Of a DNA stretch of 64,000 nt, positions 1 to 64,000 are shown piece after piece; position 1 is the first letter of the stretch; each line of letters starts with the position of its first letter. The notes beneath the pieces are model-generated. The model searched no databases, had not been told where the DNA came from, and saw only the letters and a list, made by a program, of their open reading frames with translations. Source of the DNA: Faecalibacterium sp. I4-1-79 (GTDB lineage: Bacteria; Bacillota; Clostridia; Oscillospirales; Ruminococcaceae); contig NZ_CP094467.1 of the NCBI RefSeq assembly GCF_023347235.1, forward strand, positions 1,240,001 to 1,304,000, written 5' to 3'. A program made the translations under genes and the position numbers.

Positions 1-203
1 AGACGGTGAGCGATGTGTCTATCAACCCCAACAAGGTGTTCCCCCAGACCAAGAAGTACGTTGTGCTGGCCGGTCTGCTGGGCGCTGTGGTGGTGTGCGG
101 CGTGCTGGTGCTGGCACACCTGCTGCACGATACCATTGTGGATGACGAAGATGTTCAGAAGAAGCTCGGCCTGCCCGTGCTGGGCCTGATCCCGGAGGTG
201 TAA
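1..203 (+). CDS. Capsular chain-length determinant (Wzz/CpsC/YveK type), C-terminal end only
   Basis: The frame is open from the left edge (first full codon at base 3) and stops at 201-203, so only about the last 66 residues are visible. They contain one hydrophobic segment rich in Val, Leu and Gly, followed by a short tail ending LGLPVLGLIPEV. This is the usual end of Gram-positive polysaccharide co-polymerases: a second membrane helix and a cytoplasmic tail that activates the partner BY-kinase. The kinase gene starts 4 nt after the stop and its ribosome binding site (ggaggtg) lies inside this 3' end, so the two are translated together. The chain-length function is known for the family; the fragment is assigned from the tail and the neighbours. 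Confidence 0.75.
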   Translation, partial: TVSDVSINPNKVFPQTKKYVVLAGLLGAVVVCGVLVLAHLLHDTIVDDEDVQKKLGLPVLGLIPEV

Positions 204-207
204 GACG

Positions 208-975
208 ATGTGGAATCTGTTTAACAAAAAGAACAAAACTGACGGCGAGCACCGTACCCTGCAGCTGATCACCGATAAGGGGATGCCCTTTGGCTATGTG
301 GAGGCCTACAAGTCTCTGCGCACCAATCTGGACTTTATGGCGGGCTCCATGGACGTGCACACGCTGGTCATCACCAGTACCGTGCCGGAGGAATCCAAGA
401 GCAATGTGGCGGTCAATCTGGCGATGACGATGGCCGAAAGCGGCAAAAAGGTGGCTCTGGTGGATTGCGACCTGCGCAAGCCGGTGCTGCACCGCTATCT
501 GAAGGCCGGTCACAACGTAAAGGGCGTTTCCAACGTGCTGTCCAACCAGTGCACGCTGGACGAGGCTTTGCAGGAGCTGAAGGAAATGAACATGACCTTC
601 CTGCCCGCAGGCACCCCGCCGCCGAACCCCTCCGAGATGCTGAGCCAGCCGCAGATGCAGGCTATGGTGGATACTCTGCGCCAGAAGTTCGATTTTGTCA
701 TCTTTGATGCACCCCCGGTGTCGGTGGTCACCGATGCAGCCGTCATCGGCCGCTATGTGGATGGCTCCATCTTTGTAGTGCGCTCCGACTACGCCCCCAC
801 CGATGCGGTGCGCGGCGCAGTGAAAAAGCTGCAGGATGCCGGTGTCCGGGTGCTGGGCAGCGTGCTGACCCGATACGACATGAAGAAGGCACTCAAGGGC
901 TCCAGCTACGCATACAGCTATGCTTACAACTACAACTATGCCTACGGCAAGCAGGATGCCACTGCCGGTAAATAA
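208..975 (+). CDS. cpsD: Bacterial tyrosine kinase (BY-kinase) of capsule synthesis, CpsD/YwqD type
   Basis: 255 aa, the usual length. Cytoplasmic P-loop ATPase that autophosphorylates on a C-terminal tyrosine cluster and, with its CpsC partner, controls polysaccharide chain length. Visible: Walker A' LVDCDLR near residue 84, Walker B VIFDAPP near 172, and a Tyr-rich tail (SYAYSYAYNYNYAYG) in the last 25 residues. The Walker A loop reads PEESKSN (residues 60-66) where most BY-kinases have PGEGKST: both glycines are replaced but Lys64-Ser65 are kept. It sits between the chain-length protein and the phosphatase gene (15 nt downstream), the classic CpsC-CpsD-CpsB arrangement. Family assignment is secure; activity with the altered P-loop is not shown by sequence. 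Confidence 0.93.
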   Translation: MWNLFNKKNKTDGEHRTLQLITDKGMPFGYVEAYKSLRTNLDFMAGSMDVHTLVITSTVPEESKSNVAVNLAMTMAESGKKVALVDCDLRKPVLHRYLKAGHNVKGVSNVLSNQCTLDEALQELKEMNMTFLPAGTPPPNPSEMLSQPQMQAMVDTLRQKFDFVIFDAPPVSVVTDAAVIGRYVDGSIFVVRSDYAPTDAVRGAVKKLQDAGVRVLGSVLTRYDMKKALKGSSYAYSYAYNYNYAYGKQDATAGK

Positions 976-990
976 TAAGGAAGCATTGTT

Positions 991-1743
991 ATGACCGATC
1001 TGCATTGTCACATTCTGCCCGGCATGGATGACGGCGCAAAGGATACGGCAGTCTCGCTGGAGCTGCTGCGCAGGGAATATGAGGATGGTGTGCGCAACAT
1101 CGCGTTCACCAGCCACTTCAACAGCGAACGCACCACGGTAGAAGCCTTTACGGAAAAGCGGCAGACTGCCTTTGAACAGCTGACCGCCGCACTGGAAGGG
1201 CAGCCTATGCAGTTTGATTTCAAGCTGGGAGCAGAGGTGTTCTTCTCTCCCGGTCTGTGCGAGCTGGACACCCGGGCGCTGTGCATGGGGGACACCGCCT
1301 ATCTGCTGCTGGAGTTTCCCACCACCCACAAGCCGCATTTTATTCGGCAGACCCTGTACAATTTGCAGCAGCAGGGCATCGTGCCGTTGATCGCGCATAT
1401 CGAGCGCTACCCCTATGTGCTGGAGGATCCCACTCTATTGTACGACTGGGTAGCCGCCGGTGCCTATGCACAGATCAACGTGGGCACCCTGCTGGAACCC
1501 AAGCTCTGCAAAAAGCTGTGCAAGTTCATCCAGTGGGGACTGGTTCATGTCATCTCCACCGATACCCATTCCCCGGACAAGCGCCCGCCACACATGGCAC
1601 AGGGCGTGCAGCAGCTGGAAAAGCTGCTGGGTAAGGAAACTGCCGCCCGCATCGTGCACAACGGCGATGAGTTGTTCCACGATCAGGAGCTGGACGCTGT
1701 GACCCTGCATCAGCCCAAAAAGTTTTTGGGTAGATGGGTCTGA
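991..1743 (+). CDS. cpsB: PHP-family protein-tyrosine phosphatase, CpsB/YwqE type
   Basis: 250 aa. Metal-dependent phosphatase of the PHP fold that removes phosphate from the BY-kinase tyrosine cluster. The metal ligands are recognisable: LHCHILPGMDDGA at residues 4-16, TSHF near 40, IAHIERYP near 136 and STDTHSP near 190. Start ATG has an aagga site 9 nt upstream. It follows the kinase by 15 nt, and a perfect 10-bp hairpin (1763-1795) lies right after its stop, so it is probably the last strongly expressed gene of the visible capsule operon. The name is well supported by motifs and synteny. Confidence 0.93.
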   Translation: MTDLHCHILPGMDDGAKDTAVSLELLRREYEDGVRNIAFTSHFNSERTTVEAFTEKRQTAFEQLTAALEGQPMQFDFKLGAEVFFSPGLCELDTRALCMGDTAYLLLEFPTTHKPHFIRQTLYNLQQQGIVPLIAHIERYPYVLEDPTLLYDWVAAGAYAQINVGTLLEPKLCKKLCKFIQWGLVHVISTDTHSPDKRPPHMAQGVQQLEKLLGKETAARIVHNGDELFHDQELDAVTLHQPKKFLGRWV

Positions 1744-1762
1744 TCCTATTACAAGGAGAAAA

Positions 1763-1795
1763 CTGCCCGGGCGGAGGAGTACTCTGCCCGGGCAG
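1763..1795 (+). terminator. Perfect 10-bp hairpin after cpsB, with a Shine-Dalgarno-like loop
   Basis: Arms ctgcccgggc (1763-1772) and gcccgggcag (1786-1795) pair perfectly around a 13-nt loop that contains ggaggag. A short T run (attttgg) follows. It may be a weak or conditional terminator of the capsule operon. The loop holds the only good ribosome-binding sequence ahead of the next start at 1807, too far away in linear sequence (27 nt). Confidence 0.45.
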
Positions 1796-1806
1796 CGGAT
1801 TTTGGT

Positions 1807-2601
1807 ATGAAGAAAAATAAGGTCCTGAAAATCGTATTGATCGTGCTGGGTGCGCTGGTGGTTCTGCTGGCAGCAGCAGTCCTTGGGGTGCTGTTCTATC
1901 TCCACAGTATGGCAGCCGGTCTGCCGGAAACCCTGCCGGATGCCCCGGCGGACAGTACACAGCTCACCCTAACGGATGAAGATCTGGATAAGCTGCTCAG
2001 CGGCGAGATCACGCTGGAAGAACTGACCGACGAAGCCGCTGCGTCCAACAGTGGGGAACAGGAAGCATCAGCCAGTGCTCCGCAGGAGGACGCGGGCGCT
2101 GCTTCGGCCCCGGAAGGTTCTTCTGCTTCTTCGGGGAGCGCTGCCTCCCGGACGGAGAGCAGCAGCACAGCGTCCTCCTGCAAGCAGGAGACTGCCGGTG
2201 CAGCCAATTCCGGTACAGAAAAACCGGCGTCCTCTTCCAGTAAACAGGAAGCCGCTTATGAAAAAGAGGTCAAGGCGTTGCTGCAGCAGCTGTACAGCGT
2301 TAAGGCGCGTGCCGAGGCAGAACTGAACAGCTGCATTGCCGGAGCAAAAGCAGAGTTCAAGTCGCTGCCGGAGTCTCAGCAGACACAGGCACGCAAGGTC
2401 TCCATCGTACTGGCAAGAAGCGGCAGACTGTATGCGATGCAGGCGTCCTACGATAAGGAAGTGGCGAGCATCGTCAGCCAGATGCGCGCCATTCTGACCG
2501 CCAACGGCCAGAGCACCGCATTGGCAGATCAGGCGATGGCCTCCTATAAAGCACAGAAGAGCGCCATGTACTCCCAGCTGACCGCAAAACTGTACTCCTG
2601 A
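1807..2601 (+). CDS. Membrane-anchored Ser/Ala/Glu-rich protein of unknown function
   Basis: 264 aa. I do not recognise a family. The N-terminus (MKKNKVLKIVLIVLGALV, continuing hydrophobic to about residue 35) is a signal anchor that would leave the rest outside the cell. Residues 40-150 are low-complexity, rich in Ser, Ala, Glu, Thr and Gln. Residues 150-264 look helical and coiled-coil-like with regular Ala/Gln/Lys spacing and a single Cys. No ribosome binding site stands at the normal distance; the nearest is in the loop of the 1763-1795 hairpin. There is no alternative start upstream in frame. It is co-directional with the capsule genes and followed by a terminator, so it may belong to that operon, possibly as a wall-spanning accessory. 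That role is a guess. Confidence 0.7.
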   Translation: MKKNKVLKIVLIVLGALVVLLAAAVLGVLFYLHSMAAGLPETLPDAPADSTQLTLTDEDLDKLLSGEITLEELTDEAAASNSGEQEASASAPQEDAGAASAPEGSSASSGSAASRTESSSTASSCKQETAGAANSGTEKPASSSSKQEAAYEKEVKALLQQLYSVKARAEAELNSCIAGAKAEFKSLPESQQTQARKVSIVLARSGRLYAMQASYDKEVASIVSQMRAILTANGQSTALADQAMASYKAQKSAMYSQLTAKLYS

Positions 2602-2620
2602 CCCGCAAAACGACCCATGA

Positions 2621-2684
2621 CCACCCGCAACTGTTTCTCCGAGCACTGACTGTACCGGAAAAAGGCTGCGGGTGGCTTTGTTTT
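2621..2684 (+). terminator. Rho-independent terminator after the capsule region
   Basis: Arms ccacccgca (2621-2629) and tgcgggtgg (2667-2675) pair perfectly and are followed by ctttgtttt. The loop is long (37 nt). It separates the capsule operon from the opp operon. The stretch 2602-3141 has no credible gene: it holds this terminator, then the opp promoter and leader. Confidence 0.7.
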
Positions 2685-2916
2685 GCCGTTTTTGCTGCAA
2701 TATGGAGAAAAATACTAACGGTATGGATGGATGGTTCCGGGGCAGAGACACTGCTTTTTGCACCGACAGGGGAGGGCAGATTGTACGCACCAACGGAACA
2801 ATCAACCCAAAAGCCGAAGAAGTAGCACTTTTACCTACAAATATACAGAAAATTTGTATAAAGTATAATATTTCGCTCATGCTTTGCTAAAATGAAGTGA
2901 ATTATTTTCATGTAAA

Positions 2917-2945
2917 TTGACAAAATCCGTGGTTATCCTTATAAT
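2917..2945 (+). promoter_or_regulatory. Consensus sigma-A promoter of the opp operon
   Basis: TTGACA (2917-2922), 17-nt spacer, TATAAT (2940-2945): a full match to the consensus. Predicted start near 2952, giving a leader of about 190 nt before oppB. Confidence 0.85.
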
Positions 2946-2951
2946 ATATAG

Positions 2952-3141
2952 AGTGTTTCTCGGGTATGGACGATGGTGTTTATGCGACCGCAAGATGCCA
3001 TCGTTTTATTATTCGCTTTTTCTGTCCGTGTGCCAAGGACAGACGTCCGCTATGTGTGAGGCTGGCAGACTGCGGGAAAGTATGGCTCGGCCTGAGAGCA
3101 AAAATAGTAATTCATTGATAGGATTGGAGTGGCATCAAACG
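2952..3141 (+). other. Structured 5' leader of oppB
   Basis: The leader carries two hairpins: acgatgg/ccatcgt (2970-2976 with 2998-3004) followed at once by tttatt, and ctgtcc/ggacag (3022-3027 with 3037-3042). The first looks like a weak early terminator or attenuator. No known riboswitch class was recognised. An open frame running through here is not a convincing N-terminal extension of OppB. Confidence 0.4.
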
Positions 3142-4059
3142 ATGGCAAAGTACATCATCAAGCGTGTCGCAATGGGTATCTTCAGTATCTTCATTGTGGC
3201 CACGGTTACCTTTTTTGTCATGAACCTGGTCCCCGGTGGCCCGTTCGTGGCAGAAAAGTCCATCAGTGCCGCTGCTCAGCAGGCTCTGGCCGAAAAGTAT
3301 GGCCTGGATAAGCCGCTGGGTGTGCAGTACGTCAACTACATGGAGAGCCTTCTGCACGGCGATCTGGGTCTGAGCCTGCGTCAGCGCGGACGTACCGTGA
3401 ACCAGATCATCGCCAGCAAGCTGCCGGTGTCCTGCCGTCTGGCAGGCATTGCAGTGGTTGTGGCTCTGTGCGTGGGCATCCCGCTGGGCTGCATTTCCGC
3501 TTACAACCGCGGCAAGTGGCTGGATAACGTTATTATCGTGTTTGCTACCTGTGGCATCGCGATCCCCAGCTTTATTTCCAGCGTGCTGCTATTGTACCAG
3601 TTTGGTATGAAAATGAAGGTGCTGCCCACCGTTGGTCTGAACAGCGCAGCCGCCTATATCATGCCGGTCACTGCACTGGCCATCTATCCCTCGGCTTATA
3701 TCACCCGTCTGATGCGCTCCAGCCTGCTGGACGTTATGGGTCAGGACTATATGCGCACTGCCCGCGCAAAGGGCGTGTCCCAGTTCATGATCCTGTTCAA
3801 GCACGCACTGCGCAACGCCATTCTGCCTGTCATCACCTACGTCGGCCCCATGCTGGCCAGCCTGATGACCGGTTCTTTCGTGGTGGAAAAAATCTTCTCC
3901 GTGCCCGGTCTGGGCCGCGACTTCGTGTCTGCGATCACCAACCGTGACTACACCATGATCATGGGCACCACCATCCTGCTGTCCAGCATGGTCATCATTG
4001 CAAACGTGATCGTGGATATCCTTTATAAGATCATCGACCCGCGCATCAAGCTGCAGTAA
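3142..4059 (+). CDS. oppB: Oligopeptide ABC transporter permease OppB
   Basis: 305 aa membrane permease, half of the translocation pore of a peptide importer. The start chosen (MAKYIIKRVAMGIFSI) is the canonical OppB beginning, a first helix followed by the NLVPGGPF stretch; an upstream in-frame start at 2917 would translate the promoter itself. Several membrane spans are evident, and the cytoplasmic EAA-type loop is visible around residue 210 (DYMRTARAKGVSQ). A tggag site precedes the ATG. First gene of oppBCDF, spacing 18 nt to oppC. Confidence 0.93.
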   Translation: MAKYIIKRVAMGIFSIFIVATVTFFVMNLVPGGPFVAEKSISAAAQQALAEKYGLDKPLGVQYVNYMESLLHGDLGLSLRQRGRTVNQIIASKLPVSCRLAGIAVVVALCVGIPLGCISAYNRGKWLDNVIIVFATCGIAIPSFISSVLLLYQFGMKMKVLPTVGLNSAAAYIMPVTALAIYPSAYITRLMRSSLLDVMGQDYMRTARAKGVSQFMILFKHALRNAILPVITYVGPMLASLMTGSFVVEKIFSVPGLGRDFVSAITNRDYTMIMGTTILLSSMVIIANVIVDILYKIIDPRIKLQ

Positions 4060-4077
4060 GAGAAAGGAGCGATTTTC

Positions 4078-5127
4078 ATGGAAAACATTAAAAAGAATCC
4101 GCTCAGCCTGCAGCTCAACGCGGAGGATTTTCTGCCCGCCAGCAATGAGGAAAAGCAGAGCCTGGTGGTCATGCGCGAAAGCGTCAACTTCTGGAAGGAC
4201 GGTATCCGCCGCCTGAAGAAGAACAAGATCGCCATGGTCAGCTTTGTGTTCATCATTGCCATTGCCATCTTTGCCTACCTGCTGCCCGCCGTCTGGCCTT
4301 ACAGCTACTCCGAGCAGATGAAGGGCAGCAACAACCTGAAGCCCTTTGAGTACTCTGCTTCCGAGCAGGCACGTATCGACGCAGGCGAAAAGGTGTTCCC
4401 GCACATTCTGGGCACCGACCGTATGGGCCGTGACTTCGCTGTGCGTATCATGATGGGCACCCGCGTCAGCCTGTCTGTCGGTCTGATCGCTTCTGTGCTG
4501 GTGCTGATCATCGGCGCCACCTATGGTGCGGTTGCGGCCTTTGCCGGCGGCTGGGTGGACAATATCATGATGCGTATTACAGATATTCTGTACACCATCC
4601 CCGATATTCTGCTGATCATCCTGCTGGGCATGGCTCTGAAAGATCCGCTGGATGCACTGGCTACCAAGCCCGGCTTCAAGTGGATGCAGACCCTTGGCCC
4701 CAACATGATCTCCATCTTCATCATCTTTGCTCTGTTGTACTGGGTCGGCATGGCGCGTATCGTCCGCAGCCAGATCCTGATCCTGAAGGAGAGCGAGTAC
4801 GTTACCGCTGCCCGCGCACTGGGCGCATCCAGCGGCCGTATCATCAAAAAGCATCTGCTCACCAACTGCATCGGTACTCTGATCGTTACCACCACCCTGC
4901 AGATCCCGGCTTCCATCTTTACCGAGAGCTACCTGAGCTTCATCGGTCTGGGCGTTGCAGCCCCGCTGCCTTCTCTGGGTTCTCTGGCTACCGATGCCGT
5001 CAAGGGCATGAACACCTACCCCCATCTGCTGATCGCCCCCGCACTGATGATCAGCGTGATGATCCTTGTGTTCAACCTGTTCGGCGATGGCCTGCGCGAT
5101 GCCTTTGACCCGAAGCTGAAGAATTGA
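4078..5127 (+). CDS. oppC: Oligopeptide ABC transporter permease OppC
   Basis: 349 aa, somewhat longer than typical OppC because of a polar 55-residue N-terminal cytoplasmic extension before the first helix (about residue 56). A large first external loop carries the family motif HILGTDRMGRDFAVRIMMG near residue 107. The EAA-type loop ESEYVTAARALGAS is near residue 240. It forms the pore with OppB. It has an agaaaggag site and lies 14 nt ahead of oppD. Confidence 0.93.
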   Translation: MENIKKNPLSLQLNAEDFLPASNEEKQSLVVMRESVNFWKDGIRRLKKNKIAMVSFVFIIAIAIFAYLLPAVWPYSYSEQMKGSNNLKPFEYSASEQARIDAGEKVFPHILGTDRMGRDFAVRIMMGTRVSLSVGLIASVLVLIIGATYGAVAAFAGGWVDNIMMRITDILYTIPDILLIILLGMALKDPLDALATKPGFKWMQTLGPNMISIFIIFALLYWVGMARIVRSQILILKESEYVTAARALGASSGRIIKKHLLTNCIGTLIVTTTLQIPASIFTESYLSFIGLGVAAPLPSLGSLATDAVKGMNTYPHLLIAPALMISVMILVFNLFGDGLRDAFDPKLKN

Positions 5128-5141
5128 TGAGGTGAACAGAA

Positions 5142-6143
5142 ATGAGCGAGAAAATTCTTGATATCAAAGATGAACGCCTTTCTTTCTTCACCCCTGCGGG
5201 CGAAGTAAAGGCACTGAACGGCGTTTCCTTTACCATGAATCAGGGCGACGTTCTGGGCGTTGTGGGTGAGTCCGGCTCCGGTAAGTCGGTCACCGCCTAC
5301 TCCATTATGGGCCTGACCGCTTACCCCGGCAAGCTGGTGGGCGGCAAGGTGTGGTTCAACGGCCACGAGATCGAGAACATGAAGGAGAAGGACTTTCGCA
5401 AGATCCGCGGCAACGAGGTCTCCATCATCTTCCAGGATCCCATGACCAGCCTGAACCCCGTGTACACCATCGGCAACCAGATCGTGGAGGTCATCCGCCT
5501 GCACACCGATAAGAACAAGGCCGATGCATGGGCACGCGCCAAGGAGCTGCTGGAGCTGGTTGGCATCAATGAGCCTGAGAAGCGCTTGAAGCAGTACCCC
5601 CACGAGCTGTCCGGCGGTATGCGCCAGCGCGTGATGATCGCGATTGCACTGGCCTGTGAGCCCAAGCTGCTGATCGCTGACGAGCCCACCACCGCACTGG
5701 ACGTGACCATTCAGGCACAGATCCTTGAGCTGATGCAGGATCTGCGCAAGAAGCTGGGCATGAGCATCATCATGATCACCCACGATCTGGGCGTTGTGGC
5801 TTCCATGTGCGAGAAGATCGCCGTCATGTACGCCGGCCACATTGTGGAGTACGGCACCACCGACGAGATCTTCTACCAGCCGGGTCATGAGTACACCAAG
5901 GGTCTGATCAACTCCATCCCCAAGCTGAACACCGCAGAGCACGAGCGCCTTGTGCCCATCGAGGGCACCCCTGTGGACCTGCTGAATCCGCCGGCCGGCT
6001 GCCCCTTTGCGCCCCGCTGCAAGAACTGCATGAAGATTTGTCTGAGCAAGATGCCCCCGCGCACCGAGCTCAGCGATACCCATTATACCTACTGCTGGCT
6101 GCAGCAGAAGGCTGCATTTGAGAAAGGGGAAAAGGCAGAATGA
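5142..6143 (+). CDS. oppD: Oligopeptide ABC transporter ATPase OppD
   Basis: 333 aa cytoplasmic ATPase subunit. Walker A GESGSGKS (about residues 43-50), Q-loop FQDPMTSLNP, signature LSGGMRQRV, Walker B LLIADEPTTALD and the switch His in ITHDLGVV are all intact. The C-terminal oligopeptide-transporter extension is present, with the Cys cluster of this subfamily (CPFAPRCKNCMKIC, near 287). It overlaps oppF by 4 nt (ATGA), indicating translational coupling of the two ATPases. Confidence 0.95.
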   Translation: MSEKILDIKDERLSFFTPAGEVKALNGVSFTMNQGDVLGVVGESGSGKSVTAYSIMGLTAYPGKLVGGKVWFNGHEIENMKEKDFRKIRGNEVSIIFQDPMTSLNPVYTIGNQIVEVIRLHTDKNKADAWARAKELLELVGINEPEKRLKQYPHELSGGMRQRVMIAIALACEPKLLIADEPTTALDVTIQAQILELMQDLRKKLGMSIIMITHDLGVVASMCEKIAVMYAGHIVEYGTTDEIFYQPGHEYTKGLINSIPKLNTAEHERLVPIEGTPVDLLNPPAGCPFAPRCKNCMKICLSKMPPRTELSDTHYTYCWLQQKAAFEKGEKAE

Positions 6144-7135
6144 GTGAACACAAGACGCTGGTCGAAGTCCAGCACCTGCAGCAGTATTTCCCCGCCGGCG
6201 GTGTGGGCAAGAACCGCAAGTACGTTCAGGCTGTGGATGACGTAAGCTTTGCCATCCGCAAGGGCGAGACCCTTGGTCTGGTAGGTGAATCCGGCTGTGG
6301 CAAGACCACCACCGGCCGCACCCTGCTGCGCCTGTACGAGCCCACCGGCGGTAAGATCTACTATGACGGCAACCTGCTGTTCGATAAGGACAACAAGATC
6401 GCAGTGGATATGCTGCCCTACCGCCGCCGTATGCAGATCGTTTTTCAGGATCCCTACGCAAGTCTGGATCCCCGCATGACCATTGGCGACATCGTGGGTG
6501 AGGGCATTGACATCCATCATCTGGCTGAGAACGAAAAGGACCGCCACGATAAGATCATCGCCCTGCTGGAGCGCGTTGGTCTGAACAGCGAGCACGCAAA
6601 CCGCTACTGCCACGAGTTCTCCGGCGGTCAGCGTCAGCGCGTGGGCATTGCCCGTGCACTGGCCGTGAACCCCGAGTTCATCGTTTGTGACGAGCCCGTT
6701 TCCGCACTGGACGTTTCCATTCAGGCACAGGTCGTCAATATGTTTGAGGATCTGCAGCAGGAGATGGGTCTGACCTACCTGTTCATCGCCCATGACCTGA
6801 GCGTTGTCAAGCACATCTCCAACCGCATCGGCGTGATGTATCTGGGCAAGATGGTGGAGCTGGCCGACAGCTACGAGCTGATCACCCACAGCATCCACCC
6901 CTACACCCGCAGCCTGATCTCCGCAATTCCGGTGGCAGACCCCATTACGGCTCGCCAGTCCAAGCGTATCGTGCTGCAGGGCGATGTGCCCAGCCCCCTG
7001 AACCCGCCGTCCGGCTGCCGTTTCCGCACCCGCTGCCCCTATGCAGACGAGCAGTGCGCCAACGAGGTGCCCGAGTTCAAGGAGGTCTCCACCGGCCACT
7101 GGGCAGCATGCCATCACCTTGACCGCGTGAAGTGA
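6140..7135 (+). CDS. oppF: Oligopeptide ABC transporter ATPase OppF
   Basis: 331 aa second ATPase of the importer. Walker [15 protein letters not shown] (about 52-65), Q-loop [12 protein letters not shown], signature [15 protein letters not shown], Walker [13 protein letters not shown] and IAHDLSVV are intact. The C-terminal [14 protein letters not shown] motif matches the Opp/Dpp ATPase tail that binds an iron-sulfur cluster in some members. Start overlaps the oppD stop; an aggggaaaagg site lies in the end of oppD. Confidence 0.95.
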
Positions 7136-7199
7136 GAACACTTTACTCTAGTAAAAGATGAAAACAATTCAACTGTGCGCTGAAATGTTGTCACAAAAT

Positions 7200-7250
7200 G
7201 GTTACAGTCTTGCAAAGAGGCTTGTAACCAAAGTGTAAACGCATTATAAT
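7200..7250 (+). promoter_or_regulatory. oppA promoter with an overlapping inverted repeat
   Basis: TTGTAA (7222-7227), 17-nt spacer, TATAAT (7245-7250). A 7-bp inverted repeat ggttaca/tgtaacc (7200-7206 and 7223-7229) covers the -35 box and is a candidate operator. It gives the binding protein its own promoter, which fits the excess of binding protein over membrane components in such importers. Confidence 0.7.
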
Positions 7251-7349
7251 CATTCGTGTTCCTCCGGTGTACATTTGCACCGGATCGAATATAGAGGCGG
7301 CTGGGGGAACCTGGCACACTCAAATTTGATATAAGGGAAGGATATTATT

Positions 7350-9044
7350 ATGAAACGCATTTCTCGTCGTAATTTCCTCAAGGTTGCAGGCGTGGGTGCC
7401 GCTGCTCTGGGTCTGGCAGCCTGTGGCGGCAGCAAGTCCGGTTCTACCGCAACCTCCGGCACTGCTTCTTCCGCTGCTGGCTCTTCTACCGGCAGTGTCA
7501 ACACCGCTGGCTTCACCGTCGAGTACGGCCCCAACCCCGAGACTCTGGATCCCTCTTTGAACAGCGCTGTTGATGGCGCCAACACCATCATCACCATCTT
7601 CGAGCCCCTGCTGATCATCAACGAGAACAACGAAGTTATTGGCGGCCAGGCTGAGAGCTGGGAAGAAAGCGAGGATGGCCTGACCTGGACCTTCACCATG
7701 CGTGACGGTTTGAAGTGGAGCGATGGCACCGACCTGACCGCTAAGGACTTTGAGTACACCTTCAAGCGTATGGTCAACCCCGACACCGCAGCTCCCTACG
7801 CAGCAACCTGCCTGGGCATGATCGATGGTTTTGACGCAGCACAGGCCGGTGATACCGATGCTCTGAACGTCAAGGCAAGCGACGACGGCAAGACCCTGAC
7901 CATCGTGCTGTCCTATCCCTGCTCCTACTTCGACAAGATGGCTGCTTTCGCATCCATGAGCCCTGTGCAGCAGGCTACCGTTGAGGCCAACGGCGATGCA
8001 TGGTGCACCTCCGCTGAGACCTTCGTCTCCAACGGCCCCTACATGATCACCGAGTGGACTCCCTCCGAGCGTATCGTTCTGTCCAAGAACCCCAACTATG
8101 TTGGCGGCTGGGATAGCTCCAAGATCGTTTCCGACAGCATCACCCTGCTGCTGCTGGAGGACTCTTCCGCTGCCTTCGCTGCTTACAACAGCGGCGAGGC
8201 TGTCCTGATCAAGGACGTGCCCACCGACGAGATCCCCAGCCTGACCAAGGCAGAGGACGGCGGCGACTTCTATGTTGACACCATTCTGGGCACCTACTAC
8301 GTCAGCATGAACCTGCAGCGCGATGCTTTCCAGGATGTCAAGGTCCGCAAGGCTCTGGCTCTGGCTATCGACCGCGACTACGTTGCCAACACCATCATGC
8401 AGGGCACCTACTCTGCTGCTTCCAACATTGTCGGCCCTGGCATCGTGGACGCGCAGGGCTACTTCTACGACAACGCAAACGGCGGTTCTCCCTACATTGC
8501 TGATGACTACGAGGCAAATATGGCCGAGGCTAAGAAGCTGCTGGAAGAGGCTGGCTACCCCAATGGCGAGGGCTACCCCACCATCGAGTACAGCACCAAC
8601 GATTCCGGCTACCATGTGCCTCTGGCAGAGTACCTGCAGCAGACTTGGGGCGATCTGGGCATTACCCTGACCATCAACAAGATGGAGTGGTCCTCCTTCA
8701 CCCCCGCTCGTCGTGCAGGTGAGTACGATGTTGCCCGTAACGGCTGGGTCATGGACTACAACGATCCTTCCAACATGATCGAGTTGTTCTCCACCGACAA
8801 CGGCAACAACGATGGTAAGTACTCCAACGCTGACTTCGATGCTGCTATGGAGGCTTCCAAGGTTGCTGATGTCACCGAGCACTTTGCACAGCTGCATAAG
8901 GCTGAGGACATCCTGATGGAGGATATGGGCTGCATCCCCGTTGCTTACTACAACGACTTCTGGCTGCAGACCGCTTCTCTGAAGGGCACCTGGCACAGCC
9001 CCTACGGCTACTGGTACCTGCAGTACGGCTACATCGAGGAATGA
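7350..9044 (+). CDS. oppA: Oligopeptide-binding lipoprotein OppA (SBP family 5)
   Basis: 564 aa extracellular substrate-binding protein. The signal peptide has twin arginines (SRRNFLKVAG) and a lipobox LAAC with Cys25 as lipid anchor, followed by a Ser/Thr/Gly linker. The mature part opens with the family stretch FTVEYGPNPETLDPSLNS and keeps the SBP_bac_5 signature around residues 90-130 (ESWEESEDGLTWTFTMRDG). A good aagggaagg site precedes the ATG. It lies 214 nt after oppF with its own promoter and ends at a strong terminator. Peptide specificity cannot be read from the sequence. Confidence 0.93.
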   Translation: MKRISRRNFLKVAGVGAAALGLAACGGSKSGSTATSGTASSAAGSSTGSVNTAGFTVEYGPNPETLDPSLNSAVDGANTIITIFEPLLIINENNEVIGGQAESWEESEDGLTWTFTMRDGLKWSDGTDLTAKDFEYTFKRMVNPDTAAPYAATCLGMIDGFDAAQAGDTDALNVKASDDGKTLTIVLSYPCSYFDKMAAFASMSPVQQATVEANGDAWCTSAETFVSNGPYMITEWTPSERIVLSKNPNYVGGWDSSKIVSDSITLLLLEDSSAAFAAYNSGEAVLIKDVPTDEIPSLTKAEDGGDFYVDTILGTYYVSMNLQRDAFQDVKVRKALALAIDRDYVANTIMQGTYSAASNIVGPGIVDAQGYFYDNANGGSPYIADDYEANMAEAKKLLEEAGYPNGEGYPTIEYSTNDSGYHVPLAEYLQQTWGDLGITLTINKMEWSSFTPARRAGEYDVARNGWVMDYNDPSNMIELFSTDNGNNDGKYSNADFDAAMEASKVADVTEHFAQLHKAEDILMEDMGCIPVAYYNDFWLQTASLKGTWHSPYGYWYLQYGYIEE

Positions 9045-9096
9045 TCTCCTCCCTGTGCTGTGCAGCGTAAGCTGAACCGTATACTATAAGCACCAA

Positions 9097-9136
9097 GCAC
9101 CCCGCTGACCGGAAACGGTTGGCGGGGTGCTTTTTT
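9097..9136 (+). terminator. Terminator of oppA
   Basis: gcaccccgc (9097-9105) pairs with gcggggtgc (9122-9130) and is followed by six T. Textbook intrinsic terminator. Confidence 0.9.
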
Positions 9137-9150
9137 GCTGTTATCCTGAA

Positions 9151-9189
9151 AAAAGACGAGTGCTCGGTTTTGCCGAGCACTCGTCTTTT
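9151..9189. terminator. Bidirectional terminator between convergent genes
   Basis: A 17-bp perfect stem (9151-9167 with 9173-9189) with a 5-nt loop and A/T tails on both sides. It would end the minus-strand gene 9223-9981 and back up the oppA terminator. Confidence 0.88.
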
Positions 9190-9222
9190 ATATGTAAACC
9201 AGATTGAAAAGGTACCATGTAC

Positions 9223-9981
9223 TTACACCGCAGCCATGGCGGCCAGAACGCTCTGCCAGCTCTTGCTGCGTGCGGCAGGCACCGGGGCGGGACGGGCGCG
9301 CCGTGCAGCCGGGGCAGTATGACCGGTCGCAGAGGATACCGTCAGGGCAGGGGAGGGGCAGAAGAACACAGCCGTATCCTTTGCCAGCCACTGCGCAGCC
9401 AGTGCAGCGGCCTGCGGGTCAGACTGCAATGCGCGGCGCTCGTTCCCGGCCAGAAAATCAGCCAGCCAGTACAAAATTGCGGCCAGCGGCAGGCAGGGGG
9501 AAGCGTCCTGATTCCAGTAGCTCCAGCGTGCGCCGCAGCCAAGGTGACTTTCCACCGTGATCTGTGCACCGGTGCGGGCATTCTGCGGGATGGAGCCAAC
9601 ATAGTTGGTCCCGGCGCGCTGCCCAAGCTCCTCCACAAGGCGCTGGGTGCGGGCAGCATTCAGCCGATCCTCCCGGCAGTAGGCGCGGAAGTCGGTCTGG
9701 CTCAGCAGGCTGTCGGCACTGGACGGAAAACGCCCGGTCAGCTGACCCTCCGCATTGTGGCACAGCTGCCAGCCCTTGCGGAACAGCTGAAAATTCAGGC
9801 AGCGCCGCCCCATGGTGGAATAGCACACAAGGGCACTCTGCTCCCCGGGCAGCTGTTTTACTTCAAGATAGGCATCGTTGCCGCAGGTGTCCTGCAAACG
9901 GACGGTAAGCAGCAACTGTGCACCGGCGTGCTGGGTGGACATGGCGTTGTGCATGGCGTCAAAATAACGGGAAGCATCCAT
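9223..9981 (-). CDS. Unrecognised 252-aa cytoplasmic protein
   Basis: I do not recognise a family. The start MDASRYFDAMHNAM is chosen because aaggagatcaatc stands directly before it; a longer frame to 10005 lacks a site. No signal peptide or membrane helix is evident. The first 160 residues have mixed composition with hydrophobic strands (QLLLTVRLQ, ALVCYST). Residues 210-252 are Ala/Pro/Arg-rich and low complexity. It has its own promoter and terminators on both sides, so it is monocistronic, although the MoxR/VWA pair lies directly upstream on the same strand. Any link to that pair is positional only. Confidence 0.65.
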   Translation of the reverse strand: MDASRYFDAMHNAMSTQHAGAQLLLTVRLQDTCGNDAYLEVKQLPGEQSALVCYSTMGRRCLNFQLFRKGWQLCHNAEGQLTGRFPSSADSLLSQTDFRAYCREDRLNAARTQRLVEELGQRAGTNYVGSIPQNARTGAQITVESHLGCGARWSYWNQDASPCLPLAAILYWLADFLAGNERRALQSDPQAAALAAQWLAKDTAVFFCPSPALTVSSATGHTAPAARRARPAPVPAARSKSWQSVLAAMAAV

Positions 9982-10075
9982 GATTGATCTCCTTCCTGAA
10001 AGCAAACAGCGAAACGTTGTAAAAGCACCAGCCGGGTGATCGGGCCGACAGGCTGCATAAAACTTCTCTGAACGT

Positions 10076-10104
10076 AGTATAGCATACTTTTAAATAAAAA
10101 ACAA
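10076..10104 (-). promoter_or_regulatory. Promoter of the 252-aa gene
   Basis: On the minus strand TTGTTT (10099-10104), 17-nt spacer, TATACT (10076-10081) preceded by TGC, an extended -10. The rest of 9982-10200 is AT-rich leader and spacer without a gene. Confidence 0.65.
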
Positions 10105-10200
10105 CTGTAAGTTTTCCAAAATGACAAACTTTTGCAAAAATTTGTGGCACAGAGCGAACAAAGGTTCAAAGTATGGTTGTGCTTTGAAATAAACGGTTGT

Positions 10201-10264
10201 AAAAAACGCCCCCTGCGGGAGTAGCTCCGGCCTTAGTCGGTAGCTCCCGCAGGGGGCGTTTTTT
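10201..10264. terminator. 21-bp bidirectional terminator
   Basis: A perfect 21-bp stem (10201-10221 with 10244-10264) has A6/T6 ends, so it works on either strand. It ends the VWA gene on the minus strand. Confidence 0.93.
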
Positions 10265-10268
10265 ATCT

Positions 10269-12023
10269 TCAATCGCCAAGTTCCCGAATCTCGTTCTGGA
10301 TCAGCCGTCCGGCAGCGCGGGCAAGCTGATCCATGCCGCGGATACGCGCCATATTTTTGCCGTAGATCTGCGTGGCGGCACCGGCGTTGCTGTCCTCGCC
10401 CATAAAAACAGCAGACACCCGCACGCCTTGCCGCTGCAAGGTGCGCACCTGCGCGGCGGTATCGGCTACACCGGCGGCGTCCTCGTAGGCGCAGCCCAGA
10501 GGATTCTGTGCCGTGGGCGGGATGCGGCGGCTGTCGTTGGGGCTGGCATCGGTCAGCAGGATCATCAGGTGGCGCTGGGCGGGGCCGGGGGCATACCGGA
10601 TCAAATCACCTGCTGCCCGCAGTGCCAGACCGTCCCGGTTCCAGCCCGAGGCGAAGTAACGGAAGATATTCTGCCGGTTTTTGTCTGCAAAGCCTTTCAG
10701 CACCCGCAGCACCGTGTAGCCACGCAGGCTGCTGAAGGCGCTTACCCGCACCGGAATGCCGCAGTTGGCCAAGCTTTCGGCCAGAATGGCACCCTGCGCC
10801 GCGATCACCTCCTGACAGTGCAGGCGGGAGGCGGAAGCGTCCAGCAGCAGATCCACCGTAAAGGCAGGGCAGTTTTCCTCCTCCGGGCACAAAAACACCC
10901 GGTCGTCGTTCAGGTAAGGGGCGCGCCACACCCGCCCGGCGCACAGGTCGCCGCTGCGCGCCACCCGCTGGTCGGGCTGCTGATGCACCAGAATGCAGTT
11001 GCGGATCTGCTCGGTAAGGCGCAGTACAACACTTCGATGCAGCTCCTGATTTTTTGCATAGTAGGCGCGGTTGCGCTCGGCCTGCAATTCTGCTTGCTGT
11101 GCCAGTTGCCGCGCCTCCGGGGTGGGTGCCTGCGCCGGGCTGGGCACTCCGGCGCTGAACCACAAATGACAGCCCAGATGCACTCCGGTGCACAGCTCCT
11201 GCTCGGCCTTGTGCAGCTGTTCCGGCGGGTAGAAGCAGCGCCCGAAGCAGCTTTCAATGTAGGCGCGGTCCTGCGCGGCGCGCTGCTTCAGGGTAATGTT
11301 TGCCCGGCGCTTGTCCACCGCCAGCCCGCTGCCGGTGGCATCCACCGCACCGGAATGCTCCACCGTCACCCGGTCGGTCTTGATCATCTGGGTGGGCATG
11401 GTTTTGGTGGCAAGCTTTGCCCAAAAGCCTTGCAGCCGCAGATGCAGCGCGGGCTTCTGGCGTACCTCGCCGTCAAACAGGGCAAATTTTGCAAACAGCG
11501 CCAGCAGGTCGTTTTTGAGCTGTGCTGGTTCCGGTACAGTTTCCGGTTCCAGCGCGGCAGCAAGGCTGCTCTCGTAAGGGGTCATGACCGGGGCGGTGCG
11601 TCCCAGAACCTTGCGCCAGCGGGCGGCCTGCATGGTGTACACCAGCTGGTTCTTCGCCATCCACTCCTGCCGCGAAAGCTTGTACTGGATGGCAAAAAAG
11701 TAGTCCGCGTGAGCAAACCGCAGCGCCTCCAGCACCGGGCGGCGGGGCAGCTCCAGCCGGTAGGCTGCGTTTTCTAAGTACAGCCACGCCATATCGTCCA
11801 GCATGGGCTGGCGCACATCGCCCTCCCAAGCAGAAAAAATGTCCCGGATCAGCGCGTCACCGTAGTATTTGTGCACCAGCCCTACGATGCAGTTCATGTA
11901 AAAATCAATGGTGCCGTCCGTGTTGCGGGCCAGAAACAGCGGCTCAAAACCGTAGGCTCCGGCAGCGGCCCAGACCTGATTGGCCGCGCGCCGCTCCTGC
12001 GCGGTGTAGCTTTGGGCGTCCAT
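10269..12023 (-). CDS. VWA-domain protein partnered with a MoxR ATPase (CoxE/NorD-like)
   Basis: 584 aa, cytoplasmic (no signal or membrane helix). The C-terminal third holds a von Willebrand A fold with the MIDAS start LLLDASAS (DxSxS) near residue 393 and LMILLTDASPND further on. The N-terminal 360 residues are a helical, Arg- and Gln-rich region I cannot name. MoxR-VWA pairs act as metal-dependent chaperone or maturation machines for enzyme complexes; the client here is unknown. Its ATG overlaps the MoxR stop as TGATG, so the two are translationally coupled. Assignment of domain and partnership is strong, function open. Confidence 0.85.
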   Translation of the reverse strand: MDAQSYTAQERRAANQVWAAAGAYGFEPLFLARNTDGTIDFYMNCIVGLVHKYYGDALIRDIFSAWEGDVRQPMLDDMAWLYLENAAYRLELPRRPVLEALRFAHADYFFAIQYKLSRQEWMAKNQLVYTMQAARWRKVLGRTAPVMTPYESSLAAALEPETVPEPAQLKNDLLALFAKFALFDGEVRQKPALHLRLQGFWAKLATKTMPTQMIKTDRVTVEHSGAVDATGSGLAVDKRRANITLKQRAAQDRAYIESCFGRCFYPPEQLHKAEQELCTGVHLGCHLWFSAGVPSPAQAPTPEARQLAQQAELQAERNRAYYAKNQELHRSVVLRLTEQIRNCILVHQQPDQRVARSGDLCAGRVWRAPYLNDDRVFLCPEEENCPAFTVDLLLDASASRLHCQEVIAAQGAILAESLANCGIPVRVSAFSSLRGYTVLRVLKGFADKNRQNIFRYFASGWNRDGLALRAAGDLIRYAPGPAQRHLMILLTDASPNDSRRIPPTAQNPLGCAYEDAAGVADTAAQVRTLQRQGVRVSAVFMGEDSNAGAATQIYGKNMARIRGMDQLARAAGRLIQNEIRELGD

Positions 12024-12943
12024 CAGGCAAACAGCTTTCCGGCATCCAGCTTGGCCGGGATGCGCGCGGCGATCACGTCCCGGATCAGCCCCTGCTCGTA
12101 GGAGTCAAAGGCCTTGTTGGTGATGCCCATATCCAGCGCCGCCCCGGCCGGGATGCCCCGCCGAATCAGCCGCAGCGCGTCCAGCATACCGCGCAGATCC
12201 AGCGCTTTGGTGGAAATTTCTGCACTGTCGCATTTTTTCTGCAGGTCCAGAAACAGCAGCGCAAACTGATGCACATATTTTGCGGTAAGATCCGGGAACT
12301 GCGCCCGCAGCAGCTTTTCCAGATTATCTTGGGTGATGGTGGGCATCTGCACCACCGCAAAGCGAGAGGTCAGCGCCTCGTTCAGCTCCCGGGTGCCCGC
12401 GTAGCCGTAGTTCATGGTGGCAATAAAGCGGGTCTCCTCGGCCAGCGGGATGCGGTCGTAACCGGGTACGTCGATGGCGCGGCGGAAGTCCAGCACCGCG
12501 TGCAGCACCGCCAGCGCCTCGTTTTTGGCCATGTTGATCTCGTCCAGCACACCAAAGCCGCCGCACTGTGCGCAGCGGTACACCGGCCCGGGACGGAACA
12601 CCACCTGCCCGCCCGCAAAAGTATCCATGCCGATGAGGGAGGCGGCGTCCATGTTTACATGAAAGGAGATGTCCCACGCGGGGCGGCCAAAGGCAGCGGC
12701 AAGGTTTTCGGCCAGCACGTTTTTGCCGGTGGCCTTGCCGCCGGCCAGCAGCAGGTTTTCGCCGCAGAGGAGGGCTGCCAGCGCCTGCTCCCACACCTCT
12801 TTGCCGTAGTAGGTAAAGGCAGGGGCGGGGATGCGCGGGCGCAGCGCCTCGCTGAGCGGATGGGCGGCGCGGTATTCCTGCACCGCCGTAAGCAGGGCGG
12901 GGTCCACCCCTTCCTGCCGTAAGGTATCCAGAATATCCGACAT
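12023..12943 (-). CDS. MoxR-family AAA+ ATPase
   Basis: 306 aa. The P-loop reads GGKATGKN (Thr-Gly-Lys kept, Asn in place of the usual Ser/Thr), Walker B is FGVLDEINMAK, sensor 1 lies in FIATMNYGY and an arginine finger candidate follows in ALTSRFAV. A Cys pair (CAQC) in the insert between Walker A and B may bind metal. Start ATG at 12943 is preferred over a GTG at 12955 because gaggtg sits 9 nt before it. It forms an operon with the downstream VWA gene. AAA+ unfoldase/chaperone role is known for the family; the client is not evident. Confidence 0.88.
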   Translation of the reverse strand: MSDILDTLRQEGVDPALLTAVQEYRAAHPLSEALRPRIPAPAFTYYGKEVWEQALAALLCGENLLLAGGKATGKNVLAENLAAAFGRPAWDISFHVNMDAASLIGMDTFAGGQVVFRPGPVYRCAQCGGFGVLDEINMAKNEALAVLHAVLDFRRAIDVPGYDRIPLAEETRFIATMNYGYAGTRELNEALTSRFAVVQMPTITQDNLEKLLRAQFPDLTAKYVHQFALLFLDLQKKCDSAEISTKALDLRGMLDALRLIRRGIPAGAALDMGITNKAFDSYEQGLIRDVIAARIPAKLDAGKLFA

Positions 12944-13002
12944 TTGTACAAACACCTCGATCTTGTGACCGGGCGGGAATGAACTGCCCGGTTTTCAGCC
13001 TT

Positions 13003-13031
13003 ATCATAGCACAATCGCGGGCATTTGTGTA
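13003..13031 (-). promoter_or_regulatory. Promoter of the MoxR-VWA operon
   Basis: Minus strand TACACA (13026-13031), 17-nt spacer, TGC-TATGAT extended -10 (13003-13008). A 7-bp dyad accgggc/gcccggt (12968-12974, 12986-12992) lies in the leader. Confidence 0.5.
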
Positions 13032-13042
13032 GGGGGCGTGCG

Positions 13043-13089
13043 GGGTAAAAAAGCAAAGAGGGGCAACCCCGAATGGGGCTGCCCCTCTT
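13043..13089 (-). terminator. Terminator of the flavoprotein gene
   Basis: Stem aagaggggca/tgcccctctt (13056-13065 with 13080-13089) with an inner cccc/gggg pair. On the minus strand it is followed by ttgctttttta. Confidence 0.8.
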
Positions 13090-13146
13090 CACATGAAAAA
13101 GAAGAAAAGAAGAAACGCTTAGAGTATGCCGGGGAACTGCGCTTTA

Positions 13147-15174
13147 TCAGGCGTTCTCCAGACCTGCCATCTGCTTGACGGATTTGATGGCAAAGGTCAG
13201 GGTACGGCCACAAGCGGTGCCGCCCATGACGCAGGGGTAGTTGTTCTGGAAGAAGCTACCGGACATATCGCCGGTAATGTACAGGCCGGGAATGGGCTCG
13301 TTGTTGCTATCCTTCGCCTGGCAGTTTTCAGTGATGGAAATACCCTGCATACTGCACAGCAGAGAGGCACCCAGCCAGCAGCCGTAGAAGGGCGCGGTGC
13401 GGATGGCGCTCAGGCGGCTTGCAGGCTTGCCGAAGTCCTCGTCGTTCTGCTTGTCGTACAGCTCGTTGTAGCGGGCAACGGTGGCTACAAAGTTGTCCTT
13501 GTCAGCACCGGTAAAGCCCATCTTGTCGGCAAGCTCTTCAATGGTGTCCGCCTTCATGATCAGGCCCTCACCCTCGTACTGCTCCAGCTGACCTTCCATC
13601 ATGCCGGGGATGTAACGGGTCAGTGCAGAGCAACCGATGGTGTGGAAGCGATCTACGTCGCTGCGGAAGTTTGCATCGTGGATCATGGCATAAACGTGCC
13701 CCGGCTGCTGGAAAGAAGCATGGGAGGCATTGTCGTATTCCTGACTTTCGTTCATAAAACGCTCGCCATGGCGGTTGACCTTCAGGAAGGGCTGGCTGCC
13801 GGGGTTGTACTGACCCACAGTGCCGGGGAAGGCCTTGCCGCCAAAGGCAGAGCCATTGTCCACATAACCGGCATCCACACCGGGTGCCACCAGACCGCGG
13901 TCGAACAGCACGGGAGCAGGCTCTGCATCCAGATGTGCACCTGCCCAGATAGCGGCGCGGATACCATAGCCTTTGTCAGCAGGGGTATAGGAGCAGGCGG
14001 TGGTCACGCTTGTGCCCAGCGGGTCCAGCTGCTCCATCATGTAGGGATTGCCTGCATAGCCGCCACAGGCCAGCAGTACGCCCTTGGCTGCGTTGATGCG
14101 GATGAAGTGGTCGTCGGCAGTGCTCTGGGCGATAACGCCGGTGATGCGGCCGTCGGCATCCTTTTCCAGCTTGGCAAGGCCGGTGTTAAAGTCGATGCTG
14201 TAGCCCTTGCTCTCGATATACTCCTGAAATACCACATTGCGGGGCTTTTCGGCGCTGCTGTAGTCGACTTGCTGCACAGGGAACATCAGCTTGCTCTGGC
14301 TCACCTGCGTATCATCCGGCCATTTGGCTTCATCGCCGGAGGTCAGGTTGCATACATAGTTGTAGGGCTCGCTTTCCAGAATGCCGGAAACAAAATCGTG
14401 CATGGCGGCAGACTCATTGATCCAGGTCTTAACTACGCGCTGGTCGCAGCGACCGCCCATGGAGCGGGAGATCTCGCTCAGCAGCTCGGCGCGGTCAACA
14501 GGAGCGATGCCCTTTTTCTTTGCTTCGCTGCTGTCGATGGTGCCGTACCAGTGGCGGGTATCCATAACGGCAGAATTCTGCTCGATGATGCGGAAGTTCA
14601 GTCCGTTCTGTGCAGCATAAGCGGCTGCGCACATACCGCCGTTGCCAGCGCCCACAATGACGATATCGGTATCCCATGTCTCGGTGATGGAAGCCTCGTC
14701 GATGTCAGGCTCTTTGCCCAGCCAGTCGTTCTCATCGCCGGTGGGCAGCTGCACGCTGGAGACCACGGCCTCGCCCTTTGCCTGTGCGTAGCAGCTCTTG
14801 GCGGCCTTCATCACGGCATTGGAGGTGACGGTAGAGCCGGAAACGCCATCGATCTCGGCAGAACCGGCAGCCATCAGCTGCTCGCGCAGCTCATCGGCAG
14901 CGGCAGCGCCGTAGGAAGCGGTCTCGCCGGAGGTGTCCACCACCACGTCGGTGACAGCGCTGTCAGAGAAGGTCATGGTGACCTTGACGGTGGAGGAGAT
15001 GCCCTCGGCAGTGCCCTCGTAGGTGCCGGGGATGTACTGGCCGGCAGCACCGGAAGTGGAAGCGGAAGCAGAGCCGGAAGCGGCATTGCAGGCAGCCAAA
15101 GCACCAGCGGTCACACCGCTCATGGCGGCAGCAGCGGCGATCTTGATAAAGCCCTTACGGGAGATTTTGTTCAT
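13147..15174 (-). CDS. Secreted flavoprotein reductase lipoprotein: FMN-binding domain plus FAD-dependent fumarate-reductase-like domain
   Basis: 675 aa from the ATG that begins MNKISRKGFIK; a longer frame to 15240 lacks a site. The signal has an Arg-Lys pair and lipobox LAAC (Cys29), so the protein is exported and lipid-anchored. Residues 45-130 form an FMN-binding (NqrC-type) domain with DGVSGST (109-115), the motif on which ApbE attaches FMN covalently through the final Thr. From residue 170 an FAD domain starts (VIVGAGNGG, 174-180) and continues as the flavocytochrome c/urocanate-reductase family, ending with GDMSGSFFQNNYP and GRTLTFAIKSVKQ. Such proteins are terminal reductases for extracellular acceptors. 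The acceptor is unknown. It is divergent from a LysR regulator. Confidence 0.88.
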   Translation of the reverse strand: MNKISRKGFIKIAAAAAMSGVTAGALAACNAASGSASASTSGAAGQYIPGTYEGTAEGISSTVKVTMTFSDSAVTDVVVDTSGETASYGAAAADELREQLMAAGSAEIDGVSGSTVTSNAVMKAAKSCYAQAKGEAVVSSVQLPTGDENDWLGKEPDIDEASITETWDTDIVIVGAGNGGMCAAAYAAQNGLNFRIIEQNSAVMDTRHWYGTIDSSEAKKKGIAPVDRAELLSEISRSMGGRCDQRVVKTWINESAAMHDFVSGILESEPYNYVCNLTSGDEAKWPDDTQVSQSKLMFPVQQVDYSSAEKPRNVVFQEYIESKGYSIDFNTGLAKLEKDADGRITGVIAQSTADDHFIRINAAKGVLLACGGYAGNPYMMEQLDPLGTSVTTACSYTPADKGYGIRAAIWAGAHLDAEPAPVLFDRGLVAPGVDAGYVDNGSAFGGKAFPGTVGQYNPGSQPFLKVNRHGERFMNESQEYDNASHASFQQPGHVYAMIHDANFRSDVDRFHTIGCSALTRYIPGMMEGQLEQYEGEGLIMKADTIEELADKMGFTGADKDNFVATVARYNELYDKQNDEDFGKPASRLSAIRTAPFYGCWLGASLLCSMQGISITENCQAKDSNNEPIPGLYITGDMSGSFFQNNYPCVMGGTACGRTLTFAIKSVKQMAGLENA

Positions 15175-15258
15175 AGGTACGCTCTCTTTCTTTTTTCTCT
15201 TCTTGTTTTCCTTCTTGTTGTGCAGCAAGGTGAAGGCCACTTTGCTGAATCCTTAACA

Positions 15259-15309
15259 ATTGTAGCGTAGAAGGGTGCTGTTTACAATTCAAGTTTATTA
15301 TATTATAAT
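15259..15309. promoter_or_regulatory. Overlapping divergent promoters of flavoprotein and lysR genes
   Basis: Plus: TTTACA (15281-15286), 17-nt spacer, TATAAT (15304-15309) for lysR. Minus: TTGTAA (15282-15287), 17-nt spacer, TACAAT (15259-15264) for the flavoprotein. The two -35 boxes occupy the same bases, so one bound regulator would affect both directions. Confidence 0.7.
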
Positions 15310-15346
15310 TAAGAAAAACCTAATGTATTGTAGGAGGAAGGAAAGA

Positions 15347-16264
15347 ATGAACCAGAGCGCGATGGCGGGCTTTGTAAAGATCGTGGAGCTGAACAGCTTT
15401 TCTGCGGCGGCAGAGGCGCTGTATCTTTCACAATCGGCACTTTCGCAGCAGATCCGCACGCTGGAAGGGCAATTGCAGTTTGAACTGTTCCAGCATGTGC
15501 CGCGCCGTGTGGTGCTGACCCCGGCGGGATGGGATTTTTACCCCAAGGCAAAGCAGCTGCTGGAATTGTACAATGAGGCGGTGCATCATGCGCAGGCAGT
15601 AAAGCTGAATGCAAATCCACCCAAACGGCATCTACTGATCGGACATCAGAATATGCCGCTGCAAATGCTAGGCTTTGACCTGTTTGCCGCTACAGGGGAG
15701 TTGAGCAACCGCTTTTCTCCTATAATGCACCGCTGTGCCAGCAGAAAGGATGTCTGGAGGGCGTTGCTGAATGATGAGATCGATCTTTCGTTGCAGATCG
15801 AGTGTGCAGAGATTGCGGCGCGAGGCTTGCACTTTTATCCGGCAGTGTATATGCCAGAGATCGGCGTCCCATTTCATACGCCGCCGGAGGTGCCCCGTGG
15901 ATATATTACGCTGGAACAGGCGGTGCAGTATCGGTGGATGTTTGCAGAAACACCAGAGCAGTCACTGTATGAGACCGCATTGCTGCACGAGGCTGCGAGA
16001 CAGCAGGCAGAAATCATTCGCAGCGTAAAAAGTGTACAGTATGAACTGCCCAGCCTGATGCTGACCCCGGCAGTGTACTACCGCAGACCGGATCCTTCAC
16101 AGGTGTTTATTCTGGATTGGAACAAGGGAATGCGGTTTGGTATTGTTACGAAAGCGGAGCCGGACCCGGTGGTAATGGCTTATGTCCGCGCCTTGCAGCA
16201 ACAGCTGCCGTCCCTCTCGGAAAAGCTGTTCGGCTTGAAGCTGGAACCGGTGGAGGAATCATAA
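15347..16264 (+). CDS. LysR-family transcriptional regulator
   Basis: 305 aa, normal length. The N-terminal winged helix-turn-helix is clear (SFSAAAEALYLSQSALSQQI, about residues 17-36, then LEGQLQFELFQ). The C-terminal part is the effector-binding fold, without an obvious specificity motif. Start ATG has aggagg 9 nt upstream; frames reaching 15275 would run through the promoter. It is transcribed divergently from the flavoprotein reductase with overlapping promoters, the usual arrangement of a LysR regulator and its target. Regulation of that gene is inferred from position. Confidence 0.9.
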   Translation: MNQSAMAGFVKIVELNSFSAAAEALYLSQSALSQQIRTLEGQLQFELFQHVPRRVVLTPAGWDFYPKAKQLLELYNEAVHHAQAVKLNANPPKRHLLIGHQNMPLQMLGFDLFAATGELSNRFSPIMHRCASRKDVWRALLNDEIDLSLQIECAEIAARGLHFYPAVYMPEIGVPFHTPPEVPRGYITLEQAVQYRWMFAETPEQSLYETALLHEAARQQAEIIRSVKSVQYELPSLMLTPAVYYRRPDPSQVFILDWNKGMRFGIVTKAEPDPVVMAYVRALQQQLPSLSEKLFGLKLEPVEES

Positions 16265-16279
16265 AGAAAAGACGAAAAA

Positions 16280-16398
16280 CCTCTCAGGCGCATTCGCGCC
16301 AGCTCTCCCGAAGGGCGAGCTCTATTGCAGCTGACCGACAGATGCTGAAAAGCTCCCCCTCTCGGGGGAGCTGGCATCGCGCAGCGATGACTGAGAGG
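16280..16398. repeat. 119-bp palindromic intergenic repeat (REP/MITE-like)
   Basis: Ends are an 8-bp inverted repeat, cctctcag (16280-16287) and ctgagagg (16391-16398). Inside are four hairpins: ggcgc/gcgcc, agctc/gagct, agctccccc/gggggagct with a tctc loop, and catcgc/gcgatg. It lies between lysR and the convergent ABC gene. Resembles REP-like elements common in gut Clostridia (from memory). The 38593-38640 element shares its hairpin style. Confidence 0.7.
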
Positions 16399-16405
16399 GG
16401 AATGC

Positions 16406-16451
16406 AAAGAGCACCTGCTGTCCTCAGAAAGGAAGGCAACAGGTGCTCTTT
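16406..16451. terminator. Terminator between lysR and the ABC exporter
   Basis: aaagagcacctg (16406-16417) pairs with caggtgctcttt (16440-16451), followed by tt on the plus side; the A-rich left arm gives the minus transcript a T run too. Serves convergent genes. Confidence 0.8.
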
Positions 16452-16479
16452 TTGCAGTTATATTGCGATAACAGGTGCT

Positions 16480-18291
16480 TTAATCCACAACATCCTCGAA
16501 CTGGCTGTTGTACAGGTCGGCGTAGAAGCCGCCGGCCTCGATCAGCTGGTCGTGGGTGCCCTGCTCCACAATGTCGCCGTCCCGCATGACAAGGATAAGG
16601 TCGGCGTCCCGGATGGTGGAAAGGCGGTGAGCGATGACAAAGCTGGTGCGGCCCTCCATCAGGCGATCCATGGCGGTCTGGATGCGCTGCTCGGTGCGGG
16701 TATCCACGCTGCTGGTAGCCTCGTCCAAAATCAGGATGCGGTTATCTGCCAGAATAGTGCGGGCAATGGTAAGCAGCTGCTTCTGTCCCTGACTGACGTT
16801 GGAGGCGTCCTCGTTCAGCTCCATCTGGTAGCCGCCGGGCAGGGTGCGGATAAAGTGGTCGGCGTTGGCGGCCTTTGCGGCGGCGATCACCTCTTCATCG
16901 GTGGCGTCAAGCCGACCGTAACGGATGTTCTCCATGATGGTGCCCTTGAACAGCCATGTGTCCTGCAGCACCATGCCAAAGCCCTCGCGCAGAGCGCTGC
17001 GGTCAAAGTCCCGCACATCGTGGCCGTTCAGGGTGATGGAACCGGCATCCACATCGTAAAAGCGCATCAGCAGCTTGACCATGGTGGTCTTGCCCGCGCC
17101 GGTGGGGCCTACGATGGCTACCTTCTGGCCGGGCTGCACCGTGCAGCTGAAGTCGTGGATAACAGTCTTGTCCGGGGTGTAGCCGAAGCGCACATGGTCA
17201 AAGGTGACCTGTCCGTCAATGTCGGCGGGGTCGGCGCGGCGGGCAGGGTTGGCCAGTTGCTCTTCCTCCGGCTCGTTCAAAAACTCGAATACCCGCTCGG
17301 CGGCAGCGGACATGCTTTGCAGCATATTGGACACCTGCGAGAGTTGCTGGATGGGCTGGGTAAAGTTTTTGACGTACTGGATAAAGGCCTGAATATCACC
17401 AATGGTGATGACCCCGTTTGCGGCAAAAATGCTGCCCACGATGGCCACTGCCACATAGCCCAGGTTGCCCACAAAGTTCATGATGGGCATCATCAGGCCG
17501 GAGAGGAACTGGCTCTTCCATGCGGATTCGTACAGCTTATCGTTGGCGGCGTTGAAGTCAGCCAGCACCACGGCCTCCCGATTGAAGGCCTTGACCACGT
17601 TGTGACCGGCGTAAACCTCTTCTACCTGACCGTTGACCACGCCCAGCGTGGCCTGCTGTGCCTTAAAGTACTTCTGGCTGAACTTGACCACCACCAGCAC
17701 CAGCGCCAGCGATACCGGTAAAATCAGCAGAGCGATCAGAGTCATGTGGGGGCTGATGGAGAGCATCATCACCAGCACACCGATCATAGTGGTTACGCTG
17801 GTGATCAACTGGGTGATGCTCTGGTTCAGGCTCTGCCCCAGCGTGTCCACGTCGTTGGTGATGCGGGAAAGCACCTCGCCCACGGTGCGCTTTTCAAAGT
17901 ACGCCAGCGGCAGGCGGTTGATCTTTTCACTGATCTGGCGGCGGAAGTCGTAGCAGACCTTCTGGGAAAGGTCGGTCATCAGCCAGCCCTGAATAAAGCT
18001 GAAAGCGCTGCTCAGCAGGTACATCCCCAGCAAAAACAGCAGAATGCGGGCGATATACACAAAATCAATGCTGCCGGTGCCGCGCAGCCGGGCGATCCAG
18101 CCGGTGGCAAGGGCAGTGGTGGCTTTTGCCAGCACCTTGGGGCCTGCAATGTTGAAGATGGTAGAAAGAATTGCAAACAGCATGGCTGCCGCAAGGGGCA
18201 ACTTGTAGTGGCTCATGGTGCGGATGAGCTGCCGCAGCGTGCTTTTAAAGTCCTTGGCACGCTCGGTGGTGGGACGTCCGGGTCTGGGCAT
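16480..18291 (-). CDS. Heterodimeric ABC exporter subunit, catalytically canonical half
   Basis: 603 aa: an N-terminal six-helix export domain and a C-terminal ATPase. Walker A GPTGAGKTT, Walker B ILILDEATSSVD with catalytic Glu, and the H-loop FVIAHRLSTI are canonical. The signature reads NVSQGQ rather than LSGGQ. In heterodimeric exporters (TM287/288, BmrCD type) this pairs with a partner whose Walker B lacks Glu, as seen in the next gene. Start ATG at 18291 is preferred to a GTG at 18300 because aggagg would touch the GTG but sits 9 nt from the ATG. It begins one base after the partner's stop. Multidrug or peptide/lipid export is likely; substrate unknown. Confidence 0.9.
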   Translation of the reverse strand: MPRPGRPTTERAKDFKSTLRQLIRTMSHYKLPLAAAMLFAILSTIFNIAGPKVLAKATTALATGWIARLRGTGSIDFVYIARILLFLLGMYLLSSAFSFIQGWLMTDLSQKVCYDFRRQISEKINRLPLAYFEKRTVGEVLSRITNDVDTLGQSLNQSITQLITSVTTMIGVLVMMLSISPHMTLIALLILPVSLALVLVVVKFSQKYFKAQQATLGVVNGQVEEVYAGHNVVKAFNREAVVLADFNAANDKLYESAWKSQFLSGLMMPIMNFVGNLGYVAVAIVGSIFAANGVITIGDIQAFIQYVKNFTQPIQQLSQVSNMLQSMSAAAERVFEFLNEPEEEQLANPARRADPADIDGQVTFDHVRFGYTPDKTVIHDFSCTVQPGQKVAIVGPTGAGKTTMVKLLMRFYDVDAGSITLNGHDVRDFDRSALREGFGMVLQDTWLFKGTIMENIRYGRLDATDEEVIAAAKAANADHFIRTLPGGYQMELNEDASNVSQGQKQLLTIARTILADNRILILDEATSSVDTRTEQRIQTAMDRLMEGRTSFVIAHRLSTIRDADLILVMRDGDIVEQGTHDQLIEAGGFYADLYNSQFEDVVD

Positions 18292-18292
18292 A

Positions 18293-20590
18293 TCACTCAC
18301 CCTCCTTTTCTGTATTCAGGGTGTCCAGCGCCAGCTCCTTCTGGCTCAGCTGGCTGCGGGCGATCTCCTGATATTCCGGGCAATTGACCATCAGCTGGGC
18401 ATGAGTGCCCTTGCCCACCAGCCTGCCCTCGTCCAGTACAAGGATCTGGTTTGCGTGCAGCACGGTGGAGATGCGCTGTGCCACAATGATCACGGTGGCG
18501 TTGTCGGTCTGTGCCTTCAAAGCGCGGCGCAGCGTTACATCGGTCTTGTAGTCCAGCGCCGAGAAGCTGTCGTCAAACAGATAGACCTTGGGATTTTTGG
18601 CAATTGCCCGGGCAATGGAAAGCCGCTGCTTCTGGCCACCAGATACGTTGGAGCCGCCCTGTGCAATGGGGCTTTGGTAGCCCTCAGGCTTTGCCTCGAT
18701 AAAATCAGTGGCCTGTGCAATAGCGGCGGCTTTGTGCACCTGTGCGTCGGTGATATCCTCGCCGCCGAATTTCAGATTGCTGTCAATGGTACCGCTGAAC
18801 AGCACACCCTTCTGGGGCACATAGCCCAGCAGGTCGTGCAGCTGTGCCTGCGGCATCTCGCGCACGTCAATGCCGTCCACGGTCACCTTGCCGCCGGTCA
18901 CATCGTAAAAACGGGGGATGAGGTTGAGCAGGGTGGATTTGCCGCAGCCGGTGGAGCCGATGATGGCGGTAGTCTCGCCGGGCTTTGCGGTAAAGCTGAT
19001 GTGCTCCAGTGCATCGCTGTCTGCACCGGGGTAACGGAAGCTCACGTCCTCGAACTGCACAACGCCCTGCCAGTCGGTGTGCGCCTGTGCAGCTTTTGCG
19101 GTGGCTTTGTCCGGGTCGTGGATGGTGGCCTTGGTGCGGATGACTTCGTCGATACGATCCGCAGCCACACCGGCGCGGGGCAGCATGACGGCCACCATCG
19201 CCAGCATCAGGAAGGACATGACAATCTGCATGGTGTAGGTGATAAAGGCGATCATCTCGCCCACCTGCATGGTGCCGGCATCCATGGCCTTGCCGCCGAA
19301 CCAGACGATGAGCAGGCTGGTGCCGTTCATGATCAGGGTCATAAAGGGCATCATAGCCACCATGGCGCGGTTGGTAAACAGCTGGGTGCCCATCAGTTCC
19401 CGGTTGGCCTTATCAAAACGCTGCTCCTCAAACTTTTCGCGGCTGAAGGCGCGCACCGGCATGATACCGGTCAAAATCTCGCGGCTGACCAGATTCAGCC
19501 GGTCCACCAGCTGCTGCATCACCTTGAATTTGGGCATGGCAACGCTCATCAGGAAGAGCAGCAGCAACAAAAGCAGAGCCACATCCAGCACCACGATCCA
19601 CGAAAGGCCGGAGCTGTTGCCTACAACGTGCAGCACACCGCCAATGCCCAGAATGGGCGCGTAGGCCACCATGCGCAGCAGGATGACGCAGACGAACTGT
19701 ACCTGCTGGATATCGTTGGTGGTGCGGGTGATGAGGGAAGCGGTGGAAAAATTCTCGATCTCTGCATTGGAGAAGCCGATGACACTGGAGAAGGTTTCCC
19801 GGCGCAGGTCACGACCGATGGCGGCGGATACCCGGGAGGCAAGGAAGCCCACGGCCACAGCCACGGCCACCATCAGCAGGGTGAGCGCCAGCATCTGGCC
19901 GCCCACCCGGAAAAGGTACTGCATCTGCACATCCCGCGCAACGCCCTGTGCCTCGTATTCCAGCTGCACCAGCAGCAAAGACTGGCTTTTCAGGTTTTCC
20001 AGCAGGGTGCTGTCCAGCTGGCTCATGGCACTGTCCAGCTGTTTTTGCAGCATACTGCGGTCAAAGCCGGGCATCTGGCTCATGGCGGCAAACTGGCTGC
20101 AAACGGTGTCCAGATCTGCTGCCGTGGGGGTGACGGTCTCGGTGTCGGTGTCCGCAGCGGCAGAGGGCATCTCGGCAAGGCCGGTCATGCCCATGCTGTT
20201 CTGCCCGGCGGAGGTGTTGGCGGCCTGTGCAGCAGCCATATACAGCACGATGTCCGGGGTGGTCACGGCATCTTCCAGTGCGGTGCGCTCGTCCTCGGTC
20301 AGGTCGGAGCGCAGCTGCAACACGCCATCGTCCTGCAGATAGTACTGGTAGGCGCTTTGCAGCTTCTGCGCATCCTCCTCGTTCATCAGCAGGCTCAGCG
20401 CGTCCAGCGTACTCTGGCGCACCGTCTGGGGCAGGGGGCTTTCAATGCCGCCCTGCTGGATGCCGGTGTCCACGATCTTGCTGGTGTAGTCCGGCAGGGC
20501 AAGGTCGCAGTACGCCTGCACGAACAGCAGTGCGAACACCACAAGGCAGACCGCCCAGTGCCGGGCCAGCTGCTTAAAGATCTTTGTCAT
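18293..20590 (-). CDS. Heterodimeric ABC exporter subunit with degenerate ATPase site and large extracellular insert
   Basis: 765 aa, about 180 residues longer than usual. The extra length lies between the first and second membrane helices (about residues 45-225), an acidic, Ala/Gln/Met-rich region predicted to be outside the cell. Walker A GSTGCGKST and signature VSGGQKQRL are canonical, but Walker B reads YLFDDSFSALD, with Asp in place of the catalytic Glu, so this half forms the degenerate site with the partner's NVSQGQ. Start chosen at MTKIFKQLARHW (agggag site); it overlaps the MarR gene by 17 nt. Middle gene of a MarR-ABC-ABC operon. Confidence 0.9.
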   Translation of the reverse strand: MTKIFKQLARHWAVCLVVFALLFVQAYCDLALPDYTSKIVDTGIQQGGIESPLPQTVRQSTLDALSLLMNEEDAQKLQSAYQYYLQDDGVLQLRSDLTEDERTALEDAVTTPDIVLYMAAAQAANTSAGQNSMGMTGLAEMPSAAADTDTETVTPTAADLDTVCSQFAAMSQMPGFDRSMLQKQLDSAMSQLDSTLLENLKSQSLLLVQLEYEAQGVARDVQMQYLFRVGGQMLALTLLMVAVAVAVGFLASRVSAAIGRDLRRETFSSVIGFSNAEIENFSTASLITRTTNDIQQVQFVCVILLRMVAYAPILGIGGVLHVVGNSSGLSWIVVLDVALLLLLLLFLMSVAMPKFKVMQQLVDRLNLVSREILTGIMPVRAFSREKFEEQRFDKANRELMGTQLFTNRAMVAMMPFMTLIMNGTSLLIVWFGGKAMDAGTMQVGEMIAFITYTMQIVMSFLMLAMVAVMLPRAGVAADRIDEVIRTKATIHDPDKATAKAAQAHTDWQGVVQFEDVSFRYPGADSDALEHISFTAKPGETTAIIGSTGCGKSTLLNLIPRFYDVTGGKVTVDGIDVREMPQAQLHDLLGYVPQKGVLFSGTIDSNLKFGGEDITDAQVHKAAAIAQATDFIEAKPEGYQSPIAQGGSNVSGGQKQRLSIARAIAKNPKVYLFDDSFSALDYKTDVTLRRALKAQTDNATVIIVAQRISTVLHANQILVLDEGRLVGKGTHAQLMVNCPEYQEIARSQLSQKELALDTLNTEKEGE

Positions 20591-21083
20591 GGTTCGTTTC
20601 TCCCTTCGGGTCAATGTTGCGCGCGGCATTTTCCGCAAGAATGGCATCCATCAGCGCGCCGCGCAGCGCGTCCATCTGGGCTGCCTGCTCAGGCTCTAAC
20701 CGTGCCAGCACGCTGGCAAAGTAGTCGCGCAGAGCCTGCTCACACTGGTGGCACAGCTCATACCCTTTGGGGGTGATGCGCACCAGCGTTTTGCGGCGGT
20801 CGGCGGGGTCCGGCTCCCGCACCACGGTGCCGTCCTGCTCCATCAACCGCAGCCCGCGCGAGACCGCCGGCAGCGGCTGACGGATCTCCTGGGCAAGGTC
20901 GGAGACATAAATGGCACCGTCCTTTCCGTGGCAGTTGATGGAATGCAGCAGGCCTTCCAGCATATTAAAGTGGCATTTGGGGCAATCGGCCAGCGCCGCC
21001 CGCATCCCGGCCTTGGATGCCTTGCTCAGCTGCCCGATAAAGTGGCACATCCCCTGAAAGCTGGGAGTGCTTGGCTCGGACAC
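20574..21083 (-). CDS. MarR-family regulator of the ABC exporter operon
   Basis: 169 aa with a winged-helix core (VSDLAQEIRQPLPAVSRGL recognition helix, about residues 60-78; wing EPDPADRRKTLVRIT). GTG start with aggaggg 7 nt upstream. The N-terminal half is unusually rich in Cys/His (Cys34, Cys37, His38, Cys51, His52), which could serve metal or redox sensing; I do not know this pattern from standard MarR proteins. It leads the MarR-ABC-ABC operon and a perfect palindrome sits 30 nt upstream of its start, so autorepression is likely. Confidence 0.88.
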   Translation of the reverse strand: MSEPSTPSFQGMCHFIGQLSKASKAGMRAALADCPKCHFNMLEGLLHSINCHGKDGAIYVSDLAQEIRQPLPAVSRGLRLMEQDGTVVREPDPADRRKTLVRITPKGYELCHQCEQALRDYFASVLARLEPEQAAQMDALRGALMDAILAENAARNIDPKGETNHDKDL

Positions 21084-21110
21084 AACGATCCCTCCTCGTT
21101 TGCATTTTCA

Positions 21111-21134
21111 AATACTTAACAGTTGTTAAGTATT
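21111..21134 (-). promoter_or_regulatory. Palindromic operator, probably bound by the adjacent MarR
   Basis: Perfect 10-bp arms aatacttaac (21111-21120) and gttaagtatt (21125-21134) around agtt. It lies just downstream of the promoter, where a bound dimer would block transcription. Confidence 0.75.
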
Positions 21135-21145
21135 AACGCCTGATA

Positions 21146-21174
21146 AGCATATTCCTTTTGCAGCGGGATTGCAA
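21146..21174 (-). promoter_or_regulatory. Promoter of the MarR-ABC-ABC operon
   Basis: Minus strand TTGCAA (21169-21174), 17-nt spacer, TATGCT (21146-21151). The transcription start would fall about 10 bp before the operator. Confidence 0.6.
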
Positions 21175-21286
21175 GAGAATAGGGAAATATTAAACAAAAA
21201 TTCACAAAAAACTTGTAGGCTTTGTCAATGCGCAAATCGGCTCTCGCTGCATAGAAATAAGGGACAGGCAGAAACGGAGGGTGCGG

Positions 21287-22285
21287 ATGGAGCAGGGATT
21301 CCAAGTGTTGTTACAGGCATTCGGCGGATTGGCGCTGTTTTTATACGGGACGGACAGCCTGTGCCGGGCGGTGCAGCAGGGAGCGGGCAGGCGGCTGCGC
21401 AGCTTGCTGGCGCGGTGCACCGCAAACCCGGTGGCGGGACTGCTGACCGGGGCGGCGGTCACGGCGGTGCTGCAAAGCAGCTCGGCGGTCACGGTCATGG
21501 TCATTGCCTTTCTGGCGGCGGGGCTGTTGCAGCTGCGGCGGGCGGTGCCGGTGGTGTTCGGGGCGAACATCGGCACAACGGTCACGGCACAGCTGCTGGC
21601 GTTCCGGGTGGAAAGCTGGCGGTATCTGCTGCTGTTTTGCGGGGTACTGCTCTGCCTGGCCTGTAAGGGCTGGCGGGGACGCTGCGTGGGTGAGACAGTG
21701 TTTGGCTTCGGACTGCTGTTCGAGGGCGTCACGGTGATGCGCAGCGCCATGGAACCGCTGCTGCAAAGCCCGCTGCTCCGGCTGGAGCTTGCCCGGGTGC
21801 AGCAAAGCCCTTTGCACGGGCTGCTGGCGGGCGTCTGCATGACCTTAACGGTGCAAAGCAGCTCTGCCACGGTGGCGCTGCTGCAAAGCATGGCGGCGCA
21901 GCCCGGGGCAGACGGCGTACACAGCCTGCTGGGGCTGACGGCGGCTATCCCCATTCTGCTGGGGGATAACATCGGCACCACCATCACAGCGATGCTTGCC
22001 GCCATCGGGCAGGGAAGAGACGCCAAGCGGGTGGCGGCAGCCCACGCCATTTTTAACCTGAGCGGAGCGGCGGTGTGCTGCGCACTGCTGCAGCCCTTTG
22101 CGGCGCTGGTGCGGCTGTGCTCACCCGCAGGGACGGAGTGCGCCATGATCGCCCGGCAGATCGCCAACGCGCATACTCTGTTCAATGTACTGTGTGCGCT
22201 GGTATGGCTGCCCCTGACCGGGCAGATGGTGCGGCTGGTCTGCGCGTTGCTGCCCGATAAAAATCGCCCGAAGGAACGGTTGTAA
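21287..22285 (+). CDS. Na/Pi-cotransporter-like membrane protein, short form without PhoU domain
   Basis: 332 aa, with the two inverted NptA/Na-Pi cotransporter repeats. Each carries the QSSSA motif (TAVLQSSSAVTV near residue 63 and TVQSSSATVA near 188), followed by GANIGTTVTA and GDNIGTTITA. ATG at 21287 is chosen because cggagg abuts a GTG at 21281. Unlike the paralogue at 23819 it ends after the membrane domain. Sodium-coupled phosphate uptake is the family function; several bacterial members have other or unknown substrates. The next gene's -35 box overlaps its stop codon. Confidence 0.85.
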   Translation: MEQGFQVLLQAFGGLALFLYGTDSLCRAVQQGAGRRLRSLLARCTANPVAGLLTGAAVTAVLQSSSAVTVMVIAFLAAGLLQLRRAVPVVFGANIGTTVTAQLLAFRVESWRYLLLFCGVLLCLACKGWRGRCVGETVFGFGLLFEGVTVMRSAMEPLLQSPLLRLELARVQQSPLHGLLAGVCMTLTVQSSSATVALLQSMAAQPGADGVHSLLGLTAAIPILLGDNIGTTITAMLAAIGQGRDAKRVAAAHAIFNLSGAAVCCALLQPFAALVRLCSPAGTECAMIARQIANAHTLFNVLCALVWLPLTGQMVRLVCALLPDKNRPKERL

Positions 22286-22326
22286 ACCGGAGCGGGGAAT
22301 GGTATACTGAAGCAGATGATACCATT
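22280..22326 (+). promoter_or_regulatory. Sortase gene promoter with a dyad over the -10
   Basis: TTGTAA (22280-22285), 17-nt spacer, TATACT (22303-22308). An 8-bp inverted repeat aatggtat/ataccatt (22298-22305 and 22319-22326) straddles the -10 and start site and may be an operator. Confidence 0.65.
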
Positions 22327-22347
22327 ATATATAAAGGATGAAATGCA

Positions 22348-23004
22348 ATGAAACGGAAAATCGGCAGGCTGTGCATGGTGCTGGGTGCGGTGCTGATCTT
22401 ATGCGCCGCCGGGCTACTGGGCTACAACCGGTGGGATGCCGCCCGGGCAGAAAAGGCTTCGCAGGAAGTATTGGGCGAACTGGAGCAGACCATGCAAAAG
22501 ACCATCACGGAGCACCGGCAGGAAAACGAGACTGTAGCCCCGCAGCCTGTGCTGGACCCGGCGCAGGAGATGACCACCGTGGAGGTGGAAGGGCAGGACT
22601 ACATCGGGGTGCTTTCCATCCCCGCGGCGGGGCTGGAGCTACCGGTGATGGCACAGTGGAGCTACGCCGGGCTGAAGGTCGCCCCCGGGCGGTACAGTGG
22701 CACCACCTATGCCGATGATCTGGTGATCTGCGGCCACAACTACGCAAAGCATTTCAGCCCCATCAAGTGGCTGGCGATCGGCAGCCCGGTCTATTTTACG
22801 GATGCGGACGGTCTGCGCTGGAGCTACGAGGTGGAGAGTGTGGAGACTTTGCAGCCCACCCAGATCGAAGAGATGACCACCGCCGCCGAGACGGACAGCT
22901 GGGATCTGACCCTGTTCACCTGCACCTCCGGCGGCAACGCCCGGTATGCAGTGCGCTGTGTGCGGACTGGTTATCCTGTCCGGGTGACGGACGCGGCAGA
23001 GTGA
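22348..23004 (+). CDS. Sortase family transpeptidase
   Basis: 218 aa with an N-terminal membrane anchor (about residues 8-26) and an extracellular sortase fold. The catalytic triad is visible: His130 in CGHNYAKHF, Cys192 in LTLFTCTSGG and Arg199 in NARYAVRC. Sortases attach LPXTG-like proteins to the wall or join pilins; no substrate gene with a sorting signal lies nearby, so it is probably a housekeeping or orphan enzyme. Start ATG follows a weak aaagga site. The first copy of the pseudoknot repeat begins 13 nt after its stop. Confidence 0.88.
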   Translation: MKRKIGRLCMVLGAVLILCAAGLLGYNRWDAARAEKASQEVLGELEQTMQKTITEHRQENETVAPQPVLDPAQEMTTVEVEGQDYIGVLSIPAAGLELPVMAQWSYAGLKVAPGRYSGTTYADDLVICGHNYAKHFSPIKWLAIGSPVYFTDADGLRWSYEVESVETLQPTQIEEMTTAAETDSWDLTLFTCTSGGNARYAVRCVRTGYPVRVTDAAE

Positions 23005-23016
23005 TGTCGGCGCGGC

Positions 23017-23127
23017 GTGACGATTTGGAATGGCTTCCGCTTTGCTCTAGCCATTATCAGCGGAAAATTTGTTTTTAATTTCGGGATAGCGGAGCGTCTG
23101 CGGACGCTCCGCTATCCCATTTTCACG
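23017..23127 (+). ncRNA. Structured 3' element, copy A (pseudoknot plus long hairpin)
   Basis: Sense to the upstream sortase gene. Helix P1 aatggct/agccatt (23029-23035, 23049-23055). The loop segment tccgct (23036-23041) is complementary to agcgga (23059-23064) behind P1, giving an H-type pseudoknot. After a T-rich linker comes P2, 16 bp perfect (23083-23098, 23103-23118), capped by TGCG closed by C-G (UNCG class), then cattttc. Two further copies are at 25702-25811 and 48525-48632. It may terminate transcription or stabilise the 3' end; RNA status is inferred from structure. Confidence 0.65.
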
Positions 23128-23436
23128 GGAAGGGGTCGTGACGGAAAACGGCAGCTCCGGAACCTGTTTCCTGCGGAAACGCGGCGCTGGGAGAAGATTT
23201 ATTCTCAAGGAAAGCGGTTTTGACGGAAGGATGAAGGCTGCGGGGACTGCCAAAGACCCGATTTCCAAGGAAAGTGGCTGCGAACGGTGTGAGCAGACTA
23301 GGGTAGCATACGCTGCTTTTTGCGTAAAAAGTCTGCGAAAACGGTTGAAAGTCCTTTTTATGGTATCCTGATTGTGCGATACTGTGTTTACCGGGGAAGT
23401 CCCGGGTACAAAACAGATACACAGGAGGGAAACACC
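23128..23436 (+). other. Gene-poor structured stretch before a 38-aa gene
   Basis: No convincing gene. A 77-codon frame at 23138-23371 has no ribosome site and looks like translated repeats. Three degenerate units share a tttcc...ggaaa hairpin core (near 23168, 23205 and 23260). A nested hairpin follows: gcagact/agtctgc (23293-23299, 23330-23336) enclosing tacgc/gcgta. A last small hairpin, ccggg/cccgg, lies near 23391-23408, ahead of the site aggaggg. Confidence 0.4.
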
Positions 23437-23553
23437 ATGAAGGATTTTGAGTTGCGTTATGTGGGCAGTCATGTGGAGGTATACACCGGCAGTGGTGTGT
23501 TCCTGTTTTCGGCCGATACGGTGCGGGAGGCCATGGAGGAGCTGGCCGGGTAA
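23437..23553 (+). CDS. Small 38-aa protein of unknown function
   Basis: Begins MKDFELRYVGSHVEVY and ends REAMEELAG. A strong aggaggg site stands 7 nt before the ATG, the main evidence that this is real. Composition is balanced, with alternating hydrophobic residues (beta strands) and a C-terminal helix, so it could fold as a small beta-alpha domain. No signal or membrane segment. I do not recognise a named family. It stands alone between a structured intergenic stretch and the promoter of the Na/Pi gene. Confidence 0.6.
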   Translation: MKDFELRYVGSHVEVYTGSGVFLFSADTVREAMEELAG

Positions 23554-23682
23554 GCGGGGATATCCTGCGCCCCGAGAAGGCACAATGTAAAATGTATGTA
23601 AAATAAAAGAAAGCTTTTGGTTTTACACCCGAAAATATGTTGCGAAATGTGTGGAAAAAGTAACTTTCCTGTAAAATAAACC

Positions 23683-23765
23683 TTGTTGAGACGCCCCCTT
23701 TGATGGTATAATAAAAATAAGCGGCTTCCGGAACAGTGCGGCGCTGTGCGTGCGTAAGGTTCCGG
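23683..23765 (+). promoter_or_regulatory. Promoter and leader hairpin of the PhoU-containing Na/Pi gene
   Basis: TATAAT (23707-23712) with TTGTTG 18 nt upstream (23683-23688). In the leader ccggaac/gttccgg (23728-23734, 23759-23765) forms a 7-bp hairpin. Confidence 0.6.
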
Positions 23766-23818
23766 CGGCTGTGTGCTGTAAAGGATAAAAAGGGAAGTTT
23801 CATATTAGGAGTATCGTT

Positions 23819-25597
23819 ATGGATATCACACACATTACCTCTCTGCTGGGCGGCGTTGCGCTGTTCTTGTACGGTATGTCCATCATGGGCGCCGGACTGG
23901 AAAAGCTGGCAGGCGGCAAGATGCAGGGCGTATTGCAAAAGCTTACCTCTTCCACCATCAAAGGTGTGATCTTCGGCACACTGATCACCGGCGTTATTCA
24001 GTCGTCGGCTGGTACGGTGGTTATTTGTGTCGGTCTGGTCAACTCTGGTATCATGACACTGACGCAGTCGGTAGGCGTGATCATGGGTGCAAATATTGGT
24101 ACTACGGTAACAGGTCAGTTGATCCGCATGGCGGATATCTCAGGCGACAGCCTGTGGCTGACCTTGATCCAGCCCAAGACCTTTGCCCCTGTGGTGGCGT
24201 TTATTGGCTGCATTTTTTATGTGTTCCTGCGCAATGCCAAAAAGAAGAATATCGGTCAGATCATGCTGGGCTTCGGCATCCTGTTTACCGGCATGAGCCT
24301 GATGGATACCGGCGTGGCACCCCTGCGGGAGAGCGCAGCCTTTCAGAATCTGTTCGTCACTATGACAAACCCCATTCTGGGCGTTCTGGTGGGCGTGGTG
24401 GTCACCGTGATCATCCAGTCCTCTTCTGCCTCCGTGGGTATTTTGCAGGCACTGTCCAGCACAGGGCTTGTCACCTTCAGTTCTGCCATCCCCATCATTC
24501 TGGGTGCGCATATCGGTACGGCGTTTACCCCGCTGCTCACCATCGGCGGCTCTTCCAAGGATGGTAAGCGGGCCGCGCTCATCCATCTGTACTTCAATGT
24601 CATCGGCAGCGTGATCCTGCTGGCGCTGATCTATGCGGTGCAGTTTACCATCGGCATCCCCATGTGGGGCGATGTAATGAACAAGAGCTCCATCGCAAAT
24701 ATCCATACTTTGTCCAGCGTATGCGCCATGCTGTTGTTCCTGCCTTGCAGTGGGGTGCTGAGCCGCTTGGCGATGCTCACGGTGCCCAGCAGCGTGGAGG
24801 AAGCACAGGAGCTGAGCATGCCGGTGCTGGACGAGCGCCTGTACAAGAGCCCGGCTGTGGCTTTGCAGCAGGCTAAGAACGCGGTGATCAAGATGTCCCG
24901 CCGTGCCGCCCGCAACGTGGGTCTGGCTGCGCCGCTGCTTTTGAAGATGGACGAGGAGACCGTGAGTGCCATCAAGGTACGCGAGAACCTGATCGACCGC
25001 ATGGAGGTGGAGATCACCAACTACCTGATCAAGCTGACCGACCAGGAGCTGGGCGACGACGAGAGCCACGCGGTGACCGAGCTGCTGAATTTTGTCACCG
25101 AGTTCGAGCGCATTGGCGACTATGCCGTGAACATCATGGAAAAGGCCGAGGAACTGTACGACAAGGAAGCCAGCTTCAGCGAGAGCGCCAAAAAGGAGCT
25201 GCAACTGCTGGACGCCGCATTGGAGCGCATTCTGGTTCTGACGGACGAGGCCTTTGAGAACGATGATACCCAGAAGGCTGCACAGGTGGAGCCGCTGGAG
25301 GAGATCATTGACGTGATGGTGGAGCGCCTGCGCGACCAACACATCCGCCGCCTGAAGGACGGCATTTGCTCCATCGACACCGGCGTGGTGTTCCTGGATG
25401 TGCTGAACAACGCCGAGCGTATCTCCGACCACTGCTCCAACATTGCGGTGCGCATGGTGGGCATGGAGGCCGGCGATGATTACGACTCCCACACCCTGAA
25501 AAGCATTATGCACCACAACCCCAGCAAGGACTATATGCTGGAATATGAGCAGTGCCGCAAGGAGTACCTTGTGCCGCTGGAAGAAATGGAAGCGTAA
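23819..25597 (+). CDS. Na/Pi cotransporter family protein with C-terminal PhoU-like domain
   Basis: 592 aa. Residues 1-330 are the membrane part with two QSSxx repeats (TGVIQSSAGTVV near 60, VIIQSSSASVG near 199) each followed by GANIGTTVT or GAHIGTAFT. Residues 350-590 are helical and PhoU-like (repeated LLxxD/E pattern, EFERIGDYAVNIMEKAEEL and NNAERISDHCSNIAVRM). PhoU-fused NptA proteins are common in Firmicutes and are thought to couple phosphate movement to control. Start ATG has taggag 7 nt upstream; its own promoter and terminator make it monocistronic. Confidence 0.9.
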   Translation: MDITHITSLLGGVALFLYGMSIMGAGLEKLAGGKMQGVLQKLTSSTIKGVIFGTLITGVIQSSAGTVVICVGLVNSGIMTLTQSVGVIMGANIGTTVTGQLIRMADISGDSLWLTLIQPKTFAPVVAFIGCIFYVFLRNAKKKNIGQIMLGFGILFTGMSLMDTGVAPLRESAAFQNLFVTMTNPILGVLVGVVVTVIIQSSSASVGILQALSSTGLVTFSSAIPIILGAHIGTAFTPLLTIGGSSKDGKRAALIHLYFNVIGSVILLALIYAVQFTIGIPMWGDVMNKSSIANIHTLSSVCAMLLFLPCSGVLSRLAMLTVPSSVEEAQELSMPVLDERLYKSPAVALQQAKNAVIKMSRRAARNVGLAAPLLLKMDEETVSAIKVRENLIDRMEVEITNYLIKLTDQELGDDESHAVTELLNFVTEFERIGDYAVNIMEKAEELYDKEASFSESAKKELQLLDAALERILVLTDEAFENDDTQKAAQVEPLEEIIDVMVERLRDQHIRRLKDGICSIDTGVVFLDVLNNAERISDHCSNIAVRMVGMEAGDDYDSHTLKSIMHHNPSKDYMLEYEQCRKEYLVPLEEMEA

Positions 25598-25613
25598 AAT
25601 ATTCTTTGTTTTT

Positions 25614-25646
25614 AAATAAGCCGGGCCTGCGGGTCTGGCTTATTTT
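25614..25646 (+). terminator. Terminator of the Na/Pi gene
   Basis: aaataagcc (25614-25622) pairs with ggcttattt (25637-25645), with T-rich flanks (tttgcgtttt). Confidence 0.75.
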
Positions 25647-25701
25647 GCGTTTTCACGCAGGAATATGCAGTAGGAGCTGCCGTATATCTTTGTAATCCCC
25701 C

Positions 25702-25811
25702 TTGTGAAAATGGGATAGCGGAGCGTCCGCAGACGCTCCGCTATCCCGAAATTAAAAATATATTTTCCGCTGAATATGGCCAGAGCGCAAGCGGAGGCCA
25801 TTGAAAATCGT
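25702..25811 (-). ncRNA. Structured 3' element, copy B
   Basis: Minus-strand sense, starting about 17 nt after the stop of gene 25828-26202. P1 aatggcc/ggccat with one bulge (25796-25802, 25774-25781). Pseudoknot segments are at 25790-25795 and 25766-25771. P2 is identical to copy A (25712-25727, 25732-25747) with the same TGCG cap in the sense strand. Nearly identical to copy A over its length. Confidence 0.65.
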
Positions 25812-25827
25812 TAGCCCTGCCGGGCAT

Positions 25828-26202
25828 TTACTCCCCCAGATCCTCCAGCAGCAAGTCCAGCTCCCGGGGGCTGTTGACCACAAGCCCGCGCTTGATGCGC
25901 AGGGCATCGTTTTCCGGCAGAAGATTGGTGTAGATACCGGTCACGCGGATCAAAGTGCCCGGGGTGCCGTCGGCGCGGCAGGTGTACACCGCCACCCGTC
26001 CGCCGCTGTCCCGCAGGCAGTAGCGGGCGGCGTTCGTCTGGGGCACTGCCTGTGCGGCAAGGCTCAGGGGAGAGGCGGGGTCGGTCTCGGACCCGGCAGG
26101 GGTTTGGGATAGCGGCAGCTTTGGCAGCGCCATCCAGAACAGACTGAATACAATGGTGAATACGCAAAGCCCGTAGAACAGGCAGGCAGACAGCTTGCGC
26201 AT
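25828..26202 (-). CDS. Small membrane-anchored protein, possibly BofC C-terminal-like
   Basis: 124 aa from MRKLSACLFYG, which has gggag 9 nt upstream; the longer frame to 26256 lacks a site. One N-terminal membrane helix (about residues 6-26), then an extracellular part. Residues 55-124 (YCLRDSGGRVAVYTC, then TGIYTNLLPEND, then SPRELDLLLEDLGE) follow the layout of the BofC C-terminal domain found in many Clostridia. That match is by eye and not certain. No sporulation gene is nearby. A copy of the pseudoknot repeat follows its stop. Confidence 0.6.
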   Translation of the reverse strand: MRKLSACLFYGLCVFTIVFSLFWMALPKLPLSQTPAGSETDPASPLSLAAQAVPQTNAARYCLRDSGGRVAVYTCRADGTPGTLIRVTGIYTNLLPENDALRIKRGLVVNSPRELDLLLEDLGE

Positions 26203-26336
26203 AAAAAACACTCCCTTCCCCCGTAAGTATGCCCCATTTTTGCGGATAGCAGACAATTTTCACACGCAGATACTGTACTTTCCACAAGAGAGTGTGTTAT
26301 ACTATTTACATCTGCTCAGCGCACAAAGATTGGTTC

Positions 26337-26365
26337 TTGCCCGGCTTGGGCGTGCGTGCTATAAT
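26337..26365 (+). promoter_or_regulatory. Promoter of the class A PBP gene
   Basis: TTGCCC (26337-26342), 17-nt spacer, TGC-TATAAT extended -10 (26360-26365). A weaker TATACT stands upstream at 26298-26303. Confidence 0.65.
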
Positions 26366-26479
26366 ATGGTATTGCAGTTTGAAGTTTCGTGTCACAAACG
26401 ATGTGGATAAAGCCCGGCGCAGCAATGCCCGGCAACAGTCTTGAAATGTCAGGAGGCGATCCCTATCTCCAACAATGAG

Positions 26480-29023
26480 ATGAGAAAGATCCATCGGAGC
26501 GGCGAGGAGCAGCCTGCCCGCCCGATGGGACGTAAGGTCAATGTTTCCCAGAGCCGCCGCGAGGCACGCTCCGCAGCGGAAAACCGTACCCGCGCACCCA
26601 AGGCACCCAAAAGCCCCAAGCCGCCGAAGGAAAAAAGCAAACACCCCATTCTGCGGTTCATCGGCCGCACCCTTGCTACGGTGCTCTGCCTTGGCATCAT
26701 GCTGGGCAGTGTGGTGGCTGTGGGCATGGTGTTCTATGTGGTGCAGGCTACCGCCAACGACGGCGACCTGCTGGACTTGGACAACATCCAGTTGAGCCAG
26801 TCCAGTATGGTGGTGGCTACCGACCCGGATACCGGCGCACAGGTGGAGTATGCCACCCTGCGCTCCTCCAACAGCCACCGCGTATGGGCAGACCTTGAGC
26901 AGATCCCTTCCAACTTGCAGTATGCGTTCATCTGCACCGAGGATAAGGACTTCTACTCAGAGCCCGGCGTCAACTTCAAGCGTACCATCGGCGCAATGAT
27001 CAACGAGTATCTGCTGCCCATCTACAGCTCCAAGCAGGGTGCATCCACGCTGGAGCAGCAGCTCATCAAGAACCTGACCGATGACAACAGTGCCAGCGGT
27101 ATCAATGGTGCACTGCGCAAGGTACGCGAGATCTACCGCGCCCTCTGCCTGAGCCGCAGCTACTCCAAGGAGACCATTCTGGAGGCTTACCTGAACACCA
27201 TCAGCTTTACCGGCACCATTCAGGGTGTGCAGACGGCGGCCAACGAGTACTTCAACAAGGATGTCAGCCAGCTGAGCCTGTGGGAATGCGCCACCATTGC
27301 CTCTATTACCAAAAACCCCACCAACTATAACCCCTACACGAACCCCGAAAACCTGATCAACCGCCGTAACTTCATTATGTACAATATGTGGCAGCAGGGC
27401 GTGATCAGCGAGGAGGACTACCGCAACGGTGCTGCGCAGCCCCTTGTGCTGGCCGAAGAGGACAGCGGCAAAAAGCCCAGCACCGTCACCTCCTACTTCA
27501 CCGATGCACTGTTCAACGAGGTCGTGCAGGATATCATGGCCAAGGAGGGCATCTCTGAGTCTGAGGCGCAGAAGCTGCTCTACACCGGCGGATTTACTAT
27601 TGAAGCGACGGTCAACACCAAGCTGCAGTCCCAGATGGAGAACCTGATGCTGAACACCGATGATGCTTACTTCCCGGCGGGCTGGCATGAGGAAGAGGTC
27701 ACCTCCATTTCGGACGATGATGTGCAGGTGTTCAACGAGGACGGCACCCCCAAGACCCGCACAGGCGAGGACGGCACCGTCTACTATTACCGCAACGTGC
27801 GCACGCAGGCTGCCATGGTCACACTGGACTATGACGGCAACGTGCTGGCTATTGCGGGCGGCTTGGGCGAAAAGACCAAGAGCCTTTCCCTGAACCGCGC
27901 CTACAACGTGGAGCGGCAGACTGGTTCTACCATCAAGCCTATCGGCGCCTATGCACTGGGCATCGAGTACGGTCTGGTCAACTGGTCCACCATGCTCAAC
28001 AACTCCCCCCTGTACCAGAAGCAGGATATGATCATCCGGGACGAGGATTATTGCCGCAAGAACGGCCTGATGGGTCTCTCCGACAAGCAGCTCCGCGCTT
28101 ACCCCAACGCATGGCGCAGCTGGCCGCGCAACTACGGCGGCAACTACGGCGATGGCAGCGATCTCCCGCTGTGGAACGGCCTTGCCCGCTCGCTGAACAC
28201 CATCGCGGTGCGTGTGGGCGACCTTGTGGGCGCAAGCAATATCTTCAACTTCGTCTACAACACCTTGCAGCTGAATACGCTGGACCCCACCAACGACGTG
28301 GGTCTGGCGCAGATGGTCATGGGCAGCCAGACCAAGGGCGTTACCCCCATGGCGCTGGCCGCAGCCTTCCAGATCTTCTATGATGGCGAGTACACCACCC
28401 CGCACCTGTACACCCGTGTGCTGGATCGGGACGGCAACATCTATCTGGAAAACAACGCCACCAGCTATCAGGCGCTGACCCCCGATACTGCCTATGTCAT
28501 GAACCGCCTGCTGAAGAACGTTCTGTTCTCCAGTGTGGGTACTGCCAGCGGTCGTTATCCCAACTCCAACGGTATGGAAGCCTTTGGTAAGACCGGTACT
28601 GCCAGCGACGAAAAGGATCTGTGGTTCGTGGGCGGCACGCCCTACTATGTCACCGCTGTGTGGTGGGGCTACGATGCACCTTACGATATGACCAAGACTC
28701 TGTCCAAGCAGCAGGCCAAGACCCGCACCTGTGTGACCGCGTGGAAGGCACTGATGGAGCAGGCGCAGGCAGACCTGCCCTATAAGGCATTCCCCACCTC
28801 CGCAGGCGTGGTGGAGCGCCGCTACTGCACCCAGAGCGGCCTGCTGGCCGGTGCGGGCTGCCCGAGCACTGCCGTGGGCTACTACCGCGCCGATGACCTG
28901 CCCGATACCTGCACCTACTCCCACGCAGCCCCGCAGGCTGCTGCCCCTACCGAGAACACAGACGACGCTGTGCCCACCCAGCCGGTCACCCCTGCCGACA
29001 CCAGTGCGCTGGATACGGAATAA
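26480..29023 (+). CDS. Class A penicillin-binding protein (glycosyltransferase/transpeptidase, PBP1a type)
   Basis: About 847 aa. A basic, Pro/Lys-rich cytoplasmic tail (60 aa) precedes one membrane helix. The GT51 domain follows, with TEDKDFYSEPG (usual His replaced by Glu), QGASTLEQQLIKNL, a KVREIYRAL motif and EAYLNT. The transpeptidase has GSTIKP (nucleophile Ser, SxxK), SLNT (SxN) and GKTGTA (KTG). It polymerises and cross-links peptidoglycan outside the membrane. The start is unclear: the only good site (aggagg, 26451-26456) is 23 nt from this first ATG, but ideal for an ATC at 26465. A TTG at 26441 lacks a site. Monocistronic. Confidence 0.92.
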   Translation: MRKIHRSGEEQPARPMGRKVNVSQSRREARSAAENRTRAPKAPKSPKPPKEKSKHPILRFIGRTLATVLCLGIMLGSVVAVGMVFYVVQATANDGDLLDLDNIQLSQSSMVVATDPDTGAQVEYATLRSSNSHRVWADLEQIPSNLQYAFICTEDKDFYSEPGVNFKRTIGAMINEYLLPIYSSKQGASTLEQQLIKNLTDDNSASGINGALRKVREIYRALCLSRSYSKETILEAYLNTISFTGTIQGVQTAANEYFNKDVSQLSLWECATIASITKNPTNYNPYTNPENLINRRNFIMYNMWQQGVISEEDYRNGAAQPLVLAEEDSGKKPSTVTSYFTDALFNEVVQDIMAKEGISESEAQKLLYTGGFTIEATVNTKLQSQMENLMLNTDDAYFPAGWHEEEVTSISDDDVQVFNEDGTPKTRTGEDGTVYYYRNVRTQAAMVTLDYDGNVLAIAGGLGEKTKSLSLNRAYNVERQTGSTIKPIGAYALGIEYGLVNWSTMLNNSPLYQKQDMIIRDEDYCRKNGLMGLSDKQLRAYPNAWRSWPRNYGGNYGDGSDLPLWNGLARSLNTIAVRVGDLVGASNIFNFVYNTLQLNTLDPTNDVGLAQMVMGSQTKGVTPMALAAAFQIFYDGEYTTPHLYTRVLDRDGNIYLENNATSYQALTPDTAYVMNRLLKNVLFSSVGTASGRYPNSNGMEAFGKTGTASDEKDLWFVGGTPYYVTAVWWGYDAPYDMTKTLSKQQAKTRTCVTAWKALMEQAQADLPYKAFPTSAGVVERRYCTQSGLLAGAGCPSTAVGYYRADDLPDTCTYSHAAPQAAAPTENTDDAVPTQPVTPADTSALDTE

Positions 29024-29112
29024 GGGTAAAAATCGTACTTTTTCGCCCCTTTGCTGAAAAATCCGGCAAGGACAGGGCGCACTTTACAAGACAAAACTGG
29101 ACAAAGTGACAA

Positions 29113-29160
29113 AATAGCATCCGGGCTCTTGCATTGCAAGGGTTCGGATGCTATTATATT
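29113..29160 (+). terminator. Terminator of the PBP gene, overlapping the next promoter
   Basis: aatagcatccg (29113-29123) pairs with cggatgctatt (29145-29155), with an inner cttgc/gcaag pair, followed by atatttt. Confidence 0.8.
29129..29157 (+). promoter_or_regulatory. Promoter of the ACT-hom-thrB-lysC operon inside the terminator
   Basis: TTGCAT (29129-29134), 17-nt spacer, TGC-TATTAT extended -10 (29152-29157). Both boxes lie within the hairpin of the preceding terminator. Confidence 0.5.
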
Positions 29161-29196
29161 TTCTGCAAGAACACTTGTGTTTGAGAGGTGAACAAG

Positions 29197-29628
29197 TTGG
29201 AACGCCGTTTTTATCTGGTGGATGCGCAGGTGCTGCCGGAGGTCTTTCTCAAGGTGGTACGCGCCAAGGAGCTGCTGGCCAGCGGTGAGGCCCGCAGCAT
29301 TTCGGCTGCGACCCGTGCCGTAGAGCTTTCGCGCAGCGCATTTTATAAGTATAAGGATTGTATCTTTGATTCCGAGAATGGTCGTGAGGTCATCACGGTC
29401 ATGGCCACCCTGCGGGACGAGACCGGCGCGCTGCAAAGCCTTCTGGCTGGTATCAGCGCCGCAGGTGCCAGCATCGTGACCATCAACCAGTCCACCCCGG
29501 AAAACGGGGCTGCGCTGGTGGCGGTCACCATCCGCACCGATACCATGCAGATGTCCCCGGAGGAATTGACCGAAAAGCTTTCGCGCCAGCGCATGGTCGT
29601 GGGTGTGCGCTGTGGGTATAACCTGTAA
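29197..29628 (+). CDS. ACT-domain protein of the PheB/UPF0735 family
   Basis: 143 aa from a TTG start with gaggtg 6 nt upstream; a GTG at 29188 overlaps that site. The N-terminal segment (RFYLVDAQVLPEVFLKVV, then AVELSRSAFYKYKD) is a short helix-turn-helix-like region typical of the family. The rest is an ACT domain (ITVMATLRDETGALQSLL, then VTINQS), which usually binds an amino acid. It lies 27 nt ahead of hom, so it is a likely amino-acid-responsive accessory of threonine synthesis, as in several Firmicutes. Confidence 0.85.
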   Translation: MERRFYLVDAQVLPEVFLKVVRAKELLASGEARSISAATRAVELSRSAFYKYKDCIFDSENGREVITVMATLRDETGALQSLLAGISAAGASIVTINQSTPENGAALVAVTIRTDTMQMSPEELTEKLSRQRMVVGVRCGYNL

Positions 29629-29655
29629 CAAAACAGGAAACGAGGGAAAGAGAGT

Positions 29656-30891
29656 ATGGCTAAAATTGCAATTCTGGGCTTTGGCACGGTGGGCAGCGGC
29701 GTATACGAGGTGCTGTGCCGCAATGCTGCAAGCGTCTCCCGCCGGGCTGGCGAACCGGTGGAGGTAAAGTACATTCTGGACCCGAAGGACTTTACCGGCA
29801 ACCCGGTGGAGCCTTTGGTGGTGAAGAGCATTGACGTGATCCTGCAGGACCCGGAGATCCGGGTGGTGGTGGAGACCATCGGCGGCACCCGCTTTGCCTA
29901 CCCCTACGTCAAGGCGTGTCTGGAGAGCGGCCGCAGCGTGTGCACCTCCAACAAGGAGATGGTGGCAACCTACGGCGCAGAGCTGCTGGCACTGGCCAAG
30001 GAGCACGACTGTGCTTTCCTGTTCGAAGCCTCTGTGGGCGGCGGTACGCCCATCATCACCCCCATGCACCAGTGCCTAGCGGCTAACGTCATCACCGAGG
30101 TGGAGGGCATCGTGAACGGCACCACCAACTTCATGCTCACCAAGATGGTGCGGGAGGGCCTTGACTTTGAGGATGCGCTGCACATTGCGCAGGAGCTGGG
30201 CTACGCCGAGACCAAGGACCCCAGCGATGACGTGGACGGCCGCGATGCCTGCCGCAAGATCGCCATTCTGTCCTCCATGGTGTGCGGCCACCAGATCTAC
30301 CCCCAGAACATTCCCACCCGGGGCATCCGGGCCATTACCGCCGCCGATGTTGCCAGCGCCGAAAAGCTGGGCTGCGTCATCAAGCTGATCGCATGGATGA
30401 AGCTTGGCAAGGACGGCAGCGTGGCCGCTGGTGTAGAGCCGTGTCTGGTGCCCAAGGCAAACCAGCTGGCCAGCGTGGACGATGTTTTCAACGCGGTGCT
30501 GGTCAAGGGCGATATGCTGGGCGATGTGGTGTTCTACGGCAAGGGCGCAGGCAAGCTGCCCACCGCCAGCGCTGTGGTGGCAGACGTGGTGGATGCCCTG
30601 AAAAACGGCGCACAGGTGCACGACAGCCTGTTCTGGCAGCCTGCGGACCCGGTGGATGGTATGCTCACCGACCCGGCTCCCGCTGCATATTATGTGCGTG
30701 TGGCGGGCATTGCACCCGCTGTGGTGGAAGCCATCTACGGCTACGGCAAGGTGGTGGATGAGCGGTACGAGGGCTGCGCCTACTTTGTGGAGCGCGCCGA
30801 CGAGCGTGCGCTGGCCGAGGCCGCGCGCAAGGTGGAGGCCGTGGGCGGCAGCGTGAAGCTGGTGCTCAAGCGCCTGCCCGAGGAAGTGTAA
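29656..30891 (+). CDS. hom: Homoserine dehydrogenase
   Basis: 411 aa. Reduces aspartate semialdehyde to homoserine with NAD(P)H, the branch step to threonine and methionine. N-terminal Rossmann motif GFGTVGSGVYE (residues 8-18), the catalytic region EGIVNGTTNFMLTKM (about 150-164) and DVDGRDACRKIAIL (near 193) are all present. The C-terminal 70 residues look like a short ACT domain (AAYYVRVAGIAPAVVEAI), suggesting threonine feedback. It is followed 18 nt later by thrB. Confidence 0.95.
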   Translation: MAKIAILGFGTVGSGVYEVLCRNAASVSRRAGEPVEVKYILDPKDFTGNPVEPLVVKSIDVILQDPEIRVVVETIGGTRFAYPYVKACLESGRSVCTSNKEMVATYGAELLALAKEHDCAFLFEASVGGGTPIITPMHQCLAANVITEVEGIVNGTTNFMLTKMVREGLDFEDALHIAQELGYAETKDPSDDVDGRDACRKIAILSSMVCGHQIYPQNIPTRGIRAITAADVASAEKLGCVIKLIAWMKLGKDGSVAAGVEPCLVPKANQLASVDDVFNAVLVKGDMLGDVVFYGKGAGKLPTASAVVADVVDALKNGAQVHDSLFWQPADPVDGMLTDPAPAAYYVRVAGIAPAVVEAIYGYGKVVDERYEGCAYFVERADERALAEAARKVEAVGGSVKLVLKRLPEEV

Positions 30892-30909
30892 CGGAAAGGA
30901 ACTGCGGCA

Positions 30910-31815
30910 ATGAAGATCAAGGTTTCGGTCCCTGCCACCAGCGCCAACGTAGGCTCCGGCTTCGATGCGCTGGGTCTGGCAGTTACCCTGTACAACACAG
31001 TCACCTTTGAGGACAGCGAGGTGCTGGAGATCTCGGCATCGGACGGCACCCGCATCCCCCGGGGCGAGTCGAATCTCGTGTACCGCTCCGCCAAGGGTCT
31101 GTTCGAAAAAGTTGGCAAGCAGATCCCGCCCCTTAAGATCACCCAGACGAACCCCATCCCCATGGCGCGGGGTCTGGGTTCTTCTTCGGCCTGCATCATC
31201 GCGGGTCTGCTGGGCGCAAACCGGATGCTGGGCGATGTGCTCAACACGCAGGAGCTGCTCACGCTGGCAACTGCCATCGAGGGACACCCCGATAACGTGG
31301 CTCCGGCCCTGCTGGGCGGCCTGACCAGCAGCGTATTTGAGGACGGCAAGGTGTATTCGGTCAAGCGGAATGTAGACGAAAGCCTCTGCTTTGCCGCCAT
31401 CGTGCCGGACTACAAGCTGCTGACCGAGGCAGCCCGCGCTGCCCTGCCTAAGGAAGTATCCCATAAGGACGCGGTGTATAACCTGTCCCGTGCGGCGCTG
31501 GTGCCCGCGGCCTTTTGCGAGGGACGGCACGACCTGCTGGCCATTGCCACCGAGGATAAGCTGCACCAGCAGTACCGGATGCCCCTGATGCCCGGCTCCC
31601 GCGAGGTATTCGATATGGCGCGGCTGTGCGGCGCAAAGGCCGTGTATGTGTCCGGTGCAGGCAGCACCGTCATGGCTGTGGCCGAAAAGGCCGAGGCCGA
31701 AAAGTTCTATTCCAAGCTGGAAAAGGGTCTGGAGCTGCTGGAAGGTCTGGACGGATGTGAAGCATTTACACTGTTGCAGCTGGATGCCGATAACACCGGC
31801 GCGACTGTGGAATGA
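30910..31815 (+). CDS. thrB: Homoserine kinase (GHMP family)
   Basis: 301 aa, normal length. Phosphorylates homoserine for threonine synthase. Motif 1 VPATSANVGSGFDALGLA (residues 7-24), the ATP loop PMARGLGSSSACI (about 82-94) and GHPDNVAPALLGG (near 128) identify the GHMP kinase and this subfamily. Start ATG has aaagga 9 nt upstream. Threonine synthase (thrC) is not in the window. Confidence 0.95.
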   Translation: MKIKVSVPATSANVGSGFDALGLAVTLYNTVTFEDSEVLEISASDGTRIPRGESNLVYRSAKGLFEKVGKQIPPLKITQTNPIPMARGLGSSSACIIAGLLGANRMLGDVLNTQELLTLATAIEGHPDNVAPALLGGLTSSVFEDGKVYSVKRNVDESLCFAAIVPDYKLLTEAARAALPKEVSHKDAVYNLSRAALVPAAFCEGRHDLLAIATEDKLHQQYRMPLMPGSREVFDMARLCGAKAVYVSGAGSTVMAVAEKAEAEKFYSKLEKGLELLEGLDGCEAFTLLQLDADNTGATVE

Positions 31816-31898
31816 TAAACGGGTAAGGGAAGTGCAAGAACGCTTCCGCCCGGCAAGCCCCCGCAAGCGCGGGGCGTTAAAGAGGAGAGTGACAAGAT

Positions 31899-33098
31899 AT
31901 GGCGTTGATCGTACAGAAATTCGGCGGTTCCTCCGTAAAGGACCGTGACCGTATCTTCAACGTTGCGCGGATCGTGGCCAACACCCACAACGCGGGCAAT
32001 GACGTAGTGGTGGTGGTCTCCGCACAGGGCGACACCACCGATGACCTGATCGCCAAGGCAGGGGAGATCACCCATAACCCCTCGGCGCGTGAGATGGATA
32101 TGCTGCTGGCCTCCGGCGAGCAGATCAGCATCGCACTGCTGGCCATGGCGCTGAACGAGCTGGGCTGCCATGCCATCAGCCTGACCGGCTGGCAGGCAGG
32201 ATTCCGCACCGACCGTGCCTACACCAAGGCGCGCATCACCCGGCTGGAGACCGAGCGGATCTCCTCCGAGCTGGAGCGCAACCGCGTGGTGGTGGTGGCA
32301 GGCTTCCAGGGCTTGAACAAGCTGGACGATATCACCACCTTGGGACGCGGCGGCTCCGACACCAGTGCTGTGGCCATTGCTGCTGCTCTGCACGCTGACC
32401 GCTGCCAGATCTACACGGATGTGGAGGGCGTTTACACCGCCGACCCGCGCAAGGTGCGCAACACCCGCAAGCTGGAGGAGATCACCTTTGACGAGATGCT
32501 GGAGCTGGCATCTCTGGGCGCACAGGTGCTGAACAACCGCAGCGTGGAGCTGGCCAAAAAGTACAATGTGGAGCTGGAGGTGCTCTCCAGCCTGAACCCC
32601 ATCCCGGGTACGGTGGTTAAGGAGGTTACAAAGGACATGGAAGGTATGCTGATCAAGGGTGTTGCCAAGGACACCGATGTTGCTGTTATCACGATTCTCA
32701 ACGTTCCCGATGAGCCGGGCATGAGCTTTAAGATCTTTGGTCTGCTGGCACAGAAGAACATCAACGTGGACATCATCCTGCAGTCCACCGGCCGCGACGG
32801 CAAGAAGGACATCAGCTTTACCTGTGCCGAGGGCGAAGCCGAGCTGGCCATGCGTGTGCTGAAAGAAAGCGCACACTTCAGCGATGTCAGTGTGGACACC
32901 ACCTGCGCCAAGGTCTCCATCGTGGGTGCTGGTATGCAGAGCCACAGCGGCGTTGCTTCCAAGATGTTTGAGGCACTGTCCAACAACAATATCAACATCA
33001 AGATGATCTCCACCAGCGAGATCAAGATCTCCTGCATCATCGACCGTGCAGACGCCGACAAGGCTGTCGGCGCCATCCACGATATGCTGTTTGACTGA
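31899..33098 (+). CDS. lysC: Aspartate kinase, monofunctional with tandem ACT domains
   Basis: 399 aa. Phosphorylates aspartate, the first step to lysine, threonine and methionine. Catalytic motif VQKFGGSSVKDRDRI (residues 5-19), TTLGRGGSDTSAVAIA (near 150) and YTDVEGVYTADPR are intact. The last 140 residues hold two ACT domains (VAVITILNVPDEPGMSFKI and KVSIVGAGMQSHSGVASKM). It is separated from thrB by 83 nt containing a small GC hairpin (31859-31874) and has an agaggagag site. No lysine riboswitch fits in the gap. Probably co-transcribed with hom-thrB. Confidence 0.95.
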   Translation: MALIVQKFGGSSVKDRDRIFNVARIVANTHNAGNDVVVVVSAQGDTTDDLIAKAGEITHNPSAREMDMLLASGEQISIALLAMALNELGCHAISLTGWQAGFRTDRAYTKARITRLETERISSELERNRVVVVAGFQGLNKLDDITTLGRGGSDTSAVAIAAALHADRCQIYTDVEGVYTADPRKVRNTRKLEEITFDEMLELASLGAQVLNNRSVELAKKYNVELEVLSSLNPIPGTVVKEVTKDMEGMLIKGVAKDTDVAVITILNVPDEPGMSFKIFGLLAQKNINVDIILQSTGRDGKKDISFTCAEGEAELAMRVLKESAHFSDVSVDTTCAKVSIVGAGMQSHSGVASKMFEALSNNNINIKMISTSEIKISCIIDRADADKAVGAIHDMLFD

Positions 33099-33116
33099 TC
33101 TGCGTAAAATTTTTGG

Positions 33117-33165
33117 TTATGGCCTGTCTGCTCCCTGCCGGGGGCGGGCGGGTCATAATTTTTTT
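33117..33165 (+). terminator. Terminator of the threonine/aspartate operon
   Basis: A 12-bp stem with three G-U pairs (33117-33128 with 33147-33158), followed by seven T. Confidence 0.8.
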
Positions 33166-33178
33166 ACACACGGCGGCG

Positions 33179-33207
33179 TTTACACAAATTGCAAAGGGGT
33201 GTATAAT
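33179..33207 (+). promoter_or_regulatory. Promoter of the VanY-lgt gene group
   Basis: TTTACA (33179-33184), 17-nt spacer, TATAAT (33202-33207). Confidence 0.75.
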
Positions 33208-33267
33208 ATAGTTTGAATCTGTGCGGCGCACCGGCGCTGCAACTATGCCGAAAAGGAGCCCCGCCGC

Positions 33268-34089
33268 ATGAGTGAACCCACCCGTACCTCCAGAGCGCCT
33301 GCCGATAAGCGCCTGACCTATCAACAATGGAAGCGCCGCAAAATGCTGCGGCTGGCCCGCAACTGGGTGCTGTTTCTGGCCGGCTGCACGGCAGTGGTGG
33401 CGCTGCTGACCGGCGGCATCCTGTGGCTGCTGCCCAAGGTGCACGGTCTGCTGGCCGGGCCAAAGGTGTTTGCAGCCAGCGTGTACGACGGCACGGATTA
33501 TGTATTCGACGCCGCAGACGCGCGGCTTACGTTGGTGAACGCTAACCTGCCCTATGTCGCCGAGCCCGCCCCGCTGCTGGACACCGCCGACGAAGCTACC
33601 GGCCAGCAGCTGGAAGCCGAAGCGGCCATGCAGTACCGCAGTATGGCCGCCGCCGCGCAGGCAGACGGGGTCAGCCTGACCCTTGTGGCCGGTTATCAGG
33701 ACGCCGACACCCGGCAGGCCGCCTATGAAGCCCGGGTGCAAACCTACCGCGATAAGCGCAAGAGCGAAGAAGCCGCCGCCCGTCTGGCGGCTTCCATCCA
33801 GCCCGCCGCCAACGCCAACGAGCACGGCACCGGCTACGCGGCAGATATCCTCAGTGCGGACGACCCGCAGCAGAATACCAGCTTTGCCGAGACCCGCGCC
33901 TACGAGTGGCTTACGGCCTACGCGGCGGAATACGGCTTTATCCTGCGCTACCCGCAGGACCGACAGGCTGCCACCGGCATCGTGTTCGAGCCGTGGCACT
34001 GGCGCTATGTGGGGGTGGAAAACGCCCTTGCCATCCGCGCCAGCGGCCTGAGCCTGGAAGAGTTCATCGCCCTGCAACGGGCAGACTGA
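33268..34089 (+). CDS. VanY-type D-alanyl-D-alanine carboxypeptidase
   Basis: 273 aa. A basic cytoplasmic start, one membrane helix (about residues 31-55), then an extracellular M15B domain. Zinc-site motifs are visible: NEHGTGYAADIL (about 187-198; His and Asp ligands) and EPWHWRYVG near 242 (third His). It trims the terminal D-Ala from muropeptides. No van resistance genes accompany it, so a housekeeping wall role is more likely than glycopeptide resistance. It leads a co-directional group with the M16 pair and lgt. Confidence 0.9.
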   Translation: MSEPTRTSRAPADKRLTYQQWKRRKMLRLARNWVLFLAGCTAVVALLTGGILWLLPKVHGLLAGPKVFAASVYDGTDYVFDAADARLTLVNANLPYVAEPAPLLDTADEATGQQLEAEAAMQYRSMAAAAQADGVSLTLVAGYQDADTRQAAYEARVQTYRDKRKSEEAAARLAASIQPAANANEHGTGYAADILSADDPQQNTSFAETRAYEWLTAYAAEYGFILRYPQDRQAATGIVFEPWHWRYVGVENALAIRASGLSLEEFIALQRAD

Positions 34090-34132
34090 ATCAAATGCTC
34101 TGCGCTGCGGCACAGAGAGAAGGGAACTATCA

Positions 34133-35434
34133 TTGGAACGTACTCTCATTGCACCGGGCGTGCATCTTTCCTGCGACCCGGCTTCTAAATTCAACCGCTG
34201 CCGCATCAGCATCCACTTTGCCTTCCCGGCAGAGCGCAAAACGGCCACTGCCCATGCGCTTTTGCCGCTGGTGATGGAACGCGGCTATGCGGACTGCCCG
34301 GATATGACCCGCCTGACCAAAAAGCTGGCAAAGCTCTACGGTGCAGACCTGACCGTGGACGCCCGCCCCATGGGCTGCAACCATAACCTCTGCGTCAGTG
34401 TGACCGGCATCAAGGATGCCTTTGCGCTGGAAGGCGAGACGCTGACCGCCGAGTACACTAAAATCGCGCTGGGCGCGGCCTTTCACCCGTATCTCGTGGA
34501 CGGTTGCTTTGACCCGCAGGCCGTCAGCATTGAAAAGCAGATGCTGAAAAAGGGCCTTGAGGACGAGATCAACGATAAACGCATCTACTGCCTGCATCAG
34601 GCCAACCGGGAGTTCTTTGGCGACAGCCCGGCGGGCGTGCGGCAGGAGGGCTATCTGGAAGAGGTGGACGGCCTTACCCCGGCTATGCTGACCGATGCCT
34701 ACCGGCAGATGCTGCGCACCGCCAACATCGAGCTGCTGGTGCTGGGCTGTGACGCCGCCCAGACCGCCGCCATCCGGGACGCTTTGCTGGCAGAGCTTGC
34801 CTGCATCGACCGCGCCCCGCTGCCGCTGGTGGAAAACATGGCCATGCCCACCATTGCACCGGTGCACAAGACCGAAAACTACGATATGGTGCAGGCAAAG
34901 TTGTGTATGCTGTTCACACTGGGGCAGCCCATGCAGCCGCAGCAGCTGGCAGCCGTGCGCCTTGCCATGGCGCTGTACGGCGGCAGCGTGACCAGCCGCC
35001 TGTTTCTCAATGTGCGGGAGCGGGACCATCTGTGCTACTACTGCTCCTCCTCCTTCCAGAGCTTTACCGGCAGCATGGCGGTGAACAGCGGTGTGGAGCA
35101 CGCCGACGCCGCCCGCGCAGAGCAGGCTATTTTGAAAGAGCTTGCAGACCTGTGCACCGGCCCCATCACCGATGAGGAATTCGAGGACTGCCGCCGGGGT
35201 CTGCTCAGCGGTATGAACGGGGTAGAGGACAGCCTTGGCGGCATCGAGAGCTGGTACTACATCGAGGTGCTGCGCGCCGGTGCCAACAGCGCTGCACCCA
35301 TCCAGAGCCCGGAGCAGGCGCGGAATGCCCTGCGCGCCGTGACCAAGGACGAGGTGCGGGATATCCTGCGCCGCCTGACCCTCTCGGTCAGCTATCTGCT
35401 TACAAAGGAGGATGCTGCCCATGCCGCAGAATAA
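34133..35434 (+). CDS. M16-family peptidase-like protein without catalytic motif (YmfF type)
   Basis: 433 aa from a TTG start with an agaaggga site. It has the two-lobed M16 (insulinase) layout, but the first lobe lacks HxxEH: the matching region reads HALLPLVMERGY. In Bacillus such a non-catalytic member (YmfF) sits beside an active one (YmfH) and they are thought to form a heterodimer. The same arrangement is seen here, with a 14-nt overlap to the next gene. Confidence 0.85.
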   Translation: MERTLIAPGVHLSCDPASKFNRCRISIHFAFPAERKTATAHALLPLVMERGYADCPDMTRLTKKLAKLYGADLTVDARPMGCNHNLCVSVTGIKDAFALEGETLTAEYTKIALGAAFHPYLVDGCFDPQAVSIEKQMLKKGLEDEINDKRIYCLHQANREFFGDSPAGVRQEGYLEEVDGLTPAMLTDAYRQMLRTANIELLVLGCDAAQTAAIRDALLAELACIDRAPLPLVENMAMPTIAPVHKTENYDMVQAKLCMLFTLGQPMQPQQLAAVRLAMALYGGSVTSRLFLNVRERDHLCYYCSSSFQSFTGSMAVNSGVEHADAARAEQAILKELADLCTGPITDEEFEDCRRGLLSGMNGVEDSLGGIESWYYIEVLRAGANSAAPIQSPEQARNALRAVTKDEVRDILRRLTLSVSYLLTKEDAAHAAE

Positions 35435-36734
35435 CCAGACCTTGCTGGAAAAGACCGTGGCCGACCAGTGGCAGACCCTGCCCTCCGGCCTGACGGTGCT
35501 GGTGCGCTCCATGCCGGGGTATTCCAGCACCCATGTGATCTATGCCACCAAGTTCGGCTCCATCGACCGGGATTTCTGCCTGAACGGGCAAACGGTGCAT
35601 CTGCCGGCAGGCGTGGCGCATTTTCTGGAGCACAAGATGTTCGAAGACGAGGACGGCGACGCCTTTGCCAAGTACGCAAAGACGGGTGCCAATGCCAACG
35701 CCTTTACCAGCTTTGACCGCACCTGCTACCTGTTCACGGCCACCCAGCAGCTGGACGAAAGTCTGGACGTGCTGCTGGGCATGGTGGGCCACCCCTACTT
35801 TACCGAGCAGACCATTGCAAAAGAACAGGGCATCATCGGGCAGGAGATCAAAATGTACGACGACAGCCCGGACTGGCGGCTCATCACCGGCCTGTTCGAG
35901 TGCCTGTACCACAGCCACCCCATCCGCAGCGACATTGCGGGCACGGTGGAGAGCATTGCCGAGATCACGCCCGCCATGCTGTACGACAGCTGCAAGGCCT
36001 TTTATGCCCCGGGCAATATGGTGCTGGCTGCGGCCGGCAACACCACCATGGAGCAGATTTTGGCCGCCTGTGAGCGGCACGGTCTGATGGAGCCCCGCCC
36101 GGTGCAGAAGGTGCAGCGGCTGTGGGCACCGGAGCCCATGACCCTTGCCGCCACGGAAAAAACGCTGACCATGCCGGTTTCCAAGCCCTGCTTCGGCGTA
36201 GGCTTTAAGGAAGAGCCGTTGCCTGCGGACGATCTGCGCACCGAGGCGCTGTACGACCTTGTACTCAGTTGCATCGTGGGCGGGATGTCGCCCTTGTACC
36301 GCCGCCTGTACGACGAGGGCCTTGTGAACCCCGGCTTTGGCGGCGAGGTGCTGCGGGTGGACGGCTGCTGCTGCATCCTGTTCACTGGCGAAAGCGATGT
36401 GCCGGACACCGTGCGGCAGTTGCTGCTGGACGAGATCGCCCGGGTGCGCGCCGCCGGTGTGGACAGGGAAGTATTTACCCTGTGCAAGAACGAAAAATAT
36501 GGTCAGCTGATCGAAAATCTGGAAAACGTGGAGGACTCGGCCAGCCAGATGGCAGACTTTGCCCTCAGCGGCCAGACGGTGGCGCAGCAGATCTCCATGC
36601 TGGCCGGGCTGACCGCAGAGGATGCGGACGCTGCCTTGCAGCACATTCTGTGCACCGACCGCATGGCTACCATGTACATTCAGCCGGACGGCACGGCGCA
36701 GGCGGCAGAAGAGGACGAGGAGGAAGAAGAATGA
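35421..36734 (+). CDS. M16-family zinc peptidase with HFLEH site (YmfH type)
   Basis: 437 aa. Inverted zinc motif HFLEH (residues 67-71) with the downstream Glu in IIGQEIKMYDDSPDW. ATG at 35421 is preferred over 35412, since aaggagg touches the latter. Probably pairs with the preceding inactive paralogue to degrade peptides in the cytoplasm; substrate unknown. The C-terminal tail is a run of Glu. It overlaps lgt by 4 nt (ATGA), so translation is coupled. Confidence 0.9.
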   Translation: MPQNNQTLLEKTVADQWQTLPSGLTVLVRSMPGYSSTHVIYATKFGSIDRDFCLNGQTVHLPAGVAHFLEHKMFEDEDGDAFAKYAKTGANANAFTSFDRTCYLFTATQQLDESLDVLLGMVGHPYFTEQTIAKEQGIIGQEIKMYDDSPDWRLITGLFECLYHSHPIRSDIAGTVESIAEITPAMLYDSCKAFYAPGNMVLAAAGNTTMEQILAACERHGLMEPRPVQKVQRLWAPEPMTLAATEKTLTMPVSKPCFGVGFKEEPLPADDLRTEALYDLVLSCIVGGMSPLYRRLYDEGLVNPGFGGEVLRVDGCCCILFTGESDVPDTVRQLLLDEIARVRAAGVDREVFTLCKNEKYGQLIENLENVEDSASQMADFALSGQTVAQQISMLAGLTAEDADAALQHILCTDRMATMYIQPDGTAQAAEEDEEEEE

Positions 36735-37771
36735 CAAATCTGGTACAGTTCCCGGGTCTGGGACTGAGTTTTCACCTGAACCGCGTGGCTTTTACCATCG
36801 GCGGGGTCAGCATCTACTGGTACGGCGTGTGCATCGCAGTGGGTCTGTGTCTGGCACTGGTCTTTGCCTTCCGGCACAGTCTGGAATTTGGCGTAGACCC
36901 GGACAGCATGGTGGACGTCATCCTCATCGGCGTGGTGCTGGGCATCATCAGCGCCCGCGCCTACTATGTGGCTATGGCACCTTTTAAATATGAGAGCATC
37001 TGGGAGATGATCGCCATCCGGGATGGCGGCCTTGCCATTTACGGCGGCATCATTGGCGGCTTTTTGTTCGGCGGTCTGGCCTGCAAGTGGCGGGGCGTGC
37101 CGGTGCTGCCCATGTTCGACCTTACCGCCATGGGCTTTCTCATCGGGCAGGGCTGCGGCCGCTGGGGCAACTTTTTCAATCAGGAGGCCTTTGGCTGCAA
37201 CACCACCCTGCCGTGGGGTATGTACAGCGAGGCCACCCGCGCTTACCTGATGAGCAGCACGGTCACGGTACCCAAGGGCGTGGTCATCGACCCCAACCTG
37301 CCGGTGCACCCCACCTTTTTGTACGAGAGCATCTGGTGCTTTGTGGGCTTTTTCCTGCTGTTCCGCTACATCAAAAAGCGCAAGTTCAACGGCGACATCA
37401 CCCTGCGGTATCTGATCTGGTACGGCGCAGGCCGTTTCTGGATCGAGGGTCTGCGCACCGACAGCCTGATGCTGGTTCCCTCCATCGGGCTGCGGGCATC
37501 CCAGCTGATGGCAGGCATCGCCGTGGTGGCGGGCATTGCGGCAGAGGTGTACTTTACCCGCAAGCTCAAGGACAAGCCCCTGTTTGTGCCGCTGGCGCTG
37601 AACGCCGAGAACAAGGCGGCTCAAAAGAAGCTGGACGGTCCCATCTCCTTTGCAGGTAAGGACACCCAGCTGCTGGCTTCCAGCCCGCGCAAGCTGTTTT
37701 TGGAAAAGACCGAGGCCTATAATGCGCAGGTGAAAGCCGCCATAGAACAGACCGGGCAGAAAAAAGCGTAA
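36731..37771 (+). CDS. lgt: Prolipoprotein diacylglyceryl transferase
   Basis: 346 aa polytopic membrane enzyme that adds diacylglycerol to the lipobox Cys of prolipoproteins such as the OppA and DctP proteins of this window. Signature stretch GQGCGRWGNFFNQEAFG (about 137-153) with the essential Arg and Asn, DGGLAIYGGIIGG upstream (about 97-109) and HPTFLYES near 195. About 60 extra C-terminal residues are hydrophilic and Lys/Ala-rich, a cytoplasmic tail not typical of short Lgt proteins. Start ATG overlaps the M16 stop. Confidence 0.95.
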   Translation: MTNLVQFPGLGLSFHLNRVAFTIGGVSIYWYGVCIAVGLCLALVFAFRHSLEFGVDPDSMVDVILIGVVLGIISARAYYVAMAPFKYESIWEMIAIRDGGLAIYGGIIGGFLFGGLACKWRGVPVLPMFDLTAMGFLIGQGCGRWGNFFNQEAFGCNTTLPWGMYSEATRAYLMSSTVTVPKGVVIDPNLPVHPTFLYESIWCFVGFFLLFRYIKKRKFNGDITLRYLIWYGAGRFWIEGLRTDSLMLVPSIGLRASQLMAGIAVVAGIAAEVYFTRKLKDKPLFVPLALNAENKAAQKKLDGPISFAGKDTQLLASSPRKLFLEKTEAYNAQVKAAIEQTGQKKA

Positions 37772-37799
37772 AAATCTGCGCAAAAGGGGAAATTTCCTC

Positions 37800-37828
37800 T
37801 TGCAATCCGGTTTGGTTTTTGCTATAAT
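37800..37828 (+). promoter_or_regulatory. Promoter of rplU-rpmA
   Basis: TTGCAA (37800-37805), 17-nt spacer, TGC-TATAAT extended -10 (37823-37828). Strong, as expected for ribosomal genes. Confidence 0.85.
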
Positions 37829-37834
37829 ATTCTA

Positions 37835-37918
37835 GCCGCATGGTGTGGGCGCCTGAAATGGCCCGCTGTAAGGGCCTGCCTTTACGACCAGCGAGTACAA
37901 CGAAAAGGAATGAACAAA
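37835..37918 (+). ncRNA. Candidate L21 leader (autoregulatory mRNA element)
   Basis: The 84-nt leader between promoter and rplU can form cgctg/cagcg (37864-37868, 37889-37893) enclosing a gtaag/ctttac hairpin. Firmicutes carry a known L21 leader motif in this place; I assign it by position and rough shape only. Confidence 0.5.
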
Positions 37919-38230
37919 ATGTACGCAATCATTGTTACCGGCGGTAAGCAGTACCGCGTGGAGCAGGGCGACATCGTCTACATCGAAAAGCTGGACGTTG
38001 AGGCCGACTCCGAAGTGAAGTTTGATCAGGTTCTCGCTATCGGCGAGGAGGGTTCTGTGAAGGTTGGCGCTCCTGTTGTTGAGGGTGCTACCGTTTCTGC
38101 CAAGGTCATCAAGAATGGCAAGGGCAAGAAGCTGAACATCATCACCTATCGCGCAAAGAAGCACAGTGCTCGCCGTATGGGCCATCGTCAGCCCTACACC
38201 AAGGTTGAGATCACTGCGATCAACGGCTAA
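37919..38230 (+). CDS. rplU: 50S ribosomal protein L21
   Basis: 103 aa starting [17 protein letters not shown], the standard L21 beginning. An ATG at 37910 would touch the aaaagga site, whereas 37919 is 9 nt from it. C-terminal [19 protein letters not shown] is typical. It binds 23S rRNA domain II region. First gene of rplU-rpmA; no gene lies between the two. Confidence 0.98.
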
Positions 38231-38244
38231 GGAGGTAAATTACA

Positions 38245-38496
38245 ATGGCACATAAAAAGGGCGTAGGCAGCACCAAGAACGGCCGCGATTCCGCAGCACA
38301 GCGTCTGGGCACCAAGCGTGCAGACGGTCAGTTCGTTCTGGCCGGCAACATCCTGGTTCGTCAGCGTGGCACCCACATCATGCCGGGTGAGAACGTTGGC
38401 AAGGGCAGCGATGATACCCTGTTTGCTCTGGTGGACGGCACCGTCCGTTTCGAGCGCGTGGGCAAGAGCGGCAAGAAGTGCAGCGTTAAGCAGTAA
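38245..38496 (+). CDS. rpmA: 50S ribosomal protein L27, short form without cleavable extension
   Basis: 83 aa. Starts [16 protein letters not shown], directly with the mature L27 N-terminus that reaches the peptidyl-transferase centre. Most Firmicutes encode a nine-residue extension cut by the protease Prp, whose gene lies between rplU and rpmA. Here neither is present: the gap to rplU is 14 nt, filled by an aaggagg site. Otherwise a normal L27. Confidence 0.98.
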
Positions 38497-38521
38497 CTTC
38501 TTTCTGAATAACTGCAATCGT

Positions 38522-38552
38522 AGAGCCGGACCCTCGTGGCCCGGCTCTTTTT
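38522..38552 (+). terminator. Terminator of rplU-rpmA
   Basis: agagccgg (38522-38529) pairs with ccggctct (38541-38548), followed by ttttt. Confidence 0.88.
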
Positions 38553-38592
38553 GATGAAATAAGGCTATGCGTTCGTGTAGCGCTGTTTGCAA

Positions 38593-38640
38593 GCCTTCCC
38601 CCGGTCGGGGGAAGGTGGCACGAAGTGCCGGATGAGGGCG
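38593..38640. repeat. Short palindromic intergenic repeat (REP-like)
   Basis: Hairpin ccttccccc/gggggaagg with a ggtc loop, then ggcac/gtgcc with a gaa loop and ggatgaggg. Same style as half of the 16280-16398 element. It lies between the rpmA terminator and obg. Confidence 0.6.
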
Positions 38641-38678
38641 CTGAAACGCAAAGGCCTATAAAGCTAAGGAGGGGCTGT

Positions 38679-39962
38679 ATGGCAGCACAGACTAACTTTA
38701 TCGACATCGCCACGATATGGCTCCATGCGGGCAAGGGCGGCGATGGCGCGGTGAGCTTCCACCGCGAAAAATTCGTGGCCGCAGGCGGCCCGGACGGCGG
38801 CGACGGCGGACGGGGCGGCGACATCATCTTTGTGGCGGACGACCATCTGTCCACCCTGATGGACTTCCGCTATAAGCGCAAGTATGTGGCCCCGGAGGGC
38901 GGCAAGGGCGGCGCAAGCCTGTGCCACGGCAAAAATGCCGAAAATCTGGTCATCAAGGTGCCGCTGGGCACTGTGATCAAGGACGCAGAGAGCGGCCTTG
39001 TTATCGCAGACCTGTCCGACCACACCCCGGTCACCATTGCTAAGGGCGGTCGCGGCGGCTACGGCAACGCACACTTTGCCACCCCCACCCGCCAGATCCC
39101 CAAGTTTGCAAAGCCCGGTATGCCCGGCGAGGATCTGCAGGTGACCTTGGAACTGAAGCTGATCGCGGACGTGGGTCTGATCGGCTTCCCTAATGTGGGC
39201 AAGTCCACCCTCATCTCCACCATCAGCGCGGCAAAGCCCAAAATCGCAAACTACCACTTTACCACCCTTGTGCCCACGCTGGGCGTTGTGTCGGTGGGCG
39301 AGGGCGCAAGCTTTGTCTGCGCCGACATCCCCGGCCTGATCGAGGGTGCCAGCGAGGGCGTCGGTCTGGGACACGACTTCCTGCGCCATGTGGAGCGCTG
39401 CCGCCTGCTGCTGCACGTCGTTGACGTTTCCGGCAGCGAGTGCCGCGACCCCATCGAGGACTTTGAAAAGATCAACGAGGAGCTGGCAAAGTTCAGCCCC
39501 GTGCTGGCCGAGCGCCCGCAGATCGTGGTGGGCAATAAGTGTGACCTTGCCACCGAGGAGCAGATCGAGACCTTCCGCCAGTATGTGGAGGGCAAGGGCC
39601 TGACCTTTGTGCCCATTTCTGCCGCCACCATGCAGGGCGTCAAGCAGCTGCCGGGGCTCGTGTACAACCGCCTCAAGGATATCCCGCAGGTGCCGGTGTT
39701 CACCCCCGAGTACAAAAAGCCGGAACCCAAGAAGAACGGCCACGACTTCACCATCCAGCGCATGGAAGCCCATGTGTGGAGCGTGGATGCCCCGTGGCTG
39801 GAGTATATTCTGGCCGGCAGCAACGTGGACGACTACGAGAGCCTGCAGTTCTTCCAGCGTCAGCTGGGCGAGAGCGGCATTCTGGACGCACTGGTGCAGA
39901 AGGGCGTGGAAGAGAACGATACCATCCTTATCGGCGAGTATCAGTTCGACTATATCTTCTAA
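38679..39962 (+). CDS. obgE: Obg/CgtA GTPase
   Basis: 427 aa ribosome-assembly GTPase. N-terminal glycine-rich Obg fold (GKGGDGAVSFHREKF, GGDGGRGGDIIF), then the G domain with GFPNVGKST (G1), DIPGLIEGA (G3) and NKCD (G4), and the C-terminal OCT domain (FTIQRMEAHVWSVD) found in Gram-positives. Start ATG at 38679 follows aaggagggg. The rplU-rpmA-obg order is widely conserved. It is followed 12 nt later by the Mini-III gene. Confidence 0.96.
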   Translation: MAAQTNFIDIATIWLHAGKGGDGAVSFHREKFVAAGGPDGGDGGRGGDIIFVADDHLSTLMDFRYKRKYVAPEGGKGGASLCHGKNAENLVIKVPLGTVIKDAESGLVIADLSDHTPVTIAKGGRGGYGNAHFATPTRQIPKFAKPGMPGEDLQVTLELKLIADVGLIGFPNVGKSTLISTISAAKPKIANYHFTTLVPTLGVVSVGEGASFVCADIPGLIEGASEGVGLGHDFLRHVERCRLLLHVVDVSGSECRDPIEDFEKINEELAKFSPVLAERPQIVVGNKCDLATEEQIETFRQYVEGKGLTFVPISAATMQGVKQLPGLVYNRLKDIPQVPVFTPEYKKPEPKKNGHDFTIQRMEAHVWSVDAPWLEYILAGSNVDDYESLQFFQRQLGESGILDALVQKGVEENDTILIGEYQFDYIF

Positions 39963-39974
39963 GGATAAAGCAGC

Positions 39975-40379
39975 ATGAACGAATCAGAAAAGATCGACCC
40001 GCGGGAGCTCAGCCCGCTTGCGCTGGCCTTTGTAGGGGACAGCGTGCTGGAGCTGCTGGTGCGCCAGCGTCTGGTGGAGCACCACCGCCTTTCCGCCGGA
40101 AAGCTGAATGCCGAAAAGGTCAAGTATGTATCTGCCAAGGCGCAGTTCAGAGAGGAGCAGCTGCTGGAGCCGCTGTTCACCGAGGACGAGCTGGCCGTGT
40201 TCAAGCGCGGGCGCAATGCCAGCAAGGCCAGCGTCGCCAAGCATGCCTCCCCGGAGGAATACCGTGCATCCACCGGCTTCGAGTGCCTTTTGGGCTGGCT
40301 GTACCTGAACGGACGGCTGGAGCGTGTGCACCAGCTGTTTGAGGTACTGTGGCAGCAGTTTGACCCTGACCAGAAATAA
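39975..40379 (+). CDS. mrnC: Mini-ribonuclease III
   Basis: 134 aa: an RNase III catalytic domain without a dsRNA-binding domain. The metal-binding signature AFVGDSVLELLVRQ (Asp22, Glu26) and the distal GFECLLGWLYLNGR (near 100) are intact. In Bacillus this enzyme matures the ends of 23S rRNA. It lies in an operon with obg, fitting ribosome assembly. In Bacillus it sits next to cysS instead. Confidence 0.92.
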   Translation: MNESEKIDPRELSPLALAFVGDSVLELLVRQRLVEHHRLSAGKLNAEKVKYVSAKAQFREEQLLEPLFTEDELAVFKRGRNASKASVAKHASPEEYRASTGFECLLGWLYLNGRLERVHQLFEVLWQQFDPDQK

Positions 40380-40386
40380 GAATGCG

Positions 40387-40448
40387 AAAGCCCGCTGCTT
40401 TCCGCACTGGAAACCAGTGGTGGAGGGCAGCGGGCTTTGCTTGTTGGC
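40387..40448. terminator. Branched terminator between mrnC and the Asn-rich gene
   Basis: Outer stem aaagcccgctgc/gcagcgggcttt (40387-40398, 40437-40448) and inner cactgg/ccagtg (40405-40410, 40414-40419). T tails are modest on both strands. Serves convergent genes. Confidence 0.7.
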
Positions 40449-40479
40449 ATCTGTGGTCCGTCAGATGCTGCTTACGCCA

Positions 40480-40668
40480 TCAGCGGCTGTTTTTTGCGTT
40501 GGTGGAACGGCTGTTGGTGGAGTTCTTGGCGCTCTCGTCATCGGCACCCTTGGTGTACTGGTTGGGGTGCTTGTGCTCGTTGGTGGCGCTGTTGGTGGTC
40601 TTGCTGCTGGTGCGGTTGGAGGTCTGGTTCTTGCAATTGGTACTGCGGTTCTCACTACGGTTTTCCAT
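40480..40668 (-). CDS. Small Asn/Ser/Thr-rich protein (62 aa)
   Basis: Starts MENRSENRSTNCKNQTSNRT with aaaggag 10 nt upstream. About half of the residues are Asn, Ser, Thr or Lys in irregular repeats; a more mixed centre reads NEHKHPNQYTKG. It is hydrophilic, with no signal and probably little fixed structure. Similar Asn-rich small proteins recur in gut Clostridia, by recollection, without a known role. It lacks the GPR site of small acid-soluble spore proteins, so I do not call it one. A longer frame upstream (to 40953) runs into the methyltransferase gene and is not used. Confidence 0.6.
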   Translation of the reverse strand: MENRSENRSTNCKNQTSNRTSSKTTNSATNEHKHPNQYTKGADDESAKNSTNSRSTNAKNSR

Positions 40669-40774
40669 GGTGTGAATGCTCCTTTCGGTCGTTGCTGTGG
40701 GGGCGGGGCCGCCCTCACAGTCCATAGTGTGGCCGCAGCCGGCGGCTTTATACATCCCATGGGAGGAAAAGAAT

Positions 40775-42313
40775 ATGCCTACGGAATATTTTGAGCAGCG
40801 GGAACGTGCCCTGCTGGGCCCGCGGTACGAGCAGTTGTATGCCGCCCCGCAGCAGACGGCAGAGCGCGGGGTCACCGTGTCGGCGCTGCGCACCACACCG
40901 GAGCAGTTTGCGCAGAGGGCAGATTTCCCGCTGGAACCCTCGCCCTTTTGCAAGGCGGCTTTTGTGGTACATCAGCCGGACTTTAAGCCCGGACGGCATC
41001 CGTACCACCATGCGGGTGTGTTCTATTCGCAGGAGCCCTCGGCTTCCTCGGCAGCGCCGCTGCTGGGGGTGCAGCCCGGGATGCGGGTGCTGGATCTGTG
41101 CGCCGCTCCAGGCGGCAAAAGCAGCCAGCTGGCGGCGGCATTGCAGGGGCGCGGTGTGCTGGTAAGCAACGAGTATGTGGCTGCGCGTGCCGAGATTTTA
41201 AAAAGCAACCTTGAGCGCATGGGCGTTTCCAACGCCGTGGTGCTCAACGAGACCCCCGCCCGCATTGCCGAGGCGCTGCCGGAGTTTTTTGACCGGGTGC
41301 TGGTGGATGCGCCCTGTTCCGGCGAGGGAATGTTCCGCAAGGAGCCGGTAGCGTTGCAGCAGCACTGCGAGGCACTGGTAAAGCAGTGCGCAGAGCTGGG
41401 CGCGCAGATTCTGGACTGCGCCGCAGCGGCACTGGCGCCTGGCGGGCAGCTGGTGTATTCCACCTGCACCTTTGCGCCGGAGGAGGACGAAGCGCAGGTG
41501 GCGGCTTTTTTGCAGCGCCACCCGGAGTTTGCACTGGCCGATGTGCTGGGCAACGTGGACTACACCTTTGGCAGCGCAGGTGAAGAAAACCGCACCGGCG
41601 GTCTGCCGCTGGACGTGAGCAAGGTGCGCCGCATCTGGCCCTGTCAGGGCGGCGAGGGGCACTTTATGGCACGGCTGGTCAAGGCGGGCACGCCCCGCAC
41701 CCTGCCGCCGGAGGGAGAATACACCCCGGAGGAGCAGCTCTGGCTTGCCGCTGCTGCGGAAGCGGGCAAAAAGGGCAAGGGCAAAACTAAGCCCGCCAAG
41801 GCCGCAGATGCCCGCAGCGCACGCCGCGCAGACAGCCGCGCCTGCCGGGATGCAGTGCAGGGCACGAGCCGCCGCACCCGGGATACCGGGGCAGGGGAGG
41901 CCACCCCTACACAGAGCCTTGCCGCATGGCAGGAGTTTGCCCGGCAGTATTTCCCCGCGCTGGCACAGCGTCCGGCTGTGGTGCACGGCGGTGGTGTGCT
42001 GCTGCCGGTTGCCTTTCCGCAGACGGGGCTTCATGTGCTGCGGGCGGGGGTATTCGTGGGCAGCGTGCAGAAGGGACGCTTTGTGCCGGAGCACCATCTG
42101 TTCACGGCCTTTGGCAGCCTGTGCACGAACTGCGAGCAGCTGACCCTTGCCGACTGCCGCTGCACCGAGTACCTCTCCGGCCGCGAGGTGGAAGCCCGCA
42201 CGGCAGCGGACGGCTGGTGCTGCGTGACCGTGGACGGCTGGCCGCTGGGCGGCGGCAAGGTGTCCGGCGGGCGGGTGAAAAACCACTATCCCAAGGCGCT
42301 GCGGCTGCTGTAA
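40775..42313 (+). CDS. RsmF/NOL1-NOP2-Sun family rRNA cytosine-C5 methyltransferase
   Basis: 512 aa from the ATG with gggagg 8 nt upstream. The SAM-binding motif is LDLCAAPGGKSSQLAAAL (about residues 107-124). The two cysteines of the family are in DAPCSGEGMFRKE and YSTCTFAPEEDE. The region 320-380 is a Lys/Ala/Arg-rich linker, and the C-terminal part (from about 385) resembles the RsmF-type RNA-binding domain, with a CxxC-like cluster (LCTNCEQLTLADCRC). It methylates cytosine in 16S rRNA or tRNA; the exact position cannot be told. Confidence 0.9.
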   Translation: MPTEYFEQRERALLGPRYEQLYAAPQQTAERGVTVSALRTTPEQFAQRADFPLEPSPFCKAAFVVHQPDFKPGRHPYHHAGVFYSQEPSASSAAPLLGVQPGMRVLDLCAAPGGKSSQLAAALQGRGVLVSNEYVAARAEILKSNLERMGVSNAVVLNETPARIAEALPEFFDRVLVDAPCSGEGMFRKEPVALQQHCEALVKQCAELGAQILDCAAAALAPGGQLVYSTCTFAPEEDEAQVAAFLQRHPEFALADVLGNVDYTFGSAGEENRTGGLPLDVSKVRRIWPCQGGEGHFMARLVKAGTPRTLPPEGEYTPEEQLWLAAAAEAGKKGKGKTKPAKAADARSARRADSRACRDAVQGTSRRTRDTGAGEATPTQSLAAWQEFARQYFPALAQRPAVVHGGGVLLPVAFPQTGLHVLRAGVFVGSVQKGRFVPEHHLFTAFGSLCTNCEQLTLADCRCTEYLSGREVEARTAADGWCCVTVDGWPLGGGKVSGGRVKNHYPKALRLL

Positions 42314-42358
42314 ACCGCAGATTTACACGCATCCGGGCGAAAATCGGGCTTTTCAGGC

Positions 42359-42387
42359 TTGAACGTGCCGGTGGATTGTGATAAAAT
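42359..42387 (+). promoter_or_regulatory. Promoter of yebC
   Basis: TTGAAC (42359-42364), 17-nt spacer, TAAAAT (42382-42387) preceded by TG. Confidence 0.65.
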
Positions 42388-42481
42388 AACAGAGTTAGAT
42401 TTTGTGTGCTGCCACAAGCGGGCGACCACAGCCCGTCTGCCCGCAGGCGGAGATACCGATAAATTTAGGAGGCTCTTTCCC

Positions 42482-43219
42482 ATGTCTGGACATAGCAAAT
42501 GGAACAACATTAAGCGCAAGAAGGAAAAGACTGACGGCGCCCGTGCCAAGGTCTTTACCAAGATCGGCCGCGAGATCAGCGTTGCCGTCCGTGACGGCGG
42601 CCCCAACCCGGCTTCCAACAGCAAGCTGGCAGATCTGATCGCCAAGGCAAAGCGCATGAGCGTGCCCAACGATAACATCCAGCGTATCATCAAGAAGGCC
42701 GAGGGCGGCGACAAGACCGAGTTCGAGGCCATCACCTACGAGGGCTACGGCCCCGGCGGCGTGGCAGTCATGGTGGAGACCCTGACCGACAACCGCAACC
42801 GTACCGCTGCCGACCTGCGCCACTACTTCGATAAGAACGGCGGCAATCTGGGCGCTATGGGCTGCGTGGCTTTCCTGTTCAACCAGAAGGGTGTCATCGA
42901 CATCTCTCTGGAGGATAAGGACGCCGACGAGGCCATGATGGACGCTCTGGATGCCGGTGCCGAGGACTTTGATGCCAGCGAGGACGCAGCCGAGGTCACC
43001 ACCGACCCCGAGAACTACTCCGCTGTGGTCAAGGCTCTGGAAGAGAAGGGCTACGAGATCCTGTCCGACGATCTGGCCATGGTGCCCATGACCACCACCC
43101 GCCTGACCGACCCCGATCAGCTGAAGCAGATGGGCAAGCTGCTGGATTCTCTGGAAGATAACGATGACGTCCAGAACGTCTGGCATAGCCTGGAGAACGA
43201 AGAGGACCTGCCGGAATAA
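42482..43219 (+). CDS. yebC: YebC/PmpR family protein
   Basis: 245 aa, standard length. N-terminus MSGHSKWNNIKRKKEKTDG is the family signature; the central YEGYGPGGVAVMVETLTDNRNRT and the acidic C-terminus also fit. Members are described as DNA-binding regulators, and some as translation factors acting on ribosomes; which applies here is not decidable by sequence. aggagg stands 9 nt before the ATG; the longer frame from 42359 covers the promoter. Confidence 0.95.
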   Translation: MSGHSKWNNIKRKKEKTDGARAKVFTKIGREISVAVRDGGPNPASNSKLADLIAKAKRMSVPNDNIQRIIKKAEGGDKTEFEAITYEGYGPGGVAVMVETLTDNRNRTAADLRHYFDKNGGNLGAMGCVAFLFNQKGVIDISLEDKDADEAMMDALDAGAEDFDASEDAAEVTTDPENYSAVVKALEEKGYEILSDDLAMVPMTTTRLTDPDQLKQMGKLLDSLEDNDDVQNVWHSLENEEDLPE

Positions 43220-43256
43220 GCTTCCGCAAGGCTCTTTGCTCCTGAAATAAAATGAT

Positions 43257-43304
43257 AAAAAGCCGCTTTTTGTGCTGTTTAGCACGAAAGGCGGCTTTTG
43301 CTTG
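43257..43304. terminator. Long bidirectional terminator after yebC
   Basis: aaaagccgc/gcggctttt (43258-43266, 43291-43299) continues through wobble pairs to gtgct/agcac. T runs on both strands. Also ends the toxin-antitoxin operon from the other side. Confidence 0.85.
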
Positions 43305-43424
43305 TTATTTTTGTATGTCGTGCGGATAAGGGTTCCTTCTGGCATCAGAAAAATCGTACTCTGCACGCATATCCTCATCGTAGGATGGATTTTCCGAAGA
43401 AGTGCCATTAGATTTATCGTTCAT
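43305..43424 (-). CDS. Third small ORF of the toxin-antitoxin operon (39 aa), antitoxin-like start
   Basis: MNDKSNGTSSENPSYDEDM continuing RAEYDFSDARRNPYPHDIQK. Its ATG lies inside the toxin's last codons (11-nt overlap), so it would be translated by coupling; it has no strong site of its own. The EYDFSxARxNPY stretch resembles the beginning of BrnA/CopG-like antitoxins, after which this frame ends. It may be a truncated antitoxin or a genuine third component. Real translation is uncertain. Confidence 0.45.
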   Translation of the reverse strand: MNDKSNGTSSENPSYDEDMRAEYDFSDARRNPYPHDIQK

Positions 43425-43677
43425 AGTGCGTCCACAGACTGAGAATCTTAACGGTCTGCTCTTTTTCATAGACCTGATAAACAAGGCGGTACTGGATGTT
43501 GATGCGGCGGCTGTATGCACCGTTCAGATCACCCACCAGCTTTTCGTACGGGGGCGGGTTTTGGAAAGGATCAACACGAATGATTTCAATGAGCGCCCTT
43601 GCCTTTTCGTCCAGATGGGCAGACTTCAGTTTTGGCACGTCCTTTGCGGCGGTTTTGGTGTAAACGACCTTGTACAT
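43414..43677 (-). CDS. yoeB: YoeB-family mRNA interferase toxin
   Basis: 87 aa RelE-fold ribosome-dependent RNase. It starts MYKVVYTKTAAKDVPKL; the family features NPPPYEKLVGDLNGAYSRRIN, YRLVYQVYE and the C-terminal catalytic HYER (His-Tyr) are present. The ATG directly follows the antitoxin stop (TAAATG), typical of coupled toxin-antitoxin pairs. Confidence 0.9.
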   Translation of the reverse strand: MYKVVYTKTAAKDVPKLKSAHLDEKARALIEIIRVDPFQNPPPYEKLVGDLNGAYSRRINIQYRLVYQVYEKEQTVKILSLWTHYER

Positions 43678-43926
43678 TTACCACTCCACCGCCGTTTCGT
43701 CCACACAGTCCTCAAGCGGCGTGGCGATTCCGTCCATAATCTTTTCGCGCATACCCGGTGCAGAGACCAGATACAGCGTTTCCATGATGCCGCTGTAATC
43801 TTCTTCAGACAGCAGTACGGCATTGCCGTCCTTGGTGGTGATGTTGATGGGCTGGTTGTATTTAATGGTCTGCTCTACATAGTCGAAGGCATTCTTACGG
43901 AAATTCGTGATATTTGTAGTGGTCAT
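43678..43926 (-). CDS. yefM: YefM/Phd-family antitoxin
   Basis: 82 aa. N-terminal DNA-binding half (TNITNFRKNAFDYVEQTI), then the family centre INITTKDGNAVLLSEEDY, then an acidic toxin-binding tail. Start chosen at aggag plus 10 nt; upstream codons belong to no credible protein. It neutralises YoeB and represses its own promoter, whose -10 is flanked by a dyad. Confidence 0.92.
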   Translation of the reverse strand: MTTTNITNFRKNAFDYVEQTIKYNQPINITTKDGNAVLLSEEDYSGIMETLYLVSAPGMREKIMDGIATPLEDCVDETAVEW

Positions 43927-43944
43927 CGTAGAAGCACTCCTTTC

Positions 43945-43979
43945 GCGTACAGTATAGCGTACGCTTGTAAAAATGTCAA
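43945..43979 (-). promoter_or_regulatory. Consensus promoter with operator of the toxin-antitoxin operon
   Basis: Minus strand TTGACA (43974-43979), 17-nt spacer, TATACT (43951-43956). Inverted repeat gcgtac/gtacgc (43945-43950, 43959-43964) brackets the -10; the outer part is itself palindromic (agcgtacgct). Expected site of antitoxin binding. Confidence 0.8.
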
Positions 43980-44011
43980 TATGCGACCGGCAATCGAAAC
44001 ATGACACACGG

Positions 44012-45382
44012 TTACCCCTGTGCCAGCGCCCTGCCTTTTTGATAGTAGCGCTGCATTTCTTCCCAGGGGACCATATTCCCGCCGGTGGCCCAGACCAGAT
44101 GGGTGGCGTTTGCCAGCGCACCGGCGGGCAGGGCGGTTTCGGTGTAAGCGCCAAGCAGCTGTCCGGGCTGGGTGAGCACCGGGCCGTACATTCCCGCCAG
44201 AGCGCTGGGTTCAAGGTATAGACCTTCGGCGTCTGCCAGCTGCGCCAGAAGGGTGTACATCCGCTCGTCCTGCAGGGTGTAGCAGCCGCTCATAAAGGGG
44301 CGCATCAGCCCGCCCACAAAGCCGGAGGCGCGCCCCACGGCAAGACCGTCGGCGGCGGTGCGGTTGTCTATGCCAAAGTCCTGCACACAGACGCTGCTGT
44401 TTTCGCCGGTAGCCATGCCCAGCATCATGCAGGGGGAGTGGGTGGGCTCGGCGAAGAAGCAGTGTGCGGCATCGCCGAACAGCATCTTCAGGCCAAAGGC
44501 CACGCCGCCGGGGCCACCGCCCACGCCGCAGGGCAGATAGGCGAAGAGGGGATGCTCCGCGTCCACGGTGACGCCCTGCGCGTCCAGCTGCTTTTTCAGC
44601 CGCAGGGCAGCCACGGCATAGCCCAGAAAGAGGGTCTTGGAGTTTTCGTCATCCACAAAGTGGCAGTAGGGGTCGCCCGCCGCCAGCTTGCGTCCCTCGG
44701 TCACAGCGATGCTGTAATCGGAGGCGTACTCCACCACCTTGACGCCCCGGCTGCGGAGTAGGTCTTTTTTCCATTGCCGCGCGTCAGCAGACATGTGTAC
44801 AGTGACCTGAAAGCCCAGCTTTGCGCTCATGATGCCGATGGAAAGCCCCAGATTGCCGGTGGAGCCCACCGCGATGGAATACTGCGAGAACAGCTTGCGG
44901 AAGCGCTCTTCTGCCAGCACGGCGTAGTTGTCGGTAAGGTGCAGCATCCCGCTGTGCAGAGCAATGTCCTCGGCGGTTTTCAGTACCTCGTAAATGCCGC
45001 CCCGGGCCTTGATGGAGCCGGAAATGGGCAGATGACTGTCCAACTTGACCCATACCTGCCCGGCAATGCGGGTGCCGCTGCGCTCTTCCAGCACCTTCTG
45101 CATCCGGGGAATGGGCTGAACAGGGGACTCAATGATGCCGCCGGTCGCAGCAGTCTCGGGAAAGACGGCGGCAAGATAGGGCGCAAACCGCTCCAGCCGT
45201 GCGGCGGCGTCCTCAATGTCGGAAAGGGTCAGCGGGCAGGCAGCCGCAGCCTGTGCAAAGGGCAGCTTGTCCGGGTTTGTCCATGCAGTCTCCTTCAGGG
45301 CACAGAGGTCGGAGACCACGGGATATGCCGCGATCCAATCGGCAACAGAACGCCCGGCGATGCACTTGGCAGGTGAAACCAT
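44012..45382 (-). CDS. dsdA: D-serine ammonia-lyase (D-serine dehydratase)
   Basis: 456 aa PLP enzyme converting D-serine to pyruvate and ammonia. PLP lysine Lys125 in [14 protein letters not shown], phosphate loop CGVGGGPGG and [19 protein letters not shown] match DsdA. Start [10 protein letters not shown] follows aaaggagg by 7 nt; the long N-terminal extension of the open frame crosses the promoter and is rejected. Monocistronic, divergent from uxuA. No dsdX or dsdC is near. Confidence 0.93.
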
Positions 45383-45452
45383 AGCGGATCCTCCTTTATA
45401 TATAGAACCAGATGGTGCGCCCGGCAGTTTTCGCGGAGCGCTGCGTGTCTTG

Positions 45453-45481
45453 AATATAAAGGTTTTTACAGGAATTGTCAA
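45453..45481 (-). promoter_or_regulatory. Promoter of dsdA
   Basis: Minus strand TTGACA (45476-45481), 17-nt spacer, TATATT (45453-45458). Confidence 0.75.
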
Positions 45482-45604
45482 CCGGCTGCTTTTTGTGCCG
45501 GGCAGGTCAGAGCGTTGCGATGTGCTGACCGCAAGAACAGGAAAAGCTTGGAAAGAGAGCAGCACACTGCCCAAAAACCTTGTTAAAAAACTGGCATTTT
45601 GCCG

Positions 45605-45684
45605 TTTTTGTGTAAAGTATACAAGAATAAACACAAAAAAATGGCATTGTGCGTATTGCTATTTTAAAACTGATATATTAGAAT
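45605..45684 (+). promoter_or_regulatory. uxuAB promoter with an upstream inverted repeat
   Basis: TTGCTA (45656-45661), 17-nt spacer, TAGAAT (45679-45684). Upstream, tttttgtgt (45605-45613) and acacaaaaa (45631-45639) form a perfect 9-bp inverted repeat with gtatac in the centre, a candidate operator for a sugar-acid regulator not encoded in this window. Confidence 0.6.
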
Positions 45685-45753
45685 ATAAGCAAGAAGAGCG
45701 TGCAGGCGTACTGCGCGTGCCACATGATAAATAACGACAGGAGGAACTTCTCT

Positions 45754-46851
45754 ATGCCTATGAAAATGGGTTGGCGCTGGTATGGCGAGGGCAACGACCC
45801 CGTCACTCTGAGCGACATCAAGCAGATCCCCGGCGTGACCAGCATCGTCTGGGCACTGCACAACAAGATGCCCGGCGAGATCTGGGAAATCGACGAGATC
45901 CAGAAGGTTGCAGACCAGATCCATGCCTACGGCTTTGATATGGATGTTGTCGAGTCCGTCAACGTGCATGACGATATCAAGATCGGTCTGCCCACCCGCG
46001 ACCAGTATATCGAGAACTACAAGCAGTGCATCCGCAACCTGTCCAAGTTCGGCGTCAAGGTCATCTGCTACAACTTCATGCCCATCTTCGACTGGACCCG
46101 CACCGACCTGTTCCACCCGGTAGGCGACGGCTCCACCGCACTGTTCTACGAGAAGGACAAGATCAAGGGCGATTACAAGGCTATGGCTGAGTACATCATG
46201 TCCTTCACCGAGAAGTACAACATGACCTTCCCCGGCTGGGAGCCGGAGCGTATGGCAAAGCTGGACGAGCTGTTCAAGGCCTATGCCCCTGTCACCAAGG
46301 AGAAGCTGTGGGAGAACCTGAAGTACTTCCTCGAGGCTCTGATGCCCACCTGCCACGAGTGTGACATCAAGATGGCCATCCACATGGACGATCCCCCTTG
46401 GGATATCTTTGGCCTGCCCCGCCTGCTGGTGGACGAGCCCAGTATCGACCGCTTCCTGAAGATGGTGGACGATCCGTACAACTGCCTGACCCTGTGCACC
46501 GGCAGCCTGAACGCAAATCCCAACAATAACTGTGCCGAGATCATCCGCAAGCACTGCGACCGCATTGCCTTCGGCCACGTCCGCAACATTCACCACTTCC
46601 CCAACGGCGACTTCTCCGAGGCTGCTCACCGCGACTGCTGCGGCGAGACCGGCATCATTGAGGTGATGCGCGCTTACCATGACTGCGGCTTTGAGGGCTA
46701 CATCCGCCCCGACCACGGCCGTCAGCTGTGGGAGGAAGGCCCCGGCAACTGCCGCCCCGGCTATGGCAAGTATGACCGTGCTCTGGGCATCCAGTATATG
46801 CTGGGTATCTGGGATCTGCTGGACCGTCTGGATGAAGAAAAGAAGGGCTGA
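45754..46851 (+). CDS. uxuA: Mannonate dehydratase
   Basis: 365 aa. Converts D-mannonate to 2-keto-3-deoxygluconate in hexuronate catabolism. Metal-site regions are visible: AIHMDDPPWDIFGLPR (about 210-225), FGHVRNIHHF and YIRPDHGRQLWEE near 325. The N-terminus MPMKMGWRWYGEGND is typical. aggagg lies 9 nt before the ATG. It is 5 nt ahead of uxuB. Confidence 0.96.
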   Translation: MPMKMGWRWYGEGNDPVTLSDIKQIPGVTSIVWALHNKMPGEIWEIDEIQKVADQIHAYGFDMDVVESVNVHDDIKIGLPTRDQYIENYKQCIRNLSKFGVKVICYNFMPIFDWTRTDLFHPVGDGSTALFYEKDKIKGDYKAMAEYIMSFTEKYNMTFPGWEPERMAKLDELFKAYAPVTKEKLWENLKYFLEALMPTCHECDIKMAIHMDDPPWDIFGLPRLLVDEPSIDRFLKMVDDPYNCLTLCTGSLNANPNNNCAEIIRKHCDRIAFGHVRNIHHFPNGDFSEAAHRDCCGETGIIEVMRAYHDCGFEGYIRPDHGRQLWEEGPGNCRPGYGKYDRALGIQYMLGIWDLLDRLDEEKKG

Positions 46852-46856
46852 TTATT

Positions 46857-48443
46857 ATGAAGCTGTCTGATATCAAAAACGGCAATCTGTCCGCCGAGTG
46901 GGCAGAAAAGGGCTACGAGCTGCCCAAATTCGACATTGAGGCCGTCAAGGCCAAGACCCACGCCGAGCCCACTTGGGTGCACTTTGGTGCCGGCAACATC
47001 TTCCGTGCTTTCCCCGCTGCCGTGCTGAACGACGCACTGAACAGCGGCAAGTACGACCGCGGCGTCATCGTGGCCGAGAGCTTTGACTACGAGATCATCG
47101 ACAAGGCTTACCAGCCCTACGATAACCTGAGCCTGCTGGTCTGCCTGAAGTCCACCGGCGAGATCGAGAAGAAGGTCATTGCCTCCGTCACCGAGAGCCT
47201 GAAGGCTGACTATTCCTTCGGCGCCGACTGGGCACGTCTGGTGGAGATCTTCCAGAACCCCAGCCTGCAGATGATCTCCTTCACCATCACCGAGAAGGGC
47301 TACGGCGTTGCTCCTGCTGACTTGGAGCGCGGCCTGACCCCCGTGCTGGCCATGGGCAAGGTCACCGCCCTGCTGTACGAGCGCTTCAAGGCAGGTAAGC
47401 TGCCCCTGACCGTGCAGAGCATGGATAACTGCTCCCACAACGGCGATAAGGTCAAGACCGCTGTCCACGCCTACGCTGCAAAGTGGGTGGAGCAGGGTCT
47501 GGTGCCCGCCGAGTTCCTGGCTTATGTGCAGGACGAGACCAAGATCACTTTCCCCTGGAGCATGATCGATAAGATCACCCCGCGCCCGGACGCAAAGGTG
47601 CAGGAGATGCTGGCAAAGGATGGCTTTGAGGACAACTATACCATCGTGACCGAGAAGCACACCTTCACCGCTCCCTTCGTCAACGCCGAGGAGACCCAGT
47701 ACCTGTGCATCGAGGATCACTACACCAACGGTCGTCCTCCGCTGGAGCTGGGCGGCGTACTGTACTGCGACCGCGAGACCGTGGACAAGATCGAGAAGAT
47801 GAAGGTCTGCACCTGCCTGAACCCCCTGCACACTGCCATGTCCATCTATGGCTGCATGCTGGGCTACACCCTCATCTCTGCCGAGATGGCAGACGAGGAT
47901 CTGCGCTCCTTTATCCAGAAGATCGGCTATATCGAGGCTATGCCTGTGGTCGTTGATCCCGGCGTGCTGAACCCCTACGAGTTCATCGGCGCTGTCATCA
48001 ACCGCCGTCTGCCCAACCCCTTCATGCCCGATGCTCCCCAGCGTATCGCTACCGATACCTCTCAGAAGCTGGCTATCCGCTTCGGCGAGACCATCAAGGC
48101 TTACGAGGAGCGCGGTCTGGACAAGTCCAACCTCGTGCTGATCCCGCTGGTGCTGGCAGGCTATGCCCGCTACCTGAAGGGCATCGACGACAACGGCCAG
48201 CCCTTCGAGATCTCTCCCGATCCGCTGCTGGCTGAGCTGCAGGCCATCGTCAACCCCTTGGAGGTCAAGGAAGGCGAGCAGGACTTCAGCTGCCTGAAGG
48301 CTCTGTACAGCCGTGCCGACGTGTTCGGCGTGGATCTGTATGCCGTCGGTCTGGGCGAAAAGATCGAGGGCATGGTCAAGGAGCTGTACGCCGGTAACGG
48401 CGCAGTGCGCAAGACCCTGCACAAGTACACCCTCGCCCGCTAA
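46857..48443 (+). CDS. uxuB: Fructuronate reductase / D-mannonate oxidoreductase
   Basis: 528 aa member of the mannitol dehydrogenase family, reducing D-fructuronate to D-mannonate with NADH, the step before UxuA. NAD-site HFGAGNIFRAF (residues 42-52), TVQSMDNCSHNGDKVK (near 181) and the catalytic region with CLNPLHTAMSIYGC (near 320) are present. Kinases and aldolase for the later product (kdgK, kdgA) are not in the window. Confidence 0.95.
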   Translation: MKLSDIKNGNLSAEWAEKGYELPKFDIEAVKAKTHAEPTWVHFGAGNIFRAFPAAVLNDALNSGKYDRGVIVAESFDYEIIDKAYQPYDNLSLLVCLKSTGEIEKKVIASVTESLKADYSFGADWARLVEIFQNPSLQMISFTITEKGYGVAPADLERGLTPVLAMGKVTALLYERFKAGKLPLTVQSMDNCSHNGDKVKTAVHAYAAKWVEQGLVPAEFLAYVQDETKITFPWSMIDKITPRPDAKVQEMLAKDGFEDNYTIVTEKHTFTAPFVNAEETQYLCIEDHYTNGRPPLELGGVLYCDRETVDKIEKMKVCTCLNPLHTAMSIYGCMLGYTLISAEMADEDLRSFIQKIGYIEAMPVVVDPGVLNPYEFIGAVINRRLPNPFMPDAPQRIATDTSQKLAIRFGETIKAYEERGLDKSNLVLIPLVLAGYARYLKGIDDNGQPFEISPDPLLAELQAIVNPLEVKEGEQDFSCLKALYSRADVFGVDLYAVGLGEKIEGMVKELYAGNGAVRKTLHKYTLAR

Positions 48444-48467
48444 AACTTTATAACGCTATTTCCGTGC

Positions 48468-48506
48468 CCACGCTGCGCTTTTGCTTTGCCGTAGCGTGGG
48501 TTTTTG
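48468..48506 (+). terminator. Terminator of uxuAB
   Basis: cccacgct (48468-48475) pairs with agcgtggg (48494-48501), followed by ttttt. Confidence 0.88.
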
Positions 48507-48524
48507 TTTTGTAAAAATTGTTAT

Positions 48525-48632
48525 GTAAAAATAGACTCCCGGAGCGTCCGCAGACGCTCCGGGAGTTCGAAAAAACCATAATTGTTCCGCTATTCATGCG
48601 CAGAGCAAAGAGGAGCGCATGAAAAATCGTCA
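48525..48632 (-). ncRNA. Structured 3' element, copy C (diverged, compensatory changes)
   Basis: Minus-strand sense, starting about 9 nt after the stop of gene 48641-49171. P1 tcatgcgc/gcgcatga (48616-48623, 48595-48602) has a different sequence from copies A and B but pairs perfectly. P2 is 14 bp (48536-48549, 48554-48567) with a changed outer half and an unchanged inner half and TGCG cap. The agcgga linker is kept; its loop partner is tcctct, one mismatch. A T-rich tail follows. Confidence 0.65.
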
Positions 48633-48640
48633 CGGTGCCC

Positions 48641-49171
48641 TTATTTCCGGCAGTCGTGCAGGCTGGCGGCGGGCAGGGTGCTGCCCAGCAGGCTCCATGC
48701 GGCATCCATGCTCTCGTTCAGCAGATAGGCCTGATTCTTCTGGACATAGATGTACACCGCCTCTTTGGTGCGGTAGGCGCAGTACACGGTGTTCCAAGTG
48801 TAGCGGTTGGTGGGCTCGGCCTTGTTTTGCTCACCGGCCATCCAGACCGAAAGCCCGGCGGTGTCCAACTCCAGCCGGTAGAAGGGACGGGGCAGACCCA
48901 GCTTTTTGATCTGCTTGGAGAGGTTCGAAAAAAAGGTGCCGAAGTATACGGCGGGCAGACCGATGGCTACGATGGCCAGCACGGCGGTCAGCAGCCCGGC
49001 CCCCTCCCGCTTGCCGATCTGGCTCAGGCAGATGCCGGCACACACCAGCAGAATGGCGGTGAACACCGCCGGACGCTGCCAGCCCTTGTTGTGGCGCAGC
49101 AGGTCGAAAGATGCAAAATCGCGAAAGCCCTTTTCGTCCATCTGAACGGAAACGCAAACATTCTGGGTCAT
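48641..49171 (-). CDS. YcxB-like membrane protein
   Basis: 176 aa from MTQNVCVSVQMDEKGF (aaggaggg, 7 nt). A beta-rich N-terminal stretch, two membrane helices in the middle (about residues 37-55 and 62-80), then a beta-rich C-terminal domain with YRLELDTAGLSVWM, then WNTVYCAYRTKEAVYIYV. This layout matches YcxB-like proteins of unknown function. Own promoter; copy C of the structured repeat follows. Confidence 0.65.
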   Translation of the reverse strand: MTQNVCVSVQMDEKGFRDFASFDLLRHNKGWQRPAVFTAILLVCAGICLSQIGKREGAGLLTAVLAIVAIGLPAVYFGTFFSNLSKQIKKLGLPRPFYRLELDTAGLSVWMAGEQNKAEPTNRYTWNTVYCAYRTKEAVYIYVQKNQAYLLNESMDAAWSLLGSTLPAASLHDCRK

Positions 49172-49193
49172 AAAGTTACCCTCCTTTTTGGGC

Positions 49194-49222
49194 ATAGTAC
49201 CACATTTACCGGCAAGAAGCAA
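49194..49222 (-). promoter_or_regulatory. Promoter of the YcxB-like gene
   Basis: Minus strand TTGCTT (49217-49222), 17-nt spacer, TGG-TACTAT extended -10 (49194-49199). Confidence 0.55.
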
Positions 49223-49254
49223 GCAAAAGATGCACTGGCGGCGGTGCATCCGGC

Positions 49255-49284
49255 TTGCAAATCGCCCGCAAGGCGTGGTAGAAT
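49255..49284 (+). promoter_or_regulatory. Promoter of the sensor operon
   Basis: TTGCAA (49255-49260), 18-nt spacer, TAGAAT (49279-49284). The start would fall near 49291, just before the large palindrome. Confidence 0.55.
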
Positions 49285-49298
49285 AAGGTACTATCTTG

Positions 49299-49458
49299 GG
49301 TGTATCTGAAAAGTCGAAAATTTAGTCTATTTCTACAAGCACAGCTGGATTTTGCGTTAAACAGCCTTGAAATCCACAAAGGATTCCTGCGGCTATTTGC
49401 CTTAAATCCCGCTTGTGCTTGCGAAATATTCGTCATTTTCTTTGTTTTCAGATACACC
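49299..49458. repeat. 160-nt imperfect palindrome filling the histidine-kinase leader
   Basis: Two 68-nt arms (49299-49366 and 49391-49458) are inverted copies around a 24-nt centre. The outer 14 bp (ggtgtatctgaaaa) match perfectly, the caagcac block is conserved, and by eye overall identity is about 70% allowing small gaps. The centre forms aatcc/ggatt. It could be a MITE with terminal inverted repeats or a giant leader hairpin. No target-site duplication is evident. Confidence 0.7.
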
Positions 49459-49482
49459 TTAACGAAAAGGGGGAAGCCTTGC

Positions 49483-51012
49483 ATGGAAAAGCGCAACTGG
49501 AAGCGCAGCGTTACGCTCAAGCAGCGCATGGTGCTGTGTCTGGCAGCTTTTTTTGCTGCCTTTGCATTGCAGCTTGCCCTCAACGGCTATCAGGCACGGG
49601 CAGTGCAGCAGGTGCAGGACGACCAGATGAGCAACTTTAATGCCATCAGCCGCTTTCAGGGCGGCGTGGAAAGCTCCATCAGCATTCTGGAAGCGTACCG
49701 CTGGGAAAACGGCGAAACCGAGGAAATGCTGGAAAAGCTTCAGGCAGCCTGCTCCACCAGCAACGCATGGCTGTGGCGCATCCGATCCAATATGGACGGC
49801 TTGCAGAATGTCAGTGATGAACAGTGGGTGCTGTACGGTGCGGTGGAGACCACCTACGGCAGCTACAACACCCTGCTGGAGGAGCTGGAGAGCTATCTTT
49901 CCAGTGGGCAGGATGCAAAGGCATCCCAGCTGTACTACAACAAGGTCTCGGTCTGCGGCGGGTATCTGAGCCAGTACACCATGCAGCTGCTGAAAGCCTC
50001 GATTCTGGACGCCCAGACTACTTACACCGAGATCTCGGAGCTGGGCGAGCGGATCGCCCTGATGCAGATCGTGGTGGTGGCGCTGTGTGTGGCGCTGGGC
50101 TGTGCCTCCGGTCTGATGGTCATGCGGCTGCTGACCCCGGTCTCCCAGATGATCGTGGCTTCCCGCGCCATCAGCCGCAGCCAGTTCGATACCCCGGACA
50201 TCCCGCTGCCCAAGCAGCCGGAGATCGGCCAGCTGGCGGAGTCCTTCAACCGCATGAAGCACTCCATGGCGCAGCAGGTGAACACCTTACAGGAGAAAAA
50301 CGAGATCGAGCGGGAGCTGCACCGCCAAAAGACCGAGGCATTGGAACTGCAGAACCGCATGGAGCGCAGCCGGTTGCAGCAGCTGCGCAGCCAGATCGAC
50401 CCGCATTTTCTGTTCAACACCCTGAACGTCATCCAGCAGATGGCGGGCACAGAGTCTGCCTACCGCACGCAGGCGCTCATTATGGCGCTTTCCCATCTGC
50501 TGCGTTACAGCCTGATGAGCAACGATGAGCAGGTGCCCCTCTCCCGGGAGGTGCGCGTTGTGGACGAGTACTATTCCATCTACCATGTGCGTTTTGGCGA
50601 CCGGGTGCAGATGGAGTGGGCGTTCTCGGACTCGCTGGATCTGACCGAGACCATGGTGCCATCCTTTATCTTGCAGCCCATCGTGGAAAACGCCTTCAAG
50701 CATGGCATCTGCCCCAAGGAAGAGGGCGGCGTGGTGCGCATCCGCATGGTGCCCCTGTGGGAAAAAGGCCTGCTGTGCATCCGGGTGCTGGACAACGGCG
50801 TGGGCATTGAGCCGGAGCAGTTACAGCAGCTGCGCACGGCATTGGAACAGCCCGCACCCCGCTGGGAACATATCGGTATTTATAACGTGGCCGCCCGCCT
50901 GCGGCTGCTGGATGCCCGCTGCCGGGTGGTGGTGCGCTCCCGGCCGGGGCGGGGAACTGCGGTGATCCTGTATCTGCCGCTGGTGGAGAATGAGGAGGAA
51001 TTTGAGGAATGA
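49483..51012 (+). CDS. Sensor histidine kinase, LytS/YesM type
   Basis: 509 aa. Two membrane helices (about residues 14-34 and 190-212) bracket an extracellular sensor of about 155 residues rich in Gln, Ser and Tyr. A HAMP-like linker and coiled coil follow, then the His_kinase domain with phospho-acceptor His308 in DPHFLFNTLN and the ATP-binding lid VLDNGVGIEPEQ. Start MEKRNWKRSV lies after a G-rich site; codons upstream lie in the palindrome. Its stop overlaps the response regulator start by 4 nt (ATGA). Confidence 0.9.
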   Translation: MEKRNWKRSVTLKQRMVLCLAAFFAAFALQLALNGYQARAVQQVQDDQMSNFNAISRFQGGVESSISILEAYRWENGETEEMLEKLQAACSTSNAWLWRIRSNMDGLQNVSDEQWVLYGAVETTYGSYNTLLEELESYLSSGQDAKASQLYYNKVSVCGGYLSQYTMQLLKASILDAQTTYTEISELGERIALMQIVVVALCVALGCASGLMVMRLLTPVSQMIVASRAISRSQFDTPDIPLPKQPEIGQLAESFNRMKHSMAQQVNTLQEKNEIERELHRQKTEALELQNRMERSRLQQLRSQIDPHFLFNTLNVIQQMAGTESAYRTQALIMALSHLLRYSLMSNDEQVPLSREVRVVDEYYSIYHVRFGDRVQMEWAFSDSLDLTETMVPSFILQPIVENAFKHGICPKEEGGVVRIRMVPLWEKGLLCIRVLDNGVGIEPEQLQQLRTALEQPAPRWEHIGIYNVAARLRLLDARCRVVVRSRPGRGTAVILYLPLVENEEEFEE

Positions 51013-51824
51013 TTCGTCTGTTGATCGCGGATGACGAGAGAATGGAGCGGGAAGCGCTGGCGGATATCGTCATGCGCCGGTTCGAGCATGAGGTGACGGT
51101 GGAGATGGCGGAAAACGGCCGCAAAGCCGCCGATACCGCTGTGCTCTGGGAAGCAGACCTGATTTTGATGGACATTGAGATGCCGGGCATGAACGGCTTG
51201 GATGCCGCCCGCGCGGTGCTGGAACAGCGCCCGGAGTGCAAGGTGATCTTTATCACGGCGTACAGCCTGTTCCAGTACGCCCACGAGGCGGTGCATCTGG
51301 GTGCCTGCGATTATCTGCTGAAGCCGGTGGATCCGGACGAGACCGAAGCGGCCATCCGCCGCGCCATCCGGCAAATTGAAGCCGGACGCCGCTTGGCCGA
51401 GCTGGCTGCGGAAGCCCCGGAGCCGGAAACCGTCCCGGAGCAGGAGACCGACCCCGCCGGGGAAGGGGAGAGCGACCGCAACGCACTGGTGATGGACCAT
51501 GTGCGCAAGTATATGGAAGATAACTATATGGCCGACCTCTCGCTAGACAGCGTGAGCGAAATTTTGCACATCAGCCCGGCGTATCTTTCGGCACAGTTCA
51601 AAAAGTACCAGAAGATGAATTTTCTGGACTGTCTGACCGAGCTGCGCATCAACGCCGCCAAGGAGCTGCTGGCCGACCCCTTCCGCTCCGCAGCGGAGGT
51701 GGCCTCCATGGTGGGCTACGAGGATGCCAGCTACTTTGCCCGCGCCTTTAAAAAGCGCACCGGTATGACCCCCACCCAGTATCGGAAGGAAGCGGCAAAG
51801 GCGGCTCGGGAGGCGCGGCTGTGA
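51009..51824 (+). CDS. Response regulator with AraC-type DNA-binding domain (YesN type)
   Basis: 271 aa. Receiver domain at residues 1-120 with acidic pocket ADDE, phospho-acceptor Asp55 in LILMDIEMPG, Thr in FITAYS and Lys in LLKPVD. A Glu/Pro/Ala-rich linker (130-158) leads to two AraC helix-turn-helix units (LSLDSVSEILHISPAYLSAQF and SAAEVASMVGYEDASYFARA). It overlaps both neighbours by 4 nt. A pair of direct repeats upstream of dctP (52967-53001) is a likely target. Confidence 0.93.
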   Translation: MIRLLIADDERMEREALADIVMRRFEHEVTVEMAENGRKAADTAVLWEADLILMDIEMPGMNGLDAARAVLEQRPECKVIFITAYSLFQYAHEAVHLGACDYLLKPVDPDETEAAIRRAIRQIEAGRRLAELAAEAPEPETVPEQETDPAGEGESDRNALVMDHVRKYMEDNYMADLSLDSVSEILHISPAYLSAQFKKYQKMNFLDCLTELRINAAKELLADPFRSAAEVASMVGYEDASYFARAFKKRTGMTPTQYRKEAAKAAREARL

Positions 51825-52825
51825 CCCGCCGTCAGCTGCTGCGTCTGCTTGCGGCAGCCCCGGCACTGGCAGTTACAGGCTGCACGGCGCAGTCTGCTTC
51901 TTCACAGCAGGAGAAGCCGCTCATCCTGCGCTATGCCGAGAACCAGCCGGAGGACTACCCTACCAGCAAGGCAGCAAAGGCCTTTGCCGAACTTGTGGCA
52001 CAGCGCACGGATGGCCGGGTGAAGGTGCTGGTTTACAGCGGGGCAGAACTGGGCGCAGAGCAGAGCGTCATCCAGCAGATGCAGTTCGGCGGGGTTGATT
52101 TTTCCCGTGTATCTCTGAGCCAGCTGGCAGAGTACGAGCCGGAGCTCAGTGTATTGCAGCTGCCTTATTTGTACAGCGATGCCCAGCAGATGTGGCGGGT
52201 GCTGGACGGCGGCATCGGCGATGAGTTTCTGGCCATGCTGGATGGGATGGACTTAGTAGGGCTTTCGTGGTTCGACGCCGGCGTGCGCAGCTTCTACACC
52301 CGGGAAAAGGTGACAGGGCTGGATGACTTGCAGGGGCTGACCATCCGGGTGCAGGAGTCGGACATGATGAGCGACATGATCATCGCACTGGGCGCAAAGC
52401 CGGCGCAGGTGGTGTACAGCAAGGTGTATGCCGCCCTGCATAACGCCGAGATCGATGGCGCAGAGAACAACTGGCCCAGCTACGAGGTGATGGGGCACTA
52501 CGAGGTAGCGCCCTTTTTCCTGAAGGACGAGCACACCCGTGTGCCGGAGGTGCAGCTGGCCAGCCCGGCGGTGATGGAAAAACTTGCCGCGCTGGACGAA
52601 AGCTTCCCAGAGGTGATCCGCGCCTGCGCCCGGGAGAGCGCACAGACAGAGCGGGAGCTCTGGGCGCGGCGGGAGGCGAACGCAGAGCAGAATATGCGCA
52701 AGCGGGGCATCTGCGTCACCGAACTGGACGAGGCCGAAAAAGCCCGCTTCCGCGCAGCGGTGCAGCCCATGTACGATGAATTCTCTGCCCAGCAGGAACT
52801 GATCGACCGGATACAGAAAAGCTGA
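51821..52825 (+). CDS. TRAP-type solute-binding lipoprotein co-transcribed with the two-component system
   Basis: 334 aa DctP-family protein. GTG start overlapping the regulator stop (GTGA). Short signal with twin Arg (TRRQLLRLL) and lipobox VTGC (Cys21). The DctP fold is recognisable: LRYAENQPEDYPTS, the conserved Arg in DLQGLTIRVQES that binds carboxylates, and DGAENNWPSYE. It is placed in the sensor operon rather than the transporter operon, so it may present ligand to the histidine kinase, as periplasmic partners do in other three-component sensors. That role is an inference. Confidence 0.88.
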   Translation: MTRRQLLRLLAAAPALAVTGCTAQSASSQQEKPLILRYAENQPEDYPTSKAAKAFAELVAQRTDGRVKVLVYSGAELGAEQSVIQQMQFGGVDFSRVSLSQLAEYEPELSVLQLPYLYSDAQQMWRVLDGGIGDEFLAMLDGMDLVGLSWFDAGVRSFYTREKVTGLDDLQGLTIRVQESDMMSDMIIALGAKPAQVVYSKVYAALHNAEIDGAENNWPSYEVMGHYEVAPFFLKDEHTRVPEVQLASPAVMEKLAALDESFPEVIRACARESAQTERELWARREANAEQNMRKRGICVTELDEAEKARFRAAVQPMYDEFSAQQELIDRIQKS

Positions 52826-52829
52826 AGAA

Positions 52830-52875
52830 AACACCCCGAGAAGTGCCCGGACGGACATTTGTCGGGGTGTTATTT
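52830..52875 (+). terminator. Terminator of the sensor operon
   Basis: aacaccccga (52830-52839) pairs with tcggggtgtt (52862-52871), followed by atttt. Confidence 0.85.
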
Positions 52876-52916
52876 TGTACTATAAATACAGGAATGTATC
52901 CAACTGGTCGGTAGTG

Positions 52917-53033
52917 TTGCACAAACAAGATAGAAAGTGATTGTGCAATATGGCAAAAACAATCTTGACATTCTTTCGAAAAACAGGACATTTTTTGAAA
53001 GCCCTTGTTTCATTTCGGAAAATTTGCTAAAGT
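52917..53033 (+). promoter_or_regulatory. Regulatory region of the TRAP operon: inverted repeat, direct repeats and promoter
   Basis: Inverted repeat ttgcacaa/ttgtgcaa (52917-52924, 52941-52948). Direct repeats gacattctttcgaaa (52967-52981) and gacattttttgaaag (52987-53001) are spaced 20 bp apart, about two helical turns, ending 3 bp before TTGTTT (53005-53010), 17-nt spacer, TGC-TAAAGT (53028-53033). The layout fits activation by an AraC-type regulator. A ctccgg/ccggag hairpin lies in the leader (53056-53078). Confidence 0.6.
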
Positions 53034-53111
53034 GTGTACAGTCAATGAACGAAAGCTCCGGCACCTGTGCGCCCGGAGAAGTTCACAAATATTTTAAGGA
53101 GGACGATTCCT

Positions 53112-54206
53112 ATGAAAATGATCTCTCGTCGTAGCTTTATGGCCGTTGCCGGTGCAGCTACCGCTGCTGTTGCTCTGACCGCCTGCGGTGGTTCCAAGAG
53201 CAATTCCACCTCTACCGCTGCTTCCACCTCTACCGCAGCTTCTGCTTCTGCTGCTGCCGGTGATGCAGCTGCTGCTGCCAACGATCCCAAGGTGACTCTG
53301 GTCTACGCCGAGGTCAACCCGCTGGATACCATCGTTGGTCAGACCGGTTCTCACTTCAAGGAGAAGGTCGAGGAGCTGAGCGGCGGTTCTGTGGTCGTCG
53401 ATGTGCAGGCTTCCGGTGTTCTGGGCTCTGAGAACGACGTTCTGGATGCTATTCTGGGCGGCTCTACCTCCATTGATATCAGCCGTATCTCTGCTTTCGC
53501 TCTGACCAGCTACGGCTGCAACAAGTCTAAGCTCCTGTCCATCCCCTTCACCTTCAACAACCGTGCTCACTTCTGGAACTTTGCCAACAGCGATCTGGCT
53601 CCTGAGTTCTTGAACGAGCCCCAGGAGCTGGGCCTGCCCGTTCGCGGCCTGTTCTACGGCGAGGAGGGCTTCCGTCACTTCTTCACCGTCAAGCCCGTTG
53701 CAACCATCGATGACCTGAAGGGCATGAAGCTGCGTGTGTCCAACGACCCCGTTATGAACGGTATGGTCGAGGGTCTGGGCGCTAACCCCACCGTCGTTGC
53801 CTTCGGCGAGCTGTACAGCGCACTGCAGACCGGCGTTGTGGATGGCGCTGAGCAGCCCATCGCAAACTACAAGTCCAACGCCTTCCCCGAGGTTGCTAAC
53901 AACCTGATTCTGGACGGCCACACTCTGGGCGCTGTTCAGGCTGTTATCACCGACAACGCATGGGGCAAGCTGACCGCTAACCAGCAGGCTGCTGTTATGG
54001 CTGCTGCTGCCGACACCCAGAAGTTCAACGCTGATCTGTCTGAGACCGCTGAGAACAAGGTTCTGGAAGAGCTGCGCTCCTCCGGCTGCAACGTTGTGGA
54101 TGTGGACGACAAGACTCCCTGGCAGGAAGCTTGCGCCAAGGTCATCAAGGACAACACCTCTGATCAGGCTGAGCTGTACCAGAAGCTGCTGGACATGAAG
54201 GCATAA
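53112..54206 (+). CDS. dctP: TRAP transporter solute-binding lipoprotein DctP
   Basis: 364 aa. Signal peptide with twin Arg (SRRSFMAVAG) and lipobox LTAC (Cys25), then an Ala/Ser/Thr-rich linker. DctP fold: VTLVYAEVNPLDTIVGQ, the ligand Arg in DLKGMKLRVSNDP and DGAEQPIANYKSN. Start ATG follows aaggagg by 10 nt; a frame to 53067 has no site. It captures a small carboxylate or sugar acid outside the cell for DctQM. Distinct from the sensor-operon paralogue (similar fold, clearly different sequence). Confidence 0.93.
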   Translation: MKMISRRSFMAVAGAATAAVALTACGGSKSNSTSTAASTSTAASASAAAGDAAAAANDPKVTLVYAEVNPLDTIVGQTGSHFKEKVEELSGGSVVVDVQASGVLGSENDVLDAILGGSTSIDISRISAFALTSYGCNKSKLLSIPFTFNNRAHFWNFANSDLAPEFLNEPQELGLPVRGLFYGEEGFRHFFTVKPVATIDDLKGMKLRVSNDPVMNGMVEGLGANPTVVAFGELYSALQTGVVDGAEQPIANYKSNAFPEVANNLILDGHTLGAVQAVITDNAWGKLTANQQAAVMAAAADTQKFNADLSETAENKVLEELRSSGCNVVDVDDKTPWQEACAKVIKDNTSDQAELYQKLLDMKA

Positions 54207-54238
54207 TCTGGCTTTCCATCCAATCTAAGTAGTACATT

Positions 54239-54287
54239 GCCCGGCGGAGGCCCACGGGAATACGCCCGCAGGCTTCGCCGGGCTTTT
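54239..54287 (+). terminator. Intercistronic hairpin between dctP and dctQ
   Basis: gcccggcg (54239-54246) pairs with cgccgggc (54276-54283), extended inside by aggcc/ggctt and cggg/cccg, then tttata. Probably lets part of transcription stop and protects the dctP message, giving excess binding protein. Confidence 0.7.
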
Positions 54288-54303
54288 ATATGGAGGAATT
54301 TCT

Positions 54304-54825
54304 ATGCCGAAAATCTTTACCACTCTGGATAAGATCAGACCGGCGTACGACTTTACCTACAAGGTGGTTCTGTTCATCTGCAAGATCCTGCTGATCGCAG
54401 ATATCCTCATTACCACGATGTCGGTCATTGGCCGTTACGTCCCCTTTATCCCGGACCCCTCCTGGTCTGAGGAGGTCGTTCTGACCTGCATGAGTTACAT
54501 GGCCGTGCTGAGCGCTGCGCTGGCCATCCGCCGCGGCGCACACATCCGCATGACTGCCTTTGATATGTACCTGCCCAAGAAAGTGGTCAAGGCGCTGGAC
54601 ATTTTGTCCGACGTGGCCGTGATGGTTCTTGGTGTGGTGATGATGGCGGTCGGCTGGAACTACGCCACCACGCTGGGCGGCCGTGGCTTCTATGTTTCCA
54701 TGCCTTGGCTGAGCCGCTTCTGGATGTACTTCCCGGTGCCGCTGGCCGGTGTTGCCATGGTCATCTTCGAGATCGAGTCTCTGTATAACCATATCAAGAG
54801 CTTTTTTGTAAAGGAGGAAATGTAA
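54304..54825 (+). CDS. dctQ: TRAP transporter small membrane subunit DctQ
   Basis: 173 aa with four predicted membrane helices. The family core is WSEEVVLTCMSYMAVLSAALA followed by RRGAHIRMTAFDMY (about residues 58-93). DctQ joins the large DctM channel. aggag precedes the ATG; dctM starts one base after its stop. Confidence 0.9.
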   Translation: MPKIFTTLDKIRPAYDFTYKVVLFICKILLIADILITTMSVIGRYVPFIPDPSWSEEVVLTCMSYMAVLSAALAIRRGAHIRMTAFDMYLPKKVVKALDILSDVAVMVLGVVMMAVGWNYATTLGGRGFYVSMPWLSRFWMYFPVPLAGVAMVIFEIESLYNHIKSFFVKEEM

Positions 54826-54826
54826 T

Positions 54827-56167
54827 ATGACAGTTCAGACACTGGCGATCATTGTCCTTCTTGTCAGCTTCTTTGTTATGATCTTCCTGCGCTTCCCCAT
54901 TGCATATGCCGTTGGTCTGTCCAGCGTGCTGTGCATGCTGGTGCAGGGTCAGGCACTGACCGACGTCTGCCGCCTGATGGTCAAGGGCATTTCTTCCTTC
55001 AGCCTGATGGCTGTACCGTTCTTCATCACCATGGGCGTGCTCATGGGCTCCGGCGGCATTTCTGAAAAGCTGATCGCACTGGCTGACGCCTGCGTGGGCT
55101 GGATGCGCGGCGGTATGGCCATGGTCAATATCGTGGCTTCCTACTTCTTCGGCGGCATTTCCGGTTCTGCTTCCGCCGATACCGCTTCCATCGGTTCCAT
55201 CATGATCCCCATGATGGTGGATCAGGGCTACGGCGCAGACTTCTCCACCGCTGTTACCATCACCTCCTCCTGCGAGGGTCTGCTGGTTCCCCCCAGCCAT
55301 AACATGGTCATCTACGCTACCACCGCCGGTGGTATCTCCGTGGGCAGCCTGTTCCTGGCCGGCTACCTGCCCGGCGCTCTGCTGGCCATCGTGCTGATGA
55401 TCGGCTCCTACATCATCTCGGTCAAACGCAACTACCCCAAGGGTGATCCCTTCAGCATCAAGGCTTTTGTCAAGCAGCTGGGCACCTCCATCTGGGCACT
55501 GGCCGCTGTTATCATCGTGGTGTTCGGCGTTGTCGGCGGCGTGTTTACCGCTACCGAGTCCGCTGCTATCGCCGTTATCTACTCCCTGCTCGTTTCCGTG
55601 TTCGTCTATAAGGGTCTGGACTGGAAGGGCGTGTGGCACGCTCTGGACGAGTGCGTCAACACCCTGTCCATCGTGCTGATCCTGATCGCTACCTCTGCAG
55701 TGTTCGGCAACTGCCTGACCATGCTGCATGTGCCTGATCTGGCAGCAACCGCCATCACCGACCTCACCGATAACCCCTACATCATTGCACTGCTCATCGA
55801 CCTGATCCTGCTGGTACTGGGCATGATCATGGATATGGCTCCCATCATCCTGATTGCTACCCCCATCCTGCTGCCCATCGCCACCTCCATCGGCATCGAT
55901 CCCATCCAGTTCGGTATCATCGTGGTTCTGAACTGCGGCATCGGTCTGCTGACTCCTCCCGTTGGCTCCGTTCTGTTCATCGGCTCTGCCGTTGCAAAGC
56001 GCCCCATGGAGAAAGTGGTCAAGGCAACCCTGCCGTTCTACCTGTGCATGTTCGTTGCACTGCTGCTGCTGACCTACATCCCCGACATCAGCCTTGCTAT
56101 CCCCAAGCTGCTGGGCGGTTACGTCAGCCCCATCACAAACCCGCTGGGTCCTGTGTTCATCCACTAA
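54827..56167 (+). CDS. dctM: TRAP transporter large membrane subunit DctM
   Basis: 446 aa, 11-12 predicted helices, typical for the ion-coupled TRAP channel. Motifs ISGSASADTASIGSIMIPMM (about 110-129), EGLLVPPSHNMVIYA and PILLPIATSIGIDPIQFGI are characteristic. It drives uptake with sodium rather than ATP. Last gene of dctPQM. Confidence 0.95.
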   Translation: MTVQTLAIIVLLVSFFVMIFLRFPIAYAVGLSSVLCMLVQGQALTDVCRLMVKGISSFSLMAVPFFITMGVLMGSGGISEKLIALADACVGWMRGGMAMVNIVASYFFGGISGSASADTASIGSIMIPMMVDQGYGADFSTAVTITSSCEGLLVPPSHNMVIYATTAGGISVGSLFLAGYLPGALLAIVLMIGSYIISVKRNYPKGDPFSIKAFVKQLGTSIWALAAVIIVVFGVVGGVFTATESAAIAVIYSLLVSVFVYKGLDWKGVWHALDECVNTLSIVLILIATSAVFGNCLTMLHVPDLAATAITDLTDNPYIIALLIDLILLVLGMIMDMAPIILIATPILLPIATSIGIDPIQFGIIVVLNCGIGLLTPPVGSVLFIGSAVAKRPMEKVVKATLPFYLCMFVALLLLTYIPDISLAIPKLLGGYVSPITNPLGPVFIH

Positions 56168-56200
56168 GCGCAGCATAAGGGAATACCCCTTGCATCTATA

Positions 56201-56246
56201 AGACCGGAGCTTGTCAGCCCTTTGGGCTGCGGGCCCCGGTCTTTTT
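56201..56246 (+). terminator. Terminator of dctPQM
   Basis: agaccgg (56201-56207) pairs with ccggtct (56236-56242) around an inner cagccc/gggctg hairpin, followed by ttttt. Confidence 0.88.
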
Positions 56247-56271
56247 GCGTGTGCACCAAAATGCGGATAGC

Positions 56272-56300
56272 TTGCACGGCGGGGAACACTATGATACAAT
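56272..56300 (+). promoter_or_regulatory. Promoter of the pseudokinase gene
   Basis: TTGCAC (56272-56277), 17-nt spacer, TGA-TACAAT extended -10 (56295-56300). Confidence 0.65.
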
Positions 56301-56335
56301 AAAGTGTATAGAAGCTGGGAAGGGGAGAGAACACT

Positions 56336-58042
56336 ATGGAGCAAAAACGCCTGTGTCCGTTCTGCATTGGGGAGCTGCCGCCTGCGGCGACCGTCTGCCC
56401 CCATTGCGGGAAGATTCTGGAGGGGTGCAACCCGGCGGGCTGTCTGCCGGTGGGTACGGTGCTGGCTGGGCGCTACACCGTGGGCGAGATGCGCAGTCTG
56501 GACGGCGAAGGCGTGCTGTACAGCGGCGTGGAGAATCTGGGCGGTTTCCGGGTGACCATCAAGGAGTACCTGCCCGTCACCCTTTCTGCGGAGCGGGGTG
56601 CGGACTGCATCCTGCGCCCCAAGCAGGGGAGCGAGGTACTGTTCAAGACTACCCGCATGGACTTTGCAGACCTGTACCGCGCCATCCAACGCATTACCCC
56701 CGCCAGCGGTCTGGAGGCCGTGCTGGACGTGGTGGAGGCCAACAACACCGTGTATGCGGTGCTGGAAAATTTAGGCGGCACCCCGCTGGAGCAGTGGCTG
56801 GCAAACCGTCCCGCCCCGGTGCGGGCAGAGGATGCCTGCGCCATGCTGCGCCCGGTGTTTGAGGGCGTGGCGGCCATGCACAAGGCAGGGCTGGTGCACC
56901 GCGGCATCTGCCCGGAGAATATCCGGGTAATGGCAGATGGCCGCTGCCGTCTGGCCGGGTATGCCACCGTGGGTCTGCGCACCGCAGGCAGCGGCCTGCA
57001 CGAGCAGCTGTACGAGGGCTACTCCGCGCCGGAGCAGTACACCACCGCTGAGTTTGAGGGGCGCTACACCGATGAGTACAGCCTTGCCGCCGTCTTTTAC
57101 CGCATGGTGTGCGGGCAGGCACCCATGCCCGCTGCTCAGCGCGTGGTGTCGGACTCCAACCCCCGGGCACGCACCGTAGAGCCTGCCGTACCGGCCTACG
57201 TCTCCGATGTATTGCAGCTGGGGCTGCGGCTCAAGGTCATGGAGCGCATCCAGACTGTGCCGCAGCTGTATCAGGCACTTTCTTCCAAGGAATATACCGC
57301 AGAGCTGACCCGCACCATGAAGCCGGAGACCCCGATGCATCCGGTGCGGGCAGAGCAGAGCGGGCAGGGCAGGGAACATCTGCTCAGTTTGAAGGGGCTG
57401 CTGGCGGGCATCCTGATCCTGCTTTCCGTTCTGATCTTGCTCACCCTGTGGGGCATCGTGAGCAGCAAGGAGGAACAAACTCCCTCTTCGGAGCCGAGCT
57501 CGGAAGCTGCCAGCAGCGAGGAAATGAAGCCCCAGAATCTTGTGCCCAACTTTGTGGGCATCGATTATGAGCAGATCAAGAATAACCGCGAGTACACCAG
57601 TATGTACCTGTTCCGGGCGGTGCTGGAGTACAGCGATACCGTGCCCTCCGGGCAGGTCATCCGGCAGGAGCCGGAGGCCGGTGAGGTGATGGAGAACGGC
57701 GAGGTGATCCAGATCGTGGTCAGTCAGGGCCCGGAGAAGGTGGAGATGCCCAAGATCATCGGTGCATCGCAGGATAAGGCCATTGAGATATTGAGCAGCC
57801 GGGGGCTTGTGGCCAGCTGCTTTATGGTGGTGAACGATGGCTCCTACGCCACGGGCTGCGTGGTCTCTGCCAGTGAGGAAGAGGGCGCCATGGTCACGGT
57901 GGGTACGGTGATCACCATATATATCGCCGCAGACCCCAGTGTGCAGATCACCGCCACCCCGGAAGAACCTGCCGCTACCGAGCCTACCACCCCGGAAACG
58001 CCCCCGGAGGGCGGCACAGAGCCGGAATACGATACCGATTAA
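56336..58042 (+). CDS. Zinc-ribbon, Ser/Thr pseudokinase and PASTA-domain membrane protein
   Basis: 568 aa. Residues 7-24 form a zinc ribbon (CPFC and CPHC). Residues 40-325 are a Hanks-type kinase fold with VTIKEY (Lys of VAIK) and the APE-like YSAPEQY. The catalytic loop reads HRGICPEN (188-195), with Gly in place of the catalytic Asp, and the DFG triad reads AGY (207-209), so the domain is probably inactive. One membrane helix (about 355-376) is followed outside by two PASTA-like repeats (VPNFVGIDYEQI and MPKIIGASQDKAIEIL), then a Thr/Pro/Glu-rich tail. PASTA domains bind wall fragments; this would be a scaffold or sensor. Monocistronic. Confidence 0.85.
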   Translation: MEQKRLCPFCIGELPPAATVCPHCGKILEGCNPAGCLPVGTVLAGRYTVGEMRSLDGEGVLYSGVENLGGFRVTIKEYLPVTLSAERGADCILRPKQGSEVLFKTTRMDFADLYRAIQRITPASGLEAVLDVVEANNTVYAVLENLGGTPLEQWLANRPAPVRAEDACAMLRPVFEGVAAMHKAGLVHRGICPENIRVMADGRCRLAGYATVGLRTAGSGLHEQLYEGYSAPEQYTTAEFEGRYTDEYSLAAVFYRMVCGQAPMPAAQRVVSDSNPRARTVEPAVPAYVSDVLQLGLRLKVMERIQTVPQLYQALSSKEYTAELTRTMKPETPMHPVRAEQSGQGREHLLSLKGLLAGILILLSVLILLTLWGIVSSKEEQTPSSEPSSEAASSEEMKPQNLVPNFVGIDYEQIKNNREYTSMYLFRAVLEYSDTVPSGQVIRQEPEAGEVMENGEVIQIVVSQGPEKVEMPKIIGASQDKAIEILSSRGLVASCFMVVNDGSYATGCVVSASEEEGAMVTVGTVITIYIAADPSVQITATPEEPAATEPTTPETPPEGGTEPEYDTD

Positions 58043-58049
58043 AAAATAA

Positions 58050-58091
58050 AAGCAGAAGCGGGAGCCTTGCAACGGGCTCCCGCTTCTGCTT
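58050..58091. terminator. 17-bp bidirectional terminator
   Basis: Perfect stem 58050-58066 with 58075-58091. A-rich left and T-containing right flanks serve the pseudokinase gene and the convergent gltD. Confidence 0.88.
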
Positions 58092-58118
58092 GTTTAGGAT
58101 AGGAAAGAGAATGGCGAA

Positions 58119-59597
58119 TTAAAGATTGGTGTAGCCCATCAGGCAGCGGTCTACCTCGGCGGCGCAATCGCGGCCCTCGCGCAGACCCCACACCACAAGG
58201 CTCTGGCCGCGGCGCATATCGCCGCAGACGAACACCTTGTCCACATTGGTCTTAAAGTTGTGGTCGGCTACATTGCCCCGGGCGGTCAGTTCCACACCAA
58301 AGGCATCGGCTGTGTAGTTTTCGCAGCCGGTAAAGCCTGCGGCGATAAACGCCAGCTGGCAGTCGTAGGTAAATTCTTTGCCGGTGGGCACCATGCTGGT
58401 GCGGCCGGTCTCGGGGTCGCGCTCCGGCTTCAGGCAGCTGATGACGGCACCGGTCAGGTTGCCGGCGTCATCCTTCAAAAACTCCTTGACGGTGGTCTGA
58501 TACACGCGCGGGTCCTTGCCGAACTTGGCGATGCACTCGGTCTGGCCGTAGTCCACCTTCAGCACCCGGGGCCACTCCGGCCACGGGTTTGCAGCGGTGC
58601 GCTGGACAGGGGGCTGCGGCATCATTTCCAGCGCCATCAGGTCGGTGCAGCCCTGCCGCAGGGCAGTGCCCTGACAGTCGTTGCCGGTGTCGCCGCCGCC
58701 GATGACCAGCACGTTTTTACCGGCTGCGTTGATGGCTCTGCCGTCTGCAAAACCCGAGTCCAGCAGGCTCTTGGTCACGCTGGTCAGGTAGTCCACCGCA
58801 AAGTGCACGCCCTTGGCGTCCCGGCCGGGCACGTTCAGGTCCCGGGGCTTTTTGGCACCGCAGCACAGCACCACGGCATCAAAATCAGCCAGCAGCTGCT
58901 CGGCGGGCACTGCACCGCCTACGTCCATGCCGGTGCGGAACACAACACCCTCGGCCTGCATCAGCTTGACCCGGCGCTCAATGACTGCTTTGTCCAGCTT
59001 CATGTTGGGGATGCCGTACATCAGCAGACCGCCCACACGGTCGGCGCGCTCAAACACCGTAACGGCGTGGCCGCGCTTGTTCAGGTACTCGGCCACCGAA
59101 AGCCCTGAAGGGCCACTGCCCACCACGGCAACGCTCTTGCCGGTGCGGGTCGGCGGCGGGGTGGCGGTAAGCCAGTTTTTGGCGTAGGCCGTCTCGATGA
59201 TGGCGTGCTCGTTTTCGCGCACGGTGACGCTGCTGCCGGTCACATCCCCGCAGGTGCAGGCGGCCTCGCACAGGGCGGGGCACACCCGGCTGGTAAACTC
59301 CGGGAAGCGGTTGGTGGCCATCAGGCGGTGGAGCGCAAGCTCCCACTTGCCGTGGTACACCAGATCGTTCCACTCCGGGATGAGGTTGTTCAGCGGACAG
59401 CCGGAGGCCATGCCGCCGATCATCATGCCCGCCTGACAGAAGGGCACGCCGCAATCCATGCAGCGGGCGGCCTGCGTCTGCTGCTGCTCCCGCGAGAGCC
59501 AGATGTGGAACTCGTTAAAATTTTCAAGGCGCTCCAGCGGCGCAACGTCCGTGCTGGTCTTGCGCGCATAATCCATAAATCCTGTTGTCTTACCCAT
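58119..59597 (-). CDS. gltD: Glutamate synthase (NADPH) small subunit
   Basis: 492 aa. Transfers electrons from NADPH through FAD and two iron-sulfur clusters to GltB. N-terminal cluster cysteines in CMDCGVPFC, CPLNN and CPALCEAAC. FAD site VAVVGSGPSGLSVAEYL (about 146-162), NADPH site VLVIGGGDTGNDC, and C-terminal VFVCGDMRRGQSLVVWGLREG. Start ATG follows aaggagggg. It lies 14 nt downstream of gltB in the same operon. Confidence 0.97.
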   Translation of the reverse strand: MGKTTGFMDYARKTSTDVAPLERLENFNEFHIWLSREQQQTQAARCMDCGVPFCQAGMMIGGMASGCPLNNLIPEWNDLVYHGKWELALHRLMATNRFPEFTSRVCPALCEAACTCGDVTGSSVTVRENEHAIIETAYAKNWLTATPPPTRTGKSVAVVGSGPSGLSVAEYLNKRGHAVTVFERADRVGGLLMYGIPNMKLDKAVIERRVKLMQAEGVVFRTGMDVGGAVPAEQLLADFDAVVLCCGAKKPRDLNVPGRDAKGVHFAVDYLTSVTKSLLDSGFADGRAINAAGKNVLVIGGGDTGNDCQGTALRQGCTDLMALEMMPQPPVQRTAANPWPEWPRVLKVDYGQTECIAKFGKDPRVYQTTVKEFLKDDAGNLTGAVISCLKPERDPETGRTSMVPTGKEFTYDCQLAFIAAGFTGCENYTADAFGVELTARGNVADHNFKTNVDKVFVCGDMRRGQSLVVWGLREGRDCAAEVDRCLMGYTNL

Positions 59598-59611
59598 GCT
59601 GCTGCCCCTCC

Positions 59612-62600
59612 TTACTTATGCTTCTGCACTGCATAGAATGCTTCGATCTGTGCCTGCTCGCCGTCCAGACCACGCTCCTCTACCGAGGCGATGACCCGCA
59701 GCATACGGTCGTAATCGTAAGGCAGCACCTTTTTGAATTTGGGCAGGAACGCACTGAAATTATCCAGGATCTCTTTGCCGCGCGGAGAGCCGGTGGCTTC
59801 CACATGGGCGCGGATCAGCTCCTTCAGGGTGGCAACATCGTACTTATGTTCCACCGGCTCAAGGCTGACGGTCTCCTTGTTCACCCGCTGGTAGAAGTCC
59901 CAGTTCTCGTCCAGCACATAGGCAATGCCGCCGGTCATACCGGCTGCAAAGTTCTTGCCGGTCTGTCCCAGCACCACCACGGTGCCGCCGGTCATGTACT
60001 CGCAGCCGTGGTCGCCCACGCCCTCTACAACGGCGGTCGCGCCGCTGTTGCGCACGCAGAAGCGCTCACCGGCCACGCCGGAGATGAACGCCTTGCCACT
60101 GGTAGCGCCGTACAGCGCCACGTTGCCAGTGATGATGTTCTCCTCGGGCTTGAAGTCGATGCCCTGCGGCGGGCGCACAACGATCTTGCCGCCGGAAAGG
60201 CCCTTGCCCATGTAGTCGTTGCAGTCGCCCACCAGTTCCAGCGTCAGGCCATTGGGGATAAAGGCGCCAAAGCTCTGACCGCCTGCACCGGTGCAGTGCA
60301 CGGTGTACACATCATCCGGCAGGTCGTTGCCGTATTTGCGGGTGATCTCGCTGCCAAAGATGGCACCAAAGGCGCGGTCCACGTTGGAAACATTCAGGCT
60401 GACGTTCTGGGAAGCTTTGCTGCCCAGCTTGAACTTCTTCATCAGCACCTTCATGTCCAGCGTGTTTTCCAGATGGAAGTCGTAGCTGTCCTCCTTGATA
60501 AAGTGGACGTTGCTGTTTGCAATGGCGGGGTTGTGCAGGATGCAGTCCAGATCCAGCTCCGCTGCACGGCTGCCCGGGGCGGCGGGCTTGACCCGCAGCA
60601 GGTCGGTGCGGCCTACCAGCTCGTCCACGGTGCGCACGCCCAGCTTTGCCATGTACTCCCGCAGCTCCTCGGCCACAAAGGTAAGGTAGTTGATGATGTA
60701 CTCCGGCTTGCCCTTGAAGTTCTTGCGCAGCTCGGGGTTCTGGGTGCAGATGCCCATGGGGCAGGTGTCCAGATTGCACACGCGCATCATCACACAGCCC
60801 TCGGCCATCAGCAGGGTAGTGCCGAAGCCGAACTCCTCTGCGCCCAGCATGCAGCTGATGGCTACATCCCGGCCGGACAGCAGCTTGGAGTCACTCTCAA
60901 TGCGCACGCGGGTGCGCAGGCCGTTCAGGATCAGGGTCTGGTGGGTCTCGGCGATGCCCAGCTCCCAAGGCAGACCGGCGTGCTTGATGGAGGTGCGGGG
61001 CGCAGCACCGGTGCCGCCGTCATAGCCGGACACCAGAATGACCTGTGCGCCGCCCTTGGCAACACCGGCGGCAATGGTGCCCACACCGGCCTCGCTGACC
61101 AGCTTGACGTTGATGTTAGCGCTGCGGTTGGCGTTTTTCAAATCGTAGATCAGCTCTGCCAGATCCTCGATGGAATAGATATCGTGGTGGGGCGGGGGAG
61201 AGATCAGGCCCACGCCGGTGGTGCTGTGGCGGGTCTTGGCGATCCACGGATACACCTTGGCACCGGGCAGGTTGCCGCCCTCACCGGGCTTTGCGCCCTG
61301 TGCCAGCTTGATCTGGATCTCCTCGGCGCTGACCAGATACTTGCTGGTCACGCCAAAGCGGGCAGAGGCCACCTGCTTGATCTTGGAATTGCTCTCGCTG
61401 TGGTAACGCTCCTCAGGCTCGCCGCCCTCGCCGGTATTACTGCGCCCGCCCAGACGGTTCAGGGCGATGGCAATGGTCTCGTGCGCCTCACTGCTCAGTG
61501 CGCCGTAGCTCATGGCAGCGCCCTTGAACCGCTTGACGATGCTGGAGACCGGCTCTACTTCTTCCAGCGGGATGCCGCCGTCTGCGGCGTAGTTGAAGTC
61601 CAGCAGGCTGCGCAGGTGCACGCCCTCGGCACCCATGTTGTCCACCGTCTGGGTGAACTGCTTGAAGGTGGCGTAATCGCCGGTGCGGCAGGCTTTCTGG
61701 AACAGATGAATGGTCTGGGGGTTGAACAGGTGCTCTTCCTTGCCGCTGCGGAACTTGTGGGCACCGCTGTCGGCCAGCTCCATGTTGATATCCAGCCCCA
61801 GCGGGTCAAAGGCGGCGTTATGCAGCGCTTCCACATCGGCCTGAATGTCTGCCATGCTGATGCCGCCCACGCGGCTCACCGTGCCGGTGAAGTATTTGTC
61901 GATGACCTCCTTCGAGATGCCCACAGCCTCAAAGATCTGGCTGCTCTGGTAGCTCTGGATGGTGGAAATGCCCATCTTGGAGGCAATCTTCACGATGCCG
62001 TTGAGGATGGCGTTGTCGTAGTCCTGCACGGCGGCGTAATAGTCCTTGTCCAGCAGACCCTCGTCGATCAGCTGTCCAATGGTCTCGTGCGCCAGATAGG
62101 GGTTGATGGCGCAGGCACCGTAGCCCAGCAGGGTGGCAAAGTGGTGCACCTCCCGGGGTTCGGCGCTTTCCAAAATCAGCGCCAGTGCGGTGCTCTTTTT
62201 GGTGCGGATGAGGTACTGGGACACTGCCGAAACAGCCAGCAGGCTGGGGATGGTCACATGGTATTCATCCACGTCACGGTCAGACAGGATGATGATGTTC
62301 GCACCCTCCTTATAGGCGCGGTCGACTTCCAGAAATACCCGGTCGATGGCCTTTTCCAGACTGGTGTTCTTGTAGTAGTTGATGGACACCGTAGCCACCT
62401 TGAAGCCCGGCACGTTCATGTACTTGATCTTCAACAGGTCGGTGTTGGTCAGGATGGGGTTGTGCACCTTGAGCACTTTGCAGTTCTCCGGCTTATCCTC
62501 CAGCAGATTGCCGTGGGCACCGATGTAAACGCTGGTGGAGGTGACCACCTTTTCCCGGATGGCGTCAATGGGCGGGTTCGTCACCTGCGCGAACCGCTGC

Positions 62601-64000
62601 TTGAAGTAGTTGAACAGCGGGGGATGCTGGCTGCTGAGCACGGCAAGCGGGGTGTCGGTACCCATGGCACCGGAGGGCTCTGCGCCCGCCCGCGCCATGG
62701 CAAGGATCATAGTGTTCACGTCCTCGTACTTGTAGCCGAACACCTTCTGCAGCCGGGTCAGCTGCTCGCCGGTGTAGCTTTCCACCTTCACGTTGGGGAT
62801 CTTCAGCCCGCTCAGCTGCACCAGATTGCGATCGATCCACTCGCCGTAGGGCTCACGGCTGGCGTAAAGCTCCTTCAGCTTTTCATCGTCCACCACCTCG
62901 CCCTTGACGGTATCCACCAGCAGCATCTTGCCGGGACGCAGGCGCTCCTTGACCAGAATATTCTCCGGGTCGCATTCCAGCACGCCCACCTCAGAGGACA
63001 GGATCATGCGTCCGTCCTTGGTGATGTAGTAGCGGCTGGGGCGCAGACCGTTGCGATCCAGCACTGCGCCCATCACGTCACCATCCGAGAACAGGATGGC
63101 GGCGGGGCCGTCCCACGGCTCCAGCATGGTGGCGTAGTACTGGTAGAAATCCCGCTTTTTCTGGCTGATATTCTTGTTATTCTCCCACGGCTCGGGGATG
63201 GTGATCATCACGGCCAGCGGCAGGTCCATGCCGTTCATCACCATAAATTCCAGAGTGTTGTCCAGCATGGCAGAGTCCGAACCGGAGGTGTTGATGATGG
63301 GCAGGATCTTGTTCATGTCGTCCTGAAGAATGGGGCTGGAGATGCTCTCCTCGCGCGCCAGCATGGCGTCGGTGTTGCCCTTGATGGTGTTGATCTCGCC
63401 GTTGTGCAGGATAAAGCGGTTGGGGTGTGCACGCATCCAGCTGGGGTTGGTGTTGGTAGAAAAGCGGCTGTGCACCATGCCAATGGCGGACTCATAGTCC
63501 GGGTCCTGCAAGTCGGCATAGAAGCGGCGCAGGTCGTGCACGAGGAACATACCCTTGTACACGATGGTGCGGCTGGACAGGCTGGGCACATAGGTGCCGT
63601 TGCTGGCCTGCTCGAACACGCGGCGCACGATGTACAGGCGGCGGTCAAACTCAATGCCCTTGCTTACCTTGGCGGGCTTTTTGATGAAGCACTGCCAGAT
63701 GGCGGGCATGCAGTCCCGCGCCTTCTGACCCACGGCATCGGGGTCCACGGGCACCTCGCGCCATGCCAGAAACTCCAGTCCCTCCTTGCGGGTGACCACC
63801 TCGAACAGCTTCATGGCCTGTGCCCGCAGGTGCTCGTTCTGGGGGAAGAAGAACATGCCCACGCCGTACTCCCGCTCGTTGCCCAGCCGGATGTTCAGCT
63901 CCTCGGCAACCTTGGAGAAGAACTTGTGGCTGATCTGCAGCAGGATGCCCACGCCATCGCCGGTCTTACCCTCGGCGTCCTTACCGGCGCGGTGCTCCAG
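59612..64000 (-). CDS. gltB: Glutamate synthase large subunit, N-terminus beyond the window
   Basis: At least 1462 residues are visible; the frame stays open to base 64000, where it reads EHRAGKDAEGKTGDGVGIL, a conserved region of the glutaminase domain shortly after the catalytic N-terminal Cys. That Cys is outside the window. Visible: the rest of the class II amidotransferase domain (RFSTNTNPSWMRAHP, HNGEINT), the FMN-binding synthase domain (VKLVSEAGVGTIAAGVAK, SGYDGGTGAAPRTSIKHAG), the [3Fe-4S] cysteines in VCNLDTCPMGIC, and the C-terminal GXGXG beta-helix domain. Makes two glutamates from glutamine and 2-oxoglutarate. Confidence 0.96.
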   Translation of the reverse strand: MEHRAGKDAEGKTGDGVGILLQISHKFFSKVAEELNIRLGNEREYGVGMFFFPQNEHLRAQAMKLFEVVTRKEGLEFLAWREVPVDPDAVGQKARDCMPAIWQCFIKKPAKVSKGIEFDRRLYIVRRVFEQASNGTYVPSLSSRTIVYKGMFLVHDLRRFYADLQDPDYESAIGMVHSRFSTNTNPSWMRAHPNRFILHNGEINTIKGNTDAMLAREESISSPILQDDMNKILPIINTSGSDSAMLDNTLEFMVMNGMDLPLAVMITIPEPWENNKNISQKKRDFYQYYATMLEPWDGPAAILFSDGDVMGAVLDRNGLRPSRYYITKDGRMILSSEVGVLECDPENILVKERLRPGKMLLVDTVKGEVVDDEKLKELYASREPYGEWIDRNLVQLSGLKIPNVKVESYTGEQLTRLQKVFGYKYEDVNTMILAMARAGAEPSGAMGTDTPLAVLSSQHPPLFNYFKQRFAQVTNPPIDAIREKVVTSTSVYIGAHGNLLEDKPENCKVLKVHNPILTNTDLLKIKYMNVPGFKVATVSINYYKNTSLEKAIDRVFLEVDRAYKEGANIIILSDRDVDEYHVTIPSLLAVSAVSQYLIRTKKSTALALILESAEPREVHHFATLLGYGACAINPYLAHETIGQLIDEGLLDKDYYAAVQDYDNAILNGIVKIASKMGISTIQSYQSSQIFEAVGISKEVIDKYFTGTVSRVGGISMADIQADVEALHNAAFDPLGLDINMELADSGAHKFRSGKEEHLFNPQTIHLFQKACRTGDYATFKQFTQTVDNMGAEGVHLRSLLDFNYAADGGIPLEEVEPVSSIVKRFKGAAMSYGALSSEAHETIAIALNRLGGRSNTGEGGEPEERYHSESNSKIKQVASARFGVTSKYLVSAEEIQIKLAQGAKPGEGGNLPGAKVYPWIAKTRHSTTGVGLISPPPHHDIYSIEDLAELIYDLKNANRSANINVKLVSEAGVGTIAAGVAKGGAQVILVSGYDGGTGAAPRTSIKHAGLPWELGIAETHQTLILNGLRTRVRIESDSKLLSGRDVAISCMLGAEEFGFGTTLLMAEGCVMMRVCNLDTCPMGICTQNPELRKNFKGKPEYIINYLTFVAEELREYMAKLGVRTVDELVGRTDLLRVKPAAPGSRAAELDLDCILHNPAIANSNVHFIKEDSYDFHLENTLDMKVLMKKFKLGSKASQNVSLNVSNVDRAFGAIFGSEITRKYGNDLPDDVYTVHCTGAGGQSFGAFIPNGLTLELVGDCNDYMGKGLSGGKIVVRPPQGIDFKPEENIITGNVALYGATSGKAFISGVAGERFCVRNSGATAVVEGVGDHGCEYMTGGTVVVLGQTGKNFAAGMTGGIAYVLDENWDFYQRVNKETVSLEPVEHKYDVATLKELIRAHVEATGSPRGKEILDNFSAFLPKFKKVLPYDYDRMLRVIASVEERGLDGEQAQIEAFYAVQKHK

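What the first reader, a model, noticed from the sequence alone, without database searches (positions are those of the whole stretch)
23017..23127. Dispersed 3' element with a predicted H-type pseudoknot and UNCG-capped hairpin (copy A and family)
Three copies in 64 kb share one architecture: acgattt, helix P1, a loop containing tccKct, P1', agcgga, a T-rich linker, a 14-16 bp helix P2 capped by c(TGCG)g, then a short T run. In A and B the P1 loop segment tccgct is exactly complementary to agcgga behind P1, predicting an H-type pseudoknot. The UNCG cap exists only on the strand that is sense to the preceding gene. All three begin 9-17 nt after a stop codon. This is more than a plain terminator and I cannot name it. 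It may be a 3'-UTR regulator, a processing or stability element, or a mobile terminator.
Basis: partly seen in the sequence, partly recalled or inferred. Interest (0 to 1): 0.85.

Follow-up and report, generated by a model that had tools for sequence, protein, structure and literature searches.

The report
Mobile palindromic repeat with swappable hairpins
The three look-alike sequences belong to a gut bacterium's large family of scattered, probably mobile DNA repeats whose main hairpin can be replaced wholesale between related species; they may help to end transcription, but they do not look like a dedicated regulatory RNA.

Summary
The three window copies belong to a Faecalibacterium family of about 150-160 places in this 3.23-Mb genome (147 covariance-model matches; 163 with pattern-only hits). 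Eight of 31 same-genus genomes hold 80-113 copies (capped count), four hold 1-4, and 19 none. Rfam is silent. P1 and P2 covary strongly. The pseudoknot does not: 0 double changes in 40 and in 113 copies.

The unit looks like mobile DNA, not a 3'-UTR RNA. Neighbouring ends closer than 700 bp face tail to tail in 20 of 21 cases, mostly as 250-650-bp elements with ~24-bp terminal inverted repeats. Between same-direction genes, orientation is 24 sense to 27 antisense. Copies avoid divergent and favour convergent gaps. P2 can be replaced whole: in the clearest case the head matches 46/46 and P2 3/16. P2 almost lacks G-U pairs (0.8% against 7.1% in plain terminators).

Best reading: a MITE/BIME-like repeat carrying weak portable terminators; a new variant of a known kind. 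Nearest named analogue: pneumococcal SPRITE.

The parts
23017..23040 (+). Copy A: head / terminal repeat (family consensus GGGACGATTTnnAATGnGCTCCGC)
   Evidence: the same motif bounds two-ended copies in inverted orientation
23030..23054 (+). Copy A: P1, arms 23030-23035 and 23049-23054
   Evidence: 99.2% and 97.9% of cells paired; 3 of 6 pairs with double changes in A1, 6 of 6 in A2
23036..23064 (+). Copy A: proposed pseudoknot TCCGC (23036-23040) with GCGGA (23060-23064); complementarity present, pairing not supported by covariation
   Evidence: 0 double changes
23083..23118 (+). Copy A: P2, perfect 16-bp palindrome arms around TGCG (23099-23102)
23119..23126 (+). Copy A: conserved ATTTTCAC behind P2, a weaker T run than in ordinary terminators
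23127..23153 (+). Copy A: tail, shared by many copies (consensus about GGGnGGGGTCGTnAnGGnAAACGGCA)
   Evidence: single positions conserved at 0.35-0.69 only
25685..25811 (-). Copy B, head to tail; G018 has it, G009 and G014 have a plain hairpin there
48506..48630 (-). Copy C, head to tail; G018 has it, G014 keeps P2 without P1, G009 and G028-G030 have other terminator-like hairpins

Best explanation
A high-copy, non-autonomous, probably mobile DNA repeat (MITE/BIME-like) of one Faecalibacterium sub-clade. The complete form is bounded by ~24-bp terminal inverted repeats (the heads). Behind a head come a small palindrome (P1), a ~16-bp palindrome that is usually perfect (P2) and a TTTTCAC run pointing inward; in 12 of 20 facing pairs both ends carry this module, in 8 one end is a bare terminal repeat. 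RNA polymerase entering past such a head meets a terminator-like hairpin within about 100 nt. Most copies are single ends. They lie mainly in gaps that contain a gene 3' end, where relatives can have ordinary terminators, and probably serve as weak portable terminators when the head faces the gene. P2 seems maintained as a DNA palindrome and can be replaced whole (ectopic gene conversion, tandem gain and loss, or templated repair). SHOWN: the family and its distribution, inverted-pair architecture, P1/P2 covariation, replacement of P2 at orthologous loci, G-U depletion, gap-type bias. SEEN BY EYE: ordinary terminator-like hairpins at orthologous sites. INFERRED: mobility by an enzyme not found here, termination activity, the mechanism of P2 exchange.
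For: 147 model matches in the genome; high copy in 8 of 31 genus genomes, absent from 19 (from 10 of the 22 genomes of good quality); 2 of 148 family genomes, own included, the other marginal. 20 of 21 neighbouring ends under 700 bp are tail-to-tail. 34 of 163 places have a facing terminal repeat with at most 5 mismatches within 800 nt, against 1, 0 and 5 in three control directions. Presence differs among close relatives: B, C, 2397907, the 2535655 pair absent in G014, 796961 absent in G018 and the 2883052 pair absent in G014, G018 and G009. Divergent gaps 4 of 84 with element against 40 of 181 without (p=3e-4); convergent 34 of 84 against 33 of 181 (p=2e-4) (the gaps without element come from the DNA fetched around copies). 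P2 arms perfect over 16 nt in 65 of 89 parsed hairpins; perfect Watson-Crick stems, of any length, in 15 of 74 plain terminators. G-U 12 of 1519 P2 pairs against 69 of 974.
Against: No transposase or autonomous partner found: the seven proteins scanned from between facing heads look like host genes, and Y1 transposases do not track the element strictly (6 of 8 high-copy genomes, 5 of 23 others). No clean empty site with a target duplication; gaps are mosaics. The T run is weak (mean 4.06 T in 8 nt against 5.84), and the terminator scan, which asks for 5 T in 8, flags neither A's nor B's P2. 27 of the 95 best copies are antisense to both neighbours, where they would not end those genes' transcripts. 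Only 102 of the 163 places have a head within 5 mismatches of the 24-mer; the rest are degenerate or lack the head. No RNA data were available.
Confidence: 0.65

Rival explanations
1. A structured 3'-UTR regulatory, processing or stability RNA with an H-type pseudoknot, sense to the preceding gene.
For: P1 and P2 covary; the C(TGCG)G cap is invariant in the 40 aligned own-genome copies; the three window copies lie 10-16 nt behind stop codons; P1 shows more G-U than A-C cells (14 against 5).
Against: No pseudoknot covariation; tandem-gap orientation 24 to 27; the head also occurs inverted as a bare terminal repeat without P1' or P2; P2 replaced whole beside an unchanged head; in P2, G-U 12 against A-C 10 cells, no sign of a sense-RNA constraint.
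Confidence: 0.08
2. A DNA-level architectural element (BIME-like cruciform or protein-binding site) kept by selection for chromosome organisation; termination is incidental.
For: Mostly perfect palindromes with almost no G-U, inverted-pair organisation, enrichment in convergent gaps, antisense copies common.
Against: Rapid presence/absence turnover and absence from 19 of 31 genus genomes argue against an essential role; no binding data.
Confidence: 0.15
3. Ordinary intrinsic terminators that look alike only because of shared composition.
For: Often at gene ends; relatives have terminator-like hairpins at the same sites (by eye).
Against: Long shared sequence outside the hairpin, weak T run, T run within 40 nt upstream in 31 of 87 copies, many of them an existing terminator, head pattern 103 against 0 in control.
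Confidence: 0.04
4. A REP/REPIN family moved by a Y1 tyrosine transposase (RAYT).
For: Palindromes, inverted pairs, high copy; Y1 hits in 6 of 8 high-copy genomes against 5 of 23 others.
Against: G018 (113, the cap) and G029 (96) have no Y1 hit; no GTAG tag; ~24-bp terminal repeats; the one own-genome Y1 gene lying beside a copy is in an insertion that G018 lacks at that site.
Confidence: 0.05

Closest known systems
SPRITE repeats of Streptococcus pneumoniae (PMC3049150; passages read)
   Same: Interspersed repeat with an 18-bp duplex resembling a Rho-independent terminator, terminal repeats, over-represented between convergent genes, close to gene 3' ends
   Different: SPRITE has a long U-rich tract and 4-nt terminal repeats; here ~24-bp terminal repeats, up to two inward-facing hairpins, P1, a weak T run, and P2 that can be replaced wholesale
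REP/BIME-type and CGTC-tagged palindromic repeats (PMC3733652; passages read)
   Same: High-copy intergenic palindromes, often inverted dimers; the outer end here reads ...AAATCGTCCC, which contains CGTC; CGTC repeats also lack a dedicated transposase
   Different: Those are 20-40-bp units tagged by an unpaired tetranucleotide, and the words Firmicutes, Clostrid- and Faecalibacterium do not occur in that paper's main text; here a ~125-nt half-unit with a ~24-bp terminal repeat and two palindromes
BOX and RUP of pneumococcus (same paper, passages) and bcr1 of Bacillus cereus (recalled; search listing only)
   Same: Small structured MITE-like repeats limited to a species group; BOX is modular
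   Different: No sequence relation was tested

Membership tests
Intrinsic (Rho-independent) terminator | Stable GC-rich hairpin | tested here: met
   P2 arms perfect over 16 nt in 65 of 89 parsed hairpins
Intrinsic (Rho-independent) terminator | U tract directly behind the hairpin | tested here: inconclusive
   a TTTTCAC-like run was found in 83 of 87 copies but with 4.06 T in 8 nt against 5.84 in 74 plain terminators; A and B not flagged by the scan
Intrinsic (Rho-independent) terminator | RNA 3' ends at the site | not testable with these tools
   no RNA data
MITE (miniature inverted-repeat transposable element) | Short, non-coding, multicopy, with terminal inverted repeats | tested here: met
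   two ends shown for 20 facing pairs (40 of 163 places), most places being single ends
MITE (miniature inverted-repeat transposable element) | Target-site duplication at clean empty sites | tested here: inconclusive
   no clean empty site, and no duplication seen by eye, at the sites compared; hence 'MITE-like' only
MITE (miniature inverted-repeat transposable element) | Related autonomous transposon | tested here: inconclusive
   seven proteins from between facing heads look like host genes; the genome was not screened for every transposase
REP/REPIN with RAYT | GTAG tag and cognate Y1 transposase | tested here: not met
   head is GGGACGATTT; two high-copy genomes lack a Y1 hit
Rfam RNA families | Score above the gathering threshold | tested here: not met
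   window 0 matches; five element loci only sub-threshold matches; three further loci only a neighbouring TPP riboswitch
H-type pseudoknot RNA | Covarying loop-linker helix | tested here: not met
   0 double changes in 40 and in 113 distinct sequences

The most novel reading that the evidence does not exclude
P2 is an exchangeable hairpin cassette: the family has a fixed landing frame (head ... TTTTCAC tail) into which different palindromes are installed and perfected at the DNA level, through a single-stranded or template-switching intermediate. Hairpin tips also act as entry points for other DNA: a ~110-nt insert in P1 loops, a ~100-nt insert in P2 loops, and in G018 an ~800-bp insert in place of a P2 apex. 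The covariation would then be made largely by a DNA process rather than by selection on RNA.
Probability: 0.25. Interest if true: 0.7.

Novelty: new variant of a known kind. Interest (0 to 1): 0.5.

Why it matters
It would explain part of the fast-changing intergenic DNA of a major human gut commensal, and supply a natural set of portable hairpins at gene ends. It is also a worked warning: strong base-pair covariation across repeat copies can come from wholesale replacement of DNA palindromes, so it need not mean a functional RNA. The G-U depletion and the G-U against A-C comparison are simple tests that help to separate the two.

Tried and rejected
Pseudoknot: tested on two alignments, no compensatory change (one search used a mis-registered structure and is discarded). 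A2 was fitted to the model's structure, so its P1/P2 counts lean that way. Rfam: nothing. RAYT/Y1: partly associated, not required. Autonomous partner between facing heads 700-5000 bp apart (nine such pairs): seven proteins scanned look like host genes; not all genes in those gaps were scanned. Viral contigs: 7 pattern hits, not examined. Of 69 genome contigs stretches, 13 lie outside Faecalibacterium; they were taken as chance and not examined. Target-site duplication: none seen by eye. attC/super-integron analogy (recalled): dropped because copies are dispersed and in both orientations. A first, cruder gene caller gave 66 of 107 upstream sense and 29 to 33 in same-direction gaps; it was replaced by a trained one (63 of 95, 24 to 27). 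Both are home-made. For 10 of the 27 antisense-to-both cases, Pfam supports the called strand for 10 of 10 upstream and 9 of 10 downstream genes. Leaving out members of facing pairs, the same-direction ratio is 16 to 21. Context counts use the 95 best-scoring of 147 matches. Orthologous P2 comparison: 26 comparisons chosen by hand; 18 had a perfect arm of at least 13 nt in the relative: 9 same, 6 replaced (3-5 matching positions), 3 partly different. In the six replaced cases the heads match at 30, 34, 35, 38, 44 and 46 of 46. Eight were not scored by that rule: some look swapped by eye, two look like the same hairpin with a mismatch (B in G018, 2393037 in G014), and at site A in G009 an insertion displaces P2. 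Literature: no paper on a Faecalibacterium repeat of this kind found (one search searched mobile terminator-like repeats in general). Papers seen only as passages: PMC3733652, PMC3049150; the rest as search listings.

Full report
WHAT IS THERE. The window is G000:C1:1240001-1304000 of a 3.23-Mb genome. Copy A lies behind a sortase-domain gene; the next long gene is a Na/Pi-cotransporter-like one.

THE FAMILY. Copy A gives 55 BLAST matches in its own genome. Forty copies were aligned (A1) and a covariance model built (R1). R1 finds 147 matches at E<=0.1 in the own genome among 150 scored candidates; weak ones are often only the P2 half. In the genus (31 genomes; at most 113 scored each) eight genomes, own included, hold 80 to 113, four hold 1 to 4 and 19 none; among the 22 genomes of good quality, 12 have it. 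In 148 genomes of the family two match, own included, the other at E 2e-5 (stricter filters). So it is clade-restricted and probably recent.

STRUCTURE. P1: 99.2% of cells paired, 3 of 6 pairs with double changes; P2: 96.7%, 13 of 16. On 113 distinct copies from other genomes (A2, fitted to the model) all 22 pairs show double changes. The proposed pseudoknot is 93.5% and 90.5% complementary but has no double change in either set, and on A2 it is no better than shuffles. TCCGC is better explained as part of the terminal repeat: it also occurs at ends that lack P1' and P2.

WHY IT LOOKS LIKE A DNA ELEMENT. Of 21 neighbouring ends closer than 700 bp, 20 are tail-to-tail and none head-to-head, which puts 40 of 163 places in such pairs; spacing is 246-651 bp in 19 pairs and 119 bp in one. 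In 12 of the 20 both ends are model matches (head, P1, P2); in 8 one end was found by the head pattern alone. Twelve printed pairs show ends of the form GGGACGATTTnnAATGnGCTCCGC ... GCGGAGCnCATTnnAAATCGTCCC. A facing end with at most 5 mismatches within 800 nt is found for 34 of 163 places against 1, 0 and 5 in three control directions; 102 of the 163 places themselves have a head within 5 mismatches. Where P2 is present its TTTTCAC run points inward, so polymerase entering past that end meets a terminator-like hairpin soon.

WHERE IT SITS. With a gene caller trained on the fetched DNA, gaps over 60 nt holding an element are 34 convergent, 46 same-direction and 4 divergent (n=84); gaps without one, in the same fetched DNA, are 33, 108 and 40 (n=181) (p=2e-4 for convergent, 3e-4 for divergent). 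Between same-direction genes the element is sense 24 and antisense 27 times (16 and 21 without members of facing pairs). Of 63 sense copies, 39 have the head within 30 nt of the stop codon. Pfam supports the called strands in 10 tested antisense cases (10 of 10 upstream, 9 of 10 downstream genes). The convergent bias is what was reported for SPRITE, RUP and BOX, read there as mobile repeats tolerated downstream of genes, with SPRITE perhaps co-opted as terminators (PMC3049150, passages).

TURNOVER. Close relatives G009, G014 and G018 are 93-97% identical over most of the neighbouring genes matched. Site B has the element in G018 but a plain hairpin in G009 and G014. Site C has it in G018, P2 without P1 in G014, and other terminator-like hairpins in G009 and G028-G030. 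Site A has it in all three, with a different P1 in G009 and G018. Site 2397907 has it only in G000. Site 796961 is empty in G018. Gaps are mosaics; I saw no clean empty site with a target duplication.

P2 CAN BE REPLACED AS A BLOCK. At 796961 the first 46 nt are identical between G000 and G014, yet the P2 arms match at 3 of 16 positions; at 2540818 G018 has head 44/46 and P2 3/16. Of 18 scorable comparisons, 9 have the same P2, 6 a replaced one and 3 a partly different one; 8 more were not scorable, and in the other replaced cases the head has also changed (30-38 of 46). At 2407001, G018 carries two hairpins in tandem, the second like G000's, which looks like an intermediate of gain and loss. 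At 2535655 the inside of a two-ended copy is mainly inverted in G009 relative to G000 while the heads stay in place. G-U pairs make up 12 of 1519 P2 pairs in 95 copies against 69 of 974 in 74 ordinary terminators of the same genome (p=6e-18; pairs are not independent events). In P2, G-U (12 cells) is no commoner than A-C (10); in P1 it is 14 to 5. So P2 looks kept as a DNA palindrome, while P1 may carry some RNA signal. Quasipalindrome template switching is one known route to such perfection (search listing and abstract openings; mechanism otherwise recalled).

FUNCTION. As an inference, sense copies close behind stop codons probably help to end transcription: P2 is stable, TTTTCAC is conserved, and relatives have terminator-like hairpins at the same places (by eye). 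Against this, the T run is weak, and many copies follow an existing terminator or are antisense. My own odds: mobile-repeat reading about 0.85, termination in sense copies about 0.5.

NOVELTY. No Rfam family and no paper found by five searches. The kind (a structured, MITE/BIME-like repeat with a terminator-like hairpin) is known; this family, its inward hairpins and the block replacement of P2 are the new part.

Noticed in passing
L014 about 1370-1490; L016 about 1600-1710 (-); L026 about 1600-1720 (-); L212 (G014): An almost identical ~110-nt insert sits in the P1 loop of copies with different P1 stems, so it seems to target or ride in that loop.
   Followed up: partly
L024, L225, L227 and ten motif hits in the fetched own-genome DNA: A ~100-nt insert (AAAGCCCCAGTGGGGCTTT...) in the P2 loop; all 10 motif hits lie 95-156 nt from a head (the fetched DNA was chosen around heads).
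   Followed up: partly
L206 (G018), site of G000 2393037: The P2 apex is replaced by about 800 bp that seems to hold a reverse-strand reading frame and its own hairpin (judged by eye).
   Followed up: no
L145 1827-1935: A TPP riboswitch (RF00059, 68.7 bits) lies directly behind a two-ended copy.
   Followed up: no
L035, L037, L324, L325 (interiors of long two-ended copies): Other recurrent modules (CTCCCTCAGTC...GCCAGCTCCCTC, GGAGAAGCGAAAAAAGCG..., a GGAGGGG/CCCCTCC-type hairpin) fill the interior; these gaps look like mosaics of several repeat families.
   Followed up: no
L002 3-1406 (-): A JetA (Wadjet) protein beside copy 3189751.
   Followed up: no
L165 about 974-1194 (G009, site A): About 80 extra nt between head and P2 in G009.
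   Followed up: no
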